This document shows positions 1-64,000 of a stretch of 64,000 nt of DNA, piece after piece. The notes below the pieces were generated by a model, which saw only the letters and a list, made by a program, of their open reading frames with translations, was not told where the DNA came from and searched no databases. Made by a program: the position numbers and the translations under genes. The stretch comes from Treponema sp. GTDB taxonomy: Bacteria; Spirochaetota; Spirochaetia; Treponematales; Treponemataceae. Numbering within the stretch: the first letter of the stretch is position 1; every line of letters begins with the position of its first letter. The stretch covers positions 1 through 64,000 of the forward strand of contig JAEEWW010000007.1 in NCBI GenBank assembly GCA_016287815.1, read 5' to 3'.

Positions 1-67
1 TCATGCAAGTTTTAACCTGCAAACCGCCTTATTTTTTATCAGTTATTATCTTGTTAATCTGCTAAAA

Positions 68-691
68 CTAGAACTGTTTTTTAAATTCAGAAAGAACTTC
101 TGCAGTCTGTCTTTCTGCGTTTATATCGTGCAGCTTACCTTTTTCGCGATAGAAAGAAATAAGGGGTTCTGTCTGTTCGCGATAAACTTCCATACGATGT
201 GTAATAGATTCCGGTTTGTCATCGTCGCGCTGGAAAAGTTCTCCGCCGCATTTGTCGCAAATACCTTCTACCTTTGGCTTAACGCTTACAATATTGTAGT
301 TTTCACCACATTTTTTGCAAACGCGGCGTGTACTTAAACGTCCTACAACAACTTCATCTGCGATTGTAAAGTTTACAACTGTTACATCAGGACAGAATGT
401 TTCAAGTGCTTCAGCCTGAGGAATTGTGCGCGGAAATCCGTCAAGGATAAAACCATTTTTGCAGTCAGCTTCGGCAAGACGTTCTTTTACAAGAGCGCAG
501 GTAATATCATCGCTTACCAAAGAACCTGAATCGATGATTGCCTTTACCTTTACTCCAAGCGGTGTCTGATTCTTAATAGCAGCACGGAAAATATCACCGG
601 TTGAAATGTGCGGGATTTTGTAGTCTTCAGCAACTTTTACAGCTAATGAGCCTTTACCTGCTCCCGGTGGTCCTAAAAAAATAAAATTCAT
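68..691 (-). CDS. adk: Adenylate kinase
   Basis: MNFIFLGPPGAGKGSLA P-loop, DGFPRT motif, Cys4 zinc lid (CKKCGENYN...CDKCGGEL). Start placed at the internal ATG at 691 rather than the ORF start at 775. Confidence 0.96.
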   Translation of the reverse strand: MNFIFLGPPGAGKGSLAVKVAEDYKIPHISTGDIFRAAIKNQTPLGVKVKAIIDSGSLVSDDITCALVKERLAEADCKNGFILDGFPRTIPQAEALETFCPDVTVVNFTIADEVVVGRLSTRRVCKKCGENYNIVSVKPKVEGICDKCGGELFQRDDDKPESITHRMEVYREQTEPLISFYREKGKLHDINAERQTAEVLSEFKKQF

Positions 692-743
692 AATGCCATC
701 TCCTTTTTTATTTTTTGCGGAATAAATCCGCAGCATTTCAAAA

Positions 744-1352
744 CTATTGAATAAATCTTTGTGGAGGCGTAACAACCCAGATTGCTTCCAGCGGAACCTG
801 ACCTACATTGTAAATTACATGCGGAGCTCCTGCAGAAAAAGAAACGCTGTCGCCTTCGTTAAGTTCATAAATCAAATTTTCATAGTGAACTTCTGCTTTT
901 CCTTTTAAGATAAAACCGAATTCACGTCCTAAATGTCCGTAAGAGCCTTTATGTGTGTGCGATGCTATAGGCACATTTAATATAAAAGCTTCAAATGCAT
1001 GCTGTCCGTCGCGTTCTTCCGGGCTGGAAAGTTCTTCAAAAGAAATTTCTTCTTCCGAAATTCTTCGGCCTTCGTTTCTACGGATAATCTGAACCGGGCG
1101 TTCCCTTCGGTATTCTTCAAAAAGAAATTCAAGGTTAATATCCAGAACAGCGGCAAGGCTTAAAAGCGTATCAATTGCAGGCGATACCCTGTTGCGTTCA
1201 ATCTGCGAAACAAGGCTTTCGCTTACGCCTGCCTTTTCTGCTACGGTCTTTAGAGTATAGCCTTTTCTTTCACGAACTGCACGTAGTTTTTCACCAAAGT
1301 GGTAAGGCACTTTTTTGGGCTTTTTGTCTTCTTCAGTTTGCTGCGCTGCCAT
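744..1352 (-). CDS. XRE-family HTH regulator with C-terminal cupin domain
   Basis: N-terminal HTH (LRAVRERKGYTLKTVAEKAGVSESLVSQIERNRVSP) and C-terminal cupin (HTHKGSYGHLGREFGFILKGKAEV). Start could also be 1385. Confidence 0.9.
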   Translation of the reverse strand: MAAQQTEEDKKPKKVPYHFGEKLRAVRERKGYTLKTVAEKAGVSESLVSQIERNRVSPAIDTLLSLAAVLDINLEFLFEEYRRERPVQIIRRNEGRRISEEEISFEELSSPEERDGQHAFEAFILNVPIASHTHKGSYGHLGREFGFILKGKAEVHYENLIYELNEGDSVSFSAGAPHVIYNVGQVPLEAIWVVTPPQRFIQ

Positions 1353-2430
1353 TCTGCTTTTTCTCCCTGTTTTGTTCCATAACAAATTGCATTAAATAAT
1401 CTTCCAGCGTTTTATGCGGGCCTTCAAGATGCATACGGTTTCTTGTTCGCGCGTTATCGCGGCGAATTGTATACATTGTATAGAAATCTCTGTAGTCAAG
1501 ATTTGCATCAATTTTTATAGGTTCGCCAAGGAAGTCTGAAACTTCATCGCGGCCTATTGCTGAAATTCCTTTGTTTTTTAGAATTCCACGCAAGGTTTTT
1601 ATCTGCTCATAAGAAATTCCAAAAAGGAATTCTTCCATTGCCTGTGAAATTTCCTGATTGCCAAGCCGCTCTTTTATGAACTTAATCCACGTATTGTCCA
1701 TTTGAATGGACATAAGTAAAAGTTCACTTGTTCCCATCATTGTACCAAAAGCCGGGGCAAGTTTTCTACGTGCCGTCCATACTGCCTGTAAGACCGGTGC
1801 AATTTCGCTCATTGTCTGGTCATTGCGGTGTTCCCACAAAAGTAAAAGCGATTCGCACAAATCCTGCCGGAATTCCATCGGGAACGATGTATCGCGGATT
1901 AAGTCCAGAAAGACGTCTTCGGCTAAAAGCATGAACATCATTGAAACTGTTTCAGATTGAAATTCATTTGCCACGCTGTTAAGGATTGGCGTTCGCTTTG
2001 CAAGTTTTGTAAGCGAAGAAAAGGTATGAATTTTTGCGATTAAAAAGCCTTTTCCCAAGGTTGCCTTAGAAGGAAGATGCAGTGACTGGTCGCCTTCATT
2101 GTGGTTTTCTATCAACGATTTTATGAGGCTTTGCGGCGTTCGTAAATCTGCCGTAAGTTCGTGGCGTTCAAGAAGCGATGGAAGATTGCTTATGCTTTCT
2201 ACAAGGTGTTCAAGGTGTGTTATTCGTTCCCGAATTTTTGCGCACCTTGGTTTGTCTGTTGGTTCTAGAGTTGTAAAAAGATTATCAATCATTGCACGTT
2301 GTTTTGGTGTAAATACTACGATACTGGTAACAGGTCCAGAATGAGATATTGGCGCTGCATCCGCCAGAAAGTCATGGACGTTAAGAGAGTCGTATTCGAT
2401 TTTGTTATTATTTTTTTTATGTTGTATCAC
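1333..2430 (-). CDS. Hypothetical protein (365 aa)
   Basis: Long ORF with coding-like composition; its 3' end overlaps the start of the cupin regulator, suggesting one operon. Confidence 0.75.
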   Translation of the reverse strand: MIQHKKNNNKIEYDSLNVHDFLADAAPISHSGPVTSIVVFTPKQRAMIDNLFTTLEPTDKPRCAKIRERITHLEHLVESISNLPSLLERHELTADLRTPQSLIKSLIENHNEGDQSLHLPSKATLGKGFLIAKIHTFSSLTKLAKRTPILNSVANEFQSETVSMMFMLLAEDVFLDLIRDTSFPMEFRQDLCESLLLLWEHRNDQTMSEIAPVLQAVWTARRKLAPAFGTMMGTSELLLMSIQMDNTWIKFIKERLGNQEISQAMEEFLFGISYEQIKTLRGILKNKGISAIGRDEVSDFLGEPIKIDANLDYRDFYTMYTIRRDNARTRNRMHLEGPHKTLEDYLMQFVMEQNREKKQNGSAAN

Positions 2431-2513
2431 AAAGAAAAGTATATCATACTTAGAATTAAATTAAAACAGCTTATTTTTTAATTATTTTATATTTGCAGGC
2501 CGATAAATGAAGT

Positions 2514-3827
2514 ATGAAAAAAGCGTTCTCGATTTTATTTGTTTCATTTACGTTATGTTTTCTGGCATCTGCACAGGTAACTACAGAAAATTCAGGCTCT
2601 TCGTCTTTGAATGGGGCTCAGAAAAACTCTGTACCGAACCGGCTTTTGATTACTCCGCAGGATATACGCCTTATTCCGGACGGCGGTAATTTTTCTTCAG
2701 CAAGAGGCTATCATCTTTATGTAAAAAAGCATGAAGGTTTGGAATCAATTTTGCTTACAGAAACAACAAAAGATCCTGAAGGTAAGGAAGACAGTTATGC
2801 ATACCGCGCAGCGGAATGGAACGCAGTAAATGGCGATGAAATCCGCTATCTTGATGGAAAACCGCTTGTTTCAAACTATTCAAAATATTCGCTTGTTGAT
2901 TCTTCTGTCGAAAATCTGGAAGGGTTTGGAGAATGTTTTCATATTTACATTCCGTCAGAAATTATTTACGGCTACCCGTGGACTCGTAACGGAAGTGTAA
3001 AGATTGGACGCGGTACATTTATAAATATCCGTGCATTCCAGAAAAAATATGCAGATTATTCGGGGGATTATTATGATAACCCGTACATGTTTGACTTGGG
3101 AACTGCGCCAAAAAAAGAAAAACCAGCTGTTGAAGATAAAATTGAAGAGCCGGAACGGGTTGTTGAAAAAGAAGAACCGATAGAGGAAGTTGAAGAAGTG
3201 CCTGCTTTAACTGATGATTATAATCCTGTAGCGGCTGAAAAATTTGATGAAATAGGTGAAACGTTAATATATTCAAAAGGACCTGAAACTTTAGTTGAAG
3301 ATATAATGAAACTTTTTGATTCGATTCCTGAGAATAAAAATGTTGATGTTGTTTTTGCAATCGATGCAACGGGAAGTATGCATGATGATATAGATAAACT
3401 TCGCAAGGAACTTGTTCCGAATCTTCTTGAAAAATTTAAAAAATTCAGCAGTGTTCGTCTGGGACTTGTCCTTTATAGGGATTATCAGGACGGATGGTAC
3501 TATAGAGGACTTCCGATAAAATTCTTTGACTTTACAGAAAGTACATCTGCTTTTCTTGCTAATTTGAAGAGTTTTAGAATTTACGGAACTGAAGGAGGAG
3601 ATATTCCTGAAGCTGTTTATGAAGCAATGTATGCATCGATTGAATTTTATAAGTGGCGGGAAGATGCTGTAAGAAAAGTTATTCTTATTGGTGATGCAGA
3701 ACCTCATCCGCGGCCGCGCGGGAAAATAAAAATAACAAAAGAACTTGTTCTTAACCGTTCAAAAGCAAAAGATATTACGGTTAATGCAATAATTTTGCCT
3801 GATGAAAAATCCCGTCGCGGCCGCTGA
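2514..3827 (+). CDS. Secreted von Willebrand factor A domain protein
   Basis: Signal peptide (MKKAFSILFVSFTLCFLASAQ) and MIDAS-like VDVVFAIDATGSMHDDIDKLR; acidic linker between N- and C-terminal parts. Confidence 0.85.
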   Translation: MKKAFSILFVSFTLCFLASAQVTTENSGSSSLNGAQKNSVPNRLLITPQDIRLIPDGGNFSSARGYHLYVKKHEGLESILLTETTKDPEGKEDSYAYRAAEWNAVNGDEIRYLDGKPLVSNYSKYSLVDSSVENLEGFGECFHIYIPSEIIYGYPWTRNGSVKIGRGTFINIRAFQKKYADYSGDYYDNPYMFDLGTAPKKEKPAVEDKIEEPERVVEKEEPIEEVEEVPALTDDYNPVAAEKFDEIGETLIYSKGPETLVEDIMKLFDSIPENKNVDVVFAIDATGSMHDDIDKLRKELVPNLLEKFKKFSSVRLGLVLYRDYQDGWYYRGLPIKFFDFTESTSAFLANLKSFRIYGTEGGDIPEAVYEAMYASIEFYKWREDAVRKVILIGDAEPHPRPRGKIKITKELVLNRSKAKDITVNAIILPDEKSRRGR

Positions 3828-3917
3828 AAGATTATAAAATAAAAAGAACCGTTCCTAATAAGCGCCGAAAAATGGCATGGTGAAAACCCCATGCTTTAGT
3901 GCCGCACTGTAAAAAAA

Positions 3918-3955
3918 ATGGCGGGATTTGCATTCATGAATGCAAATCCCGCCAT
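3918..3955 (-). terminator. Perfect 38-bp palindrome, probable intrinsic terminator of the minus-strand symporter gene
   Basis: ATGGCGGGATTTGCATTCA|TGAATGCAAATCCCGCCAT is exactly self-complementary; the plus-strand A8 at 3911-3918 becomes a T run on the minus strand. Confidence 0.8.
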
Positions 3956-3976
3956 CTGTCTTATTTAGGTTTAATA

Positions 3977-5179
3977 TTATTTAGTTTCCATGCGTGAAAC
4001 AACCATTGTACATGCGGCATCGCCTGTAATATTTACAACCGTTCTTCCCATATCAAAAATACGGTCAATTCCGGCTACAAGTGCAATACCTTCTGTTGGA
4101 AGACCAACGCTCTGTAAAACCATTGCGAGCATAATCATTCCGGCCCCAGGAACTCCTGCTGTACCGATTGAAGCAAGTGTTGCAGTAAGAATTACAACCA
4201 GCTGCTGGCTTAAAGATAAGGAAATTCCGTAGCAGCTTGCAATAAAGATTGTGCAGACTCCCTGATAAATTGCGGTTCCGTCCATATTGATTGTTGCTCC
4301 AAGAGGAAGAACAAAACTTGCAATTTCTTTTTTTGCACCCATTTTTTCAGTACATTCCATATTAAGCGGTAAGGTTCCTACAGATGATGCACTTGAGAAA
4401 GCCATAACAATTGCAGGCATCATATTCTTAAAGAATGCAAACGGGCTTAACTGTGCAAAAACTTTTACAGAAGCCGAATAGATAATCAAAGTATGAAGAA
4501 TGTAGCCGATGTAAGCTACAAGAAGAACCATTGCCATGCTTCCAAGTACGCTTGGCCCGTTCTTTGCAATTACAGGAACAATCAGACAGAAAACGCCAAG
4601 AGGACTTAATTTAATGATAAGCCCCATAATCTGCATTGAGACTTCGTTAAAACTGTGAATTACATCAGCGGCAACTTTGCCTTTTTCTCCTGCAAGGATA
4701 ATTCCAAATCCGAAGAACAGAGCAATTACAATAATCTGAAGCATTATTGCTCCGCTCATTGGTTCAATAATATTTTTTGGGAAAATATTTATAATTGTTT
4801 CAATAAAGCTTGGTGCAGCTTTTGCTGTGTATTTTAGATTTGTTGTAGAAATCTGGATAAAGAAACCTTTGAAAAGATTTGCAAGAGCAAGACCTACAAT
4901 AACGGCAACGGCAGTTGTACAGATGTAATAAAGGATTGTCCTTACGCCAATGCTGCCTACTTTTTTTATATCTCCAAGTGAAATGACACCGGAAATAATA
5001 GAAAAAAGTACAATCGGAACTACGATGAACTTAATAAGGTTAAGAAATAAAGTTCCAAAAGGTTTTATGTACTTTTCTGCGGCTTCAACATGTCCTATAA
5101 ACGCAAAACCAACGATGATACCTGCTATAAGCCCGATAAAAATCCACGAGGCCAAAGACAGCTTTTTCTTTTCTCCCAT
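3977..5179 (-). CDS. Dicarboxylate/amino acid:cation symporter (DAACS family)
   Basis: Conserved NMDGTAIYQG, SSASSVGTLPLN and GVPGAGMIML segments of the GltP/DctA/SLC1 family. Confidence 0.93.
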   Translation of the reverse strand: MGEKKKLSLASWIFIGLIAGIIVGFAFIGHVEAAEKYIKPFGTLFLNLIKFIVVPIVLFSIISGVISLGDIKKVGSIGVRTILYYICTTAVAVIVGLALANLFKGFFIQISTTNLKYTAKAAPSFIETIINIFPKNIIEPMSGAIMLQIIVIALFFGFGIILAGEKGKVAADVIHSFNEVSMQIMGLIIKLSPLGVFCLIVPVIAKNGPSVLGSMAMVLLVAYIGYILHTLIIYSASVKVFAQLSPFAFFKNMMPAIVMAFSSASSVGTLPLNMECTEKMGAKKEIASFVLPLGATINMDGTAIYQGVCTIFIASCYGISLSLSQQLVVILTATLASIGTAGVPGAGMIMLAMVLQSVGLPTEGIALVAGIDRIFDMGRTVVNITGDAACTMVVSRMETK

Positions 5180-5456
5180 AGCAAACTCCTTTTACACAAA
5201 ACTTGAAAAATTATTCTATATTTTACAATCACTTGTATATTTATGCAAGTTTTTAATTGACGGGTTTTAATTGCATGATTGTATCTTTTGTGAGATTTTG
5301 TGTGTTCCTGGTGGGAAGAATAATGGAAGTTCAGCAGTTTTGCAGATTAAAAATAACTTGAAAATTTTAGCTATGACAGCTATATTCTATGATATAATAT
5401 GCTGGTATTGTTCTGTCCTGAATAATACGTGGCTCTTTTTAAAACAAGGGATGTAC

Positions 5457-8400
5457 ATGGATTTTAATGCAAAAGAAAGGGAAAACGAAACCCCTGTTTT
5501 TTCTAAATTAGTTCAGCCTTTAAGACTTGGAATTGACGTAGGTTCAACTACTGTAAAGGTTGTAATTTTAGCTGATGATGACAAAATTCTATATAGCGCA
5601 TATGAAAGGCATCGTGCAGATATAAGAAATACGATTATTTCTGTAGTAACTGAAGCTTTAAACACTGTTTCTCCTATGGTAGAAGCAGGAGAAAATCAGA
5701 CAATAAGCGCAAAAGTTACCGGTTCCGGCGGACTTTCTGTTTCTCAGTGGCTTAATATTCCGTTTATTCAGGAAGTTATTGCTGCTACAACTGCGGTTAA
5801 AAAACTTATTCCGCAGACTGATGTTGTAATAGAATTAGGCGGAGAAGACGCCAAAATTACTTATTTTGATAACGGCGTTGAGCAGCGTATGAACGGTACC
5901 TGTGCCGGCGGAACCGGTGCATTTATTGACCAGATGGCTGCTTTGCTTGAAACCGATGCCGCAGGACTTAATGAACTTGCTGCAGGGGCTTCCACGATTT
6001 ATCCGATCGCGGCGCGCTGTGGTGTTTTTGCCAAAACTGACGTTCAGCCTCTTATCAATGAAGGCGCGCGCCGCGAGGATATTGCGGCTTCAATATATCA
6101 GGCTGTTGTAAACCAGACAATTTCTGGGCTTGCATGTGGTAAACCAATCCGTGGAAACGTAGCATTCCTTGGCGGTCCGCTGCATTTTATGGATCAGCTG
6201 CGTGAGCGTTTTATCGTTACACTAAAACTTACAGGCGATGCAATTATTGTTCCTGATAATTCCCAGCTTTTTGTTGCCGCCGGTTCTGCATATGCTGCTG
6301 AGCGTCTGCCAAATGCGTTGTCTGGTGAAAAACCGAAGGATTTTCCAACAATTAAGGAATTCCGCGATAATCTGAAAAATCTTGTAGGGGCTGAACTTAG
6401 CGAAGTTCAGAGGCTTGAACCTCTTTTTACAAGTCAGGAAGAACTTGATAAATTCAGCGAACGGCATTCGCAGGAAAAAGCCGCCCGTGCTGATCTTAGT
6501 ACGGCAAAAGGTCCTGTTTTTCTTGGACTTGATGCGGGCTCTACAACTACAAAAGCAACCCTTATAAATCAAAAAGGCGAAATCCTTTGGGATTTTTATG
6601 ATGTAAATGCAGGAAATCCTGTTGACCTTGCAGTCCGCATCTTAAAGGATTTATATAGAAGACTTCCTAAAGATGTTTATATAGCACGGGCGGTTTCTAC
6701 CGGTTATGGCGAAGCCCTTTTTCAGGCAGCTCTTAATGTAGATGCCGGTGAAGTAGAAACGATTACACATTACAGGGCTGCTGATTTCTTTGTTCCTGGC
6801 GTTGAATTCCTTTTGGATATCGGCGGACAGGATATGAAATGTCTTCGCATGAAAGACGGAGCAATCGTTTCAATTCAGCTGAACGAAGCATGCTCTGCCG
6901 GCTGCGGAAGCTTCCTGGATAATTTTGCCCACACAATGGGCATGAATATTGAACAGTTCAGTAAACTTGCACTCCTTGCAGAGCATCCTGTTGATTTGGG
7001 CAGCCGCTGTACTGTATTTATGAACAGCCGCGTAAAGCAGGCTCAGAAAGAAGGTGCTTCTGTTGCAGATATTTCTGCAGGTCTTTCTTATTCAGTAATT
7101 AAAAATGCCTTGTTTAAGGTTATAAAATTACGCAAGGCAAGTGATATCGGTACAAAAGTTGTTGTTCAGGGCGGAACATTTAAGAATATGGCTGTTCTGC
7201 GCGCTTTTGAAAAAATTGCAAAGGTTGAAGTTTTCCGTCCTGATGTTGCAGGACTTATGGGAGCTTACGGTTCTGCATTGATTGCGCTTGATCAGTGGCG
7301 TGACTTAACGGCACCAAAACCAGGCGAACCGGCCGGAACTGTACACGAAGTCCGTTCCGGACTTGCAACACTTGAGCAGCTTGATTCGTTCCGTGTAGAT
7401 TTGGAACTTCGCCGCTGCGGTAAATGCCAGAATAACTGTCTTCTTACTATAAACACGTTCTCTACAGATTCTGCTGCAGGTGATAATTCTACCGGCGGCG
7501 AAGCCAGCGGAAGGGCGGTTCGCCGTTTTGTTACAGGTAACCGCTGTGAGCGTGGTGCGGAAATCGGCGGTTCGGTAGTTGATGCTACAAATCATAAGAA
7601 TAAGGCCGAAGCATACCGCGATGATATTCATGAACTTCCAAATCTGTTTGACTGGAAATATAAGCGGCTTTTCAATACCTATGTTCCGCTTTCTCCGGAT
7701 AAGGCACCTTTGGGGGATGTTGGAATTCCGCGTGTACTTAATATGTATGAAAACTATCCTTTGTGGTTTACTTTCTTTACAGAATTAGGTTTCCGCGTAA
7801 GGCTTTCTCCTCGTTCTACAAGAGCAGTTTACGAAAAAGGTCTTGAATCAATTCCTTCGGAATCAGTATGTTACCCTGGAAAAATTTCTCACGGCCATGT
7901 TGAATCGCTTTTAAAGCAGGGAATAAAGTTCATTTTCTATCCTTGTGCACCTTATGAAAAGCAGGAAGATTCCGGGGCAGGAAATCACTATAACTGTCCG
8001 ATTGTTACAAGTTATCCAGAAGTTCTGCGCAATAATATAGATGCTTTGCGTCAGGATTCTAATATTCTTTATATGAATCCGTTCCTGCCGATCTACGACA
8101 AGGAACGTCTTGCAGAACGTCTTTATGAAGAAATGCATCCGCATTTTCCTTCATTAACGCGTTCGCAAATTGATAACGCCGTTGAAAAAGCATGGAAAGA
8201 ACAGGAAAAATTCAGGCTTGATACACAGCTTCAGGGTGAAGCAGCTATTGAACAGCTGATTCGTACCGGGGCATCGGGTATTGTTTTGTCTGGTCGTCCG
8301 TATCATCTTGATCCTGAAATTAACCATGGAATTCCTGAAATGATACACAGTCTTGGTCTTGCAGTCTTTACAGAAGACAGTGTTGCTCATTTAGGTTCCA

Positions 8401-10097
8401 TTGAACGGCCTTTAAGAATTGTTGATCAGTGGACTTACCATAACCGCTTGTACAGGGCTGCAGCATTTGTTTCAAAAATGCCGAATATGGAACTTGTTCA
8501 GATTACAAGTTTTGGCTGCGGACTTGATGCAGTAACTGCCGATCAGGTAGATGAAATTATGAAGGCCAACGGCCGCATGTACACGCTTATAAAAATTGAT
8601 GAAGGTTCAAATCTTGGAGCTGTACGCATAAGAATCCGCAGTTTGATTGCAGCTGTTCGCGAACGCGAGAGAAGCCACAAAAAGCCTGTTATAAAATCTT
8701 CTGCATATCAGCGCAAGATTTTTACAAAAGACATGAAGTATACTCATACAATTTTGTGTCCGCAGCTTTCGCCGATTCACATGCGCTTAATTCAGAAGGC
8801 GTTCCAGTATAACGGCTACAATTTTGTTTTAATGGATGCTGTTGATCCTAAAGCGGTTGAAGCAGGACTTCGCTTTGTAAACAATGATGCATGTTATCCT
8901 TCTATCCTTGTAGCAGGACAGATGATTGCTGCCCTTGAATCAGGAAAGTATGATTTAGACCATACAAGTTTGATTATTACTCAGACAGGCGGCGGATGCC
9001 GTGCAACAAATTACATAGGATTTATCCGCCGAGCTTTAAATGATGCAGGCTGGTCAAATATCCCGGTTCTTTCGTTAAGTGCCCAGGGATTTGAAAAAAA
9101 TCCTGGCTTTAAGATTACTCCTAAACTTTTGCACCGTTCGATGATGGCTCTTATGATAGGTGATGTGCTTATGCGTGTGCTTTACCGCACAAGACCTTAT
9201 GAAGCGGTTCCTGGTTCTGCAAACAAACTTTACGAAAAATGGAATGCGATTGCAGAAAAAACACTGAAATCAAACTCTATAGGAAAATATCATCGTCTTT
9301 TGAAGCATATTATAAAGGATTTTGATAACCTTGAACTGCTTCCTGTTAAAAAGCCGCGTGTCGGCGTAGTCGGTGAAATCCTTGTAAAATTCCATCCGAC
9401 AGCAAACAATAATCTTGTTGATACAATAGAAGCTGAAGGTGCTGAATGTGTAATGCCTGATCTGGCAGACTTTTTATTCTATTCATTCAGTAACGGAATT
9501 TTCCGCCATGAAAAACTTGCGTTCCCTAAGAAAACTGAAGCTATGGCAAAATTCCTTGTATGGTTCCTGGAACTTTACCGCAAAGATATGAAGCGTTATC
9601 TGCGTAAGAGCCGCCGTTTTGAGCCGCCTTCCTCAATTTATGAATTGATGAAAGGCGTTGATGACATTGTTCAGCTTGGTAACATTACAGGCGAAGGCTG
9701 GTTCTTAACTGCAGAAATGGTTGAACTTATTCATGCAGGAGTTCCAAGTATTGCCTGTGTTCAGCCGTTTGCCTGTCTGCCTAACCATGTAACCGGTAAG
9801 GGAATGATAAAGGAACTTCGCCGACGCTTCCCTGGTTCTAATATCAGTGCGATTGATTATGATCCTGGTTCCAGCGAAGTTAACCAGCTTAACCGCTTAA
9901 AACTTATGCTTTCTAATGCGCCGGTCGGAAAACATCCTGATGAAAATGATGCAGGAATGGTTCTTACAAAAACTGGCTGGGTAAAACCGAAAATCTGCTA
10001 TGCTGAAGGCGGTGCAGGTTTTATAGATACAGATCCTGTTGATACAAACATGATTCCTATGTCTGCGGAAGTAAATGTACCGGAAGTTGTAAAATAA
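5457..10097 (+). CDS. Tandem 2-hydroxyacyl-CoA dehydratase activase (BcrA/BadF/BadG ATPase) fused to DUF2229/dehydratase-subunit-like regions
   Basis: Two ASKHA ATPase motifs (LGIDVGSTTVKVVIL and LGLDAGSTTTKATLI), GGEDAKI and GGQDMKC motifs, GGTGAFID and SAGCGSFLD Cys regions, then a long C-terminal Cys-containing region. Start chosen at 5457 behind AAGGG; 5451 is also possible. Confidence 0.9.
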   Translation: MDFNAKERENETPVFSKLVQPLRLGIDVGSTTVKVVILADDDKILYSAYERHRADIRNTIISVVTEALNTVSPMVEAGENQTISAKVTGSGGLSVSQWLNIPFIQEVIAATTAVKKLIPQTDVVIELGGEDAKITYFDNGVEQRMNGTCAGGTGAFIDQMAALLETDAAGLNELAAGASTIYPIAARCGVFAKTDVQPLINEGARREDIAASIYQAVVNQTISGLACGKPIRGNVAFLGGPLHFMDQLRERFIVTLKLTGDAIIVPDNSQLFVAAGSAYAAERLPNALSGEKPKDFPTIKEFRDNLKNLVGAELSEVQRLEPLFTSQEELDKFSERHSQEKAARADLSTAKGPVFLGLDAGSTTTKATLINQKGEILWDFYDVNAGNPVDLAVRILKDLYRRLPKDVYIARAVSTGYGEALFQAALNVDAGEVETITHYRAADFFVPGVEFLLDIGGQDMKCLRMKDGAIVSIQLNEACSAGCGSFLDNFAHTMGMNIEQFSKLALLAEHPVDLGSRCTVFMNSRVKQAQKEGASVADISAGLSYSVIKNALFKVIKLRKASDIGTKVVVQGGTFKNMAVLRAFEKIAKVEVFRPDVAGLMGAYGSALIALDQWRDLTAPKPGEPAGTVHEVRSGLATLEQLDSFRVDLELRRCGKCQNNCLLTINTFSTDSAAGDNSTGGEASGRAVRRFVTGNRCERGAEIGGSVVDATNHKNKAEAYRDDIHELPNLFDWKYKRLFNTYVPLSPDKAPLGDVGIPRVLNMYENYPLWFTFFTELGFRVRLSPRSTRAVYEKGLESIPSESVCYPGKISHGHVESLLKQGIKFIFYPCAPYEKQEDSGAGNHYNCPIVTSYPEVLRNNIDALRQDSNILYMNPFLPIYDKERLAERLYEEMHPHFPSLTRSQIDNAVEKAWKEQEKFRLDTQLQGEAAIEQLIRTGASGIVLSGRPYHLDPEINHGIPEMIHSLGLAVFTEDSVAHLGSIERPLRIVDQWTYHNRLYRAAAFVSKMPNMELVQITSFGCGLDAVTADQVDEIMKANGRMYTLIKIDEGSNLGAVRIRIRSLIAAVRERERSHKKPVIKSSAYQRKIFTKDMKYTHTILCPQLSPIHMRLIQKAFQYNGYNFVLMDAVDPKAVEAGLRFVNNDACYPSILVAGQMIAALESGKYDLDHTSLIITQTGGGCRATNYIGFIRRALNDAGWSNIPVLSLSAQGFEKNPGFKITPKLLHRSMMALMIGDVLMRVLYRTRPYEAVPGSANKLYEKWNAIAEKTLKSNSIGKYHRLLKHIIKDFDNLELLPVKKPRVGVVGEILVKFHPTANNNLVDTIEAEGAECVMPDLADFLFYSFSNGIFRHEKLAFPKKTEAMAKFLVWFLELYRKDMKRYLRKSRRFEPPSSIYELMKGVDDIVQLGNITGEGWFLTAEMVELIHAGVPSIACVQPFACLPNHVTGKGMIKELRRRFPGSNISAIDYDPGSSEVNQLNRLKLMLSNAPVGKHPDENDAGMVLTKTGWVKPKICYAEGGAGFIDTDPVDTNMIPMSAEVNVPEVVK

Positions 10098-10184
10098 GGG
10101 ACAGCCGGGTAATCAGGAAATTTGGGCTGATTTAAAATTTATGCAGCCTGAAACCTGAGAACCCCTGCTGATTCGGGAGGAAAA

Positions 10185-11555
10185 ATGAAACGGTTTTCAA
10201 AATTTCTTATAATTGCTTTTCTGCTTCCTGCTGTTTCGCTTTTTGCCGAATACAACCGTTTTAATGTTCCTGATTCTGCTGAAATCCGAAAGGATTTGGT
10301 TGATACCTGGTTTACCGAGCCGATTGAATTAATCCGATTGCGGAATCCTGAAATACGTACTAATTCTATCGGACAGAGATTTCAGGTTCGGTGCGAAGAA
10401 AGCGAGGATTTTTTTTCTATATTTGTTTCTCCTGAAACAGAAATCCCGATTGATGTTTATACGGATTCCGGCGTAAATACCATAACAAAGACTGAATATC
10501 CTATTGATATCTGCGGCAGCTGGGTTCTTGTAAGAAACAAATCAGACGGAAGTCCTATACGGATACGCTATTATTTTTCTGCGGACAGCGATGTTTACAT
10601 TCAGCTGACACCTTTTTCACGGTATACGCTTGCGGATATGGTTATATTTAAAAACTATGCTTCCAGAGGGCTTCAGCTTGGACTTCCATTTGAAAGGTTT
10701 TATTCATCTTCTTTTGAACAGCTTTATAAGTGGACTTCATCAATCCTTCCGTGGAACTATGTAACAATAAATACAAGCCTTTACCATTCAAATTTGCAGA
10801 TGATTCAGGTAATCCGCGAAAATCTTCCTTCAATTGTATATACGGATGATGCAATTTATGATGAAGCAGGCCGCCCGATTTATCTTTCTACAGGTAAGCC
10901 GCGTAAAGTATCTGAAGAAAACCGTAAAAAACTTACATTGAATGAAGCTGGCTTTGTAAAATGGGTTGTAGACGGACTTATTTATCCTATAACCGGAAGC
11001 TATACGTTCAGAGATCCTCTTCTTGTACCAACAGTTGAATTTAAACCGGTTGGTTTTCAGGGGATTATAGACAGTGTTTATGATTTGTCTTTTTCTTTGA
11101 ACTGGACAAGAAACCTTGCGGCAGCTTCTCTTTCTGTTTTTGCGAATAAAAAATATCTTTATTCAGAATCTGGAGTTGACGTAACTAATGAACCGTTCTG
11201 TGCAGAATTGATTGACGGAAAGATTGTAAATAATGCAGGTTACATAAAAGATACTGGCTATGAAGCCGGAAAATTAAAAGCGATTTTATACGTACTTGCT
11301 GCAACAAATCCTTCGTTCTGCTATTTGTCTGCAATCCGCAGTAATTCGCAGACAACGCCAGAAGTTCGGCCGTTTAATCATTGTGCCGTTCTTTTCCCGT
11401 ATTTTGATTCAAACGGGCGTTTTGACTGCGTTGTTTTTGCAAACGGTACAGAAGTTTCGCTTTCATACTTTTTACAGCGATATAAAAATGACTTTATTCA
11501 TTTAACAAGAATAGAAACTGAAGACAGATTTTTTCCTCAGACAGCTGCTGAATAA
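10185..11555 (+). CDS. Hypothetical exported protein (456 aa)
   Basis: Signal peptide MKRFSKFLIIAFLLPAVSLFAEYN; preceded by a GGAGG-like RBS. Confidence 0.75.
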   Translation: MKRFSKFLIIAFLLPAVSLFAEYNRFNVPDSAEIRKDLVDTWFTEPIELIRLRNPEIRTNSIGQRFQVRCEESEDFFSIFVSPETEIPIDVYTDSGVNTITKTEYPIDICGSWVLVRNKSDGSPIRIRYYFSADSDVYIQLTPFSRYTLADMVIFKNYASRGLQLGLPFERFYSSSFEQLYKWTSSILPWNYVTINTSLYHSNLQMIQVIRENLPSIVYTDDAIYDEAGRPIYLSTGKPRKVSEENRKKLTLNEAGFVKWVVDGLIYPITGSYTFRDPLLVPTVEFKPVGFQGIIDSVYDLSFSLNWTRNLAAASLSVFANKKYLYSESGVDVTNEPFCAELIDGKIVNNAGYIKDTGYEAGKLKAILYVLAATNPSFCYLSAIRSNSQTTPEVRPFNHCAVLFPYFDSNGRFDCVVFANGTEVSLSYFLQRYKNDFIHLTRIETEDRFFPQTAAE

Positions 11556-11705
11556 TTTTTTTCACCAGAATGGCTTTCTTTGCGGACGGGCTTTCGTTGC
11601 CTGAGTCTTTTCTTGCGATTCTATAACTAGGTGTAATCTTTTCGACAAGGCGCTGCAATACAAACATAGCGTAACTTTTTTCTCTTTTTTTCGTTATAAT
11701 TTATA

Positions 11706-14702
11706 ATGATGATGAAAAATAGTACAAATAAGAAAATTTTTAGAAAAACTTACAGGGAATTACGCCCTGTTATTGCTGCCTCGTTTTTGATTATAAGTGT
11801 TTTTTCTCAGTTGACTGCAGCGCCTGCAAAAACTGAAAACACTCTTTTTGCAGAAATTTCTTCTGCTTATGAAAGCGGTTTTTATCCTGGAGTTGTAAAA
11901 TATGCAGGAAGTTTTAAAAAACAGTTTTCTCATTCAGCTTTAACCCCAAAAGTTATGCTTTATGAAGGAGAAAGTCTTTTTAGAATTTCCAGACTGGATG
12001 AAGCGACTGTTGTTTTAAAAAAAGTTCTTGATTATGACGATTCAGATAAACTTTTAAAATTAAAGGCAAACTACTGGCTTGGCAGAACTTCTTTTGAACA
12101 GAAAGATTATTCTTCTGCTGCAAGATTTTTTTATGATTCTGCAGAAAAATCTAAGTCATTTGAAACTGAAAAAGATGTTTACAATTCTTCAATTTATTAC
12201 GGGGCAAAATCTTTTGCTGAGCTTAAAAACTATTCTGAAGCGGAAAAACTTTTAGAATATGTTGTGGCAAACGGCAACAATTTTACGCATAGTGAATATG
12301 AAGACTCTGTTCTGCTTTTATTTGCTTCATACGAATCTTCTAAAGATTTTAAAAAGACTCAGGCACTTTATAAAAAATTGCCGCAGGATTTTTTTAGTGC
12401 TCAGGCAAAACACAAAATAATGTTTTATTATGCTGATGCGCTTAATTCACTTGGAAATTATACGGAAGCCTACGGTATTTATGAAAATCTTATAGAAAAT
12501 GCTGAGGCTCCGCTTGCTTTTCAGTCTTTGCAAAGAGCATATCTGATTTCTGTAAAATATAGGGAAGAACTTAAAAAAGAGCCTTCAAAAGTTCTTGTTT
12601 CTGCAAAAGAAAAATTTTCAGGTTATTCTGATTTTAATTATACTGACTTTATAGACGATTTTTATCTTCGCCTTGGAATTGATTTTTATAATTCAGGAAA
12701 CTATCAGGATTCTTCTGCCTGTCTGAAAGAAATTTCCAAAGAAGCATCTTCTTATATTGCGGGCGTAAAAGACCTTTATCAGGCACAGCTGATTGTTGCA
12801 GATGGTTTTGGTCCTGTACAAACCCGTGCATCGGAAGCAGAAAACTTTTTACTTTCAAAACTGAATTCTGTTAAGGATAAAGATATTAAGGATTCTTATT
12901 GCAAGCAGCTTGCAAGATTTGCAGGACTTCAGGAAAAATGGCAGGACTGCATAGGATACGTTTCTAAGGTTACAGTACCCGATTCTGCCTGTCTTTACTG
13001 GAAGGCGTTTGCAGAACAGAATTCCGATAAATTTGAGCAGGCGCAGAAAACTCTTGAAACTTCTGTTAACGGAAGTCCTGTATGGGAAAATTCTTCTGAA
13101 AGTGAATGCCTTTATGCAGTTGTGCTTGCGCAGAACGGGAAGAACAGGGAAGCGTGCCGCATTTTTTCTTCCCTTGAAAAACAGGAAAAATTAAATGAAA
13201 AAATGCGGCTTAATTATATCCGCGCGCTTATAGAATGTTCTGATAATGACGAAGCCTTAAAAATTGCAGGACGCGTTACAAGCCCTGTAGCAGTTTATTA
13301 CAAGGCTCTGGCAAATTTCAATTTGAAAAACTGGAAGGAAAGTAAGGAACTTTTCCAAAACTATCTTGATTCATCTGATTCAGCAAGTTCTGCGAATTCA
13401 GATAATGCAAATCAGCGGGCTTTTGCATTGTTTTATCTTGGCTTTGCACAGTTCAGGCTTTCAGAATTTAATGAGGCTTTTGAAAATCTTTTTGACTTTG
13501 CCGGAAGCAATCCAAAAAGTTCACTTGCATGGTATGCTTATTTTACAAGTGCAAGTGCCGCTGTTTATGCCGGAGATTTTTTTAAGGCACAGAAAGCTTC
13601 CGAAGCTGGTCTTTCAGCCGCAGATACAGTGCAAAAAAAACAGGAATCTGTAATGCAGTGTGCTTCAGTTTATTCTGATTCAGGTGAAGGTGAAAAAGCC
13701 GAGAAACTATTGCAGCCTTATTTTAAGCAGAATAATCATTTTGGAAATCAATGTGGTTTTGCTTTGGCTCAGGTATATGAACGGCAGGAAAAAATAAAAG
13801 AAGCTGATTCTGTCTATGCAACACTTTCGTCACGTAAAAACAATGCAACCCTTGCAGAAGAAGCTTTGTATCGCCGCGGAGAGCTTTATTATTCGGTAAA
13901 TGACTATAAAACTTCATCGCAGCGGTTTTCTGATTATCTTTCCCGGTATTCGTCCGGAAAATTTAGTGATGGTGCCATGTATTATAAGGCTGAATGCCTC
14001 AGACAGATGAATCAGGGTGATAAAGCAGCGCTGCAATATGAGCTTTTGCTGAATTCTATACCGAAGACAACTTACAGATATCCTGCCATGAAAAATCTCT
14101 GCATTTTATACCGGGATTCAGGTAATTATGAAGAAAGTCTTTCTTATGCACAGAAAATGCTTTCTGAATTTCCTGCTCAGGCAAAAGAAGAAAAAATTGA
14201 CATTCAGGAAAAAGAACTTTTAAAACTTGTAAAAGGCACTGATTCAAGAATTGTAGCAAAGCTTTCGGAATATGAAAAAAACGGTGGTCTGAAAACTGAA
14301 AGCGGCAGAATCGCTGGTACAGAACTTGCCGCTTTATATGCAGAAAAAGAAGAGACTTTTGAACAGGCTGCAGCTCTTGCAAAACAGATTCTGCCGCTTC
14401 AAAAAAAGAATCTTAATGCAGAATGTGGTTTTGCGGCGGAAAACGCATTCCTTCTTGCTAAACACGAGCGCACAAATCAGAAAAACAAGGAAAGTGCTGA
14501 TTTGTACCTTGAAGCTGCCGAGTATTTTAGAATGAGCGGAAAAAATCCGGAAGCGGCCAGTTCTTTGTACGGCGCAATAGAAGCTTTTGATGCAAGCGGA
14601 AATTACGGCGATGCAAAAGAAACGGCAGATTTACTTGAAAAACTTTATCCGGAAAGCCGGCAGAATATTGCGGCGAAAAGGATAATAAACCGTATGGAAT
14701 AA
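11706..14702 (+). CDS. Large periplasmic TPR-repeat protein (998 aa)
   Basis: Signal/anchor N-terminus and many TPR-like helices (e.g. AKANYWLGRTSFEQKDYSSAARFFYDSA, EEALYRRGELYYSVNDYKTSSQRFSDYLSRY). Confidence 0.87.
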   Translation: MMMKNSTNKKIFRKTYRELRPVIAASFLIISVFSQLTAAPAKTENTLFAEISSAYESGFYPGVVKYAGSFKKQFSHSALTPKVMLYEGESLFRISRLDEATVVLKKVLDYDDSDKLLKLKANYWLGRTSFEQKDYSSAARFFYDSAEKSKSFETEKDVYNSSIYYGAKSFAELKNYSEAEKLLEYVVANGNNFTHSEYEDSVLLLFASYESSKDFKKTQALYKKLPQDFFSAQAKHKIMFYYADALNSLGNYTEAYGIYENLIENAEAPLAFQSLQRAYLISVKYREELKKEPSKVLVSAKEKFSGYSDFNYTDFIDDFYLRLGIDFYNSGNYQDSSACLKEISKEASSYIAGVKDLYQAQLIVADGFGPVQTRASEAENFLLSKLNSVKDKDIKDSYCKQLARFAGLQEKWQDCIGYVSKVTVPDSACLYWKAFAEQNSDKFEQAQKTLETSVNGSPVWENSSESECLYAVVLAQNGKNREACRIFSSLEKQEKLNEKMRLNYIRALIECSDNDEALKIAGRVTSPVAVYYKALANFNLKNWKESKELFQNYLDSSDSASSANSDNANQRAFALFYLGFAQFRLSEFNEAFENLFDFAGSNPKSSLAWYAYFTSASAAVYAGDFFKAQKASEAGLSAADTVQKKQESVMQCASVYSDSGEGEKAEKLLQPYFKQNNHFGNQCGFALAQVYERQEKIKEADSVYATLSSRKNNATLAEEALYRRGELYYSVNDYKTSSQRFSDYLSRYSSGKFSDGAMYYKAECLRQMNQGDKAALQYELLLNSIPKTTYRYPAMKNLCILYRDSGNYEESLSYAQKMLSEFPAQAKEEKIDIQEKELLKLVKGTDSRIVAKLSEYEKNGGLKTESGRIAGTELAALYAEKEETFEQAAALAKQILPLQKKNLNAECGFAAENAFLLAKHERTNQKNKESADLYLEAAEYFRMSGKNPEAASSLYGAIEAFDASGNYGDAKETADLLEKLYPESRQNIAAKRIINRME

Positions 14703-14761
14703 AACGGATAAAAATTAAACGTAAAACAGGAATATATAGAAATAGAAACGATATATAACAA

Positions 14762-16462
14762 TTGAACAGAGGAATTATGAAAAGATTTAGAAAGATTTTT
14801 AATAAAAAAACAGCAGCTTTTAGATTTGTACCGGTTACAATGGCAGTTTTATGCGTGCCCGTTTTTTTGCAGGCAGAAGAAATTGCATTGCCGGATGTTA
14901 CGACAGTTATTTCCGGAAATGAAGTTCAGGTAGGCAAAGATGCAATGCCAGATTTTTCAAAAATAATTCCGGATGAAGAAACTTCTGTTCCGGAACTTAT
15001 AAAACTTCCGGAAATAGAAATTGTAGAAGAGGATGCACTTACAAAGCCTGTAAAGAACGAAAGCGCAAAAAAAGAAAAAGATTTGTTTGTAGAAGGCAAG
15101 GTTGGCGGCGGATACCATGGATTTTTTACCGGAAGTTTTGATATTTTCCGGCAGACAGAAAAAAATCCGTTCCAGTTGAGTTTTTCGCACGAAAGTTCTG
15201 AAGGCTATGGAAAAAAATCAGCTTCTGACGGCTACTTTGACAGCGAAACAAAAATTTCTGGCGAAAAAACTTTTTCTATACAGGATACGGCATGGAATTT
15301 TTCTGCATTTTACGAAAAAAATGAAAACGGACTTCAGTCAAATTCTTCTGCATTGAACGACCTTAAACAGCAGGATACTGGCGGAAAATTCTTTATAACT
15401 TTAAATCCTACAGAAAAACTAACGCTGGAAATTGGAAGCGGCATAGATTTTTATTCCCGTTATGGAAGCAAAAAGGAAGTTTCCCTTGTGCAGAATTATG
15501 AAAAAGAAGCCTTTGTGCTTGGAATTTCGCCTTGGGTAAACGCATGCTGGAGCTTTGATTCATTTAAGCTGGAAATTTTGGGAGATTATTTTCAGCAGAA
15601 TAATCTGAAAGAAAAAGAATATATAGCATTTGCAGATTTAGATGAACAGGCTACGTACAGGGCAAAACTTGGAGCCAGATTTATCTGGTCAAATGATGTT
15701 TTTACTTTGTTTGAAGAGGTTCATGCGGTATTAGGAAATAAGCTTGGCGATAACCGTTCAATCATAACTCCATTTACGGCAGGCCTTGATATAAATGCGG
15801 AACCTGATTTTTTAGGCGGCACATTTTTGTTTAATATAAAGGGCGGACTTGATTCTTATCAGAGTAAGTATTCAGAGCTTGAAAAACTATATAAATTTTC
15901 AGTTCTTGGTTTCTTCCCTGAAGAAACAACTGAGTGGTATGTGGATTCGAATTTAACATTGCCGCTTGGCGAAAAACTTTCTGCAAAAGGTTCTGCAGAA
16001 TATAGAAAAACAGTTTATGAAAATGGAATCTGGCAGCCTGATTATGGCACTTCTTTAGCTTCTGCGTTGTACGGATATACAATGGCCGAGCGCGAAATGT
16101 TCAAGTCTACAGCGGGATTGTCTTACAAAGCCGGTGATTATTCACTTTCTGCTCAGTGGCAGAAACAGTGGAAAGATATTCCGGTTCTTGAATGTGAAAA
16201 TCTAATAGAAGTTTCTTTAGAAATTCAGCCTGAAGATTTAAAATATGGAGCTGTATTTACTGCCGGTTTTGAAGCAGGGAAAGATTCTGATAAAACTCCT
16301 TTAATAGGCGGAAACGGATTTATCCGCTTAACTCCGGCATTGCGTCTTGCATTAGAGGCTGATGATCTTATAAAACTTGTAAGCCGTGAAAAACGGACTT
16401 ACGCTGGCGAATATTGTTCACGGGGTGGAAGCGCAGCCCTGCTTGTAAAATTTAATTTTTAG
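14762..16462 (+). CDS. Putative outer-membrane beta-barrel protein
   Basis: Signal peptide, alternating aromatic beta-strand pattern, terminal aromatic residue (LLVKFNF). Sits between the TPR and exbB-like genes. Confidence 0.7.
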   Translation: MNRGIMKRFRKIFNKKTAAFRFVPVTMAVLCVPVFLQAEEIALPDVTTVISGNEVQVGKDAMPDFSKIIPDEETSVPELIKLPEIEIVEEDALTKPVKNESAKKEKDLFVEGKVGGGYHGFFTGSFDIFRQTEKNPFQLSFSHESSEGYGKKSASDGYFDSETKISGEKTFSIQDTAWNFSAFYEKNENGLQSNSSALNDLKQQDTGGKFFITLNPTEKLTLEIGSGIDFYSRYGSKKEVSLVQNYEKEAFVLGISPWVNACWSFDSFKLEILGDYFQQNNLKEKEYIAFADLDEQATYRAKLGARFIWSNDVFTLFEEVHAVLGNKLGDNRSIITPFTAGLDINAEPDFLGGTFLFNIKGGLDSYQSKYSELEKLYKFSVLGFFPEETTEWYVDSNLTLPLGEKLSAKGSAEYRKTVYENGIWQPDYGTSLASALYGYTMAEREMFKSTAGLSYKAGDYSLSAQWQKQWKDIPVLECENLIEVSLEIQPEDLKYGAVFTAGFEAGKDSDKTPLIGGNGFIRLTPALRLALEADDLIKLVSREKRTYAGEYCSRGGSAALLVKFNF

Positions 16463-16486
16463 ACCAAAGGATTTTTGGAGGTATAG

Positions 16487-17098
16487 ATGTTAGGACTTAT
16501 AAAATCTGGCGGACCTTTAATGGTTGCAATTTTTATCTGTGCTGTTATAGCGACTTTTATAATTATTGAAAGATTTTATTACTTTGTTTCAATAAAAAAA
16601 CGGGATGCAGAACTTTCCCGGTTCCTTGAAGATGATTTGCAGAAAAAAGATTTTCAGAAGGCAGAAACAGACTGTATTGCTGCCGGCACTCCAACTGCAA
16701 AGGTAATAAAAAAGGCTTTGGACTGCCGCCGCTGGGAAGAAAATGATATGAAGGAAGCTGTCGCGGCGGAAATGGATAGTGTTGTTCCTCAACTGGAACA
16801 TTATCTGACACCTCTTGGAACTATAGCAAATATTTCTACCTTGCTTGGCCTTTTAGGAACTGTAACAGGTAATATAAAGGCTTTCGGTGTATTGAGTGCC
16901 GGCGGTTCTATGGGAGATCCTGCCGCTCTTGCCGGAGCGATTGCAGAAGCCCTTCTTACTACAGCCGCTGGTCTCTGCGTTTCAATACCTGCATTTATTT
17001 TCCATAATTATTTTGTTTCAAGAGTTAACCGCAGAATTGCCGAAATGGAATCTATGGTAACTTCTGCCTTGCTCCGTATGACCGGAAGGATTTTGTAA
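16487..17098 (+). CDS. MotA/TolQ/ExbB proton channel family protein
   Basis: GTIANISTLLGLLGTVTGNIKAF and AIAEALLTTAAGLCVSIPAFIFHNYF typical of ExbB/TolQ. Confidence 0.93.
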   Translation: MLGLIKSGGPLMVAIFICAVIATFIIIERFYYFVSIKKRDAELSRFLEDDLQKKDFQKAETDCIAAGTPTAKVIKKALDCRRWEENDMKEAVAAEMDSVVPQLEHYLTPLGTIANISTLLGLLGTVTGNIKAFGVLSAGGSMGDPAALAGAIAEALLTTAAGLCVSIPAFIFHNYFVSRVNRRIAEMESMVTSALLRMTGRIL

Positions 17099-17506
17099 AT
17101 GAAAATAAAACGATGGGAAACCCCAAAAGCCAATGTCGATCTTATTCCTATGATAGACATTGTATTTCAGCTTATTCTGTTTTTTCTGGTTTCTACAACT
17201 TTTGCAATTCTGCCCGGAATAAATGTTAATTTACCGCAAAGCTCTACGGCAAAAGGCGCGCCTACCGCAGGAATTACAATTACGGCAAAAAGCGATGGTA
17301 TTCTGTATTTTAACGATGTACAGGTAAACTCAGAAAGCCTTGGTACTTATCTTGCAGATTTTGATACACAGGGAAAGCCAAAAGAAGAATATCCTGTAAC
17401 GCTTGAAGCTGACAGTGAAGTAACAAACGGAATGGTAGTAAGTATTTTTGATGTTTTACGAAAAAATGGTTTTTCTGCCGTAAACTTAAGGACAACGAAC
17501 AAATGA
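17099..17506 (+). CDS. ExbD/TolR family biopolymer transport protein
   Basis: VDLIPMIDIVFQLILFFLVSTTF motif; starts directly after the exbB-like stop codon. Confidence 0.93.
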   Translation: MKIKRWETPKANVDLIPMIDIVFQLILFFLVSTTFAILPGINVNLPQSSTAKGAPTAGITITAKSDGILYFNDVQVNSESLGTYLADFDTQGKPKEEYPVTLEADSEVTNGMVVSIFDVLRKNGFSAVNLRTTNK

Positions 17507-18597
17507 ATCCGATAAGGCAGTTTGCAGACTATCTTTTTATAATATATGAAGATGACTTCCCGGATGAAAAAAGCCGTAAAATAGGTTTTTCTTTTACGGC
17601 ACTTTTCTGCATTGTTTTTGCAGTTCTTTCCTTCTTTATAGTTATAAAACCAAAAGAGCCAGAATACAAAGAAATAAAAATAACTCTTGCATCTCCTGAA
17701 CCGGAAAAACTACAGGCACGGGATGCGGGCAAGACTGCGGCGGTTGAAAATTCCCTTTCTACTGCACAGGCAGTGCAAACCGTAAAGAAGGAACCGGAGC
17801 AACCTGCTCAAAAATCGCAGCCAGCTCAACCGCCGCAGAGCGCAAAAACTGCTCAATCAGTTAAGCCTGCAAAACCGCAGCGGCAGTACAAAATTGAAAA
17901 GCAGCCGAACTTTGTCAAAAGTCCCGAACAGCTTATGGCTGAACAACTCAGTTCCGGCAAGTCCGGTAACAAAAGTCAGGAATGGAAAGAAGAGGTTTTT
18001 AATAAATCTGCAAATACTGTGAGTACGACACCAGAAAGTTCTGCAATTCCAAAAAATAAGCAATTATCTGATTCGGAAAGTACGATAGGTACTGCCGGAA
18101 CTGCTTCTGGTGCAGGCTCAGAAAACCCAAATGCCGTTGTTTCTTCTTCAACTTCAAGAAGTAACGGAACAGAAGACATTACCAACGGCGTAAAACAATC
18201 TCTTGAAAATATAGGAAGTGCAAAACCTGTCCCTTATTCTGGAGCTTCATCGGGAAATATAGCTACAACTTCGGTCATAAATTCTTATATATCTGAGTCC
18301 TCAGGGCTTTCCATTCAAATGGAAGGTGGAAGATTCCGCCGCCTTTTAGAGCCTGAAAGACCTGTAATAAATATTTCTGAAGAAAATGCAAAACTTATAG
18401 AGACTTCGTTTAATTTAAAAATCCGCTTTAAGGTTTTGAGCGATGGCAGCGTTCTTCTTTCAGGGATTCAAATTCCTTCTTCAAGTTTGCCGCAAAGCGT
18501 TCAGTTAGAAATTAAAAGACAGATTGCAACATGGCGCTTTGCCCAGGATCCTTCAGAAAGTACAGCTGTTTTTGATTTTTCCATAATCAAAAAATAA
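17503..18597 (+). CDS. TonB-like energy transducer protein
   Basis: Single N-terminal TM, Pro/Gln/Lys-rich spacer (QPAQKSQPAQPPQSAKTAQSVKPAKPQ), C-terminal RFKVLSDGSVLLSGIQIPSSS TonB-C-like segment; overlaps the exbD stop by 4 nt. Confidence 0.75.
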   Translation: MNPIRQFADYLFIIYEDDFPDEKSRKIGFSFTALFCIVFAVLSFFIVIKPKEPEYKEIKITLASPEPEKLQARDAGKTAAVENSLSTAQAVQTVKKEPEQPAQKSQPAQPPQSAKTAQSVKPAKPQRQYKIEKQPNFVKSPEQLMAEQLSSGKSGNKSQEWKEEVFNKSANTVSTTPESSAIPKNKQLSDSESTIGTAGTASGAGSENPNAVVSSSTSRSNGTEDITNGVKQSLENIGSAKPVPYSGASSGNIATTSVINSYISESSGLSIQMEGGRFRRLLEPERPVINISEENAKLIETSFNLKIRFKVLSDGSVLLSGIQIPSSSLPQSVQLEIKRQIATWRFAQDPSESTAVFDFSIIKK

Positions 18598-18626
18598 CCA
18601 GCTTGTTTATGTCTGGCGAGTTCAGG

Positions 18627-18670
18627 AGCCTGCTATTTCAAAAGCTTACGGCTTTGGATGCTTGCAGGCT
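18627..18670. repeat. Inverted repeat AGCCTGC...GCAGGCT downstream of the tonB-like gene
   Basis: 7-bp perfect stem with an inner AAAGCttacgGCTTT hairpin; possible transcription end structure. Confidence 0.4.
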
Positions 18671-18753
18671 AGAAAAGTGTCCGAATAGAAACTTATGAAA
18701 CTAAATAAAAACTCTTCTCGACAGATATACCTAAAGTGTTATATAATAAAAGA

Positions 18754-19458
18754 ATGAGAGATTTTGAAGTTGTAGCTTTTGACATTGATGGTACTTTGTA
18801 TCCGTCCTGGCGGCTTAACTTAATAATTATCCCTTATGTGCTTTTTCATCTGAAGTTTTTTATTCATTTCAGCAGGGCACGTAAGATAATGCACCGTACG
18901 GCACCTCTCTCAGATTTTTTTGAATATCAGGCCAGACTTCTTGCTGAAGAAATGAATTTGACCAGCGTAGAAGCCAAGGCGAAAATGGAAAAGTATATTT
19001 ACAACGGGCTGCGGCCTTTTTTTAAGTGGGTTCCGTCTTTTAAAGGTGTTTATGAAACATTTAAAAAGTTAAGGGAAGCCGGTTACAGGCTTGCAATGCT
19101 TTCTGATTTTCCGCCTGAACAAAAAGGTAAAATTTGGGGCTTAAAAGATTTTTGCGAACTTGTTCTTGGAACAGAGTCGATTGGAGCTTTAAAGCCTTCA
19201 AAATATCCTTTTGGAATTATGAGCATGGCCTTGAATGTTGCTCCGGAAAAAATTCTGTATGTTGGCAACAGTCTTAAATATGATGTGCGCGGAGCGCGAA
19301 ACGCCGGCATGAGAACTGCAATAATTTTGCCGTTTTTCAGGCGTTTATTTAAACTTAAATATCCTGAAGCAGATATCTGCTTTGGTTCTTATAAGGAATT
19401 TCAGGAAATTATCCTGGAAAAGAAATATAAGCTGAAAGATTTGCCTGTGGCGGATTAA
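18754..19458 (+). CDS. HAD-family hydrolase
   Basis: VVAFDIDGTLYPSW, AMLSDFPP and YVGNSLKYDVRGARNAGM motifs. Start could be 18736. Confidence 0.88.
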   Translation: MRDFEVVAFDIDGTLYPSWRLNLIIIPYVLFHLKFFIHFSRARKIMHRTAPLSDFFEYQARLLAEEMNLTSVEAKAKMEKYIYNGLRPFFKWVPSFKGVYETFKKLREAGYRLAMLSDFPPEQKGKIWGLKDFCELVLGTESIGALKPSKYPFGIMSMALNVAPEKILYVGNSLKYDVRGARNAGMRTAIILPFFRRLFKLKYPEADICFGSYKEFQEIILEKKYKLKDLPVAD

Positions 19459-19509
19459 AATTTAAAACATAAAGCAGTAGGGGACTGTTTTCTGTTTGGG
19501 TGGGAAAAA

Positions 19510-22500
19510 GTGATTATTTTTACAATTTTGCTGTCGGCAGCAATTTCTGCCGGTATAGTTTTAGTATTCAGGAATATTGATAAAGAAAACAATTCTATGG
19601 CAAGTGTTCGCCGCTATGCGGACAAACGCCTTGCTGATTTTGAAAATTATTTCAAAGAGAAGACCCACGAACTAAGTGCAACAGGTGCAGAACTTGATTC
19701 TAAACAGACTATGTCTGCGGCAGCCGTAAATCGCTTTGAAAAACAGCTTGCTGAATTTAAGCAGATGCTCGGCGCATTGAGCAAAGAAACGGCAACCATA
19801 GATAACCTTAAACAGAAGTCTGACGATTACGAAGATTCCCTAAAAAAATTGATTCAGATGTCTGCAGCTGTAGAAGAAAATTTGCAGAGAATTCAGAATG
19901 CTTCCGGTGTTATAGAAAAAGTAAATGCACGTTTTGATGCTCAGAATAAAATTGCAGATTCTATCGAACGCAAGGTTAATTCTACTGTAAATGAATTTAC
20001 CCGCAAAAATGAAGAACGTTTAAAGGCAATTGGAACAGAGCTTTTAAATCAGTACGAAAAAAGAGCGCAGAGCATTGATGAAGCAACGGTTTCTGCACAG
20101 GCGCGTGCAAATGAACTTCTTGAAAAAATCAATTCTGATATAAACATGGCTTATGAAGATGCTTCTCAAAAAGCCATGCAGCTGGAAGATGCTGCATTTA
20201 AAAATTTGAGCCAGAAAGCAAATGAACGATGCGATTCGTATAAAAAGGCTATAGAAGACAAAACCGATGAAATTAAACAGAATATCATTGAACGTGAAAA
20301 TGAATTAAAAAAGCAGATGCAGGACAGTTCTGCTTCAATAAAACTTTTATCCGAAAATCTTGCAAAAGAAAATATTTCTAACGGTAAATCTATAGAGTCG
20401 ATAAAACAGGAATTTGCTTCAAAAGTTGCAGAACTGCAAAAACGCTATGATTCTCTGTTTGCTTCTTCTGTTTCTGAAGCAGATAAGCGGGAAAAAGCCG
20501 CATATGCAAAATACCTGGAACTTGCACGCCAGAATCTTGAAAACTTCAAAAAAACTGCAGAACAGGAACTTGAAATATTTAAAAGCACAACTGGACAGAA
20601 TCTTGAAGCGCTTAAAAAATCAGCTGAACAGGATTTTACTAATACAAAAACAGCGGCTTCAGAAAAGCTTACGGCCATTAATACTGCAATCGAACAGAGA
20701 TTTTCTTCGCTCAATTCGGTAATTGATGAAAAAGTTAAGCTTGCAGAAGCTAATGCACAGCAGCAGATTGGTTCAGTAACAGGAAAAATTGCACAGACAA
20801 ATCAGGCTGCAATTGAAAAACTTCAGGCTGTAAATTCTGAAATTGATAATAAACTTAACGAAGTTACCGCGCGTTTTGCCCAGATTGGTCAGGCTGCGGA
20901 TGAAAAAGCTGAAGAATTTAATGCCCAGCTTGAAGATAAACTTAGAAGCTGTGACGAACGTATTTCAGAAGCTCAGCAGGAAGCTTATGAAAAAGCAGAG
21001 CAGATTAATTCTCAGATGGATTCCAGAATTGATCTGGTAAATGAAAAAATCGAACAGGCAATTCAGACTTCTCAGGAAAATGTTGACAAAATAAATGACA
21101 CGATAGAAGAAAAATTAAGCTATGTTCGTGAAAAGCTTGAAATTGCTGATAAAGCCTGTACCGATAAGGTAGAACAGGCACAGTCTTTAATTGAACAGAA
21201 GTTTGAAGGAATTAATTCAACATTGGAAGCTGCAACTCAGGATGTGGCTCAAAAGATTGCACAGACACAGCAGGACGTTGCAGAAAAAATTACACAGACA
21301 GAGCAGTCCGTTAATCAGCGTATAGAAAACATCCAGCAGAATTCATCTGAAAAGATTGAACAGACACAGCAGGATGTTGCAGAAAAGATTACGCAGACAC
21401 GGCAGTCTGTAAATGGTCAGATAGAAGAAATTCAACAGGATTCAGCACAGAGGATTGCACAAACCCGCCAGGAAATGGCTCAGAAAATTGCAGAAATCCA
21501 GCAGTCCGCAGAAGACAAAATTACCAATATACAGCAGTCTGCAGAAGACAGGATAAGTAATATACAGCAGTCTACTGAAGAAAAAATCAATAATATCCAG
21601 TATTCCACAGAAGAAAAGATTAATAATATTCAGCATTCTGCAGAAGAAAAAATCAGCAATATCCAGCAGGCCACTGAAATAAAAATTAATGATATACAGC
21701 AGGCTTCGGAAGCAAAACTTTCCGAAGCAGAGACTATGGTCGAAAGGCACTTTGCAGAGCTGGACGGTAAGTGTGCTCAGATTCAGCAGAATGCCGCAGA
21801 AAAAATTGATAATGTTACGAATATGATTTCAAGTACACAGCATACGGTAGCTGAAAAACTTGAAGATGTCAGCAGCTTTGTTGAACAGAAAGCACAGGAA
21901 ATAAATGTTCGTGCTGATTCTAAAATAGAAGCTGTAAACGAAAAACTTTTGTCAGTTGAAAAAGAATTTGATGATAAGGTTAATAAGGCAAATTCTGTAA
22001 TTGATGAAAAAATTGTTTTTGTAAATGAAAAAATGTCAGGCATTGAAAAAGCCGCCGCAGAAAAAGTAAGTCAGGTAACGGCGGCAATTACCGGCGGTTT
22101 CAATTCCGTAGATGAAAAAATCCTTTCGGCTAAAAATGATGCAGAAAGCAAAATAGAAAAGATTTCCATGGGAATCGATGAAAAGTTGAATGCCGTTACT
22201 TCTGATGCAGAGCAGGCACAAAGACTTTCTGCCGAAAAACTTGCCGAAGTTTCTAAAAAGATTGCCGGCATGGATACAATGTTAAACGACTATCAGAAAG
22301 ATTTACAGTACAGACTTTCTGCAATTGAAATGTCCGGCAAAGATGTAGAAGCCGTGCAGGATGCAATGCATGCGGCTATGGATAAAGTTCAGTCCCGTAT
22401 ACTTTCAGAATTTACTGATTTTACAAATAAACAGAAACAGAATCAGGATTTATTTGCACAGTCTTTAAATCAGAATCAGGCAAAACTTTCTTCCGAACTT

Positions 22501-24435
22501 GAAGCGCTGGAAATAGCCCTTGATGAATTAAAAACTTCCGCTATATCAAGTGTAAGTGAAAAACTTAAAGGAATAGAAGATAACTTTGATGCTGACCTTC
22601 AGGTAAGAAGTTCTAAACTTGCAAATGACCTTAATGCATGGAAAACTGATTTTGACGGACGCCTTACAACGCTTGCAAATCAGTATGAAGACCAGCGCCG
22701 CGATCTGGAAAATGCTTATTCTGAAGATTTTAAGAATAAACTTATTTCTATGCAGGAGCGCAACAAAGAACTTTTTGCAAAGAATACACAGGCTATTAGT
22801 GAAACAGAAAATTCAATACAGGTTCAGCTTGAACAGGTTCGCTCTGATTTGAACAGTTTCATGGATCAGTACCGTGATAATTTGCAGAAAGCTTCTTCAG
22901 ATTCTGAACGTGCATTAAGGGAAGCTTCCGCTTCTTATAATGCGCAGATTTCTGAACAGCTTGAAAAGAAAGAAAAAGAAATCCTTGAAGACCTTAAAAC
23001 ATTTGAAGACGGCGTAATTTCAAGGCAGCAGACAAGCACCTCTTCAATTGATTCAGCCCTTTCTGAATTTAATTCATGGAAGGAACAGCTTCGTCAGCAG
23101 ATGGAAGAATCCCGTACAATGTTCTTTGAACAGTTACAGGGAATGAGCAGTACAGCTGCTAAAAAACTTTCTGAAGCACAGGAAGAACTTGACCGCAACA
23201 TTTCTGATTATTCTACAGAAAATCAGGCAAGACTTTCAGAACTTGCTTCGCAGATTGATTCTCTTAAAAACCGTACAGATGTATCTATTGAAGAATTTGA
23301 TGCACATTCTAAACAGATTGTTGCAGAAATGCAAAAATTGTATGAAGAAATGCTTTCTTCTACGGAAGAAAAGGTTCATCAGCAAAATGCAGAAGCTGAA
23401 GAAAAACTTCGTTCGCTTAGAAATGAAATTCAGTCTGCAAGTGAAGAAAGTCAGATGCGTCAGTCAAAACTTGTACTTAAGATTCAATCTGATGAGAATG
23501 ACTTCCAGACACGCATGAGTGAAATCGATAAAGAATTAAAGAATGTAGAAACTCAGATGCAGGTTTACGAAAAAGCTGATCAGATGAAAAAACAGTTGGA
23601 TGAAAAAATCGCTGATCTGACAAACAGTTTTAACAGGCTTGAACTTTATCATTCCGATGCAAAAAAACTTTCAGAAGAATATGCAGCAATCATCAGTCTT
23701 GATAATGAGATGAATGAAAAGGTTAACCGTTTTAATGCCGGTAAAGCTCAGATAGAAAGCATTGAAACTAAGTTTGAGCGTCTGCTTAATCTTTCAGACA
23801 CAATGGACGAAAAAATTCGTGATTTACAGTCAACCAGTGATGATTTACAGCAGCTGCAGCTTTCTGTAAGAAATTTCCAGAATACTCTGGCAGGAATTTC
23901 TGAACGATATGATCGTCTTGAAAAGAAAAATGAAGTTATCGATCAGGTTACTGAAAACGTAGATAAAACATTTGAAACCCTTAAAGATTTGGAAATCAGA
24001 CTTTCAAATTGTGTTCGTCAGGCAACGGCTCTTCCTGGCGAAATTTCGGAAGTTCAAAATAATGTAGATTCAATCCTGGCTAATGACGGAAGAATTTCTG
24101 ATGCAGTGGCTAAATTGCAGTCTTTGGAAAGTATTCTTGAAGAAGCAGAAACCAAAGTGGATTCAATAAAGAATGAACGTCAGGGAATAGCTAATAGCGA
24201 AGCAAGGCTTCAGGCTCTTTCCAGAGAGATTGATTCTAAGTTCAAATTGCTTGAAAGGCTTACAAAAGCGGATCTTGATAAAAATCCGGCTAAAAATACA
24301 GGCGGCATAAGCCCGCAGGACAGGGAATCTGTAAAATCTTTGAAGCGGCAGGGATGGACAGTTTCTGAAATTGCAAGAAGATTGAATTTCCCGGAAAGTG
24401 CGGTAGAACTTATTCTGGAAATGCCTGATGATTGA
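19510..24435 (+). CDS. Giant coiled-coil protein, SpiroCoCo-like, with N-terminal TM and C-terminal HTH-like motif
   Basis: 1641 aa, almost entirely heptad/hendecad coiled coil; N-terminal hydrophobic helix MIIFTILLSAAISAGIVLVF; C-terminal SVKSLKRQGWTVSEIARRLNFPESAVELIL. Confidence 0.85.
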   Translation: MIIFTILLSAAISAGIVLVFRNIDKENNSMASVRRYADKRLADFENYFKEKTHELSATGAELDSKQTMSAAAVNRFEKQLAEFKQMLGALSKETATIDNLKQKSDDYEDSLKKLIQMSAAVEENLQRIQNASGVIEKVNARFDAQNKIADSIERKVNSTVNEFTRKNEERLKAIGTELLNQYEKRAQSIDEATVSAQARANELLEKINSDINMAYEDASQKAMQLEDAAFKNLSQKANERCDSYKKAIEDKTDEIKQNIIERENELKKQMQDSSASIKLLSENLAKENISNGKSIESIKQEFASKVAELQKRYDSLFASSVSEADKREKAAYAKYLELARQNLENFKKTAEQELEIFKSTTGQNLEALKKSAEQDFTNTKTAASEKLTAINTAIEQRFSSLNSVIDEKVKLAEANAQQQIGSVTGKIAQTNQAAIEKLQAVNSEIDNKLNEVTARFAQIGQAADEKAEEFNAQLEDKLRSCDERISEAQQEAYEKAEQINSQMDSRIDLVNEKIEQAIQTSQENVDKINDTIEEKLSYVREKLEIADKACTDKVEQAQSLIEQKFEGINSTLEAATQDVAQKIAQTQQDVAEKITQTEQSVNQRIENIQQNSSEKIEQTQQDVAEKITQTRQSVNGQIEEIQQDSAQRIAQTRQEMAQKIAEIQQSAEDKITNIQQSAEDRISNIQQSTEEKINNIQYSTEEKINNIQHSAEEKISNIQQATEIKINDIQQASEAKLSEAETMVERHFAELDGKCAQIQQNAAEKIDNVTNMISSTQHTVAEKLEDVSSFVEQKAQEINVRADSKIEAVNEKLLSVEKEFDDKVNKANSVIDEKIVFVNEKMSGIEKAAAEKVSQVTAAITGGFNSVDEKILSAKNDAESKIEKISMGIDEKLNAVTSDAEQAQRLSAEKLAEVSKKIAGMDTMLNDYQKDLQYRLSAIEMSGKDVEAVQDAMHAAMDKVQSRILSEFTDFTNKQKQNQDLFAQSLNQNQAKLSSELEALEIALDELKTSAISSVSEKLKGIEDNFDADLQVRSSKLANDLNAWKTDFDGRLTTLANQYEDQRRDLENAYSEDFKNKLISMQERNKELFAKNTQAISETENSIQVQLEQVRSDLNSFMDQYRDNLQKASSDSERALREASASYNAQISEQLEKKEKEILEDLKTFEDGVISRQQTSTSSIDSALSEFNSWKEQLRQQMEESRTMFFEQLQGMSSTAAKKLSEAQEELDRNISDYSTENQARLSELASQIDSLKNRTDVSIEEFDAHSKQIVAEMQKLYEEMLSSTEEKVHQQNAEAEEKLRSLRNEIQSASEESQMRQSKLVLKIQSDENDFQTRMSEIDKELKNVETQMQVYEKADQMKKQLDEKIADLTNSFNRLELYHSDAKKLSEEYAAIISLDNEMNEKVNRFNAGKAQIESIETKFERLLNLSDTMDEKIRDLQSTSDDLQQLQLSVRNFQNTLAGISERYDRLEKKNEVIDQVTENVDKTFETLKDLEIRLSNCVRQATALPGEISEVQNNVDSILANDGRISDAVAKLQSLESILEEAETKVDSIKNERQGIANSEARLQALSREIDSKFKLLERLTKADLDKNPAKNTGGISPQDRESVKSLKRQGWTVSEIARRLNFPESAVELILEMPDD
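21250..21711 (+). repeat. Tandem 33-nt coding repeats encoding about 14 hendecads
   Basis: Consecutive 11-residue units such as EKITQTEQSVN, DKITNIQQSAE, DRISNIQQSTE, EKINNIQYSTE, EKINNIQHSAE, all in exact 11-aa register. Confidence 0.9.
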
Positions 24436-24438
24436 TAT

Positions 24439-24473
24439 AAAGCGGCCGGCAGTGAAACTGCCGGCCGCTTTTT
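24439..24473. terminator. Bidirectional intrinsic terminator between the coiled-coil gene and ispDF
   Basis: AAAGCGGCCGGCAGT GAA ACTGCCGGCCGCTTTTT: 15-bp perfect stem between convergent genes. Confidence 0.9.
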
Positions 24474-24484
24474 GTTTACTCTGA

Positions 24485-25714
24485 TTAATTTTTAGAAAGC
24501 AGACAGGTGGCAAAAGCTTCTATTGCTTCGCCTCTGCCGATTTTTCCAATTTTTTCTCCGGTTTTTGCCTTTACAAAAATCTGGTCTGAATTAACTTCAA
24601 GAACGCCGGCGATTGACTGAATTACTTTTTCTCTATACGGAATGAACTTTGGTTTTTCAAGAGCAATTACACAGTCAAGGTTTTCAAGTTTCCAGCCTTT
24701 TTGTGTAATTTCCTGCCACACAGTTTTTAAAAGCATTTTTGAATCTGCGTCTTTCCATTTAGCTTCTTCCGGTGGGAAGAAACTTCCTATATCTCCCATT
24801 GCAGAAGCTCCAAGTAAAGCATCTGTTATTGCATGCAAAAGAACATCGCCGTCTGAATGTCCGTCTTCTCCTTTTTCAAAAGGAATTTCAATTCCGCCCA
24901 GCATCAATTTTCTGCCTTCAACAAGTTTATGAAGATCATAGCCAAGACCTGTTCTTATCATTTTATTGTCCTTTTTCGGGTGTTCTTCGCTATTCAGCAT
25001 CTGTAAGTCAGATTTATAGGTAATTTTTTTATTTATAGAATCACCTTCTACGATTTTTACTTTTCCGCAGTATTTTCCCCAGATTTCTGTATCATCTGTA
25101 TATGAACAGCCGTCAAGTGCTGCTTTTTTATGTGCTTCAAATAATTCTTTAAATTTGAAAGCCTGCGGAGTTTGTACGGCTGCAAGATTTTTTCGCTCCA
25201 AATGGCGTTTAATAAAGCCGTCACTTGAAATTTCTTTCTGTGTATCTACTGGTTGTAGTGCCGGAACAGAAGCTCCGAATTTTGCAGCTGCTTCTATAGT
25301 ATCTGTTATTATTTTTTTTGTTACAAAAGGGCGCGCCCCATCGTGTATCAGAACTAAATCATTATTGACTGGTGTTTCTGTTTTGTCTGCAATTGCGGAA
25401 AGTGCATTTAATACGGATTCCTGTCTTGTTTTTCCGCCTTCTGCAAGGATAAGCGGAATATTTGCTGAAAGCTGCTTTAATTTTGAATCTGTAAAAAGCG
25501 CTTCTTCTGCCTGTCTTTGTCCGCCTTTTGGAATAGCGATTGCAATTTTTGTTATGGGATATGCTTCAAGAAAAGAGCGGACAGCTCTTGAAAGAACTGT
25601 CCCTTCTTCTAACGGTAAGTATTCTTTTTTTAAGCCGCCCATCCTTGTGGAAGAGCCTGCTGCAACAACAACAAGATAAACTCTATTCGTCAAAGTCGTC
25701 ATCGTCATCATCAT
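24485..25714 (-). CDS. ispDF: Bifunctional 2-C-methyl-D-erythritol 4-phosphate cytidylyltransferase / MECDP synthase
   Basis: IspD part VVVAAGSSTRMGG...LVLIHDGARPFV; IspF part GLGYDLHKL...GHSDGDVLLHAITDALLGA. Exact start among several ATGs unclear. Confidence 0.94.
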   Translation of the reverse strand: MMMTMTTLTNRVYLVVVAAGSSTRMGGLKKEYLPLEEGTVLSRAVRSFLEAYPITKIAIAIPKGGQRQAEEALFTDSKLKQLSANIPLILAEGGKTRQESVLNALSAIADKTETPVNNDLVLIHDGARPFVTKKIITDTIEAAAKFGASVPALQPVDTQKEISSDGFIKRHLERKNLAAVQTPQAFKFKELFEAHKKAALDGCSYTDDTEIWGKYCGKVKIVEGDSINKKITYKSDLQMLNSEEHPKKDNKMIRTGLGYDLHKLVEGRKLMLGGIEIPFEKGEDGHSDGDVLLHAITDALLGASAMGDIGSFFPPEEAKWKDADSKMLLKTVWQEITQKGWKLENLDCVIALEKPKFIPYREKVIQSIAGVLEVNSDQIFVKAKTGEKIGKIGRGEAIEAFATCLLSKN

Positions 25715-26357
25715 CCTCGTCTGAAGAATCAGAATCTGCTTTGTCGCCTACATCATCGTCGTCATCAACATCATCGTCTGCCTGTGAATCTGTTTCGTCA
25801 TCAAATTCTTCATCGTCTTCATCAAGGTCATCCAATGTATGCTTTTGTTCATGAACAGCTCCAGGCGGATCTAGTTTTTCATGAATCAAAGATTCAGCTT
25901 CTTTTGTGCTTATTCCCATTGCAAGAGAAATTTCGTCTTCAAGAAGTTTACGTGCGTTATCGTACAATTTTCGCTCAAGAATAGGAAGTTCTTTTATTTT
26001 GCTACGGTTATAAAGACAGCGGACAATAGTTGCTATATCGTTTATGCTTCCTTTTTTAAGTAAATCAAGATTCATCTGATAGCGCAGCTTCCAGTCAGAA
26101 GTAATCGGTTCAAAATTATCGCCTAATAACTCAATGGCTTTTTGCGCTTCTTCTGCAGAAACAATGGAACGGATTCCAAGTTCTTCTGCACGGTCTACAG
26201 GAACCATTACAATCATGTCAGAAACTTCAAGATATATTTTGTAATAAAGAAGTGTCTGTTCTTTAAAAGTTTTTTCAAAGATTTCTGTGACTTTACCCAC
26301 ACCCTGACTTGGGTAAACAATCTGCTGGTCAAGTTTGAATTTCGTTTCGTAATCCAT
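25683..26357 (-). CDS. CarD/CdnL/TRCF-family transcriptional regulator with acidic C-terminal tail
   Basis: KFKLDQQIVYPSQGVGKVTEIFEKTF and VPVDRAEELGIRSIVS; Asp/Glu-rich tail DDLDEDDEEFDDETDSQADDDVDDDDDVGDKADSDSSDEDDDDDDDFDE. Start moved to ATG at 26357. Confidence 0.92.
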   Translation of the reverse strand: MDYETKFKLDQQIVYPSQGVGKVTEIFEKTFKEQTLLYYKIYLEVSDMIVMVPVDRAEELGIRSIVSAEEAQKAIELLGDNFEPITSDWKLRYQMNLDLLKKGSINDIATIVRCLYNRSKIKELPILERKLYDNARKLLEDEISLAMGISTKEAESLIHEKLDPPGAVHEQKHTLDDLDEDDEEFDDETDSQADDDVDDDDDVGDKADSDSSDEDDDDDDDFDE

Positions 26358-26494
26358 AACGTTTATATTAGCATATTTTTTAGAAAAATTCAATTTGTCA
26401 ATTAACTTATTTCTTTTCTGTACGGAATGCTCTTTCAGTTCATTTTTACGTTTTTATGTTAAAAGTGAAAATTAAAGTAAAAATTTTAAACATA

Positions 26495-26522
26495 AAAACC
26501 GTGCCGTTTCCGGCACGGTTTT
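26495..26522 (-). terminator. Intrinsic terminator of the minus-strand OMP gene
   Basis: AAAACCGTGCCG tttc CGGCACGGTTTT perfect stem 25 nt beyond the stop. Confidence 0.85.
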
Positions 26523-26546
26523 AAAGAGGCTTTCTAAAGGCTAAAA

Positions 26547-27152
26547 TTAGAGCTTAATCTGATAGCCTACGCCCAATGTAAGAGAGCGGAGTGTTGCAAT
26601 TTTATCACCGTCTTCATTCTTGAGAGGTGTTACACCAAAGTTGTAGCGGAGGTCTCCAACAAGAGCGCCGTTACCCATTTTGTATGCAACTTCTGTACCA
26701 AGTACGATGTCGAAAATAAATGGTTTTACTTTTGTGTCACCACTGAAATCACCAGAAAGTTTAGCTTTTCCAATAACATAGCCGAACTGTGGACCTGCAA
26801 ATGGGGATACTGTAAGAGCGTCGCTTACTTCGATGTCATAAGTAATAAGAGCTGCAAGATCAAGAACATTTACAGTTGATGTGTATTTTGCATCAAAATT
26901 ATCAACTTTCATTGCGCTTTTTACAACGTTGAATCCGAGTTCCGGCTGTACAGAAATGTTTTCTGCAACCGGGATTTTTGTAAAACCAGTAATGCCATAA
27001 TTCAGTGATTTAGCAAGTTCAAGTTTTTCATCACCGTAGAGTTTTGTTCCGATTCCAAAACCAAAGTTACCACGACCACCAACTGTAATTTCAGCTGTTG
27101 CCAAAGATACTGCTGCAATTGCTGTTACAACCAAAGTAATAATTTTTTTCAT
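26547..27152 (-). CDS. Outer-membrane beta-barrel protein (201 aa)
   Basis: Signal peptide MKKIITLVVTAIAAVSLATA, repeated beta-strand pattern, C-terminal LTLGVGYQIKL. Confidence 0.75.
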   Translation of the reverse strand: MKKIITLVVTAIAAVSLATAEITVGGRGNFGFGIGTKLYGDEKLELAKSLNYGITGFTKIPVAENISVQPELGFNVVKSAMKVDNFDAKYTSTVNVLDLAALITYDIEVSDALTVSPFAGPQFGYVIGKAKLSGDFSGDTKVKPFIFDIVLGTEVAYKMGNGALVGDLRYNFGVTPLKNEDGDKIATLRSLTLGVGYQIKL

Positions 27153-27242
27153 TGTTTTTCTCCTTTAACATTTTCATGTAGTTGATATGTGACCAAAATA
27201 TACGGCTAGTTTTTAGTAAGCACAATTCATAAAAAGGCAAGA

Positions 27243-27267
27243 TGCATTTTCGGCATGGTAAAATGCA
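27243..27267. promoter_or_regulatory. Candidate operator: inverted repeat TGCATTTT-N9-AAAATGCA in a divergent intergenic region
   Basis: Perfect 8-bp inverted repeat about 40 bp upstream of a TATAAT at 27307 that precedes the LytTR gene. Confidence 0.4.
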
Positions 27268-27322
27268 CAAAAATAGATAAAATCTGCAAAAAAACTCTGT
27301 ATAGTGTATAATTAAACGGATA

Positions 27323-27760
27323 ATGAAAATTACGATTTTAGATGCAGAACCTGATGAAGAAGATGAAATTATCGTCAAGTGTCATTATATTGACGAAAAT
27401 CTTTCTCATATAATTCATCAATTGAAAAATGGAAGCTCCAAAATGAATTTTACAAAGGACGGAAAAATCGTTCTTGTAGAAAAGTCAGAGATTCTATACT
27501 TTGAGTCAGTTGATGACCGGTGCTTTGCTTATACGGCACAGGAAGTTTACGAAACAAAATTAAAGCTTTATATGATCGAAGAAGAAGTTCCTGCTGCCAG
27601 GTTTTTCAGGGCTAATAAGGCGATGATTGTAAATATAAGCAAAATTGAAAGTCTTTCTCCGGCTTTTGGAGGAAGATTTGAAGCTGTCTTAAAAAACGGA
27701 TATAAGGTTATAGTTTCCAGAGCGTATGTACCAAAATTAAAAGAAATTCTTGGGTTGTAG
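27323..27760 (+). CDS. LytTR-domain DNA-binding protein without receiver domain
   Basis: KIVLVEKSEILYFESVDDRCFAYTAQEVYETKLKLYMIEEEVPAARFFRANKAMIVNISKIESLSP...VSRAYVPKLKEILG is a typical LytTR domain. Confidence 0.9.
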   Translation: MKITILDAEPDEEDEIIVKCHYIDENLSHIIHQLKNGSSKMNFTKDGKIVLVEKSEILYFESVDDRCFAYTAQEVYETKLKLYMIEEEVPAARFFRANKAMIVNISKIESLSPAFGGRFEAVLKNGYKVIVSRAYVPKLKEILGL

Positions 27761-27811
27761 GACGACAGAAGGGTTTTCAGAACCTATATAAAGAAATTTT
27801 TAGAGGATTTT

Positions 27812-28243
27812 ATGAGAGAGAAGTTTAATACAATGATTGTAATGTTTACAAGATTTTCTACAGCCATATTTCTGATTGATTCGCTTGTTCTTCTGGCTTT
27901 TAAAGGAAAAGAAGCAAAACTTTTTGCAACAGACATACTTGCTATTCTTGCATTGGCTCTTGCGTGTGCTGTTATATATACACTGCTTTTAACTGACAAA
28001 GATTTTTCTAAAAAGAAAATGTTTTTAATGCAGTTTTTATGTTTTGTAATTATAGATGTTCTGGTTCTTACAACAGGATTCTTTTTAAACTGGTATTCAT
28101 TCTGTTATATAGGTTCATTCTTTGCCTTTGAAAGCGTTATAATCGTTGTGTGCTTTGTAACTATAGCTTATTCATATAAAATCGATTCGTCTACTGCAAA
28201 AAAAATGAACGAAAAGCTTAAATCACTGGAAAAAGTAGTGTAG
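27812..28243 (+). CDS. Four-TM membrane protein, DUF3021-like
   Basis: 143 aa with about four hydrophobic helices and a basic C-terminus; directly downstream of the LytTR gene. Confidence 0.7.
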   Translation: MREKFNTMIVMFTRFSTAIFLIDSLVLLAFKGKEAKLFATDILAILALALACAVIYTLLLTDKDFSKKKMFLMQFLCFVIIDVLVLTTGFFLNWYSFCYIGSFFAFESVIIVVCFVTIAYSYKIDSSTAKKMNEKLKSLEKVV

Positions 28244-28265
28244 TTTTTGCTAAAATAATCAGGTT

Positions 28266-29243
28266 ATGGTTTTATTTTTAAATTTTCTTATTCTTGCCAT
28301 AGGTTTTTTCGCACTTGTAAAAGGTGCAGACTGGTTTGTAGACAGTGCCGCAGGAATTGCCGGTAAACTTGGTGTTCCACAGCTTATAATCGGTTTAACT
28401 ATTGTTGCCATGGGCACAAGTGCTCCGGAAACTGCTGTCAGTTTAACGGCTTCATTAAAAAACAGTGCTGATCTTGCAGTGGGTAATGTACTTGGAAGCA
28501 ATATAATTAATATTTTACTTTTACTTGGAATCACTTCTATAATCTGTCCTCTTCTGGTAAGAAAAAGTACGCTGAAATTTGAAATGCCGTTTGTAATCTT
28601 AATTTCTGTTATTCTTATGGCGATTGGAATTGAGTTCAGTTTTTCAAATGGACTTGCGATTTCAGACGGAGCTTTAACCCGGATTGACGGTGTTATTTTA
28701 ATTGCATTGTTTTTAATGTATCTGGCATATCTTTTTTACATGGCAAAGCATGGTCTTGCAGATGATGAAGAAATTTCAATCGATAAATCTAAGTCGTATT
28801 TACATCTTGTTATTGTTTTACTTTACGGACTTGGAATGGTTATCGGCGGAAGTAATTTAACAATCCGCGGTGCTTCAAAAATTGCAGAATTCTGGGGAGT
28901 TCCAGAGCGGATAATAGGTTTAACGGTTGTTGCCTTTGGAACTTCGCTTCCGGAACTTGTAACATGTATTGTTGCAGCATTAAAGAAAAATGCTGACATA
29001 GCAATCGGAAACATTGTTGGAAGCAACATTTTTAATATTCTGTTTGTACTGGGAATTTCGTCTCTTGTTACAAAAATACCTTATCAGGCATCGTTTATGA
29101 TGGACAGTATAATTGCCATTTTATCTGCCGCAGTACTGTTAGCGTGTGTTGCCTTTAACAAAAAGCACGTTCTGGCACGTTTTTCAGGCATTCTGATGCT
29201 TGTTCTATATGCGGTGTATTTTGTACATCTGGTTCGTTCGTAA
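28266..29243 (+). CDS. Calcium/sodium antiporter (CaCA family)
   Basis: Duplicated alpha repeats: GLTIVAMGTSAPETAVSLTASLKNSADLAVGNVLGSNIINILL and GLTVVAFGTSLPELVTCIVAALKKNADIAIGNIVGSNIFNILF. Confidence 0.95.
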   Translation: MVLFLNFLILAIGFFALVKGADWFVDSAAGIAGKLGVPQLIIGLTIVAMGTSAPETAVSLTASLKNSADLAVGNVLGSNIINILLLLGITSIICPLLVRKSTLKFEMPFVILISVILMAIGIEFSFSNGLAISDGALTRIDGVILIALFLMYLAYLFYMAKHGLADDEEISIDKSKSYLHLVIVLLYGLGMVIGGSNLTIRGASKIAEFWGVPERIIGLTVVAFGTSLPELVTCIVAALKKNADIAIGNIVGSNIFNILFVLGISSLVTKIPYQASFMMDSIIAILSAAVLLACVAFNKKHVLARFSGILMLVLYAVYFVHLVRS

Positions 29244-29280
29244 GTTTTTATAGTTGCTTTGCGCCTAAGCGTATGGCAGA

Positions 29281-30582
29281 TTACTTATCCAGGATTGTTA
29301 TTTCTACGCGCCTGTTGCGTTTTTTGCCTTCTTCCGTGCTGTTGGGCGCAATCGGTCGTTCAGCACCTAAGCCTTGAGTAAAAATATGATAAGTATCTTT
29401 TACTCCGAGTTTTAAAAGATAGTCTGCTACCGATTGCGCCCTTTCGTTGGAAAGTTTCGCACGGCTTGCTTTAGTTCCTGCAAGGGCAGTGTGGCCTGTA
29501 ATAAGCAAATCATTATTCGGGTATTTTTTAAGGATTTCTGCAATCTTATTAAGCTTTAACTTTTCGCTGTCTTCAAGAATTGCGGAATCCGGCTTGAACT
29601 GAATGTTTTCTACACTGATTGTAAGGCCTTTTTCGTCTTTTGTTACCTGTACGTCAGCAAGCTCAAGTTTTTCAATTTGTGCCTGAACACTTTCCAAGTC
29701 ATCGGCGGCTCTTGTAAATTGGGTGATTTCTGCTTCTGTTGTTCCGCGGAATTTATAAACATCGCCTTGAGAAGTTACAATCGTTATACGGAAGTTTTCT
29801 ATATAGTGGTCAATCGCTCCTCTTTCATAATCCCAGTAAAGAGTCTGCTGAGAATAGCCTGCGGTTGTTGCAGGATAAACAGAATAAAGAAGATTCGGAT
29901 TTTCTGGTGTCGGACTGTCAAAGAAAAGGTTGTATGTTACTGTAAAGACGTCAAATTTCTTTCCGTTTGAATCAGTTTCTTCACCTTTGTAGCTGTAAAC
30001 AGCTGTAAAAGGTACGGTCACAGGCTGTTTTATATTAAATGTTTTTCTTAAATCGTGGGCTTCATAGCCGCTTTCTGTCCAGCTGTCACCTTTTTTTATA
30101 GGATTTTTAGGAAAAATCGGCATGTCGCGGATAACCGGCATGAAATACTGGTGGTCAATCGTAAATTTTCCCTGTTTGTCGCGCTCGTAAACACTGTCAT
30201 ATTCTTCGTTCCAGGTAAGGCGTGCACCTGTTCTCGAACCGGTGGAATTATCAGTTGTCATAAAATTTGCTTCGTGGATTCCATTACCAGCGCCAGTAAC
30301 GTCTTTTATGTGGATGCTTACGCGGCTTACAATTTCTGAATTATGGTCAACGACATTGTTTACAGAAACTTCTTCCCGAACTTTTGAAAGAATTCTGTAG
30401 CGGTCGTCTTTTTTATATTTGAATTCAAATAATTTTTCATCGTCCGGCTTATTCTGACCGGCTTGTTTGTCCTGAGTGACCTGTCTGTTCAATCTTTCCT
30501 GTGCAAAAACAGAATTTGATGCTGTATATAAAAATGCCAGTGTCAGGAAAAAAGATATGAATAGTTTGCCTGCTGTTTTCAT
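29281..30582 (-). CDS. OmpA-family protein (peptidoglycan-binding C-terminal domain)
   Basis: C-terminal ITGHTALAGTKASRAKLSNERAQSVADYLLKLGV...GAERPIAPNSTEEGKKRNRRVEITI; signal peptide. Confidence 0.93.
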   Translation of the reverse strand: MKTAGKLFISFFLTLAFLYTASNSVFAQERLNRQVTQDKQAGQNKPDDEKLFEFKYKKDDRYRILSKVREEVSVNNVVDHNSEIVSRVSIHIKDVTGAGNGIHEANFMTTDNSTGSRTGARLTWNEEYDSVYERDKQGKFTIDHQYFMPVIRDMPIFPKNPIKKGDSWTESGYEAHDLRKTFNIKQPVTVPFTAVYSYKGEETDSNGKKFDVFTVTYNLFFDSPTPENPNLLYSVYPATTAGYSQQTLYWDYERGAIDHYIENFRITIVTSQGDVYKFRGTTEAEITQFTRAADDLESVQAQIEKLELADVQVTKDEKGLTISVENIQFKPDSAILEDSEKLKLNKIAEILKKYPNNDLLITGHTALAGTKASRAKLSNERAQSVADYLLKLGVKDTYHIFTQGLGAERPIAPNSTEEGKKRNRRVEITILDK

Positions 30583-30633
30583 AAAGAACTCCGCATTGAT
30601 TATCGGCAGGTTTCAGCTATATTATTAGATGAT

Positions 30634-31131
30634 ATGCTTTTTCAAAATTTTTCATTTTTTATGGCGAATTTTTTTAGTCAGATTTCCAATAAAATAAGAA
30701 CGTCCCCTTTTTTTGCATCATGTATTTTATTTTTAATTCTGATTTTTATTGTTTTGCTTTGCTTTGTGTTTTTTATGCTTGGCAAAAAATTCGGTACGAT
30801 TGAATTAAAAAGTAAGTTTGACAGTCTTTTAAAAGAAGGACGAAAAGATGCGGTAAAGCGTTCAAGAGCCGTTTTAAGCGGACAGATGGCAGAACAGATT
30901 GCGCCTTTTTTAAATGGATTTCCGTGTAATCCTTCTGATGTGCGCTTTGTAGGAAAACCGTTGGATTTTATAGGATTTCCAGGTGCGGGCGATGGTAGTG
31001 GAATAAAAGAAATTTTATTTATAGAAGTTAAAACCGGGAATTCTGCACTTTCTGCAAGGGAAAAAGAAATAAAAGAAGCTGTTGAAGCAGGAAGAGTGCG
31101 CTATGTGGAATATAATCCGGAAATAGAATAA
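30634..31131 (+). CDS. Membrane-anchored Holliday-junction-resolvase-related endonuclease-like protein
   Basis: N-terminal TM then SGQMAEQIAPFLNGFPCNPSDVRFVGKPLDFIGF...EILFIEVKTGNSALSAREKEIKEAVEAGRVRY (Endonuc_Holl-like, PD-(D/E)xK features). Confidence 0.8.
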   Translation: MLFQNFSFFMANFFSQISNKIRTSPFFASCILFLILIFIVLLCFVFFMLGKKFGTIELKSKFDSLLKEGRKDAVKRSRAVLSGQMAEQIAPFLNGFPCNPSDVRFVGKPLDFIGFPGAGDGSGIKEILFIEVKTGNSALSAREKEIKEAVEAGRVRYVEYNPEIE

Positions 31132-31137
31132 AAAAGC

Positions 31138-31283
31138 AACGGGGCTGTCCCAAAAGTATGTAGTGTAGTGTCATTCTGAACCTGATTCAGAATCTCCGCA
31201 CCAGATATATAGGAGATGCTGAAATATTCGCAGCGTAGCTTCTAGCGAATTCAGCATGACATAAGTTCTTAGACAGTCCCGTT
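31138..31283. repeat. MITE-like / dispersed palindromic element
   Basis: Termini AACGGGGCTGTC...GACAGTCCCGTT are an 11/12 inverted repeat; inner arms TGTCATTCTGAA...TTCAGCATGACA are 11/12 inverted; no coding potential. Confidence 0.65.
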
Positions 31284-31319
31284 AAATATCCGTTAAGGAA
31301 ATTGCCTTAGCTTTAAGCT

Positions 31320-32384
31320 TTAGTTAGCTGAAAAGCGGATTTCCTGCCAGATATTGTTGTATTTTTCAAGGCCATCGCCTATATCGTTTTTAAGTTCGCA
31401 GTTATCCATTTCTTCTGCCTTGTACATTGGAACGGTTTTTCTGAATTTTTCTGCTTCTGTATTAACATATCCCGGGAATCTGAAAGCATCCAGGAATTCT
31501 GCATAGTTTTCAGGCTTGTGAATAAAGTTAATGAACTTCATTGCAAGGTCATAGTGTTTTGCATCCTTTAAGATAACCATTGAATCAATGTACATTGGAC
31601 CGCCTTCTTTTGGAATAAAGAAGTCAATCATTTCTTCCTGCTTATCTTCCGGAACTTCTCCATAAACTACTTCTGCATAACCCTGACAAACCCAGAAGTC
31701 TCCTGATGCAAATGACTTACCAAAACCTTCTGCGTCAAATTTTACAAGGTTTGGACGCCAAGATTTGTTGATAAGATTTTTTGCATTTTCAAGGTCAGCT
31801 GTGTCAACTGTATTTACAGATTTTCCCAAAAGAACAAGGGCATCACCAATAACTTCCCTCATGTCATCCATCATAGCCATGTGGTCTTTTAAATCTGTGC
31901 GGCTAAAAATATTCCAGCTTTTTTCGTAATCCTTTACCTTGAGTTTGTTTACTGCAACGCCTGCAGCTCCCATATAATATGGAACACTGTATTTCATTGA
32001 CGGGTCATAAGTTACTTTTTTCAACAGGTTTGGATTAATATATTTTGCATTCGGGAACTGATTCATATCAATTTCCTTTAACATTCCCTGTTTAATCATG
32101 ATTGAAGTGTAATCCTGTGACGGGAATGTAATATCATAACCTGTAGCACCTGCTTTAAGTTTTGCATACATAACTTCATTTGAATCGAAGGTGTCAACTT
32201 TTACTGTAACGCCGTATTCTTTTTCAAAATTGCGCAATACGGAATCTGGTGTGTAGTAAGTCCAGTTGAAAAGGTAAAGTGTATTACCGGCTACTTTACC
32301 GCTGTCTTTTTTTGAGCAGGAAATCATAGATAATGCAGAACCTGCAAGAACTGCAACCATAAAACATTTAAAAACTTTTGTCAT
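31320..32384 (-). CDS. potD: Spermidine/putrescine ABC transporter substrate-binding lipoprotein
   Basis: Lipobox ALSMISC, LYLFNWTYYTPDSVLRNFEKEYGVTVKVDTFDSNEVMYAKLKAG; followed in operon by potC, potB, potA. Start reset to 32384. Confidence 0.93.
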   Translation of the reverse strand: MTKVFKCFMVAVLAGSALSMISCSKKDSGKVAGNTLYLFNWTYYTPDSVLRNFEKEYGVTVKVDTFDSNEVMYAKLKAGATGYDITFPSQDYTSIMIKQGMLKEIDMNQFPNAKYINPNLLKKVTYDPSMKYSVPYYMGAAGVAVNKLKVKDYEKSWNIFSRTDLKDHMAMMDDMREVIGDALVLLGKSVNTVDTADLENAKNLINKSWRPNLVKFDAEGFGKSFASGDFWVCQGYAEVVYGEVPEDKQEEMIDFFIPKEGGPMYIDSMVILKDAKHYDLAMKFINFIHKPENYAEFLDAFRFPGYVNTEAEKFRKTVPMYKAEEMDNCELKNDIGDGLEKYNNIWQEIRFSAN

Positions 32385-32392
32385 ATCTTCTC

Positions 32393-33271
32393 CTAATGAC
32401 TTGAAGCAATAGTTTTTAAGCCTCCCCTCAAGAAGAAGGCGATTATACAAGTTATAAAAATCATTACGAATGATAACGCATTTATTACCGGTGAAACACC
32501 AAAACGTATCATTGAATAAACGTACAGCGGAAGTGTAGTAGAGCCCGGACCTGAAACAAAGAATGTGATTACAAAGTCTTCCAGTGACATTGTAATTGCC
32601 ATTAAAAATCCTGAAAGAATTCCCGGCATTATGGAAGGAACAACAACCTTTGTCATTGTCTGCAATTCAGTTGCGCCAAGGTCATGTGCAGCTTCTATAA
32701 TTGAAAAATCAAATTCATCAAGGCGCGCAGAAACCATAAGGTAAACAAATGGCAGACAGAATGTTGTATGTGCTACAAAAATTGTAAAAAGGCCGAGCGG
32801 CATTTTTATTCCGCTGAAGAAAATCAACATTGAAATACCAATAATAACTTCCGGCAGAACCATAGGCAAAAAGCTGATTGTCTGGATAAAAGATTTTCCT
32901 CTGAACTTGTACCAGCTTATTCCAAGGGTTGCCATTGTACCAAGGATTGTAGAAACGATTCCTGCTGTAAATGCAACAATAAAGCTGTTAAGAACGGCCG
33001 CCCATAAATCATTTGATTCAAAAAGCAGTTTTTTGTACCAGATTAAAGAAAGGTTTGTAAACTGACCGCCTTTGCTTTCGTTAAATGAATAGGCAACTAT
33101 TACAAACAGAGGAATAAACAAAAACAGCAGCGTAAAAAACAATACTATTCTTGAAAAAGAAAACTTTGGAACCCTTCTTTTCCAGGCTTTTCTTGCGTGG
33201 CGAGAAGATTCGTTAGATTTTGCTTTATGAGAAAGTCTGTTTGCGATGGCGGCATAAAAATTTAATTTCAT
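32393..33271 (-). CDS. potC: Spermidine/putrescine ABC transporter permease
   Basis: EAAHDLGATELQTMTKVVVPSIMPGILSGFLMA EAA loop. Confidence 0.93.
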   Translation of the reverse strand: MKLNFYAAIANRLSHKAKSNESSRHARKAWKRRVPKFSFSRIVLFFTLLFLFIPLFVIVAYSFNESKGGQFTNLSLIWYKKLLFESNDLWAAVLNSFIVAFTAGIVSTILGTMATLGISWYKFRGKSFIQTISFLPMVLPEVIIGISMLIFFSGIKMPLGLFTIFVAHTTFCLPFVYLMVSARLDEFDFSIIEAAHDLGATELQTMTKVVVPSIMPGILSGFLMAITMSLEDFVITFFVSGPGSTTLPLYVYSMIRFGVSPVINALSFVMIFITCIIAFFLRGGLKTIASSH

Positions 33272-34212
33272 TTTGCGCCCCCGGAATTGCCTGCCAATGC
33301 ATTTTTAGAAAGATTTGCTTCTTTCTTGCTTGCCATCATCATCCAAAGAACTCCGGCTGTACTTACAAGCGTTAAAACCATACTGAAAGCCGATGCGAGC
33401 GGCCAGTTACGTGTTTTTTGTACCTGATCTACTATGATGTTTCCTATCATGTAGGAATCTTTTCCGCCGACTAAAAGAGGAACTGTATATGCGCCAAAAA
33501 TCGGAATAAATGTAAATACTATTCCGGTTGAAATTCCGCTTTTTATGTTAGGCAGAAGAACTTTTATAATAGCCTGAAATTTACTTGCACCCAAATCCTG
33601 AGCGGCTTCAAGCAAAGAAAAATCAAACCTGTCCACTGCGGTAAAAATCGGAAGAATTGCATATGGAATGTACATGTAAACTGAAACTAAGATAACGGCT
33701 TTTCCTGTATAGAGAAGCTTTACATAATCCTTTGTAAGTCCTAAAGCTTTTAAAAGCTGATTTAAAAATCCGTCATTATTCAGAATTGTCATCCATGCAA
33801 AAATTCTTATAAGGGAATTTGTCCAGAAAGGAATTATTACGAGAAACAGAAGAATTGTCTGATATTTGCTTCTTGCCATTGCATAACCGCATGGAAGGGC
33901 AATAAGAATAGTAAAAAGCGTAGAAAGCACAGAAAGTTTTAATGTTCTTATAACAAGAATCGCATAGTTTGGATTAAACATCTGCGCATATGCTTTAAGA
34001 GAAAACTTCCATTCAACTCCGCCGTACAGTCCTTTTTTTAAAAAACTGTACAGAATGATTATGGCAAGTGGAGCTAAAAAGAAAGCGACAAACCATGCTC
34101 CCATTGGCCATGCATAGGCAACTCCCGGATTTGAAAGTCTGCATTTGCTGAGAGAAATCTGTTCTTGCGCCGTTGGTGGTTTTTCTGATTTTGTTTCGTC
34201 TTTTTTGCTCAT
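33268..34212 (-). CDS. potB: Spermidine/putrescine ABC transporter permease
   Basis: EAAQDLGASKFQAIIKVLLPNIKSGISTG EAA loop; start reset to 34212. Confidence 0.93.
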   Translation of the reverse strand: MSKKDETKSEKPPTAQEQISLSKCRLSNPGVAYAWPMGAWFVAFFLAPLAIIILYSFLKKGLYGGVEWKFSLKAYAQMFNPNYAILVIRTLKLSVLSTLFTILIALPCGYAMARSKYQTILLFLVIIPFWTNSLIRIFAWMTILNNDGFLNQLLKALGLTKDYVKLLYTGKAVILVSVYMYIPYAILPIFTAVDRFDFSLLEAAQDLGASKFQAIIKVLLPNIKSGISTGIVFTFIPIFGAYTVPLLVGGKDSYMIGNIIVDQVQKTRNWPLASAFSMVLTLVSTAGVLWMMMASKKEANLSKNALAGNSGGAK

Positions 34213-35402
34213 TTTTCTATATCCTCTACAATATATCCGTCGTCTGCGGACCAGGAAATATAGACAGTGTCCTTCCATTGAATTTCAGGACCGTCATCAA
34301 GATAGTTTGTATGCTGCTTGAAAATTTTAATTACTGCATTGTTTTCAAGACGGACATAGAATTTAGACTGAAAGCCTGAATAAACAGGTTCTTCAACGAT
34401 TCCTTTAAATACGTTTATATCTTTTCTTCCGTGAACATCAGGTGCTTCAGAAGTAATGCGGATCTTTTCCGGACGGATTGTGAAGGCAACTTTTTGTCCA
34501 GGCTTTGTGGCTTCATAATCTGTAACCATCATAAATTTGTCTGAAGCAGCCATTTCCGGTGTGTCTGTCGGCAATGCGGCCTGTTTTCCTAAAGCCGGAA
34601 CTTTTAAGGTTACCATGTATTCCTGATCATTATTTTTTGTTGATTTATATGGAACACACTGTTCAACTTCTGCTTCAAACAGGTTTGTGTCACCTATAAA
34701 TTCTGCAACGAATTGAGTTGCAGGACTTTCGTAAATTTCAAATGGGGTTCCAACCTGCAGTACATGACCGTGATTCATAACTGCAATGCGGTCAGAAACA
34801 GAAAGAGCTTCGCTCTGGTCATGGGTTACATAAATAAATGTAATGCCGATTTTATCGTGCAGGTTATCAAGGTCAATAAGAAGGTTTGCACGCAGTTTTG
34901 CATCAAGAGCAGAAAGCGGTTCGTCCAAAAGAAGAACTTTCGGTTCGTTGATTAATGCTCGCGCAATTGCAACACGCTGTTTCTGTCCTCCAGAAAGCTG
35001 GTTAGGCTTTTTCTGTGCATGTTCATCAAGCTGTACAAGGTGAATGTACTTGCGAACCTTTTCATCAATTTCTGCCTTATCTACCTTTTTTAAACGCAGA
35101 GGAAAAGCAATGTTTTCGTAAACTGTCAGATGAGGGAAAAGTGCATAGGTCTGAAAAACGGTATTTGAATGTCTTTTATCTGGCGGAAACGGAATTACGT
35201 TTGTGTCGTCAAAAAGAACTGCACCGGTATCAGGGTTTTCAAAACCGGCAATAATCCTCAAAAGAGTTGTTTTTCCGCAACCTGAAGGACCAAGAAGAGA
35301 AAAGAATTCACCCGAGTTAATAATAAAATTAATGTCGGATAACGCCTGAAAATCGCCGAAGCGTTTTGAAACATGGTTTATAGAAACCTGACTGCCTTTC
35401 AA
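34209..35402 (-). CDS. potA: Spermidine/putrescine ABC transporter ATPase
   Basis: Walker [30 protein letters not shown] signature, Walker B LLLDEP, C-terminal TOBE. Confidence 0.95.
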
Positions 35403-35718
35403 TGACTTCTCCTATAAAATAGAGGTCAAAAATAAGCGCCAATGATAACTTAGCGTAAAGTCTACAATGATGTTATTATGGTCATTTGTCAATACTTTAC
35501 GAAGATTTTTAAAAATTTTTATTCATGGAAATAATGCGGATAAGTCATTGTCACGACCTCACGACAGGAACCTCTTCGAAAGCTTTTTTTTAATTGCGAA
35601 ATATTAATAATGCGGACTCCAGTCTTGTTCGGCATATAATGTTGACTTGCGTAAAAAATCGAGTAATATAGAAATATGTGGTTTTAGCCGCTTTAATATT
35701 TTTACAGGCAGGATAAAA

Positions 35719-35952
35719 ATGATTTCTATTATAATAGGTTTATTGTTAATTGCATTTACGGTTTTTGCAGCTCTTCCGTCTTATCTTAACTGGGGAACAG
35801 AAATTATTGCATTTTTAAAAGGCTGTGCACCGGTTCTTGCAGCTTTTATCGGTTTGATTTCGCTTTTTATCGGTGCAGCTGATATTAAAGACAAAAAAGA
35901 GGCTAAAAAAGAAGAGGAAGCAGCCGCTGCCTTGGCTGAAGAAAGTAAATAA
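35719..35952 (+). CDS. Small membrane protein (two TM, charged tail)
   Basis: MISIIIGLLLIAFTVFAALPSYLNWGTEIIAFLKGCAPVLAAFIGLISLFIGAADIKDKKEAKKEEE; start reset from 35647. Confidence 0.6.
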   Translation: MISIIIGLLLIAFTVFAALPSYLNWGTEIIAFLKGCAPVLAAFIGLISLFIGAADIKDKKEAKKEEEAAAALAEESK

Positions 35953-36065
35953 CTGAAAATTCCGGCTGATCGGCAATTTTATGCCTTTAAGCATTTGATA
36001 AATCATCTGCGCGCCGCTTGAATCCGGCATTCTGGCGCGCATCTTAAAGATATTCTTTAACCGTC

Positions 36066-36095
36066 TTGACATATCTAAAGAAATTCATTTATATT
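36066..36095 (+). promoter_or_regulatory. Candidate sigma70-type promoter upstream of rplM
   Basis: TTGACA (36066-36071), 18-nt spacer, TATATT (36090-36095). Confidence 0.45.
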
Positions 36096-36195
36096 TACAT
36101 ACCCCGTATATAGACGTTTTGCTCAAACGCCAGAAGGCTTACAAACATGATGCAAAGTTTCTAAGCCTATAACTTAATTATTGTAAGGTATATAC

Positions 36196-36624
36196 ATGAA
36201 AACTATTTTTATTAAGGAACACGAACAGGCTCGTAAATGGTATCTTATCGATGCTGCTGGAAAGCCTCTTGGCCGTGTTGCAGCTAAAGCCGCAGCAATT
36301 TTACGCGGAAAGAACAAAGCTGCATTTACAACAAACCAGAATATGGGTGACTATGTAGTTATTATCAACGCTGAAAAAGCAGTTGTAACTGGTGGTAAAG
36401 AAACAAAGAAGATTTATTACAAACACACAGGCTTCGTTGGCGGTCTTAACCACTATTCATACGAAACATTGCTTGCAAAACATCCTGAAGAACCGATGAT
36501 GCGCGCTGTAACAGGAATGCTTCCTGGTGGACGCCTTGGTCGTGCTCTTTCTGACAATGTTAAAATCTATGCTGGTGCAGAGCATCCACATGCTGCACAG
36601 AACCCAGAGCCGGTTGAACTTTAA
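36196..36624 (+). CDS. rplM: 50S ribosomal protein L13
   Basis: RKWYLIDAAGKPLGRVAAKAAAILRGKNKAAFT, GMLPGGRLGRAL. Confidence 0.98.
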   Translation: MKTIFIKEHEQARKWYLIDAAGKPLGRVAAKAAAILRGKNKAAFTTNQNMGDYVVIINAEKAVVTGGKETKKIYYKHTGFVGGLNHYSYETLLAKHPEEPMMRAVTGMLPGGRLGRALSDNVKIYAGAEHPHAAQNPEPVEL

Positions 36625-36636
36625 TAGGAGCTTGTA

Positions 36637-37026
36637 ATGAAAAGTATCGCTATCGGAACAGGAAGAAGAAAGACAGCCGTAGCTCGTGTTTTTGTACGCG
36701 AAGGCAGCGGAAAAGTTGTTGTTAACGGAAAAGATGTAAAAGAATATTTTGCTACAGAAGAACAGGTTCGCGTTGTTCGCCAGCCTCTTCTTGTAACATC
36801 TAACGATGGAAAATATGACATTGTAATTACAGTTACTGGCGGTGGTTTGAATGGTCAGGCTGCAGCTTGTCTGCACGGTATTTCTCGTGCATTGACACAG
36901 GTTGATCAGGATTCACACACAGCTCTTAAAGCAAACGGATATCTTACTCGCGATTCCCGCATGGTTGAACGTAAGAAGTACGGTCAGAAGGGTGCTCGTA
37001 GAAGATTCCAGTTCAGCAAGCGTTAA
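36637..37026 (+). CDS. rpsI: 30S ribosomal protein S9
   Basis: GTGRRKTAVARVFVREGSG, C-terminal GARRRFQFSKR. Confidence 0.98.
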   Translation: MKSIAIGTGRRKTAVARVFVREGSGKVVVNGKDVKEYFATEEQVRVVRQPLLVTSNDGKYDIVITVTGGGLNGQAAACLHGISRALTQVDQDSHTALKANGYLTRDSRMVERKKYGQKGARRRFQFSKR

Positions 37027-37028
37027 TT

Positions 37029-37649
37029 TTGGTTATTGCTTCTGTTCAAGAGGTCTCGACTGGTTGTTTGAAAATAATAACGGGTTCGGGACCTTCTTTT
37101 TTTGTCCGCATAAATTACCTTTCCCTTGTTCAGCCTGAAGAAATCACTGAAGGCACAGAATTTACCGAAGAAAAAGAAAATGACATTCTTGATGCAGGTC
37201 TTGCTTTTGCAGCCGAAAAAAAAGCTGTTGATTATCTTGCGCGGGCAGAGCAGTCGCATCTTGGGCTTTACAGAAAATTAATTGCAAAAAAGTTTGATGA
37301 AAATGCCGTGAACCGTGCATTGGAATATCTTGAAATAAAAGGCTATTTGAGTGACAGGCGTTTTGCCAGAGCCTGGCTTAATAACAGAAAAATTGCACAT
37401 AGCGAAGGAAGAAGTAAACTTGCTTCTGAACTTGCAGCCCGTGGTATTGGACGTGAAGATGCGCGTTCTGCATTAGATGAGTTTTTTGAAAATAACAGCG
37501 AAGAGGATTTATGTGCCAGAGCCCTTGCAAAATGCAGGCGGCTTAAAAAAAATGAAGAAAAAACTATAGAATATCTTTTACGTTCCGGCTTTTCGTACGC
37601 AATGATAAAAGCGGCAATAGATAGTGAATCTTTGCCGGATGAAAAATAA
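37029..37649 (+). CDS. recX: Regulatory protein RecX
   Basis: YLEIKGYLSDRRFARAWLNNRKIAHSEGRSKLASELAARGI; RecX three-helix repeats. TTG start uncertain. Confidence 0.85.
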   Translation: MVIASVQEVSTGCLKIITGSGPSFFVRINYLSLVQPEEITEGTEFTEEKENDILDAGLAFAAEKKAVDYLARAEQSHLGLYRKLIAKKFDENAVNRALEYLEIKGYLSDRRFARAWLNNRKIAHSEGRSKLASELAARGIGREDARSALDEFFENNSEEDLCARALAKCRRLKKNEEKTIEYLLRSGFSYAMIKAAIDSESLPDEK

Positions 37650-37728
37650 ATCAAATTATTATGGAGATAATAGAAAATAATAATTTTTATGTAGAAAAAA
37701 TTATTATTTTGTGCTAGCATACAACATT

Positions 37729-38340
37729 ATGGATAATAAAGTGAAAAAACCAGTTGTATTTTCAGCTCTTGAAGTTGCAAATATATGCGGGGTTGTTAAT
37801 CAGACTGCAATAAATTGGATTCGTAACGGTTATTTGAAGGCCTTTAATACTCCGGGCGGACAGTTCCGTGTTTATCCTGATGATCTTGCAGCTTTTATGA
37901 GCAGCAGGAACATGCAGATACCAGAATCTTTGCTGGAACTTTGCGAAAACAAAGATGCTTATGAATTAAATACTCTTTTGATTATTGATGATGACCGGAC
38001 TTTGAATAATGTAATTTCAATCTATATGAAAAAGATTTTCCCTAGATTGAATATTATTCAGGCTTTTGACGGTTTTGAAGCCGGTTTACAGCTTTCTGCA
38101 AAGCATCCGCAGTGTCTTTTACTTGATCTGGATTTGCCGGGTATAAACGGTTTTGACATCTGCCGTAGAATTTACGAAGAAAAAGAATTTGGAAATCCGC
38201 GCGTAATTGTTGTTACAGCTCTTGAAGATTCTTCTGTAGAAGAAAAACTTACAAAGATTGGAGTTAATCACTTTTTCCGCAAGCCGTTAACGCTTGATAA
38301 ACTTGCGGAAATTGTAAAGCGCTCTTATAAATCTTTATAA
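37729..38340 (+). CDS. Response regulator with N-terminal MerR/excisionase-type HTH and C-terminal receiver domain
   Basis: FSALEVANICGVVNQTAINWIRNGYLKAFNTPGGQFRVYPDDLAAFM then LLIIDDDRTLNNVI...LLLDLDLPGINGFDICRRI...VVTALEDSS...KPLTLDKL. Confidence 0.9.
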   Translation: MDNKVKKPVVFSALEVANICGVVNQTAINWIRNGYLKAFNTPGGQFRVYPDDLAAFMSSRNMQIPESLLELCENKDAYELNTLLIIDDDRTLNNVISIYMKKIFPRLNIIQAFDGFEAGLQLSAKHPQCLLLDLDLPGINGFDICRRIYEEKEFGNPRVIVVTALEDSSVEEKLTKIGVNHFFRKPLTLDKLAEIVKRSYKSL

Positions 38341-38367
38341 GATTATAATAAAGTCCTTATAAAACCC

Positions 38368-39582
38368 TTATAGCGGATAGTAATATAACGGTGCGGTTGT
38401 CTGGATTTCTGCTCCAGACTGCCGCAAAGCCTCAGTTATTGAACCTGTCTGCAAAAAAACGATAGCACCATTTATAAAAGTTCGTGCTCCTGTAATAAAA
38501 TCATAAACAGAAGGTTTTTCCTCAAATTTTTCATCCTGAACTTCGATATCAGGATTATCAAGCTCACGTTTAAGCATTTTTTCTGCCGCTTCATAAGAGC
38601 AGATATTATCAATAAGTCCGTTATCAAGTGACTGTCTTGCGGAATAAATTCTTCCGTCTGCAAGTTTTTTAACATCTTCTATAGACATGCTGCGGCTTTC
38701 TGCAACAATTTCTGTAAACTGCCTGTATGTTTCATCTGCAATCGACTGCATTATTGCAACATGTTCTTCGTTTACCGGCTCGTTATAGTTACCCATGTTT
38801 TTGTTTTTGCCGCTTGTTATTGTTTTGGATTTTATTCCAAGCTTTGAAAGCAGTTCTGTAGCGTCTGTAAACTGTCCGCAGATTACACCGATTGAACCGA
38901 TTAAAGAGTTTCGGTTTGCGCTAATATTTGTTGCAGCGCATGAAATGTAATATGCTCCGGAAGCCCCGATTTGCGCGATATAGGCATGTACGGTTTTTCC
39001 TGCTGATTTATATTTTTCAAGTTCAAGATAAACATTGTCTGAATCAAAAACAGTTCCGCCCGGAGAATTTATGTAAAGGATAATGCCTTTATTGCTGTCA
39101 TCTTTCTGGAGTTTTTTAATCAGTTTAAGAAGGCGTTCCTGATCATAGGTTTTGTTCTTGGTTTGAATCACTCCTTCTATATAAATTTTTGAAATGTAGT
39201 CACCGTTTTTTCCGTTAATCTTAATTTTCTTTACTGTATCTTTAAGGCTTGAAATATCTTCAATATCGTTGAGCTTTATAGAACTTTTAGAAATTGTTTT
39301 TACAATAGAACCGTGCTTTTTTAAGAAAAATGGTGAAAATCCTGCGAAGGCGCAGATTGCGGCCAAAATTAAAAATACTTTTAAGCCTTTGCTCAGCTTT
39401 ATTTTAGGTTTTGAAGCCTTTATTTTTATTTGTGCACCATTATCGGATGTATTATTAACTGAAGTGCTATTAACCGATGCTCCGTTTTCTGATGCATTAT
39501 TGTTCGCGCTGTTTGGTACATTCTCTGGTTCAGTTTCTGGTTTGAAAAAATCATTAAAATCATTATTAAATTGATCTGACAT
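38368..39582 (-). CDS. sppA: Signal peptide peptidase SppA-type serine protease
   Basis: ILYINSPGGTVFDSDNVYLEL, IAQIGASGAYYISCAA, RNSLIGSIGVI. Confidence 0.92.
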   Translation of the reverse strand: MSDQFNNDFNDFFKPETEPENVPNSANNNASENGASVNSTSVNNTSDNGAQIKIKASKPKIKLSKGLKVFLILAAICAFAGFSPFFLKKHGSIVKTISKSSIKLNDIEDISSLKDTVKKIKINGKNGDYISKIYIEGVIQTKNKTYDQERLLKLIKKLQKDDSNKGIILYINSPGGTVFDSDNVYLELEKYKSAGKTVHAYIAQIGASGAYYISCAATNISANRNSLIGSIGVICGQFTDATELLSKLGIKSKTITSGKNKNMGNYNEPVNEEHVAIMQSIADETYRQFTEIVAESRSMSIEDVKKLADGRIYSARQSLDNGLIDNICSYEAAEKMLKRELDNPDIEVQDEKFEEKPSVYDFITGARTFINGAIVFLQTGSITEALRQSGAEIQTTAPLYYYPL

Positions 39583-39620
39583 ATTTAACCTTTCCTTATT
39601 CCTTTAGTAGTTTGAAAAAT

Positions 39621-40268
39621 CTAGTATCTTGAAAAATCTTCGCTGCTTATTTTACCTGATTGCAGGGCTTGTTTTTTTAATTCCAGATAGCAGTTTGCAA
39701 AAGCTGTTTCTGCATAGGGTAAAAGCCACAATAAGCCTATTCCGCCTGTAAGGCAGGCAAGAAAAAGCCATCCTGCAAAACTTAAGGCCATTACGAATAA
39801 ATCGCCTTTGTAGCCGTTTGTCATTATACGGCTGATTTTCATTGCCTTGCGGATTCCAAGCTTTGGATATTCGTTGATTAAAAACAGGGTTTGTGAAAAT
39901 GCAAAGAATTTAACAACAGCCGGAAAGAAAAACAATAGAGACCATAAAAAAAGATAAAGGCCAATCCAGAACGCAGCCTGAAATGATTTTAGCCAGAGCA
40001 AAAGGTTTTCAAAAAAATCGTCAAATGTAACGGCTTTGTTTTCTTTTGCAAGCTTTAAGAATGAGCCTGTTAAGGCAGAAATAAGTACAAAAAAGGCAAA
40101 AAAAGCGATTATATTGGTATAATCGGATTCTTCCAGACCGCCAGCCAAAGACGGCACTTTTATTACGAGCAAAAGAACTGCACTGACTGCTGTAATCAAT
40201 ACGGAGTTTTTCCAGTTGGATTTTAATTGGCTTAATGCATTGCTTTTATATCTTACTCTGTCGAACAT
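39621..40268 (-). CDS. Integral membrane protein (215 aa)
   Basis: Multiple TM helices, KAMKISRIMTNGYKGDLF motif; overlaps the upstream CYTH gene. Confidence 0.75.
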   Translation of the reverse strand: MFDRVRYKSNALSQLKSNWKNSVLITAVSAVLLLVIKVPSLAGGLEESDYTNIIAFFAFFVLISALTGSFLKLAKENKAVTFDDFFENLLLWLKSFQAAFWIGLYLFLWSLLFFFPAVVKFFAFSQTLFLINEYPKLGIRKAMKISRIMTNGYKGDLFVMALSFAGWLFLACLTGGIGLLWLLPYAETAFANCYLELKKQALQSGKISSEDFSRY

Positions 40269-40843
40269 ATATTCCTCTCCCTAAGCATTTGGGAATAAAA
40301 ACGATTTTCAATCTGATTTTTATCAATTCCTGATTTTTCAAGAAGTGTGTAAAGCTCATTTTGAATTTTTTCTGTATGTTTTTTATCATCAGAAGATGAA
40401 AGTATCTCTATTTCTAAAAAATCACCAAGCGGCGGAATGTTACAAAGTTCGAGCGTGGCTTTACCGAATTTTGTTGTACATTCCCAGCGGGAAACATATT
40501 TATCTTTTTTATCGGTAAGTGTAAAGCCTAAATCCGGAAGTAATGCATCTATTGCTGCTGAATCGTTAATAACGCTTTCGTATTCCTGATTTTTTTCAGA
40601 GGAATTGCCGTTTTTGCCAGTTACGATTTTCTTTTTTTTATATGTAAGATACATTGTTTCTTTGTCGTTTGAAATTTCCGTACGTATTCTTGCCGAAATC
40701 AGCTGGGACGGATTATTTGGCTCAGGTTTACGCCAGTACTTATCGTGCCGTTCAAACTTTCCTGAAAAGGCTGCAAACGAGTTCAGTTTTTTAATTACAG
40801 CTTCTCTGTCTGCTACATGCGCCTTAAGCTCAATTTCAAACAT
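40253..40843 (-). CDS. CYTH-domain protein (class IV adenylate cyclase-like)
   Basis: Starts MFEIELKAHV (ExExK-type), then TYKKKKIV...DKKDKYVSRWECTTKFGKATLELCNIPPLGDFLEIEI. Confidence 0.88.
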   Translation of the reverse strand: MFEIELKAHVADREAVIKKLNSFAAFSGKFERHDKYWRKPEPNNPSQLISARIRTEISNDKETMYLTYKKKKIVTGKNGNSSEKNQEYESVINDSAAIDALLPDLGFTLTDKKDKYVSRWECTTKFGKATLELCNIPPLGDFLEIEILSSSDDKKHTEKIQNELYTLLEKSGIDKNQIENRFYSQMLRERNICSTE

Positions 40844-40950
40844 ATTTAAAATATAATGTTTTTTGCGCGTATATTCAAATGTTTGCGTAAATATATCAAT
40901 ATACTAAAGTTGCGCTTCAATTAAAAAAATAAATGTGCTATATTCGATTT

Positions 40951-41856
40951 ATGAATATTACATTAAAAAATGCCCGTTTTGAGGCGGTTATTAGTACACA
41001 TGGAGCTGAAATCAATTCCTTAAAAGGTCTTGATGACGGCACTGAATATGTCTGGTGCGGCGATCCTTCTGTATGGAAATATCATGCACCTGTTTTGTTT
41101 CCACATGTTGGAAGAATTTTGGATCAGTTTATGACAGTTGGTGACAAGGAATACAAACTTGGCGTTAACGGTTTTGCCCGTGATCTGGAATTTAAGCTGC
41201 TGAAAAATACAGAAACTTCTGCGGAATTTGAACTTACAGAAAGTACAGAAACTGCTGAAAAGTATCCGTGGAAATTTTCATTAAAAGTATTTTATGAACT
41301 TACAGATAAAGGTCTTACATTTAAATCTACTGTAACAAATACTGACAGCGAAGAAATCAGTTTTTCTTTAGGAAGCCACACAGCTTTCTGTTGTCCGCGC
41401 AATACAGATTCAAAAGATACAAAAAACAGCGATTACTACATTGAATTTGAAAAGAAAGAAAAATTAACGAGCGTCGTTTGTACAGAAGGTGGATACATAG
41501 CAGCTGATAAGGACGGAGTTGCTCCTTACACAGTTCCGTATGGCGAAAAAGAAGCAGGAATTGTGCCGCTTACCGAAAAAGGATTTGGCAACGGTCATTT
41601 CTTTACAGCCTTTACTTCTGACTGGGTTGGACTTCGCAGCAAGAAGACCGGAAAAATCGTAAAGGTTAATACAAAAGATTATCCGTATCTGATGTTATGG
41701 CAGAATGCCGGTGAACCGCGTTTTGTCTGTATTGAACCATGGTATGGAATTCCTGATCCTGAAATGACTGATCACCGCTGGGAAACAAAGCCTGCTTTAA
41801 TTTCTTTAAATCCGGGTGAATCTTTTACAGCAGATCAGTCAATTACAATCGAATAG
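40951..41856 (+). CDS. Aldose 1-epimerase family protein
   Basis: AVISTHGAEINSLKGLDDGTEYVWCGDPSVWKYHAPVLFPHVGRI; PYLMLWQNAGEPRFVCIEPWYGIPD. Confidence 0.9.
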   Translation: MNITLKNARFEAVISTHGAEINSLKGLDDGTEYVWCGDPSVWKYHAPVLFPHVGRILDQFMTVGDKEYKLGVNGFARDLEFKLLKNTETSAEFELTESTETAEKYPWKFSLKVFYELTDKGLTFKSTVTNTDSEEISFSLGSHTAFCCPRNTDSKDTKNSDYYIEFEKKEKLTSVVCTEGGYIAADKDGVAPYTVPYGEKEAGIVPLTEKGFGNGHFFTAFTSDWVGLRSKKTGKIVKVNTKDYPYLMLWQNAGEPRFVCIEPWYGIPDPEMTDHRWETKPALISLNPGESFTADQSITIE

Positions 41857-41861
41857 TACAG

Positions 41862-43046
41862 TTGATTAAGTTGATTTGTGCGCCCATGGCAACATTAAGC
41901 CATGAGGCGTTCCGCCGTATGATAGAAAAATTCGGCGGATGTGATGAATATTTTACAGAGATGATAAATGCCGGTTCTCTTTTGACCGGCGGTCCTTTTG
42001 AAAAATATTACCTTATAAATGAAACAGTTCCTCAAAAAATGGTCTGGCAGCTGACCGGCGGTAAAACTCCGCTAATGATAGAAGCTGCTTCTATGCTGGC
42101 ATCTTGCGGCGGAATAGGCATAGATTTGAATATGGGATGCTGTGCGCCGGAAATTGTTTCAAGCGGGGCAGGCATTGCCTGGATGCTTAAACCTGTTGAA
42201 GAAACGCGGGCGATGGTGCGCGGCGTGCGGCAGGCTATAGACAAAGCCACTGGAACTTCTGCAGACGGCGCAGGTCGTGATGTGCAGACTGTTAACCATG
42301 TAAAACGGCGGCTTTCCATAAAACTCCGGCTGGGCGATGAAGATTTTAGCGATGAAGGATTTTTTTCTTTCTGCGACATGCTTGTTGACGAAGGCGTTGA
42401 ACAGATAACGCTTCACCCAAGGACCAGAAAACAAAAATATTCACGACCTGCGCGCTGGAGCTATGTACAGCGTCTTGCAGAAAAAATGCATAAGCGGGGA
42501 GTGATTGTAATTCTTAACGGCGATGTAAAGGATGTAGAATCCGCACGCCGCGCATTGCAGGAAGCTCCGGATGCAGACGGTATAATGATTGCACGTGCTG
42601 CCTGTCAGAAACCATGGATTTTTGCCCGGATTGCAAATGCGCTTAATGTTCATAATACTCAGAACGCACAAAATGCATTTGATGCTCACAATTCGCAGAA
42701 TGTTTATGACGCTCAAAATGCTCTTGCCGCTCAAAACGAGGGAACACACTTTGCCTTCGATGATGAAAGCCAAAAACATCTTACCGGAAAAAAAATCTAT
42801 GATTCTGGCGAAACTGTGGATTTATATCAGCTTGTCTGCGAGTATCTGGATGACATTCAGGTTTACCAGCCTAAGGAATTCTGGAAGACACGCTGTCAAA
42901 GATTTTTTACCTATTTTTGCGACAATTTTTCTTTTGCACATTATGCAAAGACTCAGCTTGTTAATTCCTCGGATATAAACCAGGCAAAGGAACGGCTTGC
43001 CATGTATTTTGAAAAAGTTCCGGAAGACCGCTATATTAAACTTTAG
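41862..43046 (+). CDS. tRNA-dihydrouridine synthase family protein with low-complexity insertion
   Basis: ICAPMATLSHEAFRRMIEKFGG, GIGIDLNMGCCAPEI, SIKLRLGDED, ITLHPRTRKQKYSRPARW, LNGDVKD. TTG start. Confidence 0.9.
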   Translation: MIKLICAPMATLSHEAFRRMIEKFGGCDEYFTEMINAGSLLTGGPFEKYYLINETVPQKMVWQLTGGKTPLMIEAASMLASCGGIGIDLNMGCCAPEIVSSGAGIAWMLKPVEETRAMVRGVRQAIDKATGTSADGAGRDVQTVNHVKRRLSIKLRLGDEDFSDEGFFSFCDMLVDEGVEQITLHPRTRKQKYSRPARWSYVQRLAEKMHKRGVIVILNGDVKDVESARRALQEAPDADGIMIARAACQKPWIFARIANALNVHNTQNAQNAFDAHNSQNVYDAQNALAAQNEGTHFAFDDESQKHLTGKKIYDSGETVDLYQLVCEYLDDIQVYQPKEFWKTRCQRFFTYFCDNFSFAHYAKTQLVNSSDINQAKERLAMYFEKVPEDRYIKL

Positions 43047-43047
43047 C

Positions 43048-43734
43048 TTAATTTGAGCCGGCTGCCGCTTTTACAAATTTTTTAGCCAGTTCTGAAAGTT
43101 CATCAAATTTTCCTTCATTTATAAGGCTGTTTTTCATTATGTTTGAACCTATTCCGCAGCTGCAATAGCCTGCTTTTAAAAAGCCTGCAACGTTATTTTC
43201 ATCGACTCCGCCTACTGCCATCAGAGGAACATTGCTTATAGGTCCGCGTACTGCTTTTAAATAATCAAGACCTAAAAATCCTGCAGGAAAAACTTTTACG
43301 ATATCAGCACCGCAGTTCCATGCATTTTGAATTTCTGTCGGTGTCATTGCTCCAGGAACTGAAATCATACCGAGCTTTTTAACTTCTGCAATTACTAAAG
43401 GATTTGTGTCCGGGGCAAGGATAAAGTCGGCTCCTGCATCGAACGCAGCTTTTGCCTGTTCTATTGTTACTGTTGTTCCGGCTCCAATGCTCATTTTATT
43501 GCCCAAAGCTTTTTTTACCATCTGAATGGACTTAACGGTATCGCTGATGCAGTTTTGGGAAGACTGGTCAAAAGTAATTTCAAGACAGCAGATACCGCCT
43601 TCGTTTACGGCAAAAGCTGCGTCAACGATTTTTTCAACAGGAACTCTGCGTGCAATAGAAACAAGTTTTTTTTCTTTAATAAATGAAAGTGTATCCATAC
43701 GATAAAAATAGCACTCATGTTTTTTGCATGTCAA
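43048..43734 (-). CDS. eda: Bifunctional KHG/KDPG aldolase
   Basis: IGAGTTVTIEQAKAAFDAGADFILAPDTNP, GAMTPTEIQNAWNCGADIVKVFPA, MAVGGVDENN. Confidence 0.93.
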   Translation of the reverse strand: MTCKKHECYFYRMDTLSFIKEKKLVSIARRVPVEKIVDAAFAVNEGGICCLEITFDQSSQNCISDTVKSIQMVKKALGNKMSIGAGTTVTIEQAKAAFDAGADFILAPDTNPLVIAEVKKLGMISVPGAMTPTEIQNAWNCGADIVKVFPAGFLGLDYLKAVRGPISNVPLMAVGGVDENNVAGFLKAGYCSCGIGSNIMKNSLINEGKFDELSELAKKFVKAAAGSN

Positions 43735-43872
43735 TTATTTCAAATGCGCCATTGCGATTGTGCGGCTTTTTGATTTCTTACCTGTGTTGCGTTGTAACTT
43801 TTCTGCTTTGAAAGGTTTTTCTACTTTTATACTTTGCGTGACTAAACTGATTTGTAAAGCTATAATACATTC

Positions 43873-44949
43873 ATGCTGAAATTTTACTTTGATTCTGGAA
43901 CTACTAATACCCGTCTTTACGTTATAGATGAAAAAGGCGATGTTATTCAGATTATGGAAAAATCCATTGGCTCAAAAGATGTTTCACTTTCAGGTGATAA
44001 AAATCTTCTTGCGCGAGAACTTTCTGCCATGTATTTTGAGACAAAAGATAAGCTTCAATATAAATCTAAAAATATAAATGATATGAACGACGTAATCTGG
44101 ATGAGCGGAATGATTACCAGTGCTAACGGTATTGTTGAAATTCCTCACATCGGAGTTCCAGTCGGAAAGAAAAAGCTTGCTTCATGTGTCCAAAAATTTT
44201 ATGAAGGAAAGTTTTTTAAAAAAGATATCTACTTTATTCCAGGCATAAAAAGCGTTCCTGACGGAACAGAAATCACTGTAGAAAATGTTTATAAAATCAA
44301 CAATATGCGTGGTGAAGAAACGGAAATAATTGGAATCCTTGAAGAAAAGATTCCGGACATTCATCACGATTATAAAACGCTTACGTCCGATTCTGAAAAA
44401 TCAGGTACTTTTGTTTTGATTATGCCAGGCTCTCATACTCAGATTGCAGTTGTAAAAGATGGAAAAATAACGGATATAATTTCTACTATAACAGGTGAAC
44501 TTTTTAAGGCTTTAAAATCTCAGACAATTCTTGCTTCTTCTCTTGAAGAAACATCTGAAAAATCTTCCAATCATGATTCCAAGGTTGATGCGAATAATCT
44601 TGATTTAAATATGGTAGAAACAGGTGCAAAAAATCTAGAAGCTTTTGGATTTAACCGGGCGATTTATATTGTCCGTTCGCTTTTGCTTTTTACGGATTCT
44701 TCTGTAGAACAGCGTAAAAGTTATCTGGAAGGTGTACTTAATGGCGGGGTTTTAAAAGCAATAAAGGCTGTTCTTGGCTCTGCGCCACTTAATATTTATG
44801 TCTGCGGAAATGAAAATCAGTTTAAGATAATCCGCACTATTGCAGAAAAAATATACCCCGAATACAGAGTAAGCTTTATTGAAAATAATAAATCCATGCC
44901 TTTTTCTGTACTGGGGTTCAAAGCAATTTACGCGTGTTCTGAAACTTAA
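43873..44949 (+). CDS. dgoK: 2-dehydro-3-deoxygalactonokinase family protein
   Basis: FYFDSGTTNTRLYVIDEKG, WMSGMITSANGIVEIPHIGVPVG, MRGEETEIIGI, LIMPGSHTQIAVVKDGKI. Confidence 0.88.
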   Translation: MLKFYFDSGTTNTRLYVIDEKGDVIQIMEKSIGSKDVSLSGDKNLLARELSAMYFETKDKLQYKSKNINDMNDVIWMSGMITSANGIVEIPHIGVPVGKKKLASCVQKFYEGKFFKKDIYFIPGIKSVPDGTEITVENVYKINNMRGEETEIIGILEEKIPDIHHDYKTLTSDSEKSGTFVLIMPGSHTQIAVVKDGKITDIISTITGELFKALKSQTILASSLEETSEKSSNHDSKVDANNLDLNMVETGAKNLEAFGFNRAIYIVRSLLLFTDSSVEQRKSYLEGVLNGGVLKAIKAVLGSAPLNIYVCGNENQFKIIRTIAEKIYPEYRVSFIENNKSMPFSVLGFKAIYACSET

Positions 44950-45003
44950 ACTGAAGCTGAACAAAATTCAGCCACAGTTTAACTAAAACAACAAGTTAAA
45001 ACC

Positions 45004-45843
45004 TTAAAGTTTTTGAACTGCCTCACAAGCTTTGTCTACGTAAGGAATATCCAGGTCTTCTATGTTTCCTGAATCAACTGCGCTTGAAATGTTCTGTTCG
45101 ATTGGAATCTTTCCAAGAAGAGGAACTTCAAACTGAGCAGCAACTTCTTCAATATTGCTTTCGCCGTAGATTTTTATTTCTTTATTACAATCCGGACATT
45201 TTACATAGCTCATGTTTTCAATCAGCCCAAGAACCGGAATGTTCATTGTTTTTGCCATTTTCAGCGCTTTTTGAACGATTACGCTTACAAGCTGCTGCGG
45301 AGAAGAAACTACGATAATTCCACTTATCGGAAGTGACTGAAAAACTGTCAGCGGAACATCGCCTGTTCCAGGCGGCATATCTACAAACATATAATCAACG
45401 TCTTTCCAGTTTACATCTGTCCAGAACTGTTTTACAGCACCTGCAATTACAGGACCGCGCCAGATTACAGGATCGTTTTCGTGTTCCAGCAAAAAGTTCA
45501 TGGACATAAGCTGAATGCCATTTTTTGACATTACCGGGAACAGCGCATTTCCGTCGCCGACAGCACGTTCATGGCTTAAACCAAAAGATTCTGGAATAGA
45601 CGGGCCTGTAATGTCTGCGTCAAGAATAGCAGTTTTTTTGCCAAGTTTATTCATCTTACAGGCTAAAAGGCTTGTAACTAAAGATTTGCCGACTCCGCCT
45701 TTGCCCGAAACTATCGCTATGACTTTTCTAACGGAAGCGCCTTCGCGCAAAGAAACATGCAAATCCCGAGATTTGCAATTTGAACTGCAAGAAGAACAGT
45801 TATGTGTACAGTTTTCTGAATTATCTGCCATGTCTAACCTCAA
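45004..45843 (-). CDS. Mrp/NBP35-family Fe-S cluster carrier ATPase
   Basis: VIAIVSGKGGVGKSLVTSLLACKM, MFVDMPPGTGDVPLTV; Cys-rich N-terminus CTHNCSSCSSNCKS. Confidence 0.93.
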   Translation of the reverse strand: MRLDMADNSENCTHNCSSCSSNCKSRDLHVSLREGASVRKVIAIVSGKGGVGKSLVTSLLACKMNKLGKKTAILDADITGPSIPESFGLSHERAVGDGNALFPVMSKNGIQLMSMNFLLEHENDPVIWRGPVIAGAVKQFWTDVNWKDVDYMFVDMPPGTGDVPLTVFQSLPISGIIVVSSPQQLVSVIVQKALKMAKTMNIPVLGLIENMSYVKCPDCNKEIKIYGESNIEEVAAQFEVPLLGKIPIEQNISSAVDSGNIEDLDIPYVDKACEAVQKL

Positions 45844-45972
45844 AAATAATATTTTCCCTTTGATATAAAGATATAAATTCTGCTTATGATAGTCAAATTT
45901 GACCGGTTAAATATTTTGCTGATACCGATTTGCGGACAGTTTTACCTTATTTCCGGTCTAATCTTGAATTGT

Positions 45973-46452
45973 CTAGCCTAAAATGCTTCCTGCAGCTCCA
46001 AGAACACCTGCACTTGCTAATGCCATGATAATTCCTGCTATTAAGACGCCTGTCATAACGGCAAAAATTGTCTGTTTAAAATTCATGTCTAAAAGACTTG
46101 CTGCAAGAGTTCCTGTCCATGCACCTGTTCCTGGTAACGGAATTCCGACAAAAAGCATGAGCGCAATAAAAAGCCCGTGTCCTGCTTTTTCTTGAAGTTT
46201 TTTACCGCCTTTTTCGCCCTTTTCAAGACAGAAAGTAAAAAACTTTCCGATTATTTTTTTGTCCGCGCCCCAGACTAAAACACGGCGTGCAAAAAGGTAA
46301 ATAAACGGAACCGGCAGCATGTTGCCTATGATACAGATTATGTAAGACTGAAGAAGCGGCAGCTTTAATGCTTGCGATACAGGAATTGCACCGCGAAGTT
46401 CAATCAATGGAATCATAGAAATAAAAAAAATCCAAATGTAGTTTTTAAGCAT
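45973..46452 (-). CDS. Small multidrug export protein family membrane protein
   Basis: IPLIELRGAIPVSQAL and FVGIPLPGTGAWTGTLAASLL. Confidence 0.88.
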   Translation of the reverse strand: MLKNYIWIFFISMIPLIELRGAIPVSQALKLPLLQSYIICIIGNMLPVPFIYLFARRVLVWGADKKIIGKFFTFCLEKGEKGGKKLQEKAGHGLFIALMLFVGIPLPGTGAWTGTLAASLLDMNFKQTIFAVMTGVLIAGIIMALASAGVLGAAGSILG

Positions 46453-46604
46453 AGTTCCATGATTATACAGAAAAAGCTGTACGATAACAACAACGTGAAT
46501 AAAAACGAATCAATAATTTAAGCTGGACTGCCGATAAATAAAAGAAATAATATGCATTTTTATAATGAACTGCTTTTGAAAGCCTGTTCTTATGCGGAGG
46601 ATAT

Positions 46605-47204
46605 ATGAAAAAAATAGCTGCACTTGTACTTTTACTTGCTTCATCTTTTTTTGTTTTTGCAGCACCTGCAAAAAATTCTAAATCTGATAAAATCGGCGGG
46701 GTAGAGTTTGGAATCGGTACAGGTTATGTATTTTATGGTGACAGCGCAACAAAAAACTTAATTTCGTCAATGAACTCCGACAATTTTGCTCGTTTTTTAA
46801 TTGGCGGTGATGTTGGTATTTTTATCCCTCTTGCTGATTATGTAAGTTTTGTCGCTGATGCAGAACTTTTAAATGATCTTTTCTGGAAAGGCGGAGAACA
46901 TTGTTTCTTTTTTGATTATTCATTTAACGGCGGAATAAAACTTATGCCTGGTTTTGGTGGCTTGGGATTTACAGTTGACTATTGTTTAGGCCGCAGAACT
47001 TCCGTAATAAAATATGACTCTTATTCTGCAACAGAATCTACTAAATGGGGAAACGGCTTTAAGTTTGCCATAGACTACGACATAAAATATAACAAAAAAG
47101 AAGGCGTATGCCCTGTTGTTGGTGCTTACTGGCGTCACATGCCTCGCGGCGACAATTTTTCTGATAACACAATTTCAATCTATATGAAATTTTTGTTCAG
47201 ATAA
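46605..47204 (+). CDS. Putative outer-membrane beta-barrel protein (199 aa)
   Basis: Signal peptide MKKIAALVLLLASSFFVFAAPA; beta-strand alternation, C-terminal ISIYMKFLFR. Confidence 0.7.
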   Translation: MKKIAALVLLLASSFFVFAAPAKNSKSDKIGGVEFGIGTGYVFYGDSATKNLISSMNSDNFARFLIGGDVGIFIPLADYVSFVADAELLNDLFWKGGEHCFFFDYSFNGGIKLMPGFGGLGFTVDYCLGRRTSVIKYDSYSATESTKWGNGFKFAIDYDIKYNKKEGVCPVVGAYWRHMPRGDNFSDNTISIYMKFLFR

Positions 47205-47225
47205 ATTGAAATTGTTGTGCCTATG

Positions 47226-47263
47226 AAAAAGAACTGCCCGAGATTTCTCGGGCAGTTCTTTTT
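47226..47263. terminator. Bidirectional intrinsic terminator between OMP gene and rny
   Basis: AAAAAGAACTGCCCGAGA tt TCTCGGGCAGTTCTTTTT perfect inverted repeat between convergent genes. Confidence 0.92.
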
Positions 47264-47303
47264 GGGCATATCGAATAGCCCTAGCGGCCGTATTGAGTAC
47301 GGT

Positions 47304-48836
47304 CTATCGAGCGTACTCAGTAATTCTGGTTTCGCGAATCATTGTAAGTTTGATTCTTCCAGGGTACTTCAAGTCAGATTCAATCTGTTTTGCAATGCTT
47401 CTTGCAAGTTCCTTAACATCCTGGTCAGAAACTTTTTCATTGTTTACCAGAATTCGAAGTTCACGACCTGCCTGAATTGCATAAGCCTTTTCTACGCCCT
47501 GGAAGCCTTCTGCAACAGCTTCAAGATTTTCAAGACGTTTAACGTAGTTATCTACGGTTTCGCGTCTTGCACCAGGACGTGCGGCAGAAATTGCATCGGC
47601 AATCTGTACCAGAACAGCTTCAAGCGACTGCGGTTCAACATCATTGTGGTGAGCGGCAATTGCGTTGATGATAACCTGATCTTCGCCCATTTTGCGAGCC
47701 ATGTCTGCACCAACTTCTGCGTGGTTCTGTTCTGTTTCGTTTTCTGCACCTTTACCGATATCGTGTAAAAGGGCAGCACGTTTTGCAACTTCACGGTTTG
47801 CACCAAGTTCTGCGGCAAGAAGGGCTGCAATAAGTGCAACTTCTTTAGAATGTGTAAGAACATTCTGTCCGTAGCTTGTTCTGAAGTAAAGGCGTCCAAG
47901 AGCGATTACGCCGTCAGTATTCATATTGTGGATACCAAGTTCAAATAATGCTTTTTCACCTTCTTCGTAAATCTTCTGCTGTATTTCCCTTGTAACTTTC
48001 TGTACGATTTCTTCAATTCTTGTAGGATGAATACGACCGTCAGAAATAAGACGTTCAAGTGAAACTTTTGCAATTTCCTTGCGTACCGGGTCAAAACATG
48101 AAATAACAACTGCTTCCGGAGTATCGTCAATGATGATATCTACACCGGTCATTGTTTCCAGTGTTCTGATGTTACGTCCTTCTCGACCAATAATGCGGCC
48201 TTTCATTTCATCGCTTGGCAGAGAAACCGTAGTTACTGTAATGTCACTTGTAGTTTCTGTGGCAATGCGCTGAATTGTAGAAACAAGAATGTCACGGGCT
48301 TTCTTTTCCGCAGTGATGTTAGATTCCTGTTCAATCTTGTTGATGAGTGCCTGTGCGTCATGGCGAGCATCATTTTCAAGGTCTTTTATGATAAGAGATT
48401 TTGCCTCTTCGACCGTAAGACCTGAGATGCGTTCCAGTTCTTTTCTGTACTGTTCTTCCTGCTGTGCAAGGGCAACTTCACGTTTTTCCATTGCTGCTAC
48501 ACGATTAGCAAAGTCTTTGTCTCGTTTTTCAAACTCTGCTGCACGCTGGTCTAGCAGTTCTTCTTTTTTGTTTACCCGCGATTCATAACGCTGTACTTCT
48601 GCACGGCGCTCGCGGTTCTCCCGTTCCTGTTGGTTCCGTTCCCGAATGAGTTCATCTTTTGCTTCGAGCAAAATTTCTTTTTTCTGAGCTTCAGCTTCTC
48701 TAATTGCATCCTGTTTTACACGTTCTGCTTTTTGTTCAGACGCAGATAGTTGAAATCTGGCATACAGCCAGCGAATAGTCCATCCAAGAACGATTCCAAT
48801 AACCGGGAGAATGATGAATAAAATTATGTTATTCAA
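47304..48836 (-). CDS. rny: Ribonuclease Y
   Basis: N-terminal TM, coiled coil, KH (MKGRIIGREGRNIRTLETMTGVDIIIDDTPEAVVIS), HD domain (ALLHDIGKGAENE). Confidence 0.97.
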   Translation of the reverse strand: MNNIILFIILPVIGIVLGWTIRWLYARFQLSASEQKAERVKQDAIREAEAQKKEILLEAKDELIRERNQQERENRERRAEVQRYESRVNKKEELLDQRAAEFEKRDKDFANRVAAMEKREVALAQQEEQYRKELERISGLTVEEAKSLIIKDLENDARHDAQALINKIEQESNITAEKKARDILVSTIQRIATETTSDITVTTVSLPSDEMKGRIIGREGRNIRTLETMTGVDIIIDDTPEAVVISCFDPVRKEIAKVSLERLISDGRIHPTRIEEIVQKVTREIQQKIYEEGEKALFELGIHNMNTDGVIALGRLYFRTSYGQNVLTHSKEVALIAALLAAELGANREVAKRAALLHDIGKGAENETEQNHAEVGADMARKMGEDQVIINAIAAHHNDVEPQSLEAVLVQIADAISAARPGARRETVDNYVKRLENLEAVAEGFQGVEKAYAIQAGRELRILVNNEKVSDQDVKELARSIAKQIESDLKYPGRIKLTMIRETRITEYAR

Positions 48837-49041
48837 AGCAATCCCCTTTTTAAGTAGAAAACTTTTGTTCCACTTTAAAATCGTTCACTATAATAATAGC
48901 GTAATAAAACGTTTGTTGTCAAACAACTTATCTATATAAATTGAAATAAAATACATACTTTTTGAGTTTTTCTGCATTTTTATAAGTTGAAAGGTCTATA
49001 AGAGGAAAGACTATTAATGTGAATTACAGAGAGAAAATAAA

Positions 49042-49848
49042 CTATAACGTAAAATCTTTACCAAGGTAAATTTCTCTTGCCAAAGGAGAATCAAGAACAT
49101 CTTGTTTTGTCCCCTGAACAACAATCTGACCTGTATTTATAATTATTGAGCGTGTTGTAATTTCAAGCGTATCGCGTACATTGTGGTCTGTTATTAGAAT
49201 TCCGATTCCGCGTTGGGAAAGAAGTTTTATCATTTTTTTTATGTCTGCAACTGCAATCGGGTCAATTCCTGCAAAAGGCTCGTCAAGCATAAGGAATTTA
49301 GGTTCAATTGCAAGCGAACGTGCTATTTCTGTCCTGCGGCGTTCACCGCCGGAAAGAGTATATGCCGGCTGATTCCTTATTTTTTGAATTGAAAATTCTT
49401 CTATAAGTTTGTCCAGACGGTCGAGTTTCTGCTGCTTTGTAAGTTCTTTCTGATTTTCAAGAATTGCCCAGATATTTTCTTCGACGGTCATTTTTCTGAA
49501 AACTGAAGGTTCCTGCGGAAGATATGAAATTCCCATCTGTGCGCGTTTGTACATAGGTAAATCCGTTATGGTTTTTCCGTCTAAGATAACTTCGCCTTCT
49601 GTAGGTTTGTAAAATCCTACTATCATATAGAACGTGGTTGTTTTGCCGGAGCCGTTAGGACCGAGCAGCCCTAGAACTTCACCTGTTTTTATTGAAAAAT
49701 CAATTCCCTGTACAACTTTTTTGCGACCGAAGTGCTTGTAAAGGCTAGAAACTTTCAGTTCGTGCTCTACGGATTGTTCAGAGTTTTCGCCGATAATATT
49801 TTCTTCAGTAATAATTTCGTTAGTATTTTCGGTTAAGCCTTCACTCAT
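49042..49848 (-). CDS. lptB: LPS export ABC transporter ATP-binding protein LptB
   Basis: LLGPNGSGKTTTFYMIVGFYKP, ISYLPQEPSVFRKMTVEENI, LSGGERRRTEIARSLA, ILITDHNVRDTLEI. Confidence 0.95.
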   Translation of the reverse strand: MSEGLTENTNEIITEENIIGENSEQSVEHELKVSSLYKHFGRKKVVQGIDFSIKTGEVLGLLGPNGSGKTTTFYMIVGFYKPTEGEVILDGKTITDLPMYKRAQMGISYLPQEPSVFRKMTVEENIWAILENQKELTKQQKLDRLDKLIEEFSIQKIRNQPAYTLSGGERRRTEIARSLAIEPKFLMLDEPFAGIDPIAVADIKKMIKLLSQRGIGILITDHNVRDTLEITTRSIIINTGQIVVQGTKQDVLDSPLAREIYLGKDFTL

Positions 49849-49894
49849 TGCCGTCTCCTATATAAAAACCACGCTATTGCAGACAGGTTTTATC

Positions 49895-50560
49895 TTATTC
49901 TTCTTTTTCGGGCTTTTTGCCTGAACTTGTTACAGAACCGTGAACACGTCCGCTCATTGAAATTTCCTGCGTGTTCATGTCGAGTGTTATCTGCTGTGCA
50001 TTAAACGTATCTTTGCCTTGGACGATTTTGGGCGAACCGCTTATTTCAAGAAGCTGTTCGTTTTTGTGGTAAACCGCATAAGCACCGGTACATACATTGT
50101 CTTTTTGTGTAAGTTTTACATTTATCTGAAAAATTGCGGTCTGTGTTTTCTGTCTGTATTCCAGAAGCTGGGAAGATGCCGAAACTTCGTTTTCTTTGTC
50201 TTCAAGTTTTACATTGTCCTGTAAAAGTGTAACTTCTGTTTCCCTGTCAAAAGAAAGTTTTCCGCATGAAAATTCTGTTTGTTTTTTTGTATTTTTTGCA
50301 GAAACTTTGCCTTCTGCCTTTATTAACCTGAAATCTGTACCGGAAAGCGTAATTCTATCGGCACGGATTTCCATATTTTGAGTTTGTACGAAGGCGTTTC
50401 CCTGCAAGGTTGTTGTGTCGTTGTTGTTTCCGGCTGTGCCGGTCATTTTATCAGCCTTAAATATTATCTGTTCGGAATAAAGCGGAATACAGGCATTGCT
50501 ATAAACGCTGAAAATAATAATTGCGGAAAATAAAGATTTTATACAAAGCCTGACTTTCAT
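49895..50560 (-). CDS. lptA: LptA/OstA-family periplasmic transport protein
   Basis: Signal peptide, IIFKADKMTGTAGNNNDTTTLQGNAFVQTQNMEIRADRITL; located between lptB and an lptC-like gene. Confidence 0.82.
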   Translation of the reverse strand: MKVRLCIKSLFSAIIIFSVYSNACIPLYSEQIIFKADKMTGTAGNNNDTTTLQGNAFVQTQNMEIRADRITLSGTDFRLIKAEGKVSAKNTKKQTEFSCGKLSFDRETEVTLLQDNVKLEDKENEVSASSQLLEYRQKTQTAIFQINVKLTQKDNVCTGAYAVYHKNEQLLEISGSPKIVQGKDTFNAQQITLDMNTQEISMSGRVHGSVTSSGKKPEKEE

Positions 50561-51228
50561 TTTATTTTCTCCGCTTCAGATGTTGATTCTGTTTCTGCTG
50601 AATTTTTTTCATCGACTGCATTTATTGCATCAGCTGTATCTTCATTACCTGCTGTGTTTTCTGCTTCGTCTGTTGTGACAGTGCCTGAAACAGCACCGGC
50701 AAAGGCAAATGTGCTGCTTGCAATACTTGATGAAAAATCTTTTCCGGTTAGTTTTAAATTATCTTTTTCAAGAGTGACTTCCTGGCCTTTGCCGGATGTT
50801 AACTGTTCTGTTTTTCCGTTCCAGCGAAGGTTTTGGGCAAAAATGCGCATGTCATGCTGTTCGTCTTTTACCTGAATATCGTCTAGAAGAATGTATTCTT
50901 CGTTTTCTGTATCAGCTGCAATATAACCGCTTTTTCCTTCGTTAATCAGTTTTTCATCATTGTCAAAAGATTTAAATGAAATGCCTTTTGCGTAAGAAAG
51001 GTTTCCGCTTTTATATTGTTCCAGTTTTTCTGCTTTGAGCTCGAATTTCTTTTTTCCATCTTCTGTTCTGTAAAAAGATGCGTTTTCTGCAATCATTTCC
51101 GGAATCTGTTTTTCAACGGAAATTGTGGTTTCGTATTTTAATGAGCATGATAAAAAAAGCAGAAAAATCAGTGCGCTGGAAAGAGTGCATTTTGTGGTTT
51201 TTCTGCTCATTAAAAATCTACAACGCAT
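50557..51228 (-). CDS. lptC: LptC-like LPS export lipoprotein
   Basis: Lipobox FLLFLSC, EKQIPEMIAENASFYRTEDGKKKFELKAEKLEQY; overlaps lptA by 4 nt. Start (51228 or 51210) uncertain. Confidence 0.8.
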   Translation of the reverse strand: MRCRFLMSRKTTKCTLSSALIFLLFLSCSLKYETTISVEKQIPEMIAENASFYRTEDGKKKFELKAEKLEQYKSGNLSYAKGISFKSFDNDEKLINEGKSGYIAADTENEEYILLDDIQVKDEQHDMRIFAQNLRWNGKTEQLTSGKGQEVTLEKDNLKLTGKDFSSSIASSTFAFAGAVSGTVTTDEAENTAGNEDTADAINAVDEKNSAETESTSEAEKIK

Positions 51229-52832
51229 TATTTTTTGTTTTGCAGTACAGCTCCAATGAATGCTATGAACAGCGGATGCGGATTTGTTGGTCGGGAAATA
51301 AATTCCGGATGGAACTGTACGCCTATTCCCCATGGATGATTTTTCCATTCAAAAGCTTCGGTCTGTCTGTCCGGGATAGATACCGCGCTTGTGATAAGTC
51401 CGTTTTCTGCCATGCGGTCAGTATAACGGCGGTCAAATGTATATTTGCTTCTGTGGCGTTCAGAAATCTGTTTCTTTTTATAGATGTCAAAAAGTTTTGT
51501 GTTTTTTTCGATTTCTACAAAACTTGCGCCAAGCTTCATAATGCCTGTTGCGGTAGTTCCTGCCTGTTCTTCAGGAAGACTGATAACTGCGTGCTTGCAG
51601 TTCTGCATGAATTCCGTACTGTCCGCATCTTCCCATCCAAGAATTGAGCGGGCTGTTTCTATAGCCATAAGCTGCATTCCAAGGTCGATGCCAAGATACG
51701 GAATGTTGTGTTCGCGTGCATATTTTACGGAAGCAAGCAGACCAAGGAATCCACGCTGTCCGTAATTGCCAGGAACGACAATACCGTCAAGTCCTGTAAG
51801 GTATTTTTCTATTGAATCAGCATTTTCCAAGGTTTCTGCATCGATTTTTTTGATTTTAACGGCAACTCCGTGTGAAGTTACTGCTGCATGGAACAGTGAT
51901 TCGCGGACTGATTTGTAGCAGTTATCAAGATAGTCTTTTTTGCCTACCATTCCGATTGTAATTGTCTGCGACGGATTTTTCAGCTTATCCATAAAAGTAA
52001 GCCATGGAGAAATGTCGCATTTTTTCTGCGGAAGTCCGAGTTTTTCAAGAATTTTTGTATCAATGCCCTGTTCGTGGAAGAGAACAGGAAGTTCGTATAC
52101 GGAATTTTCTACATCACAGGAAGTGAATACAGATGTCGGCGGAACGTTGCAGAAAAGGCCGACTTTCTTTTTAAGACCTTCGTCCAGCTGCTGTTCGCAG
52201 CGGCATAAAAGAATATCCGGCTGAATGCCTGCTTCCTGCAGCTGCTTTACAGAATGCTGTGTTGGTTTTGTTTTTAATTCTCCGCCAATGATAACAGGAA
52301 CAAGGGCAAGGTGAATGCAAACCGTGTTCTGTTTGCCGAGTTCGCGGATTAACTGGCGAACAGCTTCCAGAAAAGGAATTGTTTCTATGTCACCGACAGT
52401 TCCGCCGACTTCAACTAAAACAATGTCTGCGTTTGTCTGTGCACCGATATTTAAAATACGGCGTTTAATTTCATCAGTGATATGTGGAATAACCTGAACT
52501 GTGCGTCCATTGTAGCGGCCTGCGCGTTCGTTTTTGATTACAGAATCGTAAACTTTACCGATTGTAATGCAGTTTGCGGAAGTAAGGTTAACGCTTGTAA
52601 AGCGTGAAAAGTTGCCTAAATCCAAATCTGTTTCGGCACCATCTTCTGTTACAAAAACTTCGCCGTGCTGATAAGGGCTTATGTTTCCTGCGTCAACATT
52701 TACGTAAGGATCACATTTCATCATTGCGACTTTGTAGCCGCTGCATTCAAAAAGACTTCCGAGGGAGGAAGAAGCAACGCCTTTTCCAAGGCTTGAACAG
52801 ACACCACTTGTTACAAGGACATATTTACTCAT
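51228..52832 (-). CDS. pyrG: CTP synthase
   Basis: KYVLVTSGVCSSLGKGVASSSLG, KCDPYVNVDAGNISPYQHGEVFVTEDGAETDLDLGNF; glutaminase domain. Confidence 0.97.
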   Translation of the reverse strand: MSKYVLVTSGVCSSLGKGVASSSLGSLFECSGYKVAMMKCDPYVNVDAGNISPYQHGEVFVTEDGAETDLDLGNFSRFTSVNLTSANCITIGKVYDSVIKNERAGRYNGRTVQVIPHITDEIKRRILNIGAQTNADIVLVEVGGTVGDIETIPFLEAVRQLIRELGKQNTVCIHLALVPVIIGGELKTKPTQHSVKQLQEAGIQPDILLCRCEQQLDEGLKKKVGLFCNVPPTSVFTSCDVENSVYELPVLFHEQGIDTKILEKLGLPQKKCDISPWLTFMDKLKNPSQTITIGMVGKKDYLDNCYKSVRESLFHAAVTSHGVAVKIKKIDAETLENADSIEKYLTGLDGIVVPGNYGQRGFLGLLASVKYAREHNIPYLGIDLGMQLMAIETARSILGWEDADSTEFMQNCKHAVISLPEEQAGTTATGIMKLGASFVEIEKNTKLFDIYKKKQISERHRSKYTFDRRYTDRMAENGLITSAVSIPDRQTEAFEWKNHPWGIGVQFHPEFISRPTNPHPLFIAFIGAVLQNKK

Positions 52833-52880
52833 GGAATGTAATTTTCCCATTTACACGTGGATTAGTCAAGCCACGTAAAG

Positions 52881-52955
52881 AAATCGCGAGTGACGCAGCG
52901 ATTTTAGTGGCGTCAAGCTCGGACTCTTCCGAGCTTATACTCCTGCTGCCGCAGG
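52881..52955. repeat. Chain of small inverted repeats upstream of pyrG
   Basis: AAATCGC-N10-GCGATTT (52881-52904), AAGCTCGG-N6-CCGAGCTT (52915-52936), CCTGC-N4-GCAGG (52942-52955). Confidence 0.6.
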
Positions 52956-53144
52956 CTGCGTAAAATACAAAGCGGCGGTTTGCTTGTAACGAACCATGTG
53001 AGGCGCGGATAAGGCGGCATGCGATACAGGCGATGCATTTTTGCCGCACTGTCAGAGATGTCTATGTCATTGCGAAAAATAGTAAAATTCTCAAAATAAT
53101 CTAAAAATGTAGTTTTTTTTCGCCGATACTATATAATATTAGAT

Positions 53145-53963
53145 ATGGCAGATTTATTAACAGATTCAGAATTCGAAAAATTTCGCAAGCTTATATATGA
53201 TGAAAGTGGAATTACATTTTCTGATACAAATCGTTCTGTTTTGGACAGCAGAATTAAAGAGCGCTTGCGTGAAGAAAAAATTGACACAGTAGAAGAGTAT
53301 TATAATCGCGTTTTGGCAGATAAAGAAGAAATGAAGCTTATGCTTGATTCGGTTACAACGAATCTGACACGTTTTTTCCGTAATCAGCCTCATTTCGATG
53401 CTCTTGTAAATTATGTTATTCCGCACTTGCTTGAAGAAAAAAAGAATTCTGCGGATAAAACGATTCGTGTATGGAGTGCCGGATGTTCCACGGGCGAAGA
53501 GCCGTATACAATTGCCATGATTTTAAAGGACATTTTACCGGCTCCTTATACATTTGCCATAACAGCTTCTGATATTTCTTTAAAATCTTTGATGGTCGGA
53601 CGACAGGGATTTTATCCTACTGCAAGAATTAACGGTGTTCCTGAAAACTATCTTGAACGCTTTTTTACAAAGACAGAAACCGGCTATCAGGTAAAGAAAG
53701 AGCTTATGGATACAATCCATTTTGACTATCACAATCTGCAGCATGATTCCGGTTCAAAAAATCTTGACATTATTTTCTGCCGCAATGTTTTGATTTACTT
53801 TGATGAAGCGGCACAACTTTCTGTAATTGACCGCTTCTGGAATTCTATGTCACCAAGTTCATATCTGTTCATAGGTCATTCTGAATCCTTGTTCGGAATG
53901 AAGACCAAGTTTGAATTTTTAAAGACAGAATGGGCTTGCTTATATCAGAAAAATCTGAAATAA
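53145..53963 (+). CDS. cheR: Chemotaxis protein methyltransferase CheR
   Basis: VWSAGCSTGEEPYTIAMIL, DIIFCRNVLIYFDEAAQ, YLFIGHSESLFG. Confidence 0.96.
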   Translation: MADLLTDSEFEKFRKLIYDESGITFSDTNRSVLDSRIKERLREEKIDTVEEYYNRVLADKEEMKLMLDSVTTNLTRFFRNQPHFDALVNYVIPHLLEEKKNSADKTIRVWSAGCSTGEEPYTIAMILKDILPAPYTFAITASDISLKSLMVGRQGFYPTARINGVPENYLERFFTKTETGYQVKKELMDTIHFDYHNLQHDSGSKNLDIIFCRNVLIYFDEAAQLSVIDRFWNSMSPSSYLFIGHSESLFGMKTKFEFLKTEWACLYQKNLK

Positions 53964-54030
53964 ATTTTGGGTAAAATATGCATTTTGATGCATGTTTTGC
54001 ACAATAATTGGATGGTGTGGGGTTTACTTA

Positions 54031-55245
54031 ATGGAAGATATTTCGGTTTTAGTTTGTGATGACTCAGCTTTGATGAGAAACCTTATTTCTCGTATCATTG
54101 ACGGCACAGAAGGTATGCGAGTTTGTGCCAAGGCAATGAACGGAAGTATCGCTCTTGAAAAAATCCCGTTAATTGAGCCGGATTTAGTTGTTCTTGATAT
54201 TGAAATGCCTGTAATGACCGGTGTTGAATTTCTTGAAGAACGGAAAAAGCGCGGCATAGATGTTCCGGTTGTTGTTCTTTCAAGTATTGCAACAAAAGGT
54301 GCAGCCGTTACAATGCGCTGTCTTGAATTGGGCGCAAGTGACTTTATTACAAAGCCGAACGGTTCAATTTCTGCTGATTTGTCTGCAATTGCTGCAACTC
54401 TGGTAGAAAAAATAGGTTCTTACGGCAGTCGTTATGCTTCTCGTCGTGGAAAACAGGTTTATCCGCCTGATTTCTTCCACAAGATGATGAAGCTCAAGAT
54501 GGCCGAAAAATATGTTGCTGACCAGAAAGGAGAAATTTCTGTTCAGCAGCCTGTTGATAAAGAAAAATCAAAGGCGCTTGTAGATAGTTTTACCTTTTCA
54601 TGGCAGAAAAAGCCTGAAAAGAAAGAGCCTGAAGTTATTGCTCCTGTCCGCGAAGGCGGCCGCATTGAAATTATTGCAATCGGTATTTCAACAGGCGGAC
54701 CAAATGCATTGCGCGATGTTTTCAAGGCTATTGATCCGCGCCTGAAGCAGCCGATTCTGGTTGTTCAGCATATGCCGGCGGGTTTTACAAAGGAATTTGC
54801 TGAAAGTTTGAATCACATTTGTCCTCTGGAAGTAAAGGAAGCAGAAGACGGAGAGAAAATTCTTGGCGGACATATTTATATTGCGCCGGGTGATTTCCAT
54901 ATTTATGTTAAACGTGAACTTTCAGGTCCGATTCTGCATCTTTCTCAGGAGCCGCAGAGAAACGGTCACAGACCTTCTGCAGATGTTTTGTTTGAGTCTG
55001 TTGCAAATGAATATAAAAACAATGCTCTTGGCGTAATTATGACCGGAATGGGTAAAGACGGAGCCGTTGAACTTACTAAAATGAGAAAAGAAGGCGCCTG
55101 GACATTAGGTCAGGATTCTGAATCAAGCATCGTATACGGAATGCCGCGTGTTGCCTGGGAAATGGGGGCTGTTCAAAAGCAGTGTTCGCTTCGCGAAATG
55201 CCTGATGAAATAAGCAAACTTGCAAGAGAACATCTTATAAAATAG
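54031..55245 (+). CDS. cheB: Chemotaxis response regulator protein-glutamate methylesterase CheB
   Basis: SVLVCDDSALMRNLISRII receiver; methylesterase AIGISTGGPNALRDVF, VVQHMPAGFTKEFAESLN, IMTGMGKDGA. Start reset to 54031. Confidence 0.97.
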   Translation: MEDISVLVCDDSALMRNLISRIIDGTEGMRVCAKAMNGSIALEKIPLIEPDLVVLDIEMPVMTGVEFLEERKKRGIDVPVVVLSSIATKGAAVTMRCLELGASDFITKPNGSISADLSAIAATLVEKIGSYGSRYASRRGKQVYPPDFFHKMMKLKMAEKYVADQKGEISVQQPVDKEKSKALVDSFTFSWQKKPEKKEPEVIAPVREGGRIEIIAIGISTGGPNALRDVFKAIDPRLKQPILVVQHMPAGFTKEFAESLNHICPLEVKEAEDGEKILGGHIYIAPGDFHIYVKRELSGPILHLSQEPQRNGHRPSADVLFESVANEYKNNALGVIMTGMGKDGAVELTKMRKEGAWTLGQDSESSIVYGMPRVAWEMGAVQKQCSLREMPDEISKLAREHLIK

Positions 55246-55261
55246 TCTGAATATTAAATCC

Positions 55262-55314
55262 TCTGAATGCCGGATTTTATAAAACCTGGCATTCGGAAAA
55301 ATCTGGCATTCAGA
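55262..55314. terminator. Candidate terminator structure with one 5' arm and two alternative 3' arms
   Basis: TCTGAATGCC (55262-55271) can pair with GGCATTCGGA (55288-55297) or GGCATTCAGA (55305-55314). Confidence 0.45.
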
Positions 55315-55350
55315 AAAGACAACATGCCTTAATGGCGTTAATTTACATTC

Positions 55351-55761
55351 TTAACTGCACAGTTCTGTTATTTCAGGCTGTGCAATTTTTTTATATTTTG
55401 CTGCAAAAAATGATATTGCCGCTCCGAATACAAAACCTGAAAGTGCAGAAGCAGCTTTTATTCCGTCGATAAAATTTTTACCTGTTTTTATTTCTAAAAA
55501 ACTTATTCCAAAATAAAAAATAAAGGCACAGAGTACCGGAAATAAAATTGAAGAAAGTGCCTGAGACAATTCTTTTTTTCTTGAAGTTCCGATTTTTACA
55601 ATTGAGTTGATTTTTACAGGAAATTTATTTGGGTTTATAACTTCAAACGGATTTCCGCGTTTTGCGCATCCCTGCTTGCAGCTTAAACATGCGCCTTTTA
55701 TAAGAGGAACAACGGTAATTTTTTCATCCTGAATCGATGTTACAAATGCCGTGTCATGCAT
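55351..55761 (-). CDS. RseC/MucC-family SoxR-reducing/positive regulator-like membrane protein
   Basis: N-terminal CLSCKQGCAKRG and two TM helices. Confidence 0.82.
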   Translation of the reverse strand: MHDTAFVTSIQDEKITVVPLIKGACLSCKQGCAKRGNPFEVINPNKFPVKINSIVKIGTSRKKELSQALSSILFPVLCAFIFYFGISFLEIKTGKNFIDGIKAASALSGFVFGAAISFFAAKYKKIAQPEITELCS

Positions 55762-56294
55762 GGTGCGTTTCCTCCACGTTTTTCAATTTCTTTCATGCGT
55801 TTTATGCATTCTTCCATACCGATTTTGTTGCCAAGTTCTTCGTATGTATCGCGCAAGTTGAATAATGCATCATAGTAGTAGGGATCTATCATTACGGCGG
55901 TTTCAAAAGCTTCGCAGGCTTTGTCATATTCTGAATTGTTAAAATAAATTACGCCGGTTGTATTCCATAGATGTGCATTTGTCTGGTCAAGCTGAATTGC
56001 TGTAAGGCAATAATTGTATGCGCTCTGAATGTCGCCTGTGTTGAGCGAAATGATTGCAAGGGTTTCAAGAGTTGTAATGTCTTCAGGATTTAAATCAAGG
56101 GCTTTTTCAAGGGCAGAAAGTGCAAGGTCAGGTTTGCCCGCATCGCGGTATGTTATTCCAAGGTTGAGCCACAATATGTAATTTTCCTGTTCCATCTGGA
56201 TTGCGCATTTTAAGCAGGAGATTGCATCGCTGAATTCGCCTTTTGCAGCATGCCTTATGGCTTCTGCATTCAATGATTGTACGCTGTCGTTCAT
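55740..56294 (-). CDS. TPR-repeat protein
   Basis: Repeats such as YILWLNLGITYRDAGKPDLALSALEKALDLNPEDITTLETLAIISLNTGDIQSAYNYCLTAIQLDQ. Confidence 0.9.
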   Translation of the reverse strand: MNDSVQSLNAEAIRHAAKGEFSDAISCLKCAIQMEQENYILWLNLGITYRDAGKPDLALSALEKALDLNPEDITTLETLAIISLNTGDIQSAYNYCLTAIQLDQTNAHLWNTTGVIYFNNSEYDKACEAFETAVMIDPYYYDALFNLRDTYEELGNKIGMEECIKRMKEIEKRGGNAPCMTRHL

Positions 56295-56309
56295 AGTTAT
56301 TTTACCTGA

Positions 56310-57425
56310 TTATTTTACCTGTGGAACCATACCTGCAAAAAGCCGGTAAATAGCTTCAGATGCCGTATCTTTTGAATACAAGGATGAAAGCTCTGCCGGT
56401 TTTGTTTTTATTAAATCAAGGCCTTTTTCGTAGGCTGTTTTAATTTGTCCGCCCTGTTCAAGAATTTTAATGCATTCTTCTACAGCAGGTGATTTTATTC
56501 CGTTTTTTGCTGCGTCTGCCATGAGCGATGTAATTTTTTCCTTGTGCTCAGGATATTTTTGCAGATGCAATAATACAGGAAGGCTTTTTTTGTTTTCTAC
56601 TATATCATCGCCTCTAAGTTTGCCGGGATTTCCTGTAGTTAAATTCTGCACATCATCAAGAATCTGGAATCCAACGCCGATTTGGGCTGCAATTTGTCCT
56701 GCTTTTGCGGCTGTTTCTAAAGTGCCGCCTGAAGCGATTATTCCTGCTTGTGCTGCAAGAGATGCAAGTGTTCCTGTTTTGCTCTGTACCATGGCTGTAT
56801 ATTCTTCTACCGAAGGAATTAAATCAGGCGTTCGATGCCATAAAATATCCATTGCCTGCCCAAGATGAAGTCTTCGTAATTCCTGTGTGTATAGTTTATA
56901 AAGACGGTTTTTTAATTCCACTGAAGCATCAAGTTTATCGATGCAGACTGGAGCTTCAAAGTAAAGCCATGCGCCTGCATTTATTGCAGTATCCAGCCCG
57001 AACGTTATATGTGCTGCAGGTTTTCCGCGGCGCATGTCCGCATTGTCTTCTATATCATCGTGAATTAAACTTGCCGTGTGGCAGAACTCTACAAGCGGAG
57101 TAAGTTTATATGCATTTGAAATAAATTTTTGCTCTTCTTCCATAGAAGAGGCTGTGTGTTTTGCTGCCATTTCTGCGCATAAAACCAGAAGAAGCGGGCG
57201 CCACCGTTTTCCGCCTAAGGTTAAAAGGTTGCGGCATGGAAGCACAAGCGGATTTAAATGTATGTTCCCGATGCATTCAGAAATTGTTCCAAAGGAAGCC
57301 GTTTTCCATTCTGATTTATATTCAGCAGGAAGAGCTTCCAGCAATACTTCTTCTATTTTTGCAAGTCGTTCAGAAAAGTCTTTATCCATATTAAAAAGTA
57401 TACTAAAATCCTGATTAAAATACAA
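56310..57425 (-). CDS. Polyprenyl synthetase
   Basis: GGKRWRPLL, LIHDDIEDNADMRRGKPAAHITFG, FQILDDVQNLTTG. Start may be 57389. Confidence 0.93.
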   Translation of the reverse strand: MYFNQDFSILFNMDKDFSERLAKIEEVLLEALPAEYKSEWKTASFGTISECIGNIHLNPLVLPCRNLLTLGGKRWRPLLLVLCAEMAAKHTASSMEEEQKFISNAYKLTPLVEFCHTASLIHDDIEDNADMRRGKPAAHITFGLDTAINAGAWLYFEAPVCIDKLDASVELKNRLYKLYTQELRRLHLGQAMDILWHRTPDLIPSVEEYTAMVQSKTGTLASLAAQAGIIASGGTLETAAKAGQIAAQIGVGFQILDDVQNLTTGNPGKLRGDDIVENKKSLPVLLHLQKYPEHKEKITSLMADAAKNGIKSPAVEECIKILEQGGQIKTAYEKGLDLIKTKPAELSSLYSKDTASEAIYRLFAGMVPQVK

Positions 57426-57433
57426 ATCTCGTT

Positions 57434-58108
57434 GTGGCGTTTAAAAAAACGAGTGGAAAAACGCGGTTGCTCTGTAAATTTTTGAGCAAATTTGCCGAAA
57501 ATAAAATTACGATGGGTTCAAATTCTTACGAAAAACCGGATTTCTGGTCTCGCAAGGCTTTTTCTGAAGGTTATCCTGCAAGGTCAGTTTATAAACTAAA
57601 AGAAATAGACGAAAAATTCGGCTTTATTAAAAAAAATTATACGGTACTCGATCTTGGAGCCGCTCCTGGCAGCTGGACAACATTTTTGCTTCGTACAATG
57701 AACGGCAGTGGTAAAGTTGTTTCCTGTGATTTAAATCCACTTGCAAAAGATGTAAAGAGTGATAATCTAGTATTCATTCAGGGCGATTTGAATGCACCTG
57801 AAATTCGTGACCAGATAAAAGCAAATGGTCCGTATGATCTTGTTGTTTGTGATGCAGCGCCTTTGACAACCGGTAACCGCATGGTTGATACCGCGCGCTC
57901 AGAAAATCTTGTTGAAATGGCCATCTGGTATGCGCAGACAATGCTCAGAACAGGCGGAAATTTTACCGTAAAGATTTTTCAGAATGGAGATCAACAGCGT
58001 TTTTTAAAGATGATGCGGGAAATTTTTACTTCGGCAAGAGGATTTAAGCCAGAAGCATGCCGCTCAGAATCTTTTGAAACATATCTAGTAGGGCTGAATA
58101 AAAAATAG
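57434..58108 (+). CDS. rlmE: RlmE/FtsJ-family 23S rRNA (uridine-2'-O-)-methyltransferase
   Basis: FWSRKAFSEGYPARSVYKLKEIDEKFGFIKKNYTVLDLGAAPGSWTTFLL; KIFQNGDQQRF. Start may be at 57512. Confidence 0.92.
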   Translation: MAFKKTSGKTRLLCKFLSKFAENKITMGSNSYEKPDFWSRKAFSEGYPARSVYKLKEIDEKFGFIKKNYTVLDLGAAPGSWTTFLLRTMNGSGKVVSCDLNPLAKDVKSDNLVFIQGDLNAPEIRDQIKANGPYDLVVCDAAPLTTGNRMVDTARSENLVEMAIWYAQTMLRTGGNFTVKIFQNGDQQRFLKMMREIFTSARGFKPEACRSESFETYLVGLNKK

Positions 58109-58116
58109 CGGAGTTT

Positions 58117-59055
58117 TTGATGAAAAAAATTGGACCTAAAAAGTTATTTCTTGTTTCGCTTTGTGCTGTTGCTTTTATTTCTTTTTCAGTTGCCGCAGTT
58201 TTTCATTATAAACACAGAAATCTTGGAATTGGTGGTTTTGAAACTCCAGACAGAGATGTCTTTGTAAAAGAAATTATTGAAGAAAGTTTGAATACAGAAC
58301 TTGCTGAAAATCAGAAAAAAGATACAGTTGCCTATCAAATTTATCGTGTTAATTCCGGTGATATGATTGGTGCAATTGCCGAAAAATTCGGCGTAACTCA
58401 GGATACTTTAATCAGTGTAAATAAAATCAAGCAGACAAGACTTTTGCAGATTGGTCAATATCTAAAAATACCAAATATGCCGGGCATCCTTTATACCGTA
58501 AAAAGTTCCGGTGAAAATTTGCAGTCTGTAACTGATTATTTTAAAGTTGATTTACAAAAATGTGCGCTTGCCAACGGCATTACTTCTGAGAGTAAACTTA
58601 CAGAAGGCCAGGTGCTTTTTGTGCCGGATGCAGAACTTGATTGGGTAACAAGACAGGAAATTAACGGAGATTTATTCATCAGGCCTTTAAAACGCTATTA
58701 TCTTTCTTCTAATTATGGCTGGCGACCAAGCCCGTTTACAGGTAAACGTTCTTTTCATAATGGAATAGATATGGCATCTCCAGAAGGAACGTATGTTCGT
58801 CCGGCTTTGGTGGGCAGAGTTTCTTCAACAGGTTTCAGTTCTGTTTATGGAAATTATGTAATAATTGCACATCATTCAGGCTATAAAACTTTGTATGCTC
58901 ATCTAAGTTCTATAAATTGCAAAAAAGGGCAGAGTGTCGGACTTAATACTGTGATTGGAAAAGTTGGCAGTACAGGTCAGAGTACGGGACCTCATCTTCA
59001 TTTTACTGTTTATAAAAACGGCAAGACGGTAAATCCATTTACATTGATGAAATAG
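58117..59055 (+). CDS. LysM + M23-family peptidoglycan endopeptidase
   Basis: LysM YRVNSGDMIGAIAEKFGVTQDTLISVNKI; M23 SSNYGWRPSPFTGKRSFHNGIDMASPEGTYVRP...STGQSTGPHLHFTVYKNGKTVNP. Confidence 0.94.
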   Translation: MMKKIGPKKLFLVSLCAVAFISFSVAAVFHYKHRNLGIGGFETPDRDVFVKEIIEESLNTELAENQKKDTVAYQIYRVNSGDMIGAIAEKFGVTQDTLISVNKIKQTRLLQIGQYLKIPNMPGILYTVKSSGENLQSVTDYFKVDLQKCALANGITSESKLTEGQVLFVPDAELDWVTRQEINGDLFIRPLKRYYLSSNYGWRPSPFTGKRSFHNGIDMASPEGTYVRPALVGRVSSTGFSSVYGNYVIIAHHSGYKTLYAHLSSINCKKGQSVGLNTVIGKVGSTGQSTGPHLHFTVYKNGKTVNPFTLMK

Positions 59056-59124
59056 CGATGGTATTCGCTTTGCATTTTGCAGATTTGCGCTGTGTCTTAT
59101 TTACACTAAGATTTTTTGCAGATT

Positions 59125-59157
59125 TGCGCCGAGTTGTATTTTCGGCGCATTTTTTTT
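59125..59157 (+). terminator. Intrinsic terminator after the M23 peptidase gene
   Basis: TGCGCCGA-N9-TCGGCGCA followed by T8. Confidence 0.88.
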
Positions 59158-59178
59158 CAGTGTATCGTATTTTTAATT

Positions 59179-59658
59179 TTACATTGCCAGTTTGTGCGTT
59201 TCGATTTTCTTTACAAAAAAGTCCATATTGCAGCCAACAAAAAAAGCACAATAGGTTGTAAAAACTGTAGCGAACAGAACGTAGAAAGGCAGAACTAAAA
59301 GCTGGTCTGAACTTGTTCTTGTCATAATTCCAAGGAAAATCATCATGGCTGTCATTGCAATTCCTGCCGTAATCCAGCGTGAAAGCGGGAACGGGTTTTT
59401 TATTTCCGCTTTTTCTGCAAAGTCCGGGTTAATCTGATTTAAAACTGCATGTATTGTTTTATCTGTAACTGGCATCTGCACGGAAAGAGGTTTTTTAGCC
59501 AGTTTTTCAGCCTTTGTTAAAAGACGGACTTCATTTCTGCACTGGCGGTTGAATAAAAGTTTTATTGTTAAAGACAGAGGAATCCTTTCATTTTTATCCA
59601 GCATTAAAAATTCGTTCATAATTTCGTTATAGTTTTTCATTTTAGGCCTCCATTTCAT
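59179..59658 (-). CDS. Small membrane protein, candidate anti-sigma factor
   Basis: About two TM helices, soluble N-terminus; start overlaps the 3' end of the sigma-factor gene. Confidence 0.6.
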   Translation of the reverse strand: MKWRPKMKNYNEIMNEFLMLDKNERIPLSLTIKLLFNRQCRNEVRLLTKAEKLAKKPLSVQMPVTDKTIHAVLNQINPDFAEKAEIKNPFPLSRWITAGIAMTAMMIFLGIMTRTSSDQLLVLPFYVLFATVFTTYCAFFVGCNMDFFVKKIETHKLAM

Positions 59659-60241
59659 TATAGCTGAAATGCATTTTTGTTAGTTTGTCGCGTAAAAGCT
59701 GTTTTGCACGGAAAATATGCGACTTTATTGTGTTTACCGGTATTTCTGTAATTTCGCTGATTTCCTGATACGGAATATCATAGAAAAAATATAAATCCAG
59801 ACATATTGCAAACCGTTCGGGAAGTTCTTCTATTGCTGCGTGGACGGCTTCAAATGTTGCCTTTTGAATCTGCTTTTCTTCCGGGGTTAAATCAGAATCT
59901 GGCGGAGAATTTTCTTCGGTCAGGGCAACGTAATCTTTTCTTCGGTTTACAGAATTTATTGCGATATTATAGGCAACCCGTGTAATCCAGGTGGAAAAAA
60001 GAGAATTGCCTTTATATGTGGATAGCTTTGTGTAAGCCCGCAGAAAAACTTCCTGAACAAAATCTTCTGTGTCGGAATGATTCTTGAAAAAACTCATTCC
60101 AAGCATTTCAACACGTTTTTTGTAAAGACTCATTAGCATTGCAAAGGCTCTTGAATCGCCTTTGAGCGTTTCTTTTATGAGCCTGCAATCTCTCTTTATT
60201 AAGAGCTTTGTTTCAATGCGGTCTGCATTGGTAACTGGCAT
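59642..60241 (-). CDS. ECF-type RNA polymerase sigma factor
   Basis: SDTEDFVQEVFLRAYTKLSTYKGNSLFSTWITRVAYNIAINSVNRRK; LPERFAICLDLYFFYDIPYQEISEITEIPVNTIKSHIFRAKQLLRDKL. Confidence 0.95.
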   Translation of the reverse strand: MPVTNADRIETKLLIKRDCRLIKETLKGDSRAFAMLMSLYKKRVEMLGMSFFKNHSDTEDFVQEVFLRAYTKLSTYKGNSLFSTWITRVAYNIAINSVNRRKDYVALTEENSPPDSDLTPEEKQIQKATFEAVHAAIEELPERFAICLDLYFFYDIPYQEISEITEIPVNTIKSHIFRAKQLLRDKLTKMHFSYNEMEA

Positions 60242-60242
60242 C

Positions 60243-60581
60243 CTAGTTCTTAAAATCCGGGTTTACTTTGTAAAAAACAAGCATGCATAAGCCCAGAATT
60301 AAAGGAATAAGTCCGCCAAGAAGTGCGTATCCAAGCCCTGCCATTAAAGCAAAGAATAAAGTTAAAATTGTACCTGTTCCGCTTAAAAGAAGTCCTACAA
60401 GAAGAGAAAATGTTTTAAGATCAAATTTTGTAGGATTGTAGGTTCCAGATTTTATCTGAAGTTTTATTTCGTGGTGATGCCACAAAAGATAGAAAAATAT
60501 AATTACACCACCGATAACAATTCCAACGATTGGAATTACAGCTAAAACTACCTGTGCGCTGTTTGATGTTATGTTGTCCAC
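60243..60581 (-). CDS. Small membrane protein (about three TM)
   Basis: Directly precedes the sigma-factor gene on the same strand; hydrophobic segments AVIPIVGIVIGGVIIFFYLLW and LGYALLGGLIPLILGLCMLVF. Confidence 0.75.
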   Translation of the reverse strand: MDNITSNSAQVVLAVIPIVGIVIGGVIIFFYLLWHHHEIKLQIKSGTYNPTKFDLKTFSLLVGLLLSGTGTILTLFFALMAGLGYALLGGLIPLILGLCMLVFYKVNPDFKN

Positions 60582-60710
60582 GCCGATTTTTCCTCCTGAA
60601 AATATCTGCGATATATCTGCTATATTCCTATATATGCTTTATATCCGCTATAGGATTAGACCCCGAAATCAAAAAAAAGTTGCAGAAAAGAAGTTGTTTT
60701 TGGGTCGAAT

Positions 60711-61274
60711 TCAGTCTAGAAAAATATATTCCTTAAAATAGATTGCCTGAATTTTTCCAAGTACAAGTTCCTTATTTATGTTCTGCAAAATTTCTGCTTT
60801 TATCGTATTTTCTTTTAAATTCAGAAGTTCCTGCTTTGTGTGGGAAGCAAAATAGTCTGTAATAATCGTCTGAATTTTTCTGTTTTTCTGTGTAAGTTCT
60901 TCATAAAAAGATTTGTCGCCGGATTTGTAAGAAATCCATGGACTTATTATTACGGGGCTTCCATTGGAATTTGAATCAGCAGGTTTTGTTAAGGTTCTTA
61001 GACGTTCATATTCTGTGAATGAAATATCTGCGGCTTTTTCTGCGATTCTTTGAGGAAGCGGGTCAATGTTCCGCATGCCGCTGCCTGGTTTTGCTTTTCC
61101 TGTTGCAAAGGCAATTATTGTTCCTGAAACGATTAATGCCAGAAGAATTGCAGCGCAAAGAGAAAGGATTTTAAAAATAAGTTTTTCTACTGTTGGAGAA
61201 GATTTTGCGATATATTTGTGTTCTGCCAGATTTTCAGAATTTCCGGCGTTTTTTATATCTGGTTTATTTTCCAT
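60711..61274 (-). CDS. FliL-like single-pass membrane protein
   Basis: N-terminal TM, C-terminal LLNLKENTIKAEILQNINKELVLGKIQAIYFKEYIF resembling the FliL C-terminus. Confidence 0.55.
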   Translation of the reverse strand: MENKPDIKNAGNSENLAEHKYIAKSSPTVEKLIFKILSLCAAILLALIVSGTIIAFATGKAKPGSGMRNIDPLPQRIAEKAADISFTEYERLRTLTKPADSNSNGSPVIISPWISYKSGDKSFYEELTQKNRKIQTIITDYFASHTKQELLNLKENTIKAEILQNINKELVLGKIQAIYFKEYIFLD

Positions 61275-61971
61275 GTTCCCATTCCGCAGATTTATGAGTT
61301 TCAGAAATCCAGCCTGATTTTATGCCGGTTTCAATGTTTTTTTGAACCCAGTTCCATATTTCAGGCATAAAATCTTTTACCGGTGCCATACGGTTTTCTA
61401 CATCCTGCCTCGTAGCCGAGGCCTGAAGCCAGGTGTGTCCGCCTGTAAGTGTGTTGTGCAAAAAAGGTTGAATTCTATCCATGCAGTTAGCGAATTTTGC
61501 TTCAACTGTTTCCATTGCGTCAAATTCTTCCCAAAGGGCGCGAAGAGTTTTTGCCTGTTTTTCCGGTAAAATTGAAAAAAGTTTATCTGCTGCCTGCTGT
61601 TCCCGTAAGGCTTTTGTTTTGTTTGCTTCTTTGTCAAATGCAAAGGTATCGCCTGCATAAATTTCTATTAAATCATGCGCAATGCAAAGATTTGCAGCTT
61701 TCATTACATCAGGCTTTTCTTTTGCAAATTCGCTGAAAATCATACACATAAGGGAGATGTGCCATGAATGTTCTGCATCGTTTTCGCGCCGAGAACCGTC
61801 TGTAAGCAAGGTGCGCCGCTCAATGTGAGTCATTTTATCGGCTTCTACAGTGAATTTTAAAAGCCTGTCCAAATCTTCATTTCCAGAAGAAACGAAAGAT
61901 GAAAGATTTTTGGTGCTACTTTTTATTTCCATGAATACAGTATAAGTTTTTGGCGTTATATTCGCAAGCAT
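61264..61971 (-). CDS. HD-domain hydrolase (HDDC2/YfbR-like)
   Basis: RRENDAEHSWHISLMCMIFSEFAKE, CIAHDLIEIYAGDTFAFD. Confidence 0.9.
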   Translation of the reverse strand: MLANITPKTYTVFMEIKSSTKNLSSFVSSGNEDLDRLLKFTVEADKMTHIERRTLLTDGSRRENDAEHSWHISLMCMIFSEFAKEKPDVMKAANLCIAHDLIEIYAGDTFAFDKEANKTKALREQQAADKLFSILPEKQAKTLRALWEEFDAMETVEAKFANCMDRIQPFLHNTLTGGHTWLQASATRQDVENRMAPVKDFMPEIWNWVQKNIETGIKSGWISETHKSAEWEHGK

Positions 61972-62042
61972 AAGCAGAATTTATGCTGATAAAAGAAAAC
62001 GCATTGCAATTATTTTGTTGCAATGCGTTGTGTTTTTTTCAT

Positions 62043-62309
62043 TTACTTTTGTTCGGAAGTTTCAGCAGGCTTTTCTTCTTTTGCCTCGCCGCCGCCATCT
62101 GTTTTGGCTGCTTCTCCATTACCTTCCGTTGCTGCTGTATTTTGAGCTACCTGTTTTTTTACGGCTTTGCGTACTGGCGGCGGTTTTTTATGATAGTGCT
62201 GCACATAGGATGCAAAATTCATAAATAAAACCACTACGATGCAGGTTCCCCATACAGTTGAATTTGTGAGGACTTTTACTATTACCGAAATCATCTTTGA
62301 TAATGGCAT
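62043..62309 (-). CDS. Small membrane protein with charged C-terminal tail
   Basis: One TM helix then KKPPPVRKAVKKQVAQNTAATEGNGEAAKTDGGGEAKEEKPAETSEQK. Confidence 0.5.
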   Translation of the reverse strand: MPLSKMISVIVKVLTNSTVWGTCIVVVLFMNFASYVQHYHKKPPPVRKAVKKQVAQNTAATEGNGEAAKTDGGGEAKEEKPAETSEQK

Positions 62310-62406
62310 AGTATTATTATCGGAATAACGCGGCTTTTAATTGAGTATTTATACAGTGTGGAATGATATGCCGTATTACTCGCGGAATAACTTTTACTGG
62401 GGGTGA

Positions 62407-62557
62407 AAGTTTTGCAGGGGCAAAACTTGACGCCGCTAAAATTGCTGCGACCCCGCGGTTTTGAAACATCAATGAAGCCTGCAAGGAAGCAGGCTTGAAG
62501 CGAGTTTTTTGGAAAAAAACTCGGCGAATACCATTTACATGGATGTAAATGGTATTC
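62407..62557. repeat. Cluster of four near-consecutive perfect hairpins upstream of hisH
   Basis: AAGTTTTGC-N4-GCAAAACTT (62407-62428); AAGCCTGC-N6-GCAGGCTT (62475-62496); CGAGTTTTTT-N3-AAAAAACTCG (62501-62523); GAATACCATTTACAT-GG-ATGTAAATGGTATTC (62526-62557). Confidence 0.8.
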
Positions 62558-62597
62558 CCTTGACTACCATCTTTTCATTCATTACCATTTTGACATT

Positions 62598-63308
62598 ATG
62601 ACAGGAATTGTTGATTATAATGCAGGAAATATCCGCAGTGTTGAACGTGCACTTGATTCAATTAAAGCGCCGTTCATTCTTTCTAAAAGTCCTAAGGATT
62701 TGGAAAACTGCGACAGGCTTATTTTTCCGGGAGTAGGTGATTGTGCCTACGCAATGAAGCAGCTTGCCCTTACCGGTTTTGACAGCTTTTTGAAAGACTG
62801 GTTTGCTGCCGGAAAACCGATGACAGGAATCTGTCTTGGCTCACAGATTGTTCTTGATTCTTCTGAAGAAGGCGATGTTGCCTGTCTTGGTCTTATAAAA
62901 GGAAAATGCCGCCACCTTGCAAACGCCTGGAAAGAACTTGGCGTAAATAAAGATAATTCCTTAAAAGTTCCCCACATGGGATTCAACAACCTGAACTTAA
63001 AACACGGTTCAACCCGTCTTTTAGATGGAGTTCCTGAAAACAGCAATTTCTATTTTGTTCATTCATATTTTTTGCAGCCCGAAGATGATTCTGTTGTAAA
63101 AGCAACTGCGGATTACGGATTCCCTGTTCCAGTCGTGCTGGAAAAAGATAACCTTACGGTTTTCCAGTTCCATCCTGAAAAATCCGGTGCGCCCGGACTT
63201 CAGATTCTGCGCAATTTTGTAAAAGATGACCTTGCCGGAACGGGCTTTGAAAATAAAGATTCTGCCACAACTTCTGCTTCGGGAACTGCCGGAGGTGCAT
63301 CATGCTGA
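62598..63308 (+). CDS. hisH: Imidazole glycerol phosphate synthase glutamine amidotransferase subunit
   Basis: [50 protein letters not shown]. Confidence 0.96.
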
Positions 63309-64000
63309 AAAAAAGAATAATTGTCTGCCTTGACGTTAAAGACGGAAGAACAACAAAAGGTGTCAAATTCAAAAATAATATAGATATCGGTGATCCTGTT
63401 GAAATGGCAAAAAAATACTATGAACAGGGCGTTGATGAACTTGTTTTTTATGACATTATGGCTTCTGCGCGCGGACGCGGACCAATCCTTGAACTTATTG
63501 AAAAAGTTGCAGGTCAGGTTTTTATTCCGTTCTGCGTTGGCGGCGGCATAGGTACAATAGAAGATATCCGCTCAACAATTCTTGCTGGAGCTGAAAAAAT
63601 CAGTCTGAATTCTCAGGCTGTAAAGAATCCTTCGCTTATTACAGAAGGTGCGCGCGTTTTTGGCAATCAGTGTATTGTTTTGGGAATGGATGCTGCAAAG
63701 GATGATTCCATGCCATCAGGTTACCGCGTTTACATTAACGGCGGCCGTGTTGCAACAGAACTTGATGCTTTGGATTGGGCAAAAAAAGCTGTTTCACTTG
63801 GTGCAGGTGAAATCGTATTGAATTCTATCGATGCAGACGGAACAAAAGCCGGCTACGAACTTAATCTTACAAGAATGATTGCAGAAAATGTTGATGTTCC
63901 TGTAATTGCTTCCGGCGGCGGTGGAACCGTGCAGCACATGGCAGATGTTTTAACAAAGGGAAAAGCTGATGCCGCTTTGATTGCAACCATGGTTCATTCA
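63302..64000 (+). CDS. hisF: Imidazole glycerol phosphate synthase cyclase subunit (truncated by window edge)
   Basis: Own translation from ATG 63302: [55 protein letters not shown]...[27 protein letters not shown]; overlaps the hisH stop. Not in the supplied ORF track. Confidence 0.95.

Follow-up and report, generated by a model that had tools for sequence, protein, structure and literature searches.

The locus examined here lies in a window of 64,000 nucleotides, the whole stretch of Treponema sp. DNA that was analysed, and raises the question of which gene a LytTR regulator encoded beside a membrane protein controls in a double-membrane bacterium, and through which site. LytTR Regulatory Systems (LRSs) are widespread, and their characterised examples are streptococcal. 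To our knowledge, the signals and targets of LRSs outside the streptococci remain largely unknown. The analyses described below lead us to consider it probable that the window encodes an LRS whose regulator activates the divergent gene for an outer-membrane β-barrel protein (OMP). The features of the locus are collected in Table 1.

Table 1. Positions of genes, promoter elements and repeats at the lytTR locus of the window.
Feature	Position	Strand	Remarks
OMP gene, predicted target	26547-27152	-	201 aa; OMP_b-brl_2, E = 7.1e-13
OMP promoter, -10 box TATATT	27197-27202	-	17-bp spacer; position of the conserved TATAxT of relatives
OMP promoter, -35 box TTGTGC	27220-27225	-	Begins 10 nt 3' of the direct repeat
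Proximal half-site TGCATCTTGCC of LytTR-type direct repeat	27236-27246	-	21 bp from the distal half-site
Perfect inverted repeat TGCATTTT-N9-AAAATGCA	27243-27267	.	Judged to arise from the direct repeat
Distal half-site TGCATTTTACC of LytTR-type direct repeat	27257-27267	-	Zero mismatches to the pattern of relatives
lytTR promoter, candidate -35 box CTGCAA, weak	27284-27289	+	Sequence inspection; 17-bp spacer to the -10 box
lytTR promoter, -10 box TATAAT	27307-27312	+	10 nt before the ATG
lytTR, receiver-less LytTR transcription regulator	27323-27760	+	145 aa; PF04397, E = 4.3e-27, the only domain matched
DUF3021 four-helix membrane protein, presumed LytTR inhibitor	27812-28243	+	143 aa; PF11457
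Na+/Ca2+ exchanger family gene	28266-29243	+	PF01699, E = 1.9e-69; 22 nt 3' of the DUF3021 gene

The lytTR-DUF3021 gene pair

The earlier note had described a receiver-less 145-aa LytTR protein, followed after about 50 nt by a 143-aa protein with four transmembrane segments, and both genes were confirmed where it had placed them. A domain search of the regulator returned PF04397 alone and no receiver domain, and the gap between the two genes was 51 nt. The membrane protein, which had been proposed as a DUF3021 candidate, matched PF11457 above the cut-off (26.9 vs. 24.7 bits) over profile positions 9-130 of 130. Its AlphaFold model (mean pLDDT 86.7) contained four confident helices (residues 2-34, 39-60, 67-91 and 100-142), and no PDB structure matched the fold below E = 1.

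The pair was also conserved, as the earlier note had proposed to check. Among the 145 genomes surveyed in the family Treponemataceae, 30, that of the window included, had a full-length LytTR orthologue with at least 55% identity; the 29 orthologues were 55-73% identical, and a DUF3021 gene adjoined lytTR on its 3' side in all 30 loci. A second set of 80 loci, which overlaps with the first, came from named genomes that take in Treponema bryantii strains and Lachnospiraceae; these loci were found by an alignment-based scan of contigs, the scan with a single sequence having given no match. DUF3021 was found at the expected place in 77 of the 80, and two of the other three were gene-calling misses, which left one locus without a confirmed DUF3021. 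All of the aligned partner proteins (48/48) matched DUF3021. A phage or mobile origin of the pair was rejected, as no relatives were found among viral contigs. The exchanger gene that follows is possibly co-transcribed with lytTR and the DUF3021 gene; it was absent from the lytTR-DUF3021 loci of relatives and is thus not a conserved neighbour. Elsewhere in the window, an ORF at 24485-25714 reads by eye as an IspD-IspF bifunctional fusion, and a 1641-aa ORF at 19510-24435 is rich in coiled coil and ends in an HTH-like C-terminus, also by eye.

A second LytTR protein of the same genome, 263 aa in length and encoded on contig C113 (locus L070), consists of a four-helix, DUF3021-like membrane part fused to LytTR. 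The membrane part aligned with the DUF3021 profile with an hhalign probability of 92.7%, at a score below the Pfam cut-off. This natural fusion supports the view that DUF3021 and LytTR are directly linked in function. HigX of Caulobacter (PMC13384398) is likewise built of four helices followed by LytTR; it differs from the two-gene system of the window in being fused and in having an inverted-repeat motif. These fused proteins bear on the role of the partner, which by analogy with HdrM and BrsM would be to keep LytTR inactive. Given that HigX needs its fused membrane part for activity (PMC13384398) and that the C113 fusion shows that LytTR tolerates a membrane part joined to it covalently, DUF3021 might instead act positively, as a partner or anchor that LytTR requires for its activity; in the characterised two-gene LRSs of S. 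mutans, however, the membrane protein inhibits (PMC6193735), and we regard the positive role as unlikely.

The direct repeat and the divergent OMP promoter

The operon promoters of relatives have a common pattern, a direct repeat of 21-bp period with the sequence TGCATCTTACC-N10-TGCATCTTRCC, which was taken from operons that contain lytTR orthologues. The intergenic region of the window contains such a repeat on the minus strand, TGCATTTTACC-N10-TGCATCTTGCC (27267-27236; 32 bp, 21-bp period). When scored with a weight matrix built from 17 such sites, with the window left out, it reached 37.5 of 39.9 bits, compared with 7.2 bits for the runner-up in the 64 kb and at most 17.7 bits in simulation (80 strands of 64 kb); the direct repeat is far beyond chance. 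The draft genome (159 contigs) was searched by mismatch pattern only, and three matches with at most three mismatches were found, of which the window site alone was exact; the reversed pattern, used as a control, gave none. A candidate site on contig C29 (three mismatches) lay ahead of a GNAT acetyltransferase-like gene. Across the family genomes, that of the window excluded, a site with no more than two mismatches occurred in 18 of the 29 that have a lytTR orthologue and in 5 of the 115 that do not (Fisher p = 2e-11, relatedness not corrected), although the repeat was undetectable near lytTR in some orthologous loci.

The repeat is tied to a regular promoter geometry. In 32 of the 46 distinct sites, which take in that of the window, TTG begins 10 nt 3' of the repeat, with a TATAxT box at 33-38. 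The set of 46 is likely to include matches that arose by chance or lie outside promoters, such as that of L091 in a repetitive coding region, so the regularity among true sites is probably higher. The OMP promoter of the window, TTGTGC-17-TATATT, fits the site-to-box spacing of relatives exactly and is followed, 3' of the -10 box, by a Shine-Dalgarno-like AAGGAG ahead of the OMP ATG at 27152. It also resembles, beyond the boxes, the promoter of a lipoprotein gene in a near relative (L119). The divergent OMP gene was found as the earlier note had placed it, and the proposal that LytTR could control it gains support from the conserved site and promoter geometry. The encoded protein is only a distant, weak relative of the TDE1717 outer-membrane family (NF049866), with 55.7 bits against a cut-off of 135 bits.

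In relatives the repeat mostly precedes the operon that holds the lytTR-DUF3021 pair, and genes of other exported proteins lie under the site, whereas in the window it points at the OMP gene and away from lytTR. It should be noted that the repeats of two related loci (L027 and L032) point away from the adjacent gene, and orientation is therefore no absolute guide to the target. A conserved linkage of OMP and lytTR was rejected: among the orthologous pairs examined, only that of the window has an OMP homologue beside it, and OMP relatives are also present in genomes without a lytTR orthologue (e.g., G120). As no relative examined has kept the OMP gene as a neighbour, its assignment as the target rests on the promoter of one genome together with the motif. 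An OMP paralogue of 73% identity is encoded in the same genome on contig C73 (23165-23740; locus L116); control of this paralogue by LytTR was rejected, as no direct-repeat site was found upstream of it.

The second LytTR protein could also act at this site. On contig C113 (5440-7245), the fusion gene is followed by a direct repeat (6239-6270) with two mismatches to the pattern of relatives and then by a β-barrel gene (6559-7245). There may thus be cross-regulation between the two LytTR proteins, and that of C113 may bind the window site. Common targets of HdrR and BrsR, a co-regulation by two LRSs described in S. mutans (PMC6193735), would be a precedent for shared use. The motif, however, came from the promoters of operons with orthologues of the window LytTR and co-occurs with these orthologues, and we therefore doubt that the window site is used mainly by the membrane-fused LytTR, or by both proteins.

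On the other side of the intergenic region, a TANAAT hexamer was found 4-16 nt 5' of the ATG in 16 of 30 lytTR loci, compared with none of 83 starts of other genes in these loci, which suggests that the lytTR transcript is conserved as leaderless or near-leaderless and supplies basal regulator. A weight-matrix scan of 27153-27322 found no plus-strand direct repeat of good quality facing lytTR, and direct lytTR autoregulation is therefore without sequence support in the window. Of the two targets that had been proposed, the OMP gene and the regulator itself, the former stands, and self-control is less clear than the earlier note assumed. That LytTR represses from the site instead of activating, or mainly controls its own operon, would accord with a site between two promoters and 16 bp 5' of the candidate lytTR -35 box; a repeat just 5' of a -35 box is, however, the activating arrangement of LRSs (PMC6193735), no good repeat faces lytTR, and this reading appears improbable.

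The intergenic region had drawn attention earlier for its perfect inverted repeat, which is indeed present. It exists because TGCA is self-complementary and because the spacer between the direct half-sites has AAAA at its end, so that the half-site sequence TGCATTTT meets its complement AAAATGCA at the second half-site. The 64 kb contain 121 perfect 8-bp inverted repeats whose spacers measure 3-20, and one as good was present in 182 of 2000 shuffled versions of the intergenic region (~9%). In relatives the arms pair at 2 to 8 of 8 positions, and both direct half-sites stay conserved; the palindrome thus did not hold up as an operator, its arms being unconserved and common by chance. Although it is perfect and central in the divergent region, and although an imperfect inverted repeat is the ChIP motif of HigX, a membrane LytTR protein (PMC13384398), the variable arms of the palindrome, the chance frequency of such palindromes and the self-complementarity of its two outer TGCA tetramers make it very unlikely that a LytTR dimer or another regulator binds it to control both divergent genes.

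We therefore return to an LRS that probably activates the OMP gene, for which we infer the following course of events. The lytTR and DUF3021 genes would be expressed at a low level from the near-leaderless promoter, and DUF3021, as a four-helix inner-membrane protein, would keep LytTR inactive in the manner of HdrM and BrsM. A membrane or envelope signal would free LytTR from DUF3021, and the freed regulator would bind in tandem to the direct repeat of 21-bp period at 27236-27267 and activate the OMP promoter, which lies immediately 3' of the repeat on the minus strand.

Comparison with described LytTR Regulatory Systems

The described LRSs, among them HdrRM, BrsRM and SMU_433/434, are likewise composed of a receiver-less LytTR followed by a small membrane protein, which is a DUF3021 protein in some (PMC6193735). 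The window pair is an LRS, with all tested features of this described class except a repeat facing its own operon. Its LytTR is receiver-less, the adjacent protein is a small multi-pass membrane protein without an enzymatic domain, and the pair is conserved. The LRS rule in PMC6193735 is given as 9-bp direct repeats 12 bp apart and ~10 bp before a -35 box. The window has GCATTTTAC-12 bp-GCATCTTGC (minus strand, 27237-27266), within the range of 11-13 bp used in our comparison, and at the OMP promoter the repeats lie ~10 bp 5' of the -35 box, the TTG beginning 10 nt after the 11-bp half-site. The repeats of described LRSs mostly face the lytTR operon, as is expected of autoregulation, whereas that of the window faces the OMP gene. 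A repeat facing a divergent outer-membrane protein gene is not among the LRS examples in the consulted passages of PMC6193735.

Among the closest described systems is that of T. bryantii (SAMN04487977_102124/102123; Zou et al., 2018), which also combines a spirochaete LytTR, a membrane protein and direct repeats. Its repeat, ACCACTTAT-N11-GCCACTTAT, belongs to another locus (G100:C7), with a different, 157-aa LytTR and a different membrane protein. T. bryantii also has orthologues of the window pair (L151-L153), and members of this family may be in the supplementary list of Zou et al. A nearly identical half-site is listed for lmo0984/lmo0985 of Listeria monocytogenes (PMC6193735, Table 3), where the repeat reads GCATCTTAG-12 bp-GCATGTTAC and the -35 box, TTGTAG, lies 10 bp away. 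The Listeria repeat differs in lying upstream of the LRS operon itself, and Listeria, being Gram-positive, has no outer membrane.

Variable neighbours of the pair and their meaning

The gene upstream of lytTR varies among Treponema loci. About half of the family loci (L042-L060) have a cassette for a DsbD_2-like protein, a 4Fe-4S membrane protein and a Glucodextran_C-like protein, which looks like membrane redox chemistry; nine Treponema loci have a gene for an exported AAT/CBAH-type (Ntn-type) hydrolase, and others have small lipoprotein genes. In Lachnospiraceae, genes that read as an ABC-2-type ATPase and permease precede lytTR, which agrees with the occurrence of ABC transporters next to some LRSs (PMC6193735).

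Sites were also seen at other places. In six genomes (L078, L079, L087, L088, L095 and L099) the repeat precedes the gene of an HEYGH-motif protein of ~140 aa, which is a possible conserved distant regulon member; the one member scanned had no Pfam match. In two genomes (L094 and L097) it lies ahead of genes that by eye resemble flavodoxin-like proteins or FMN reductases. At L148, a fused membrane-LytTR gene and a LytTR-DUF3021 pair are arranged divergently on either side of a direct repeat.

These loci may be read as a single LytTR-DUF3021 switch, its site nearly unchanged, that has been coupled repeatedly to different exported effectors, a reading to which we give about an even chance. For Lachnospiraceae the effectors would be ABC-2 transporters, and for Treponema the DsbD-like/4Fe-4S membrane redox cassette, the secreted Ntn-type hydrolase, lipoproteins and the OMP of the window, whose gene faces the opposite way; the site would be the portable unit, and in this lineage it would have captured a duplicated OMP gene. 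The window gives an exact predicted site, promoter and target gene in a double-membrane bacterium, and the conserved motif makes the regulon readable in dozens of Treponema genomes. Comparison of the targets, among them an exported hydrolase, lipoproteins, an OMP barrel and membrane redox proteins, could offer a clue to what DUF3021 senses.
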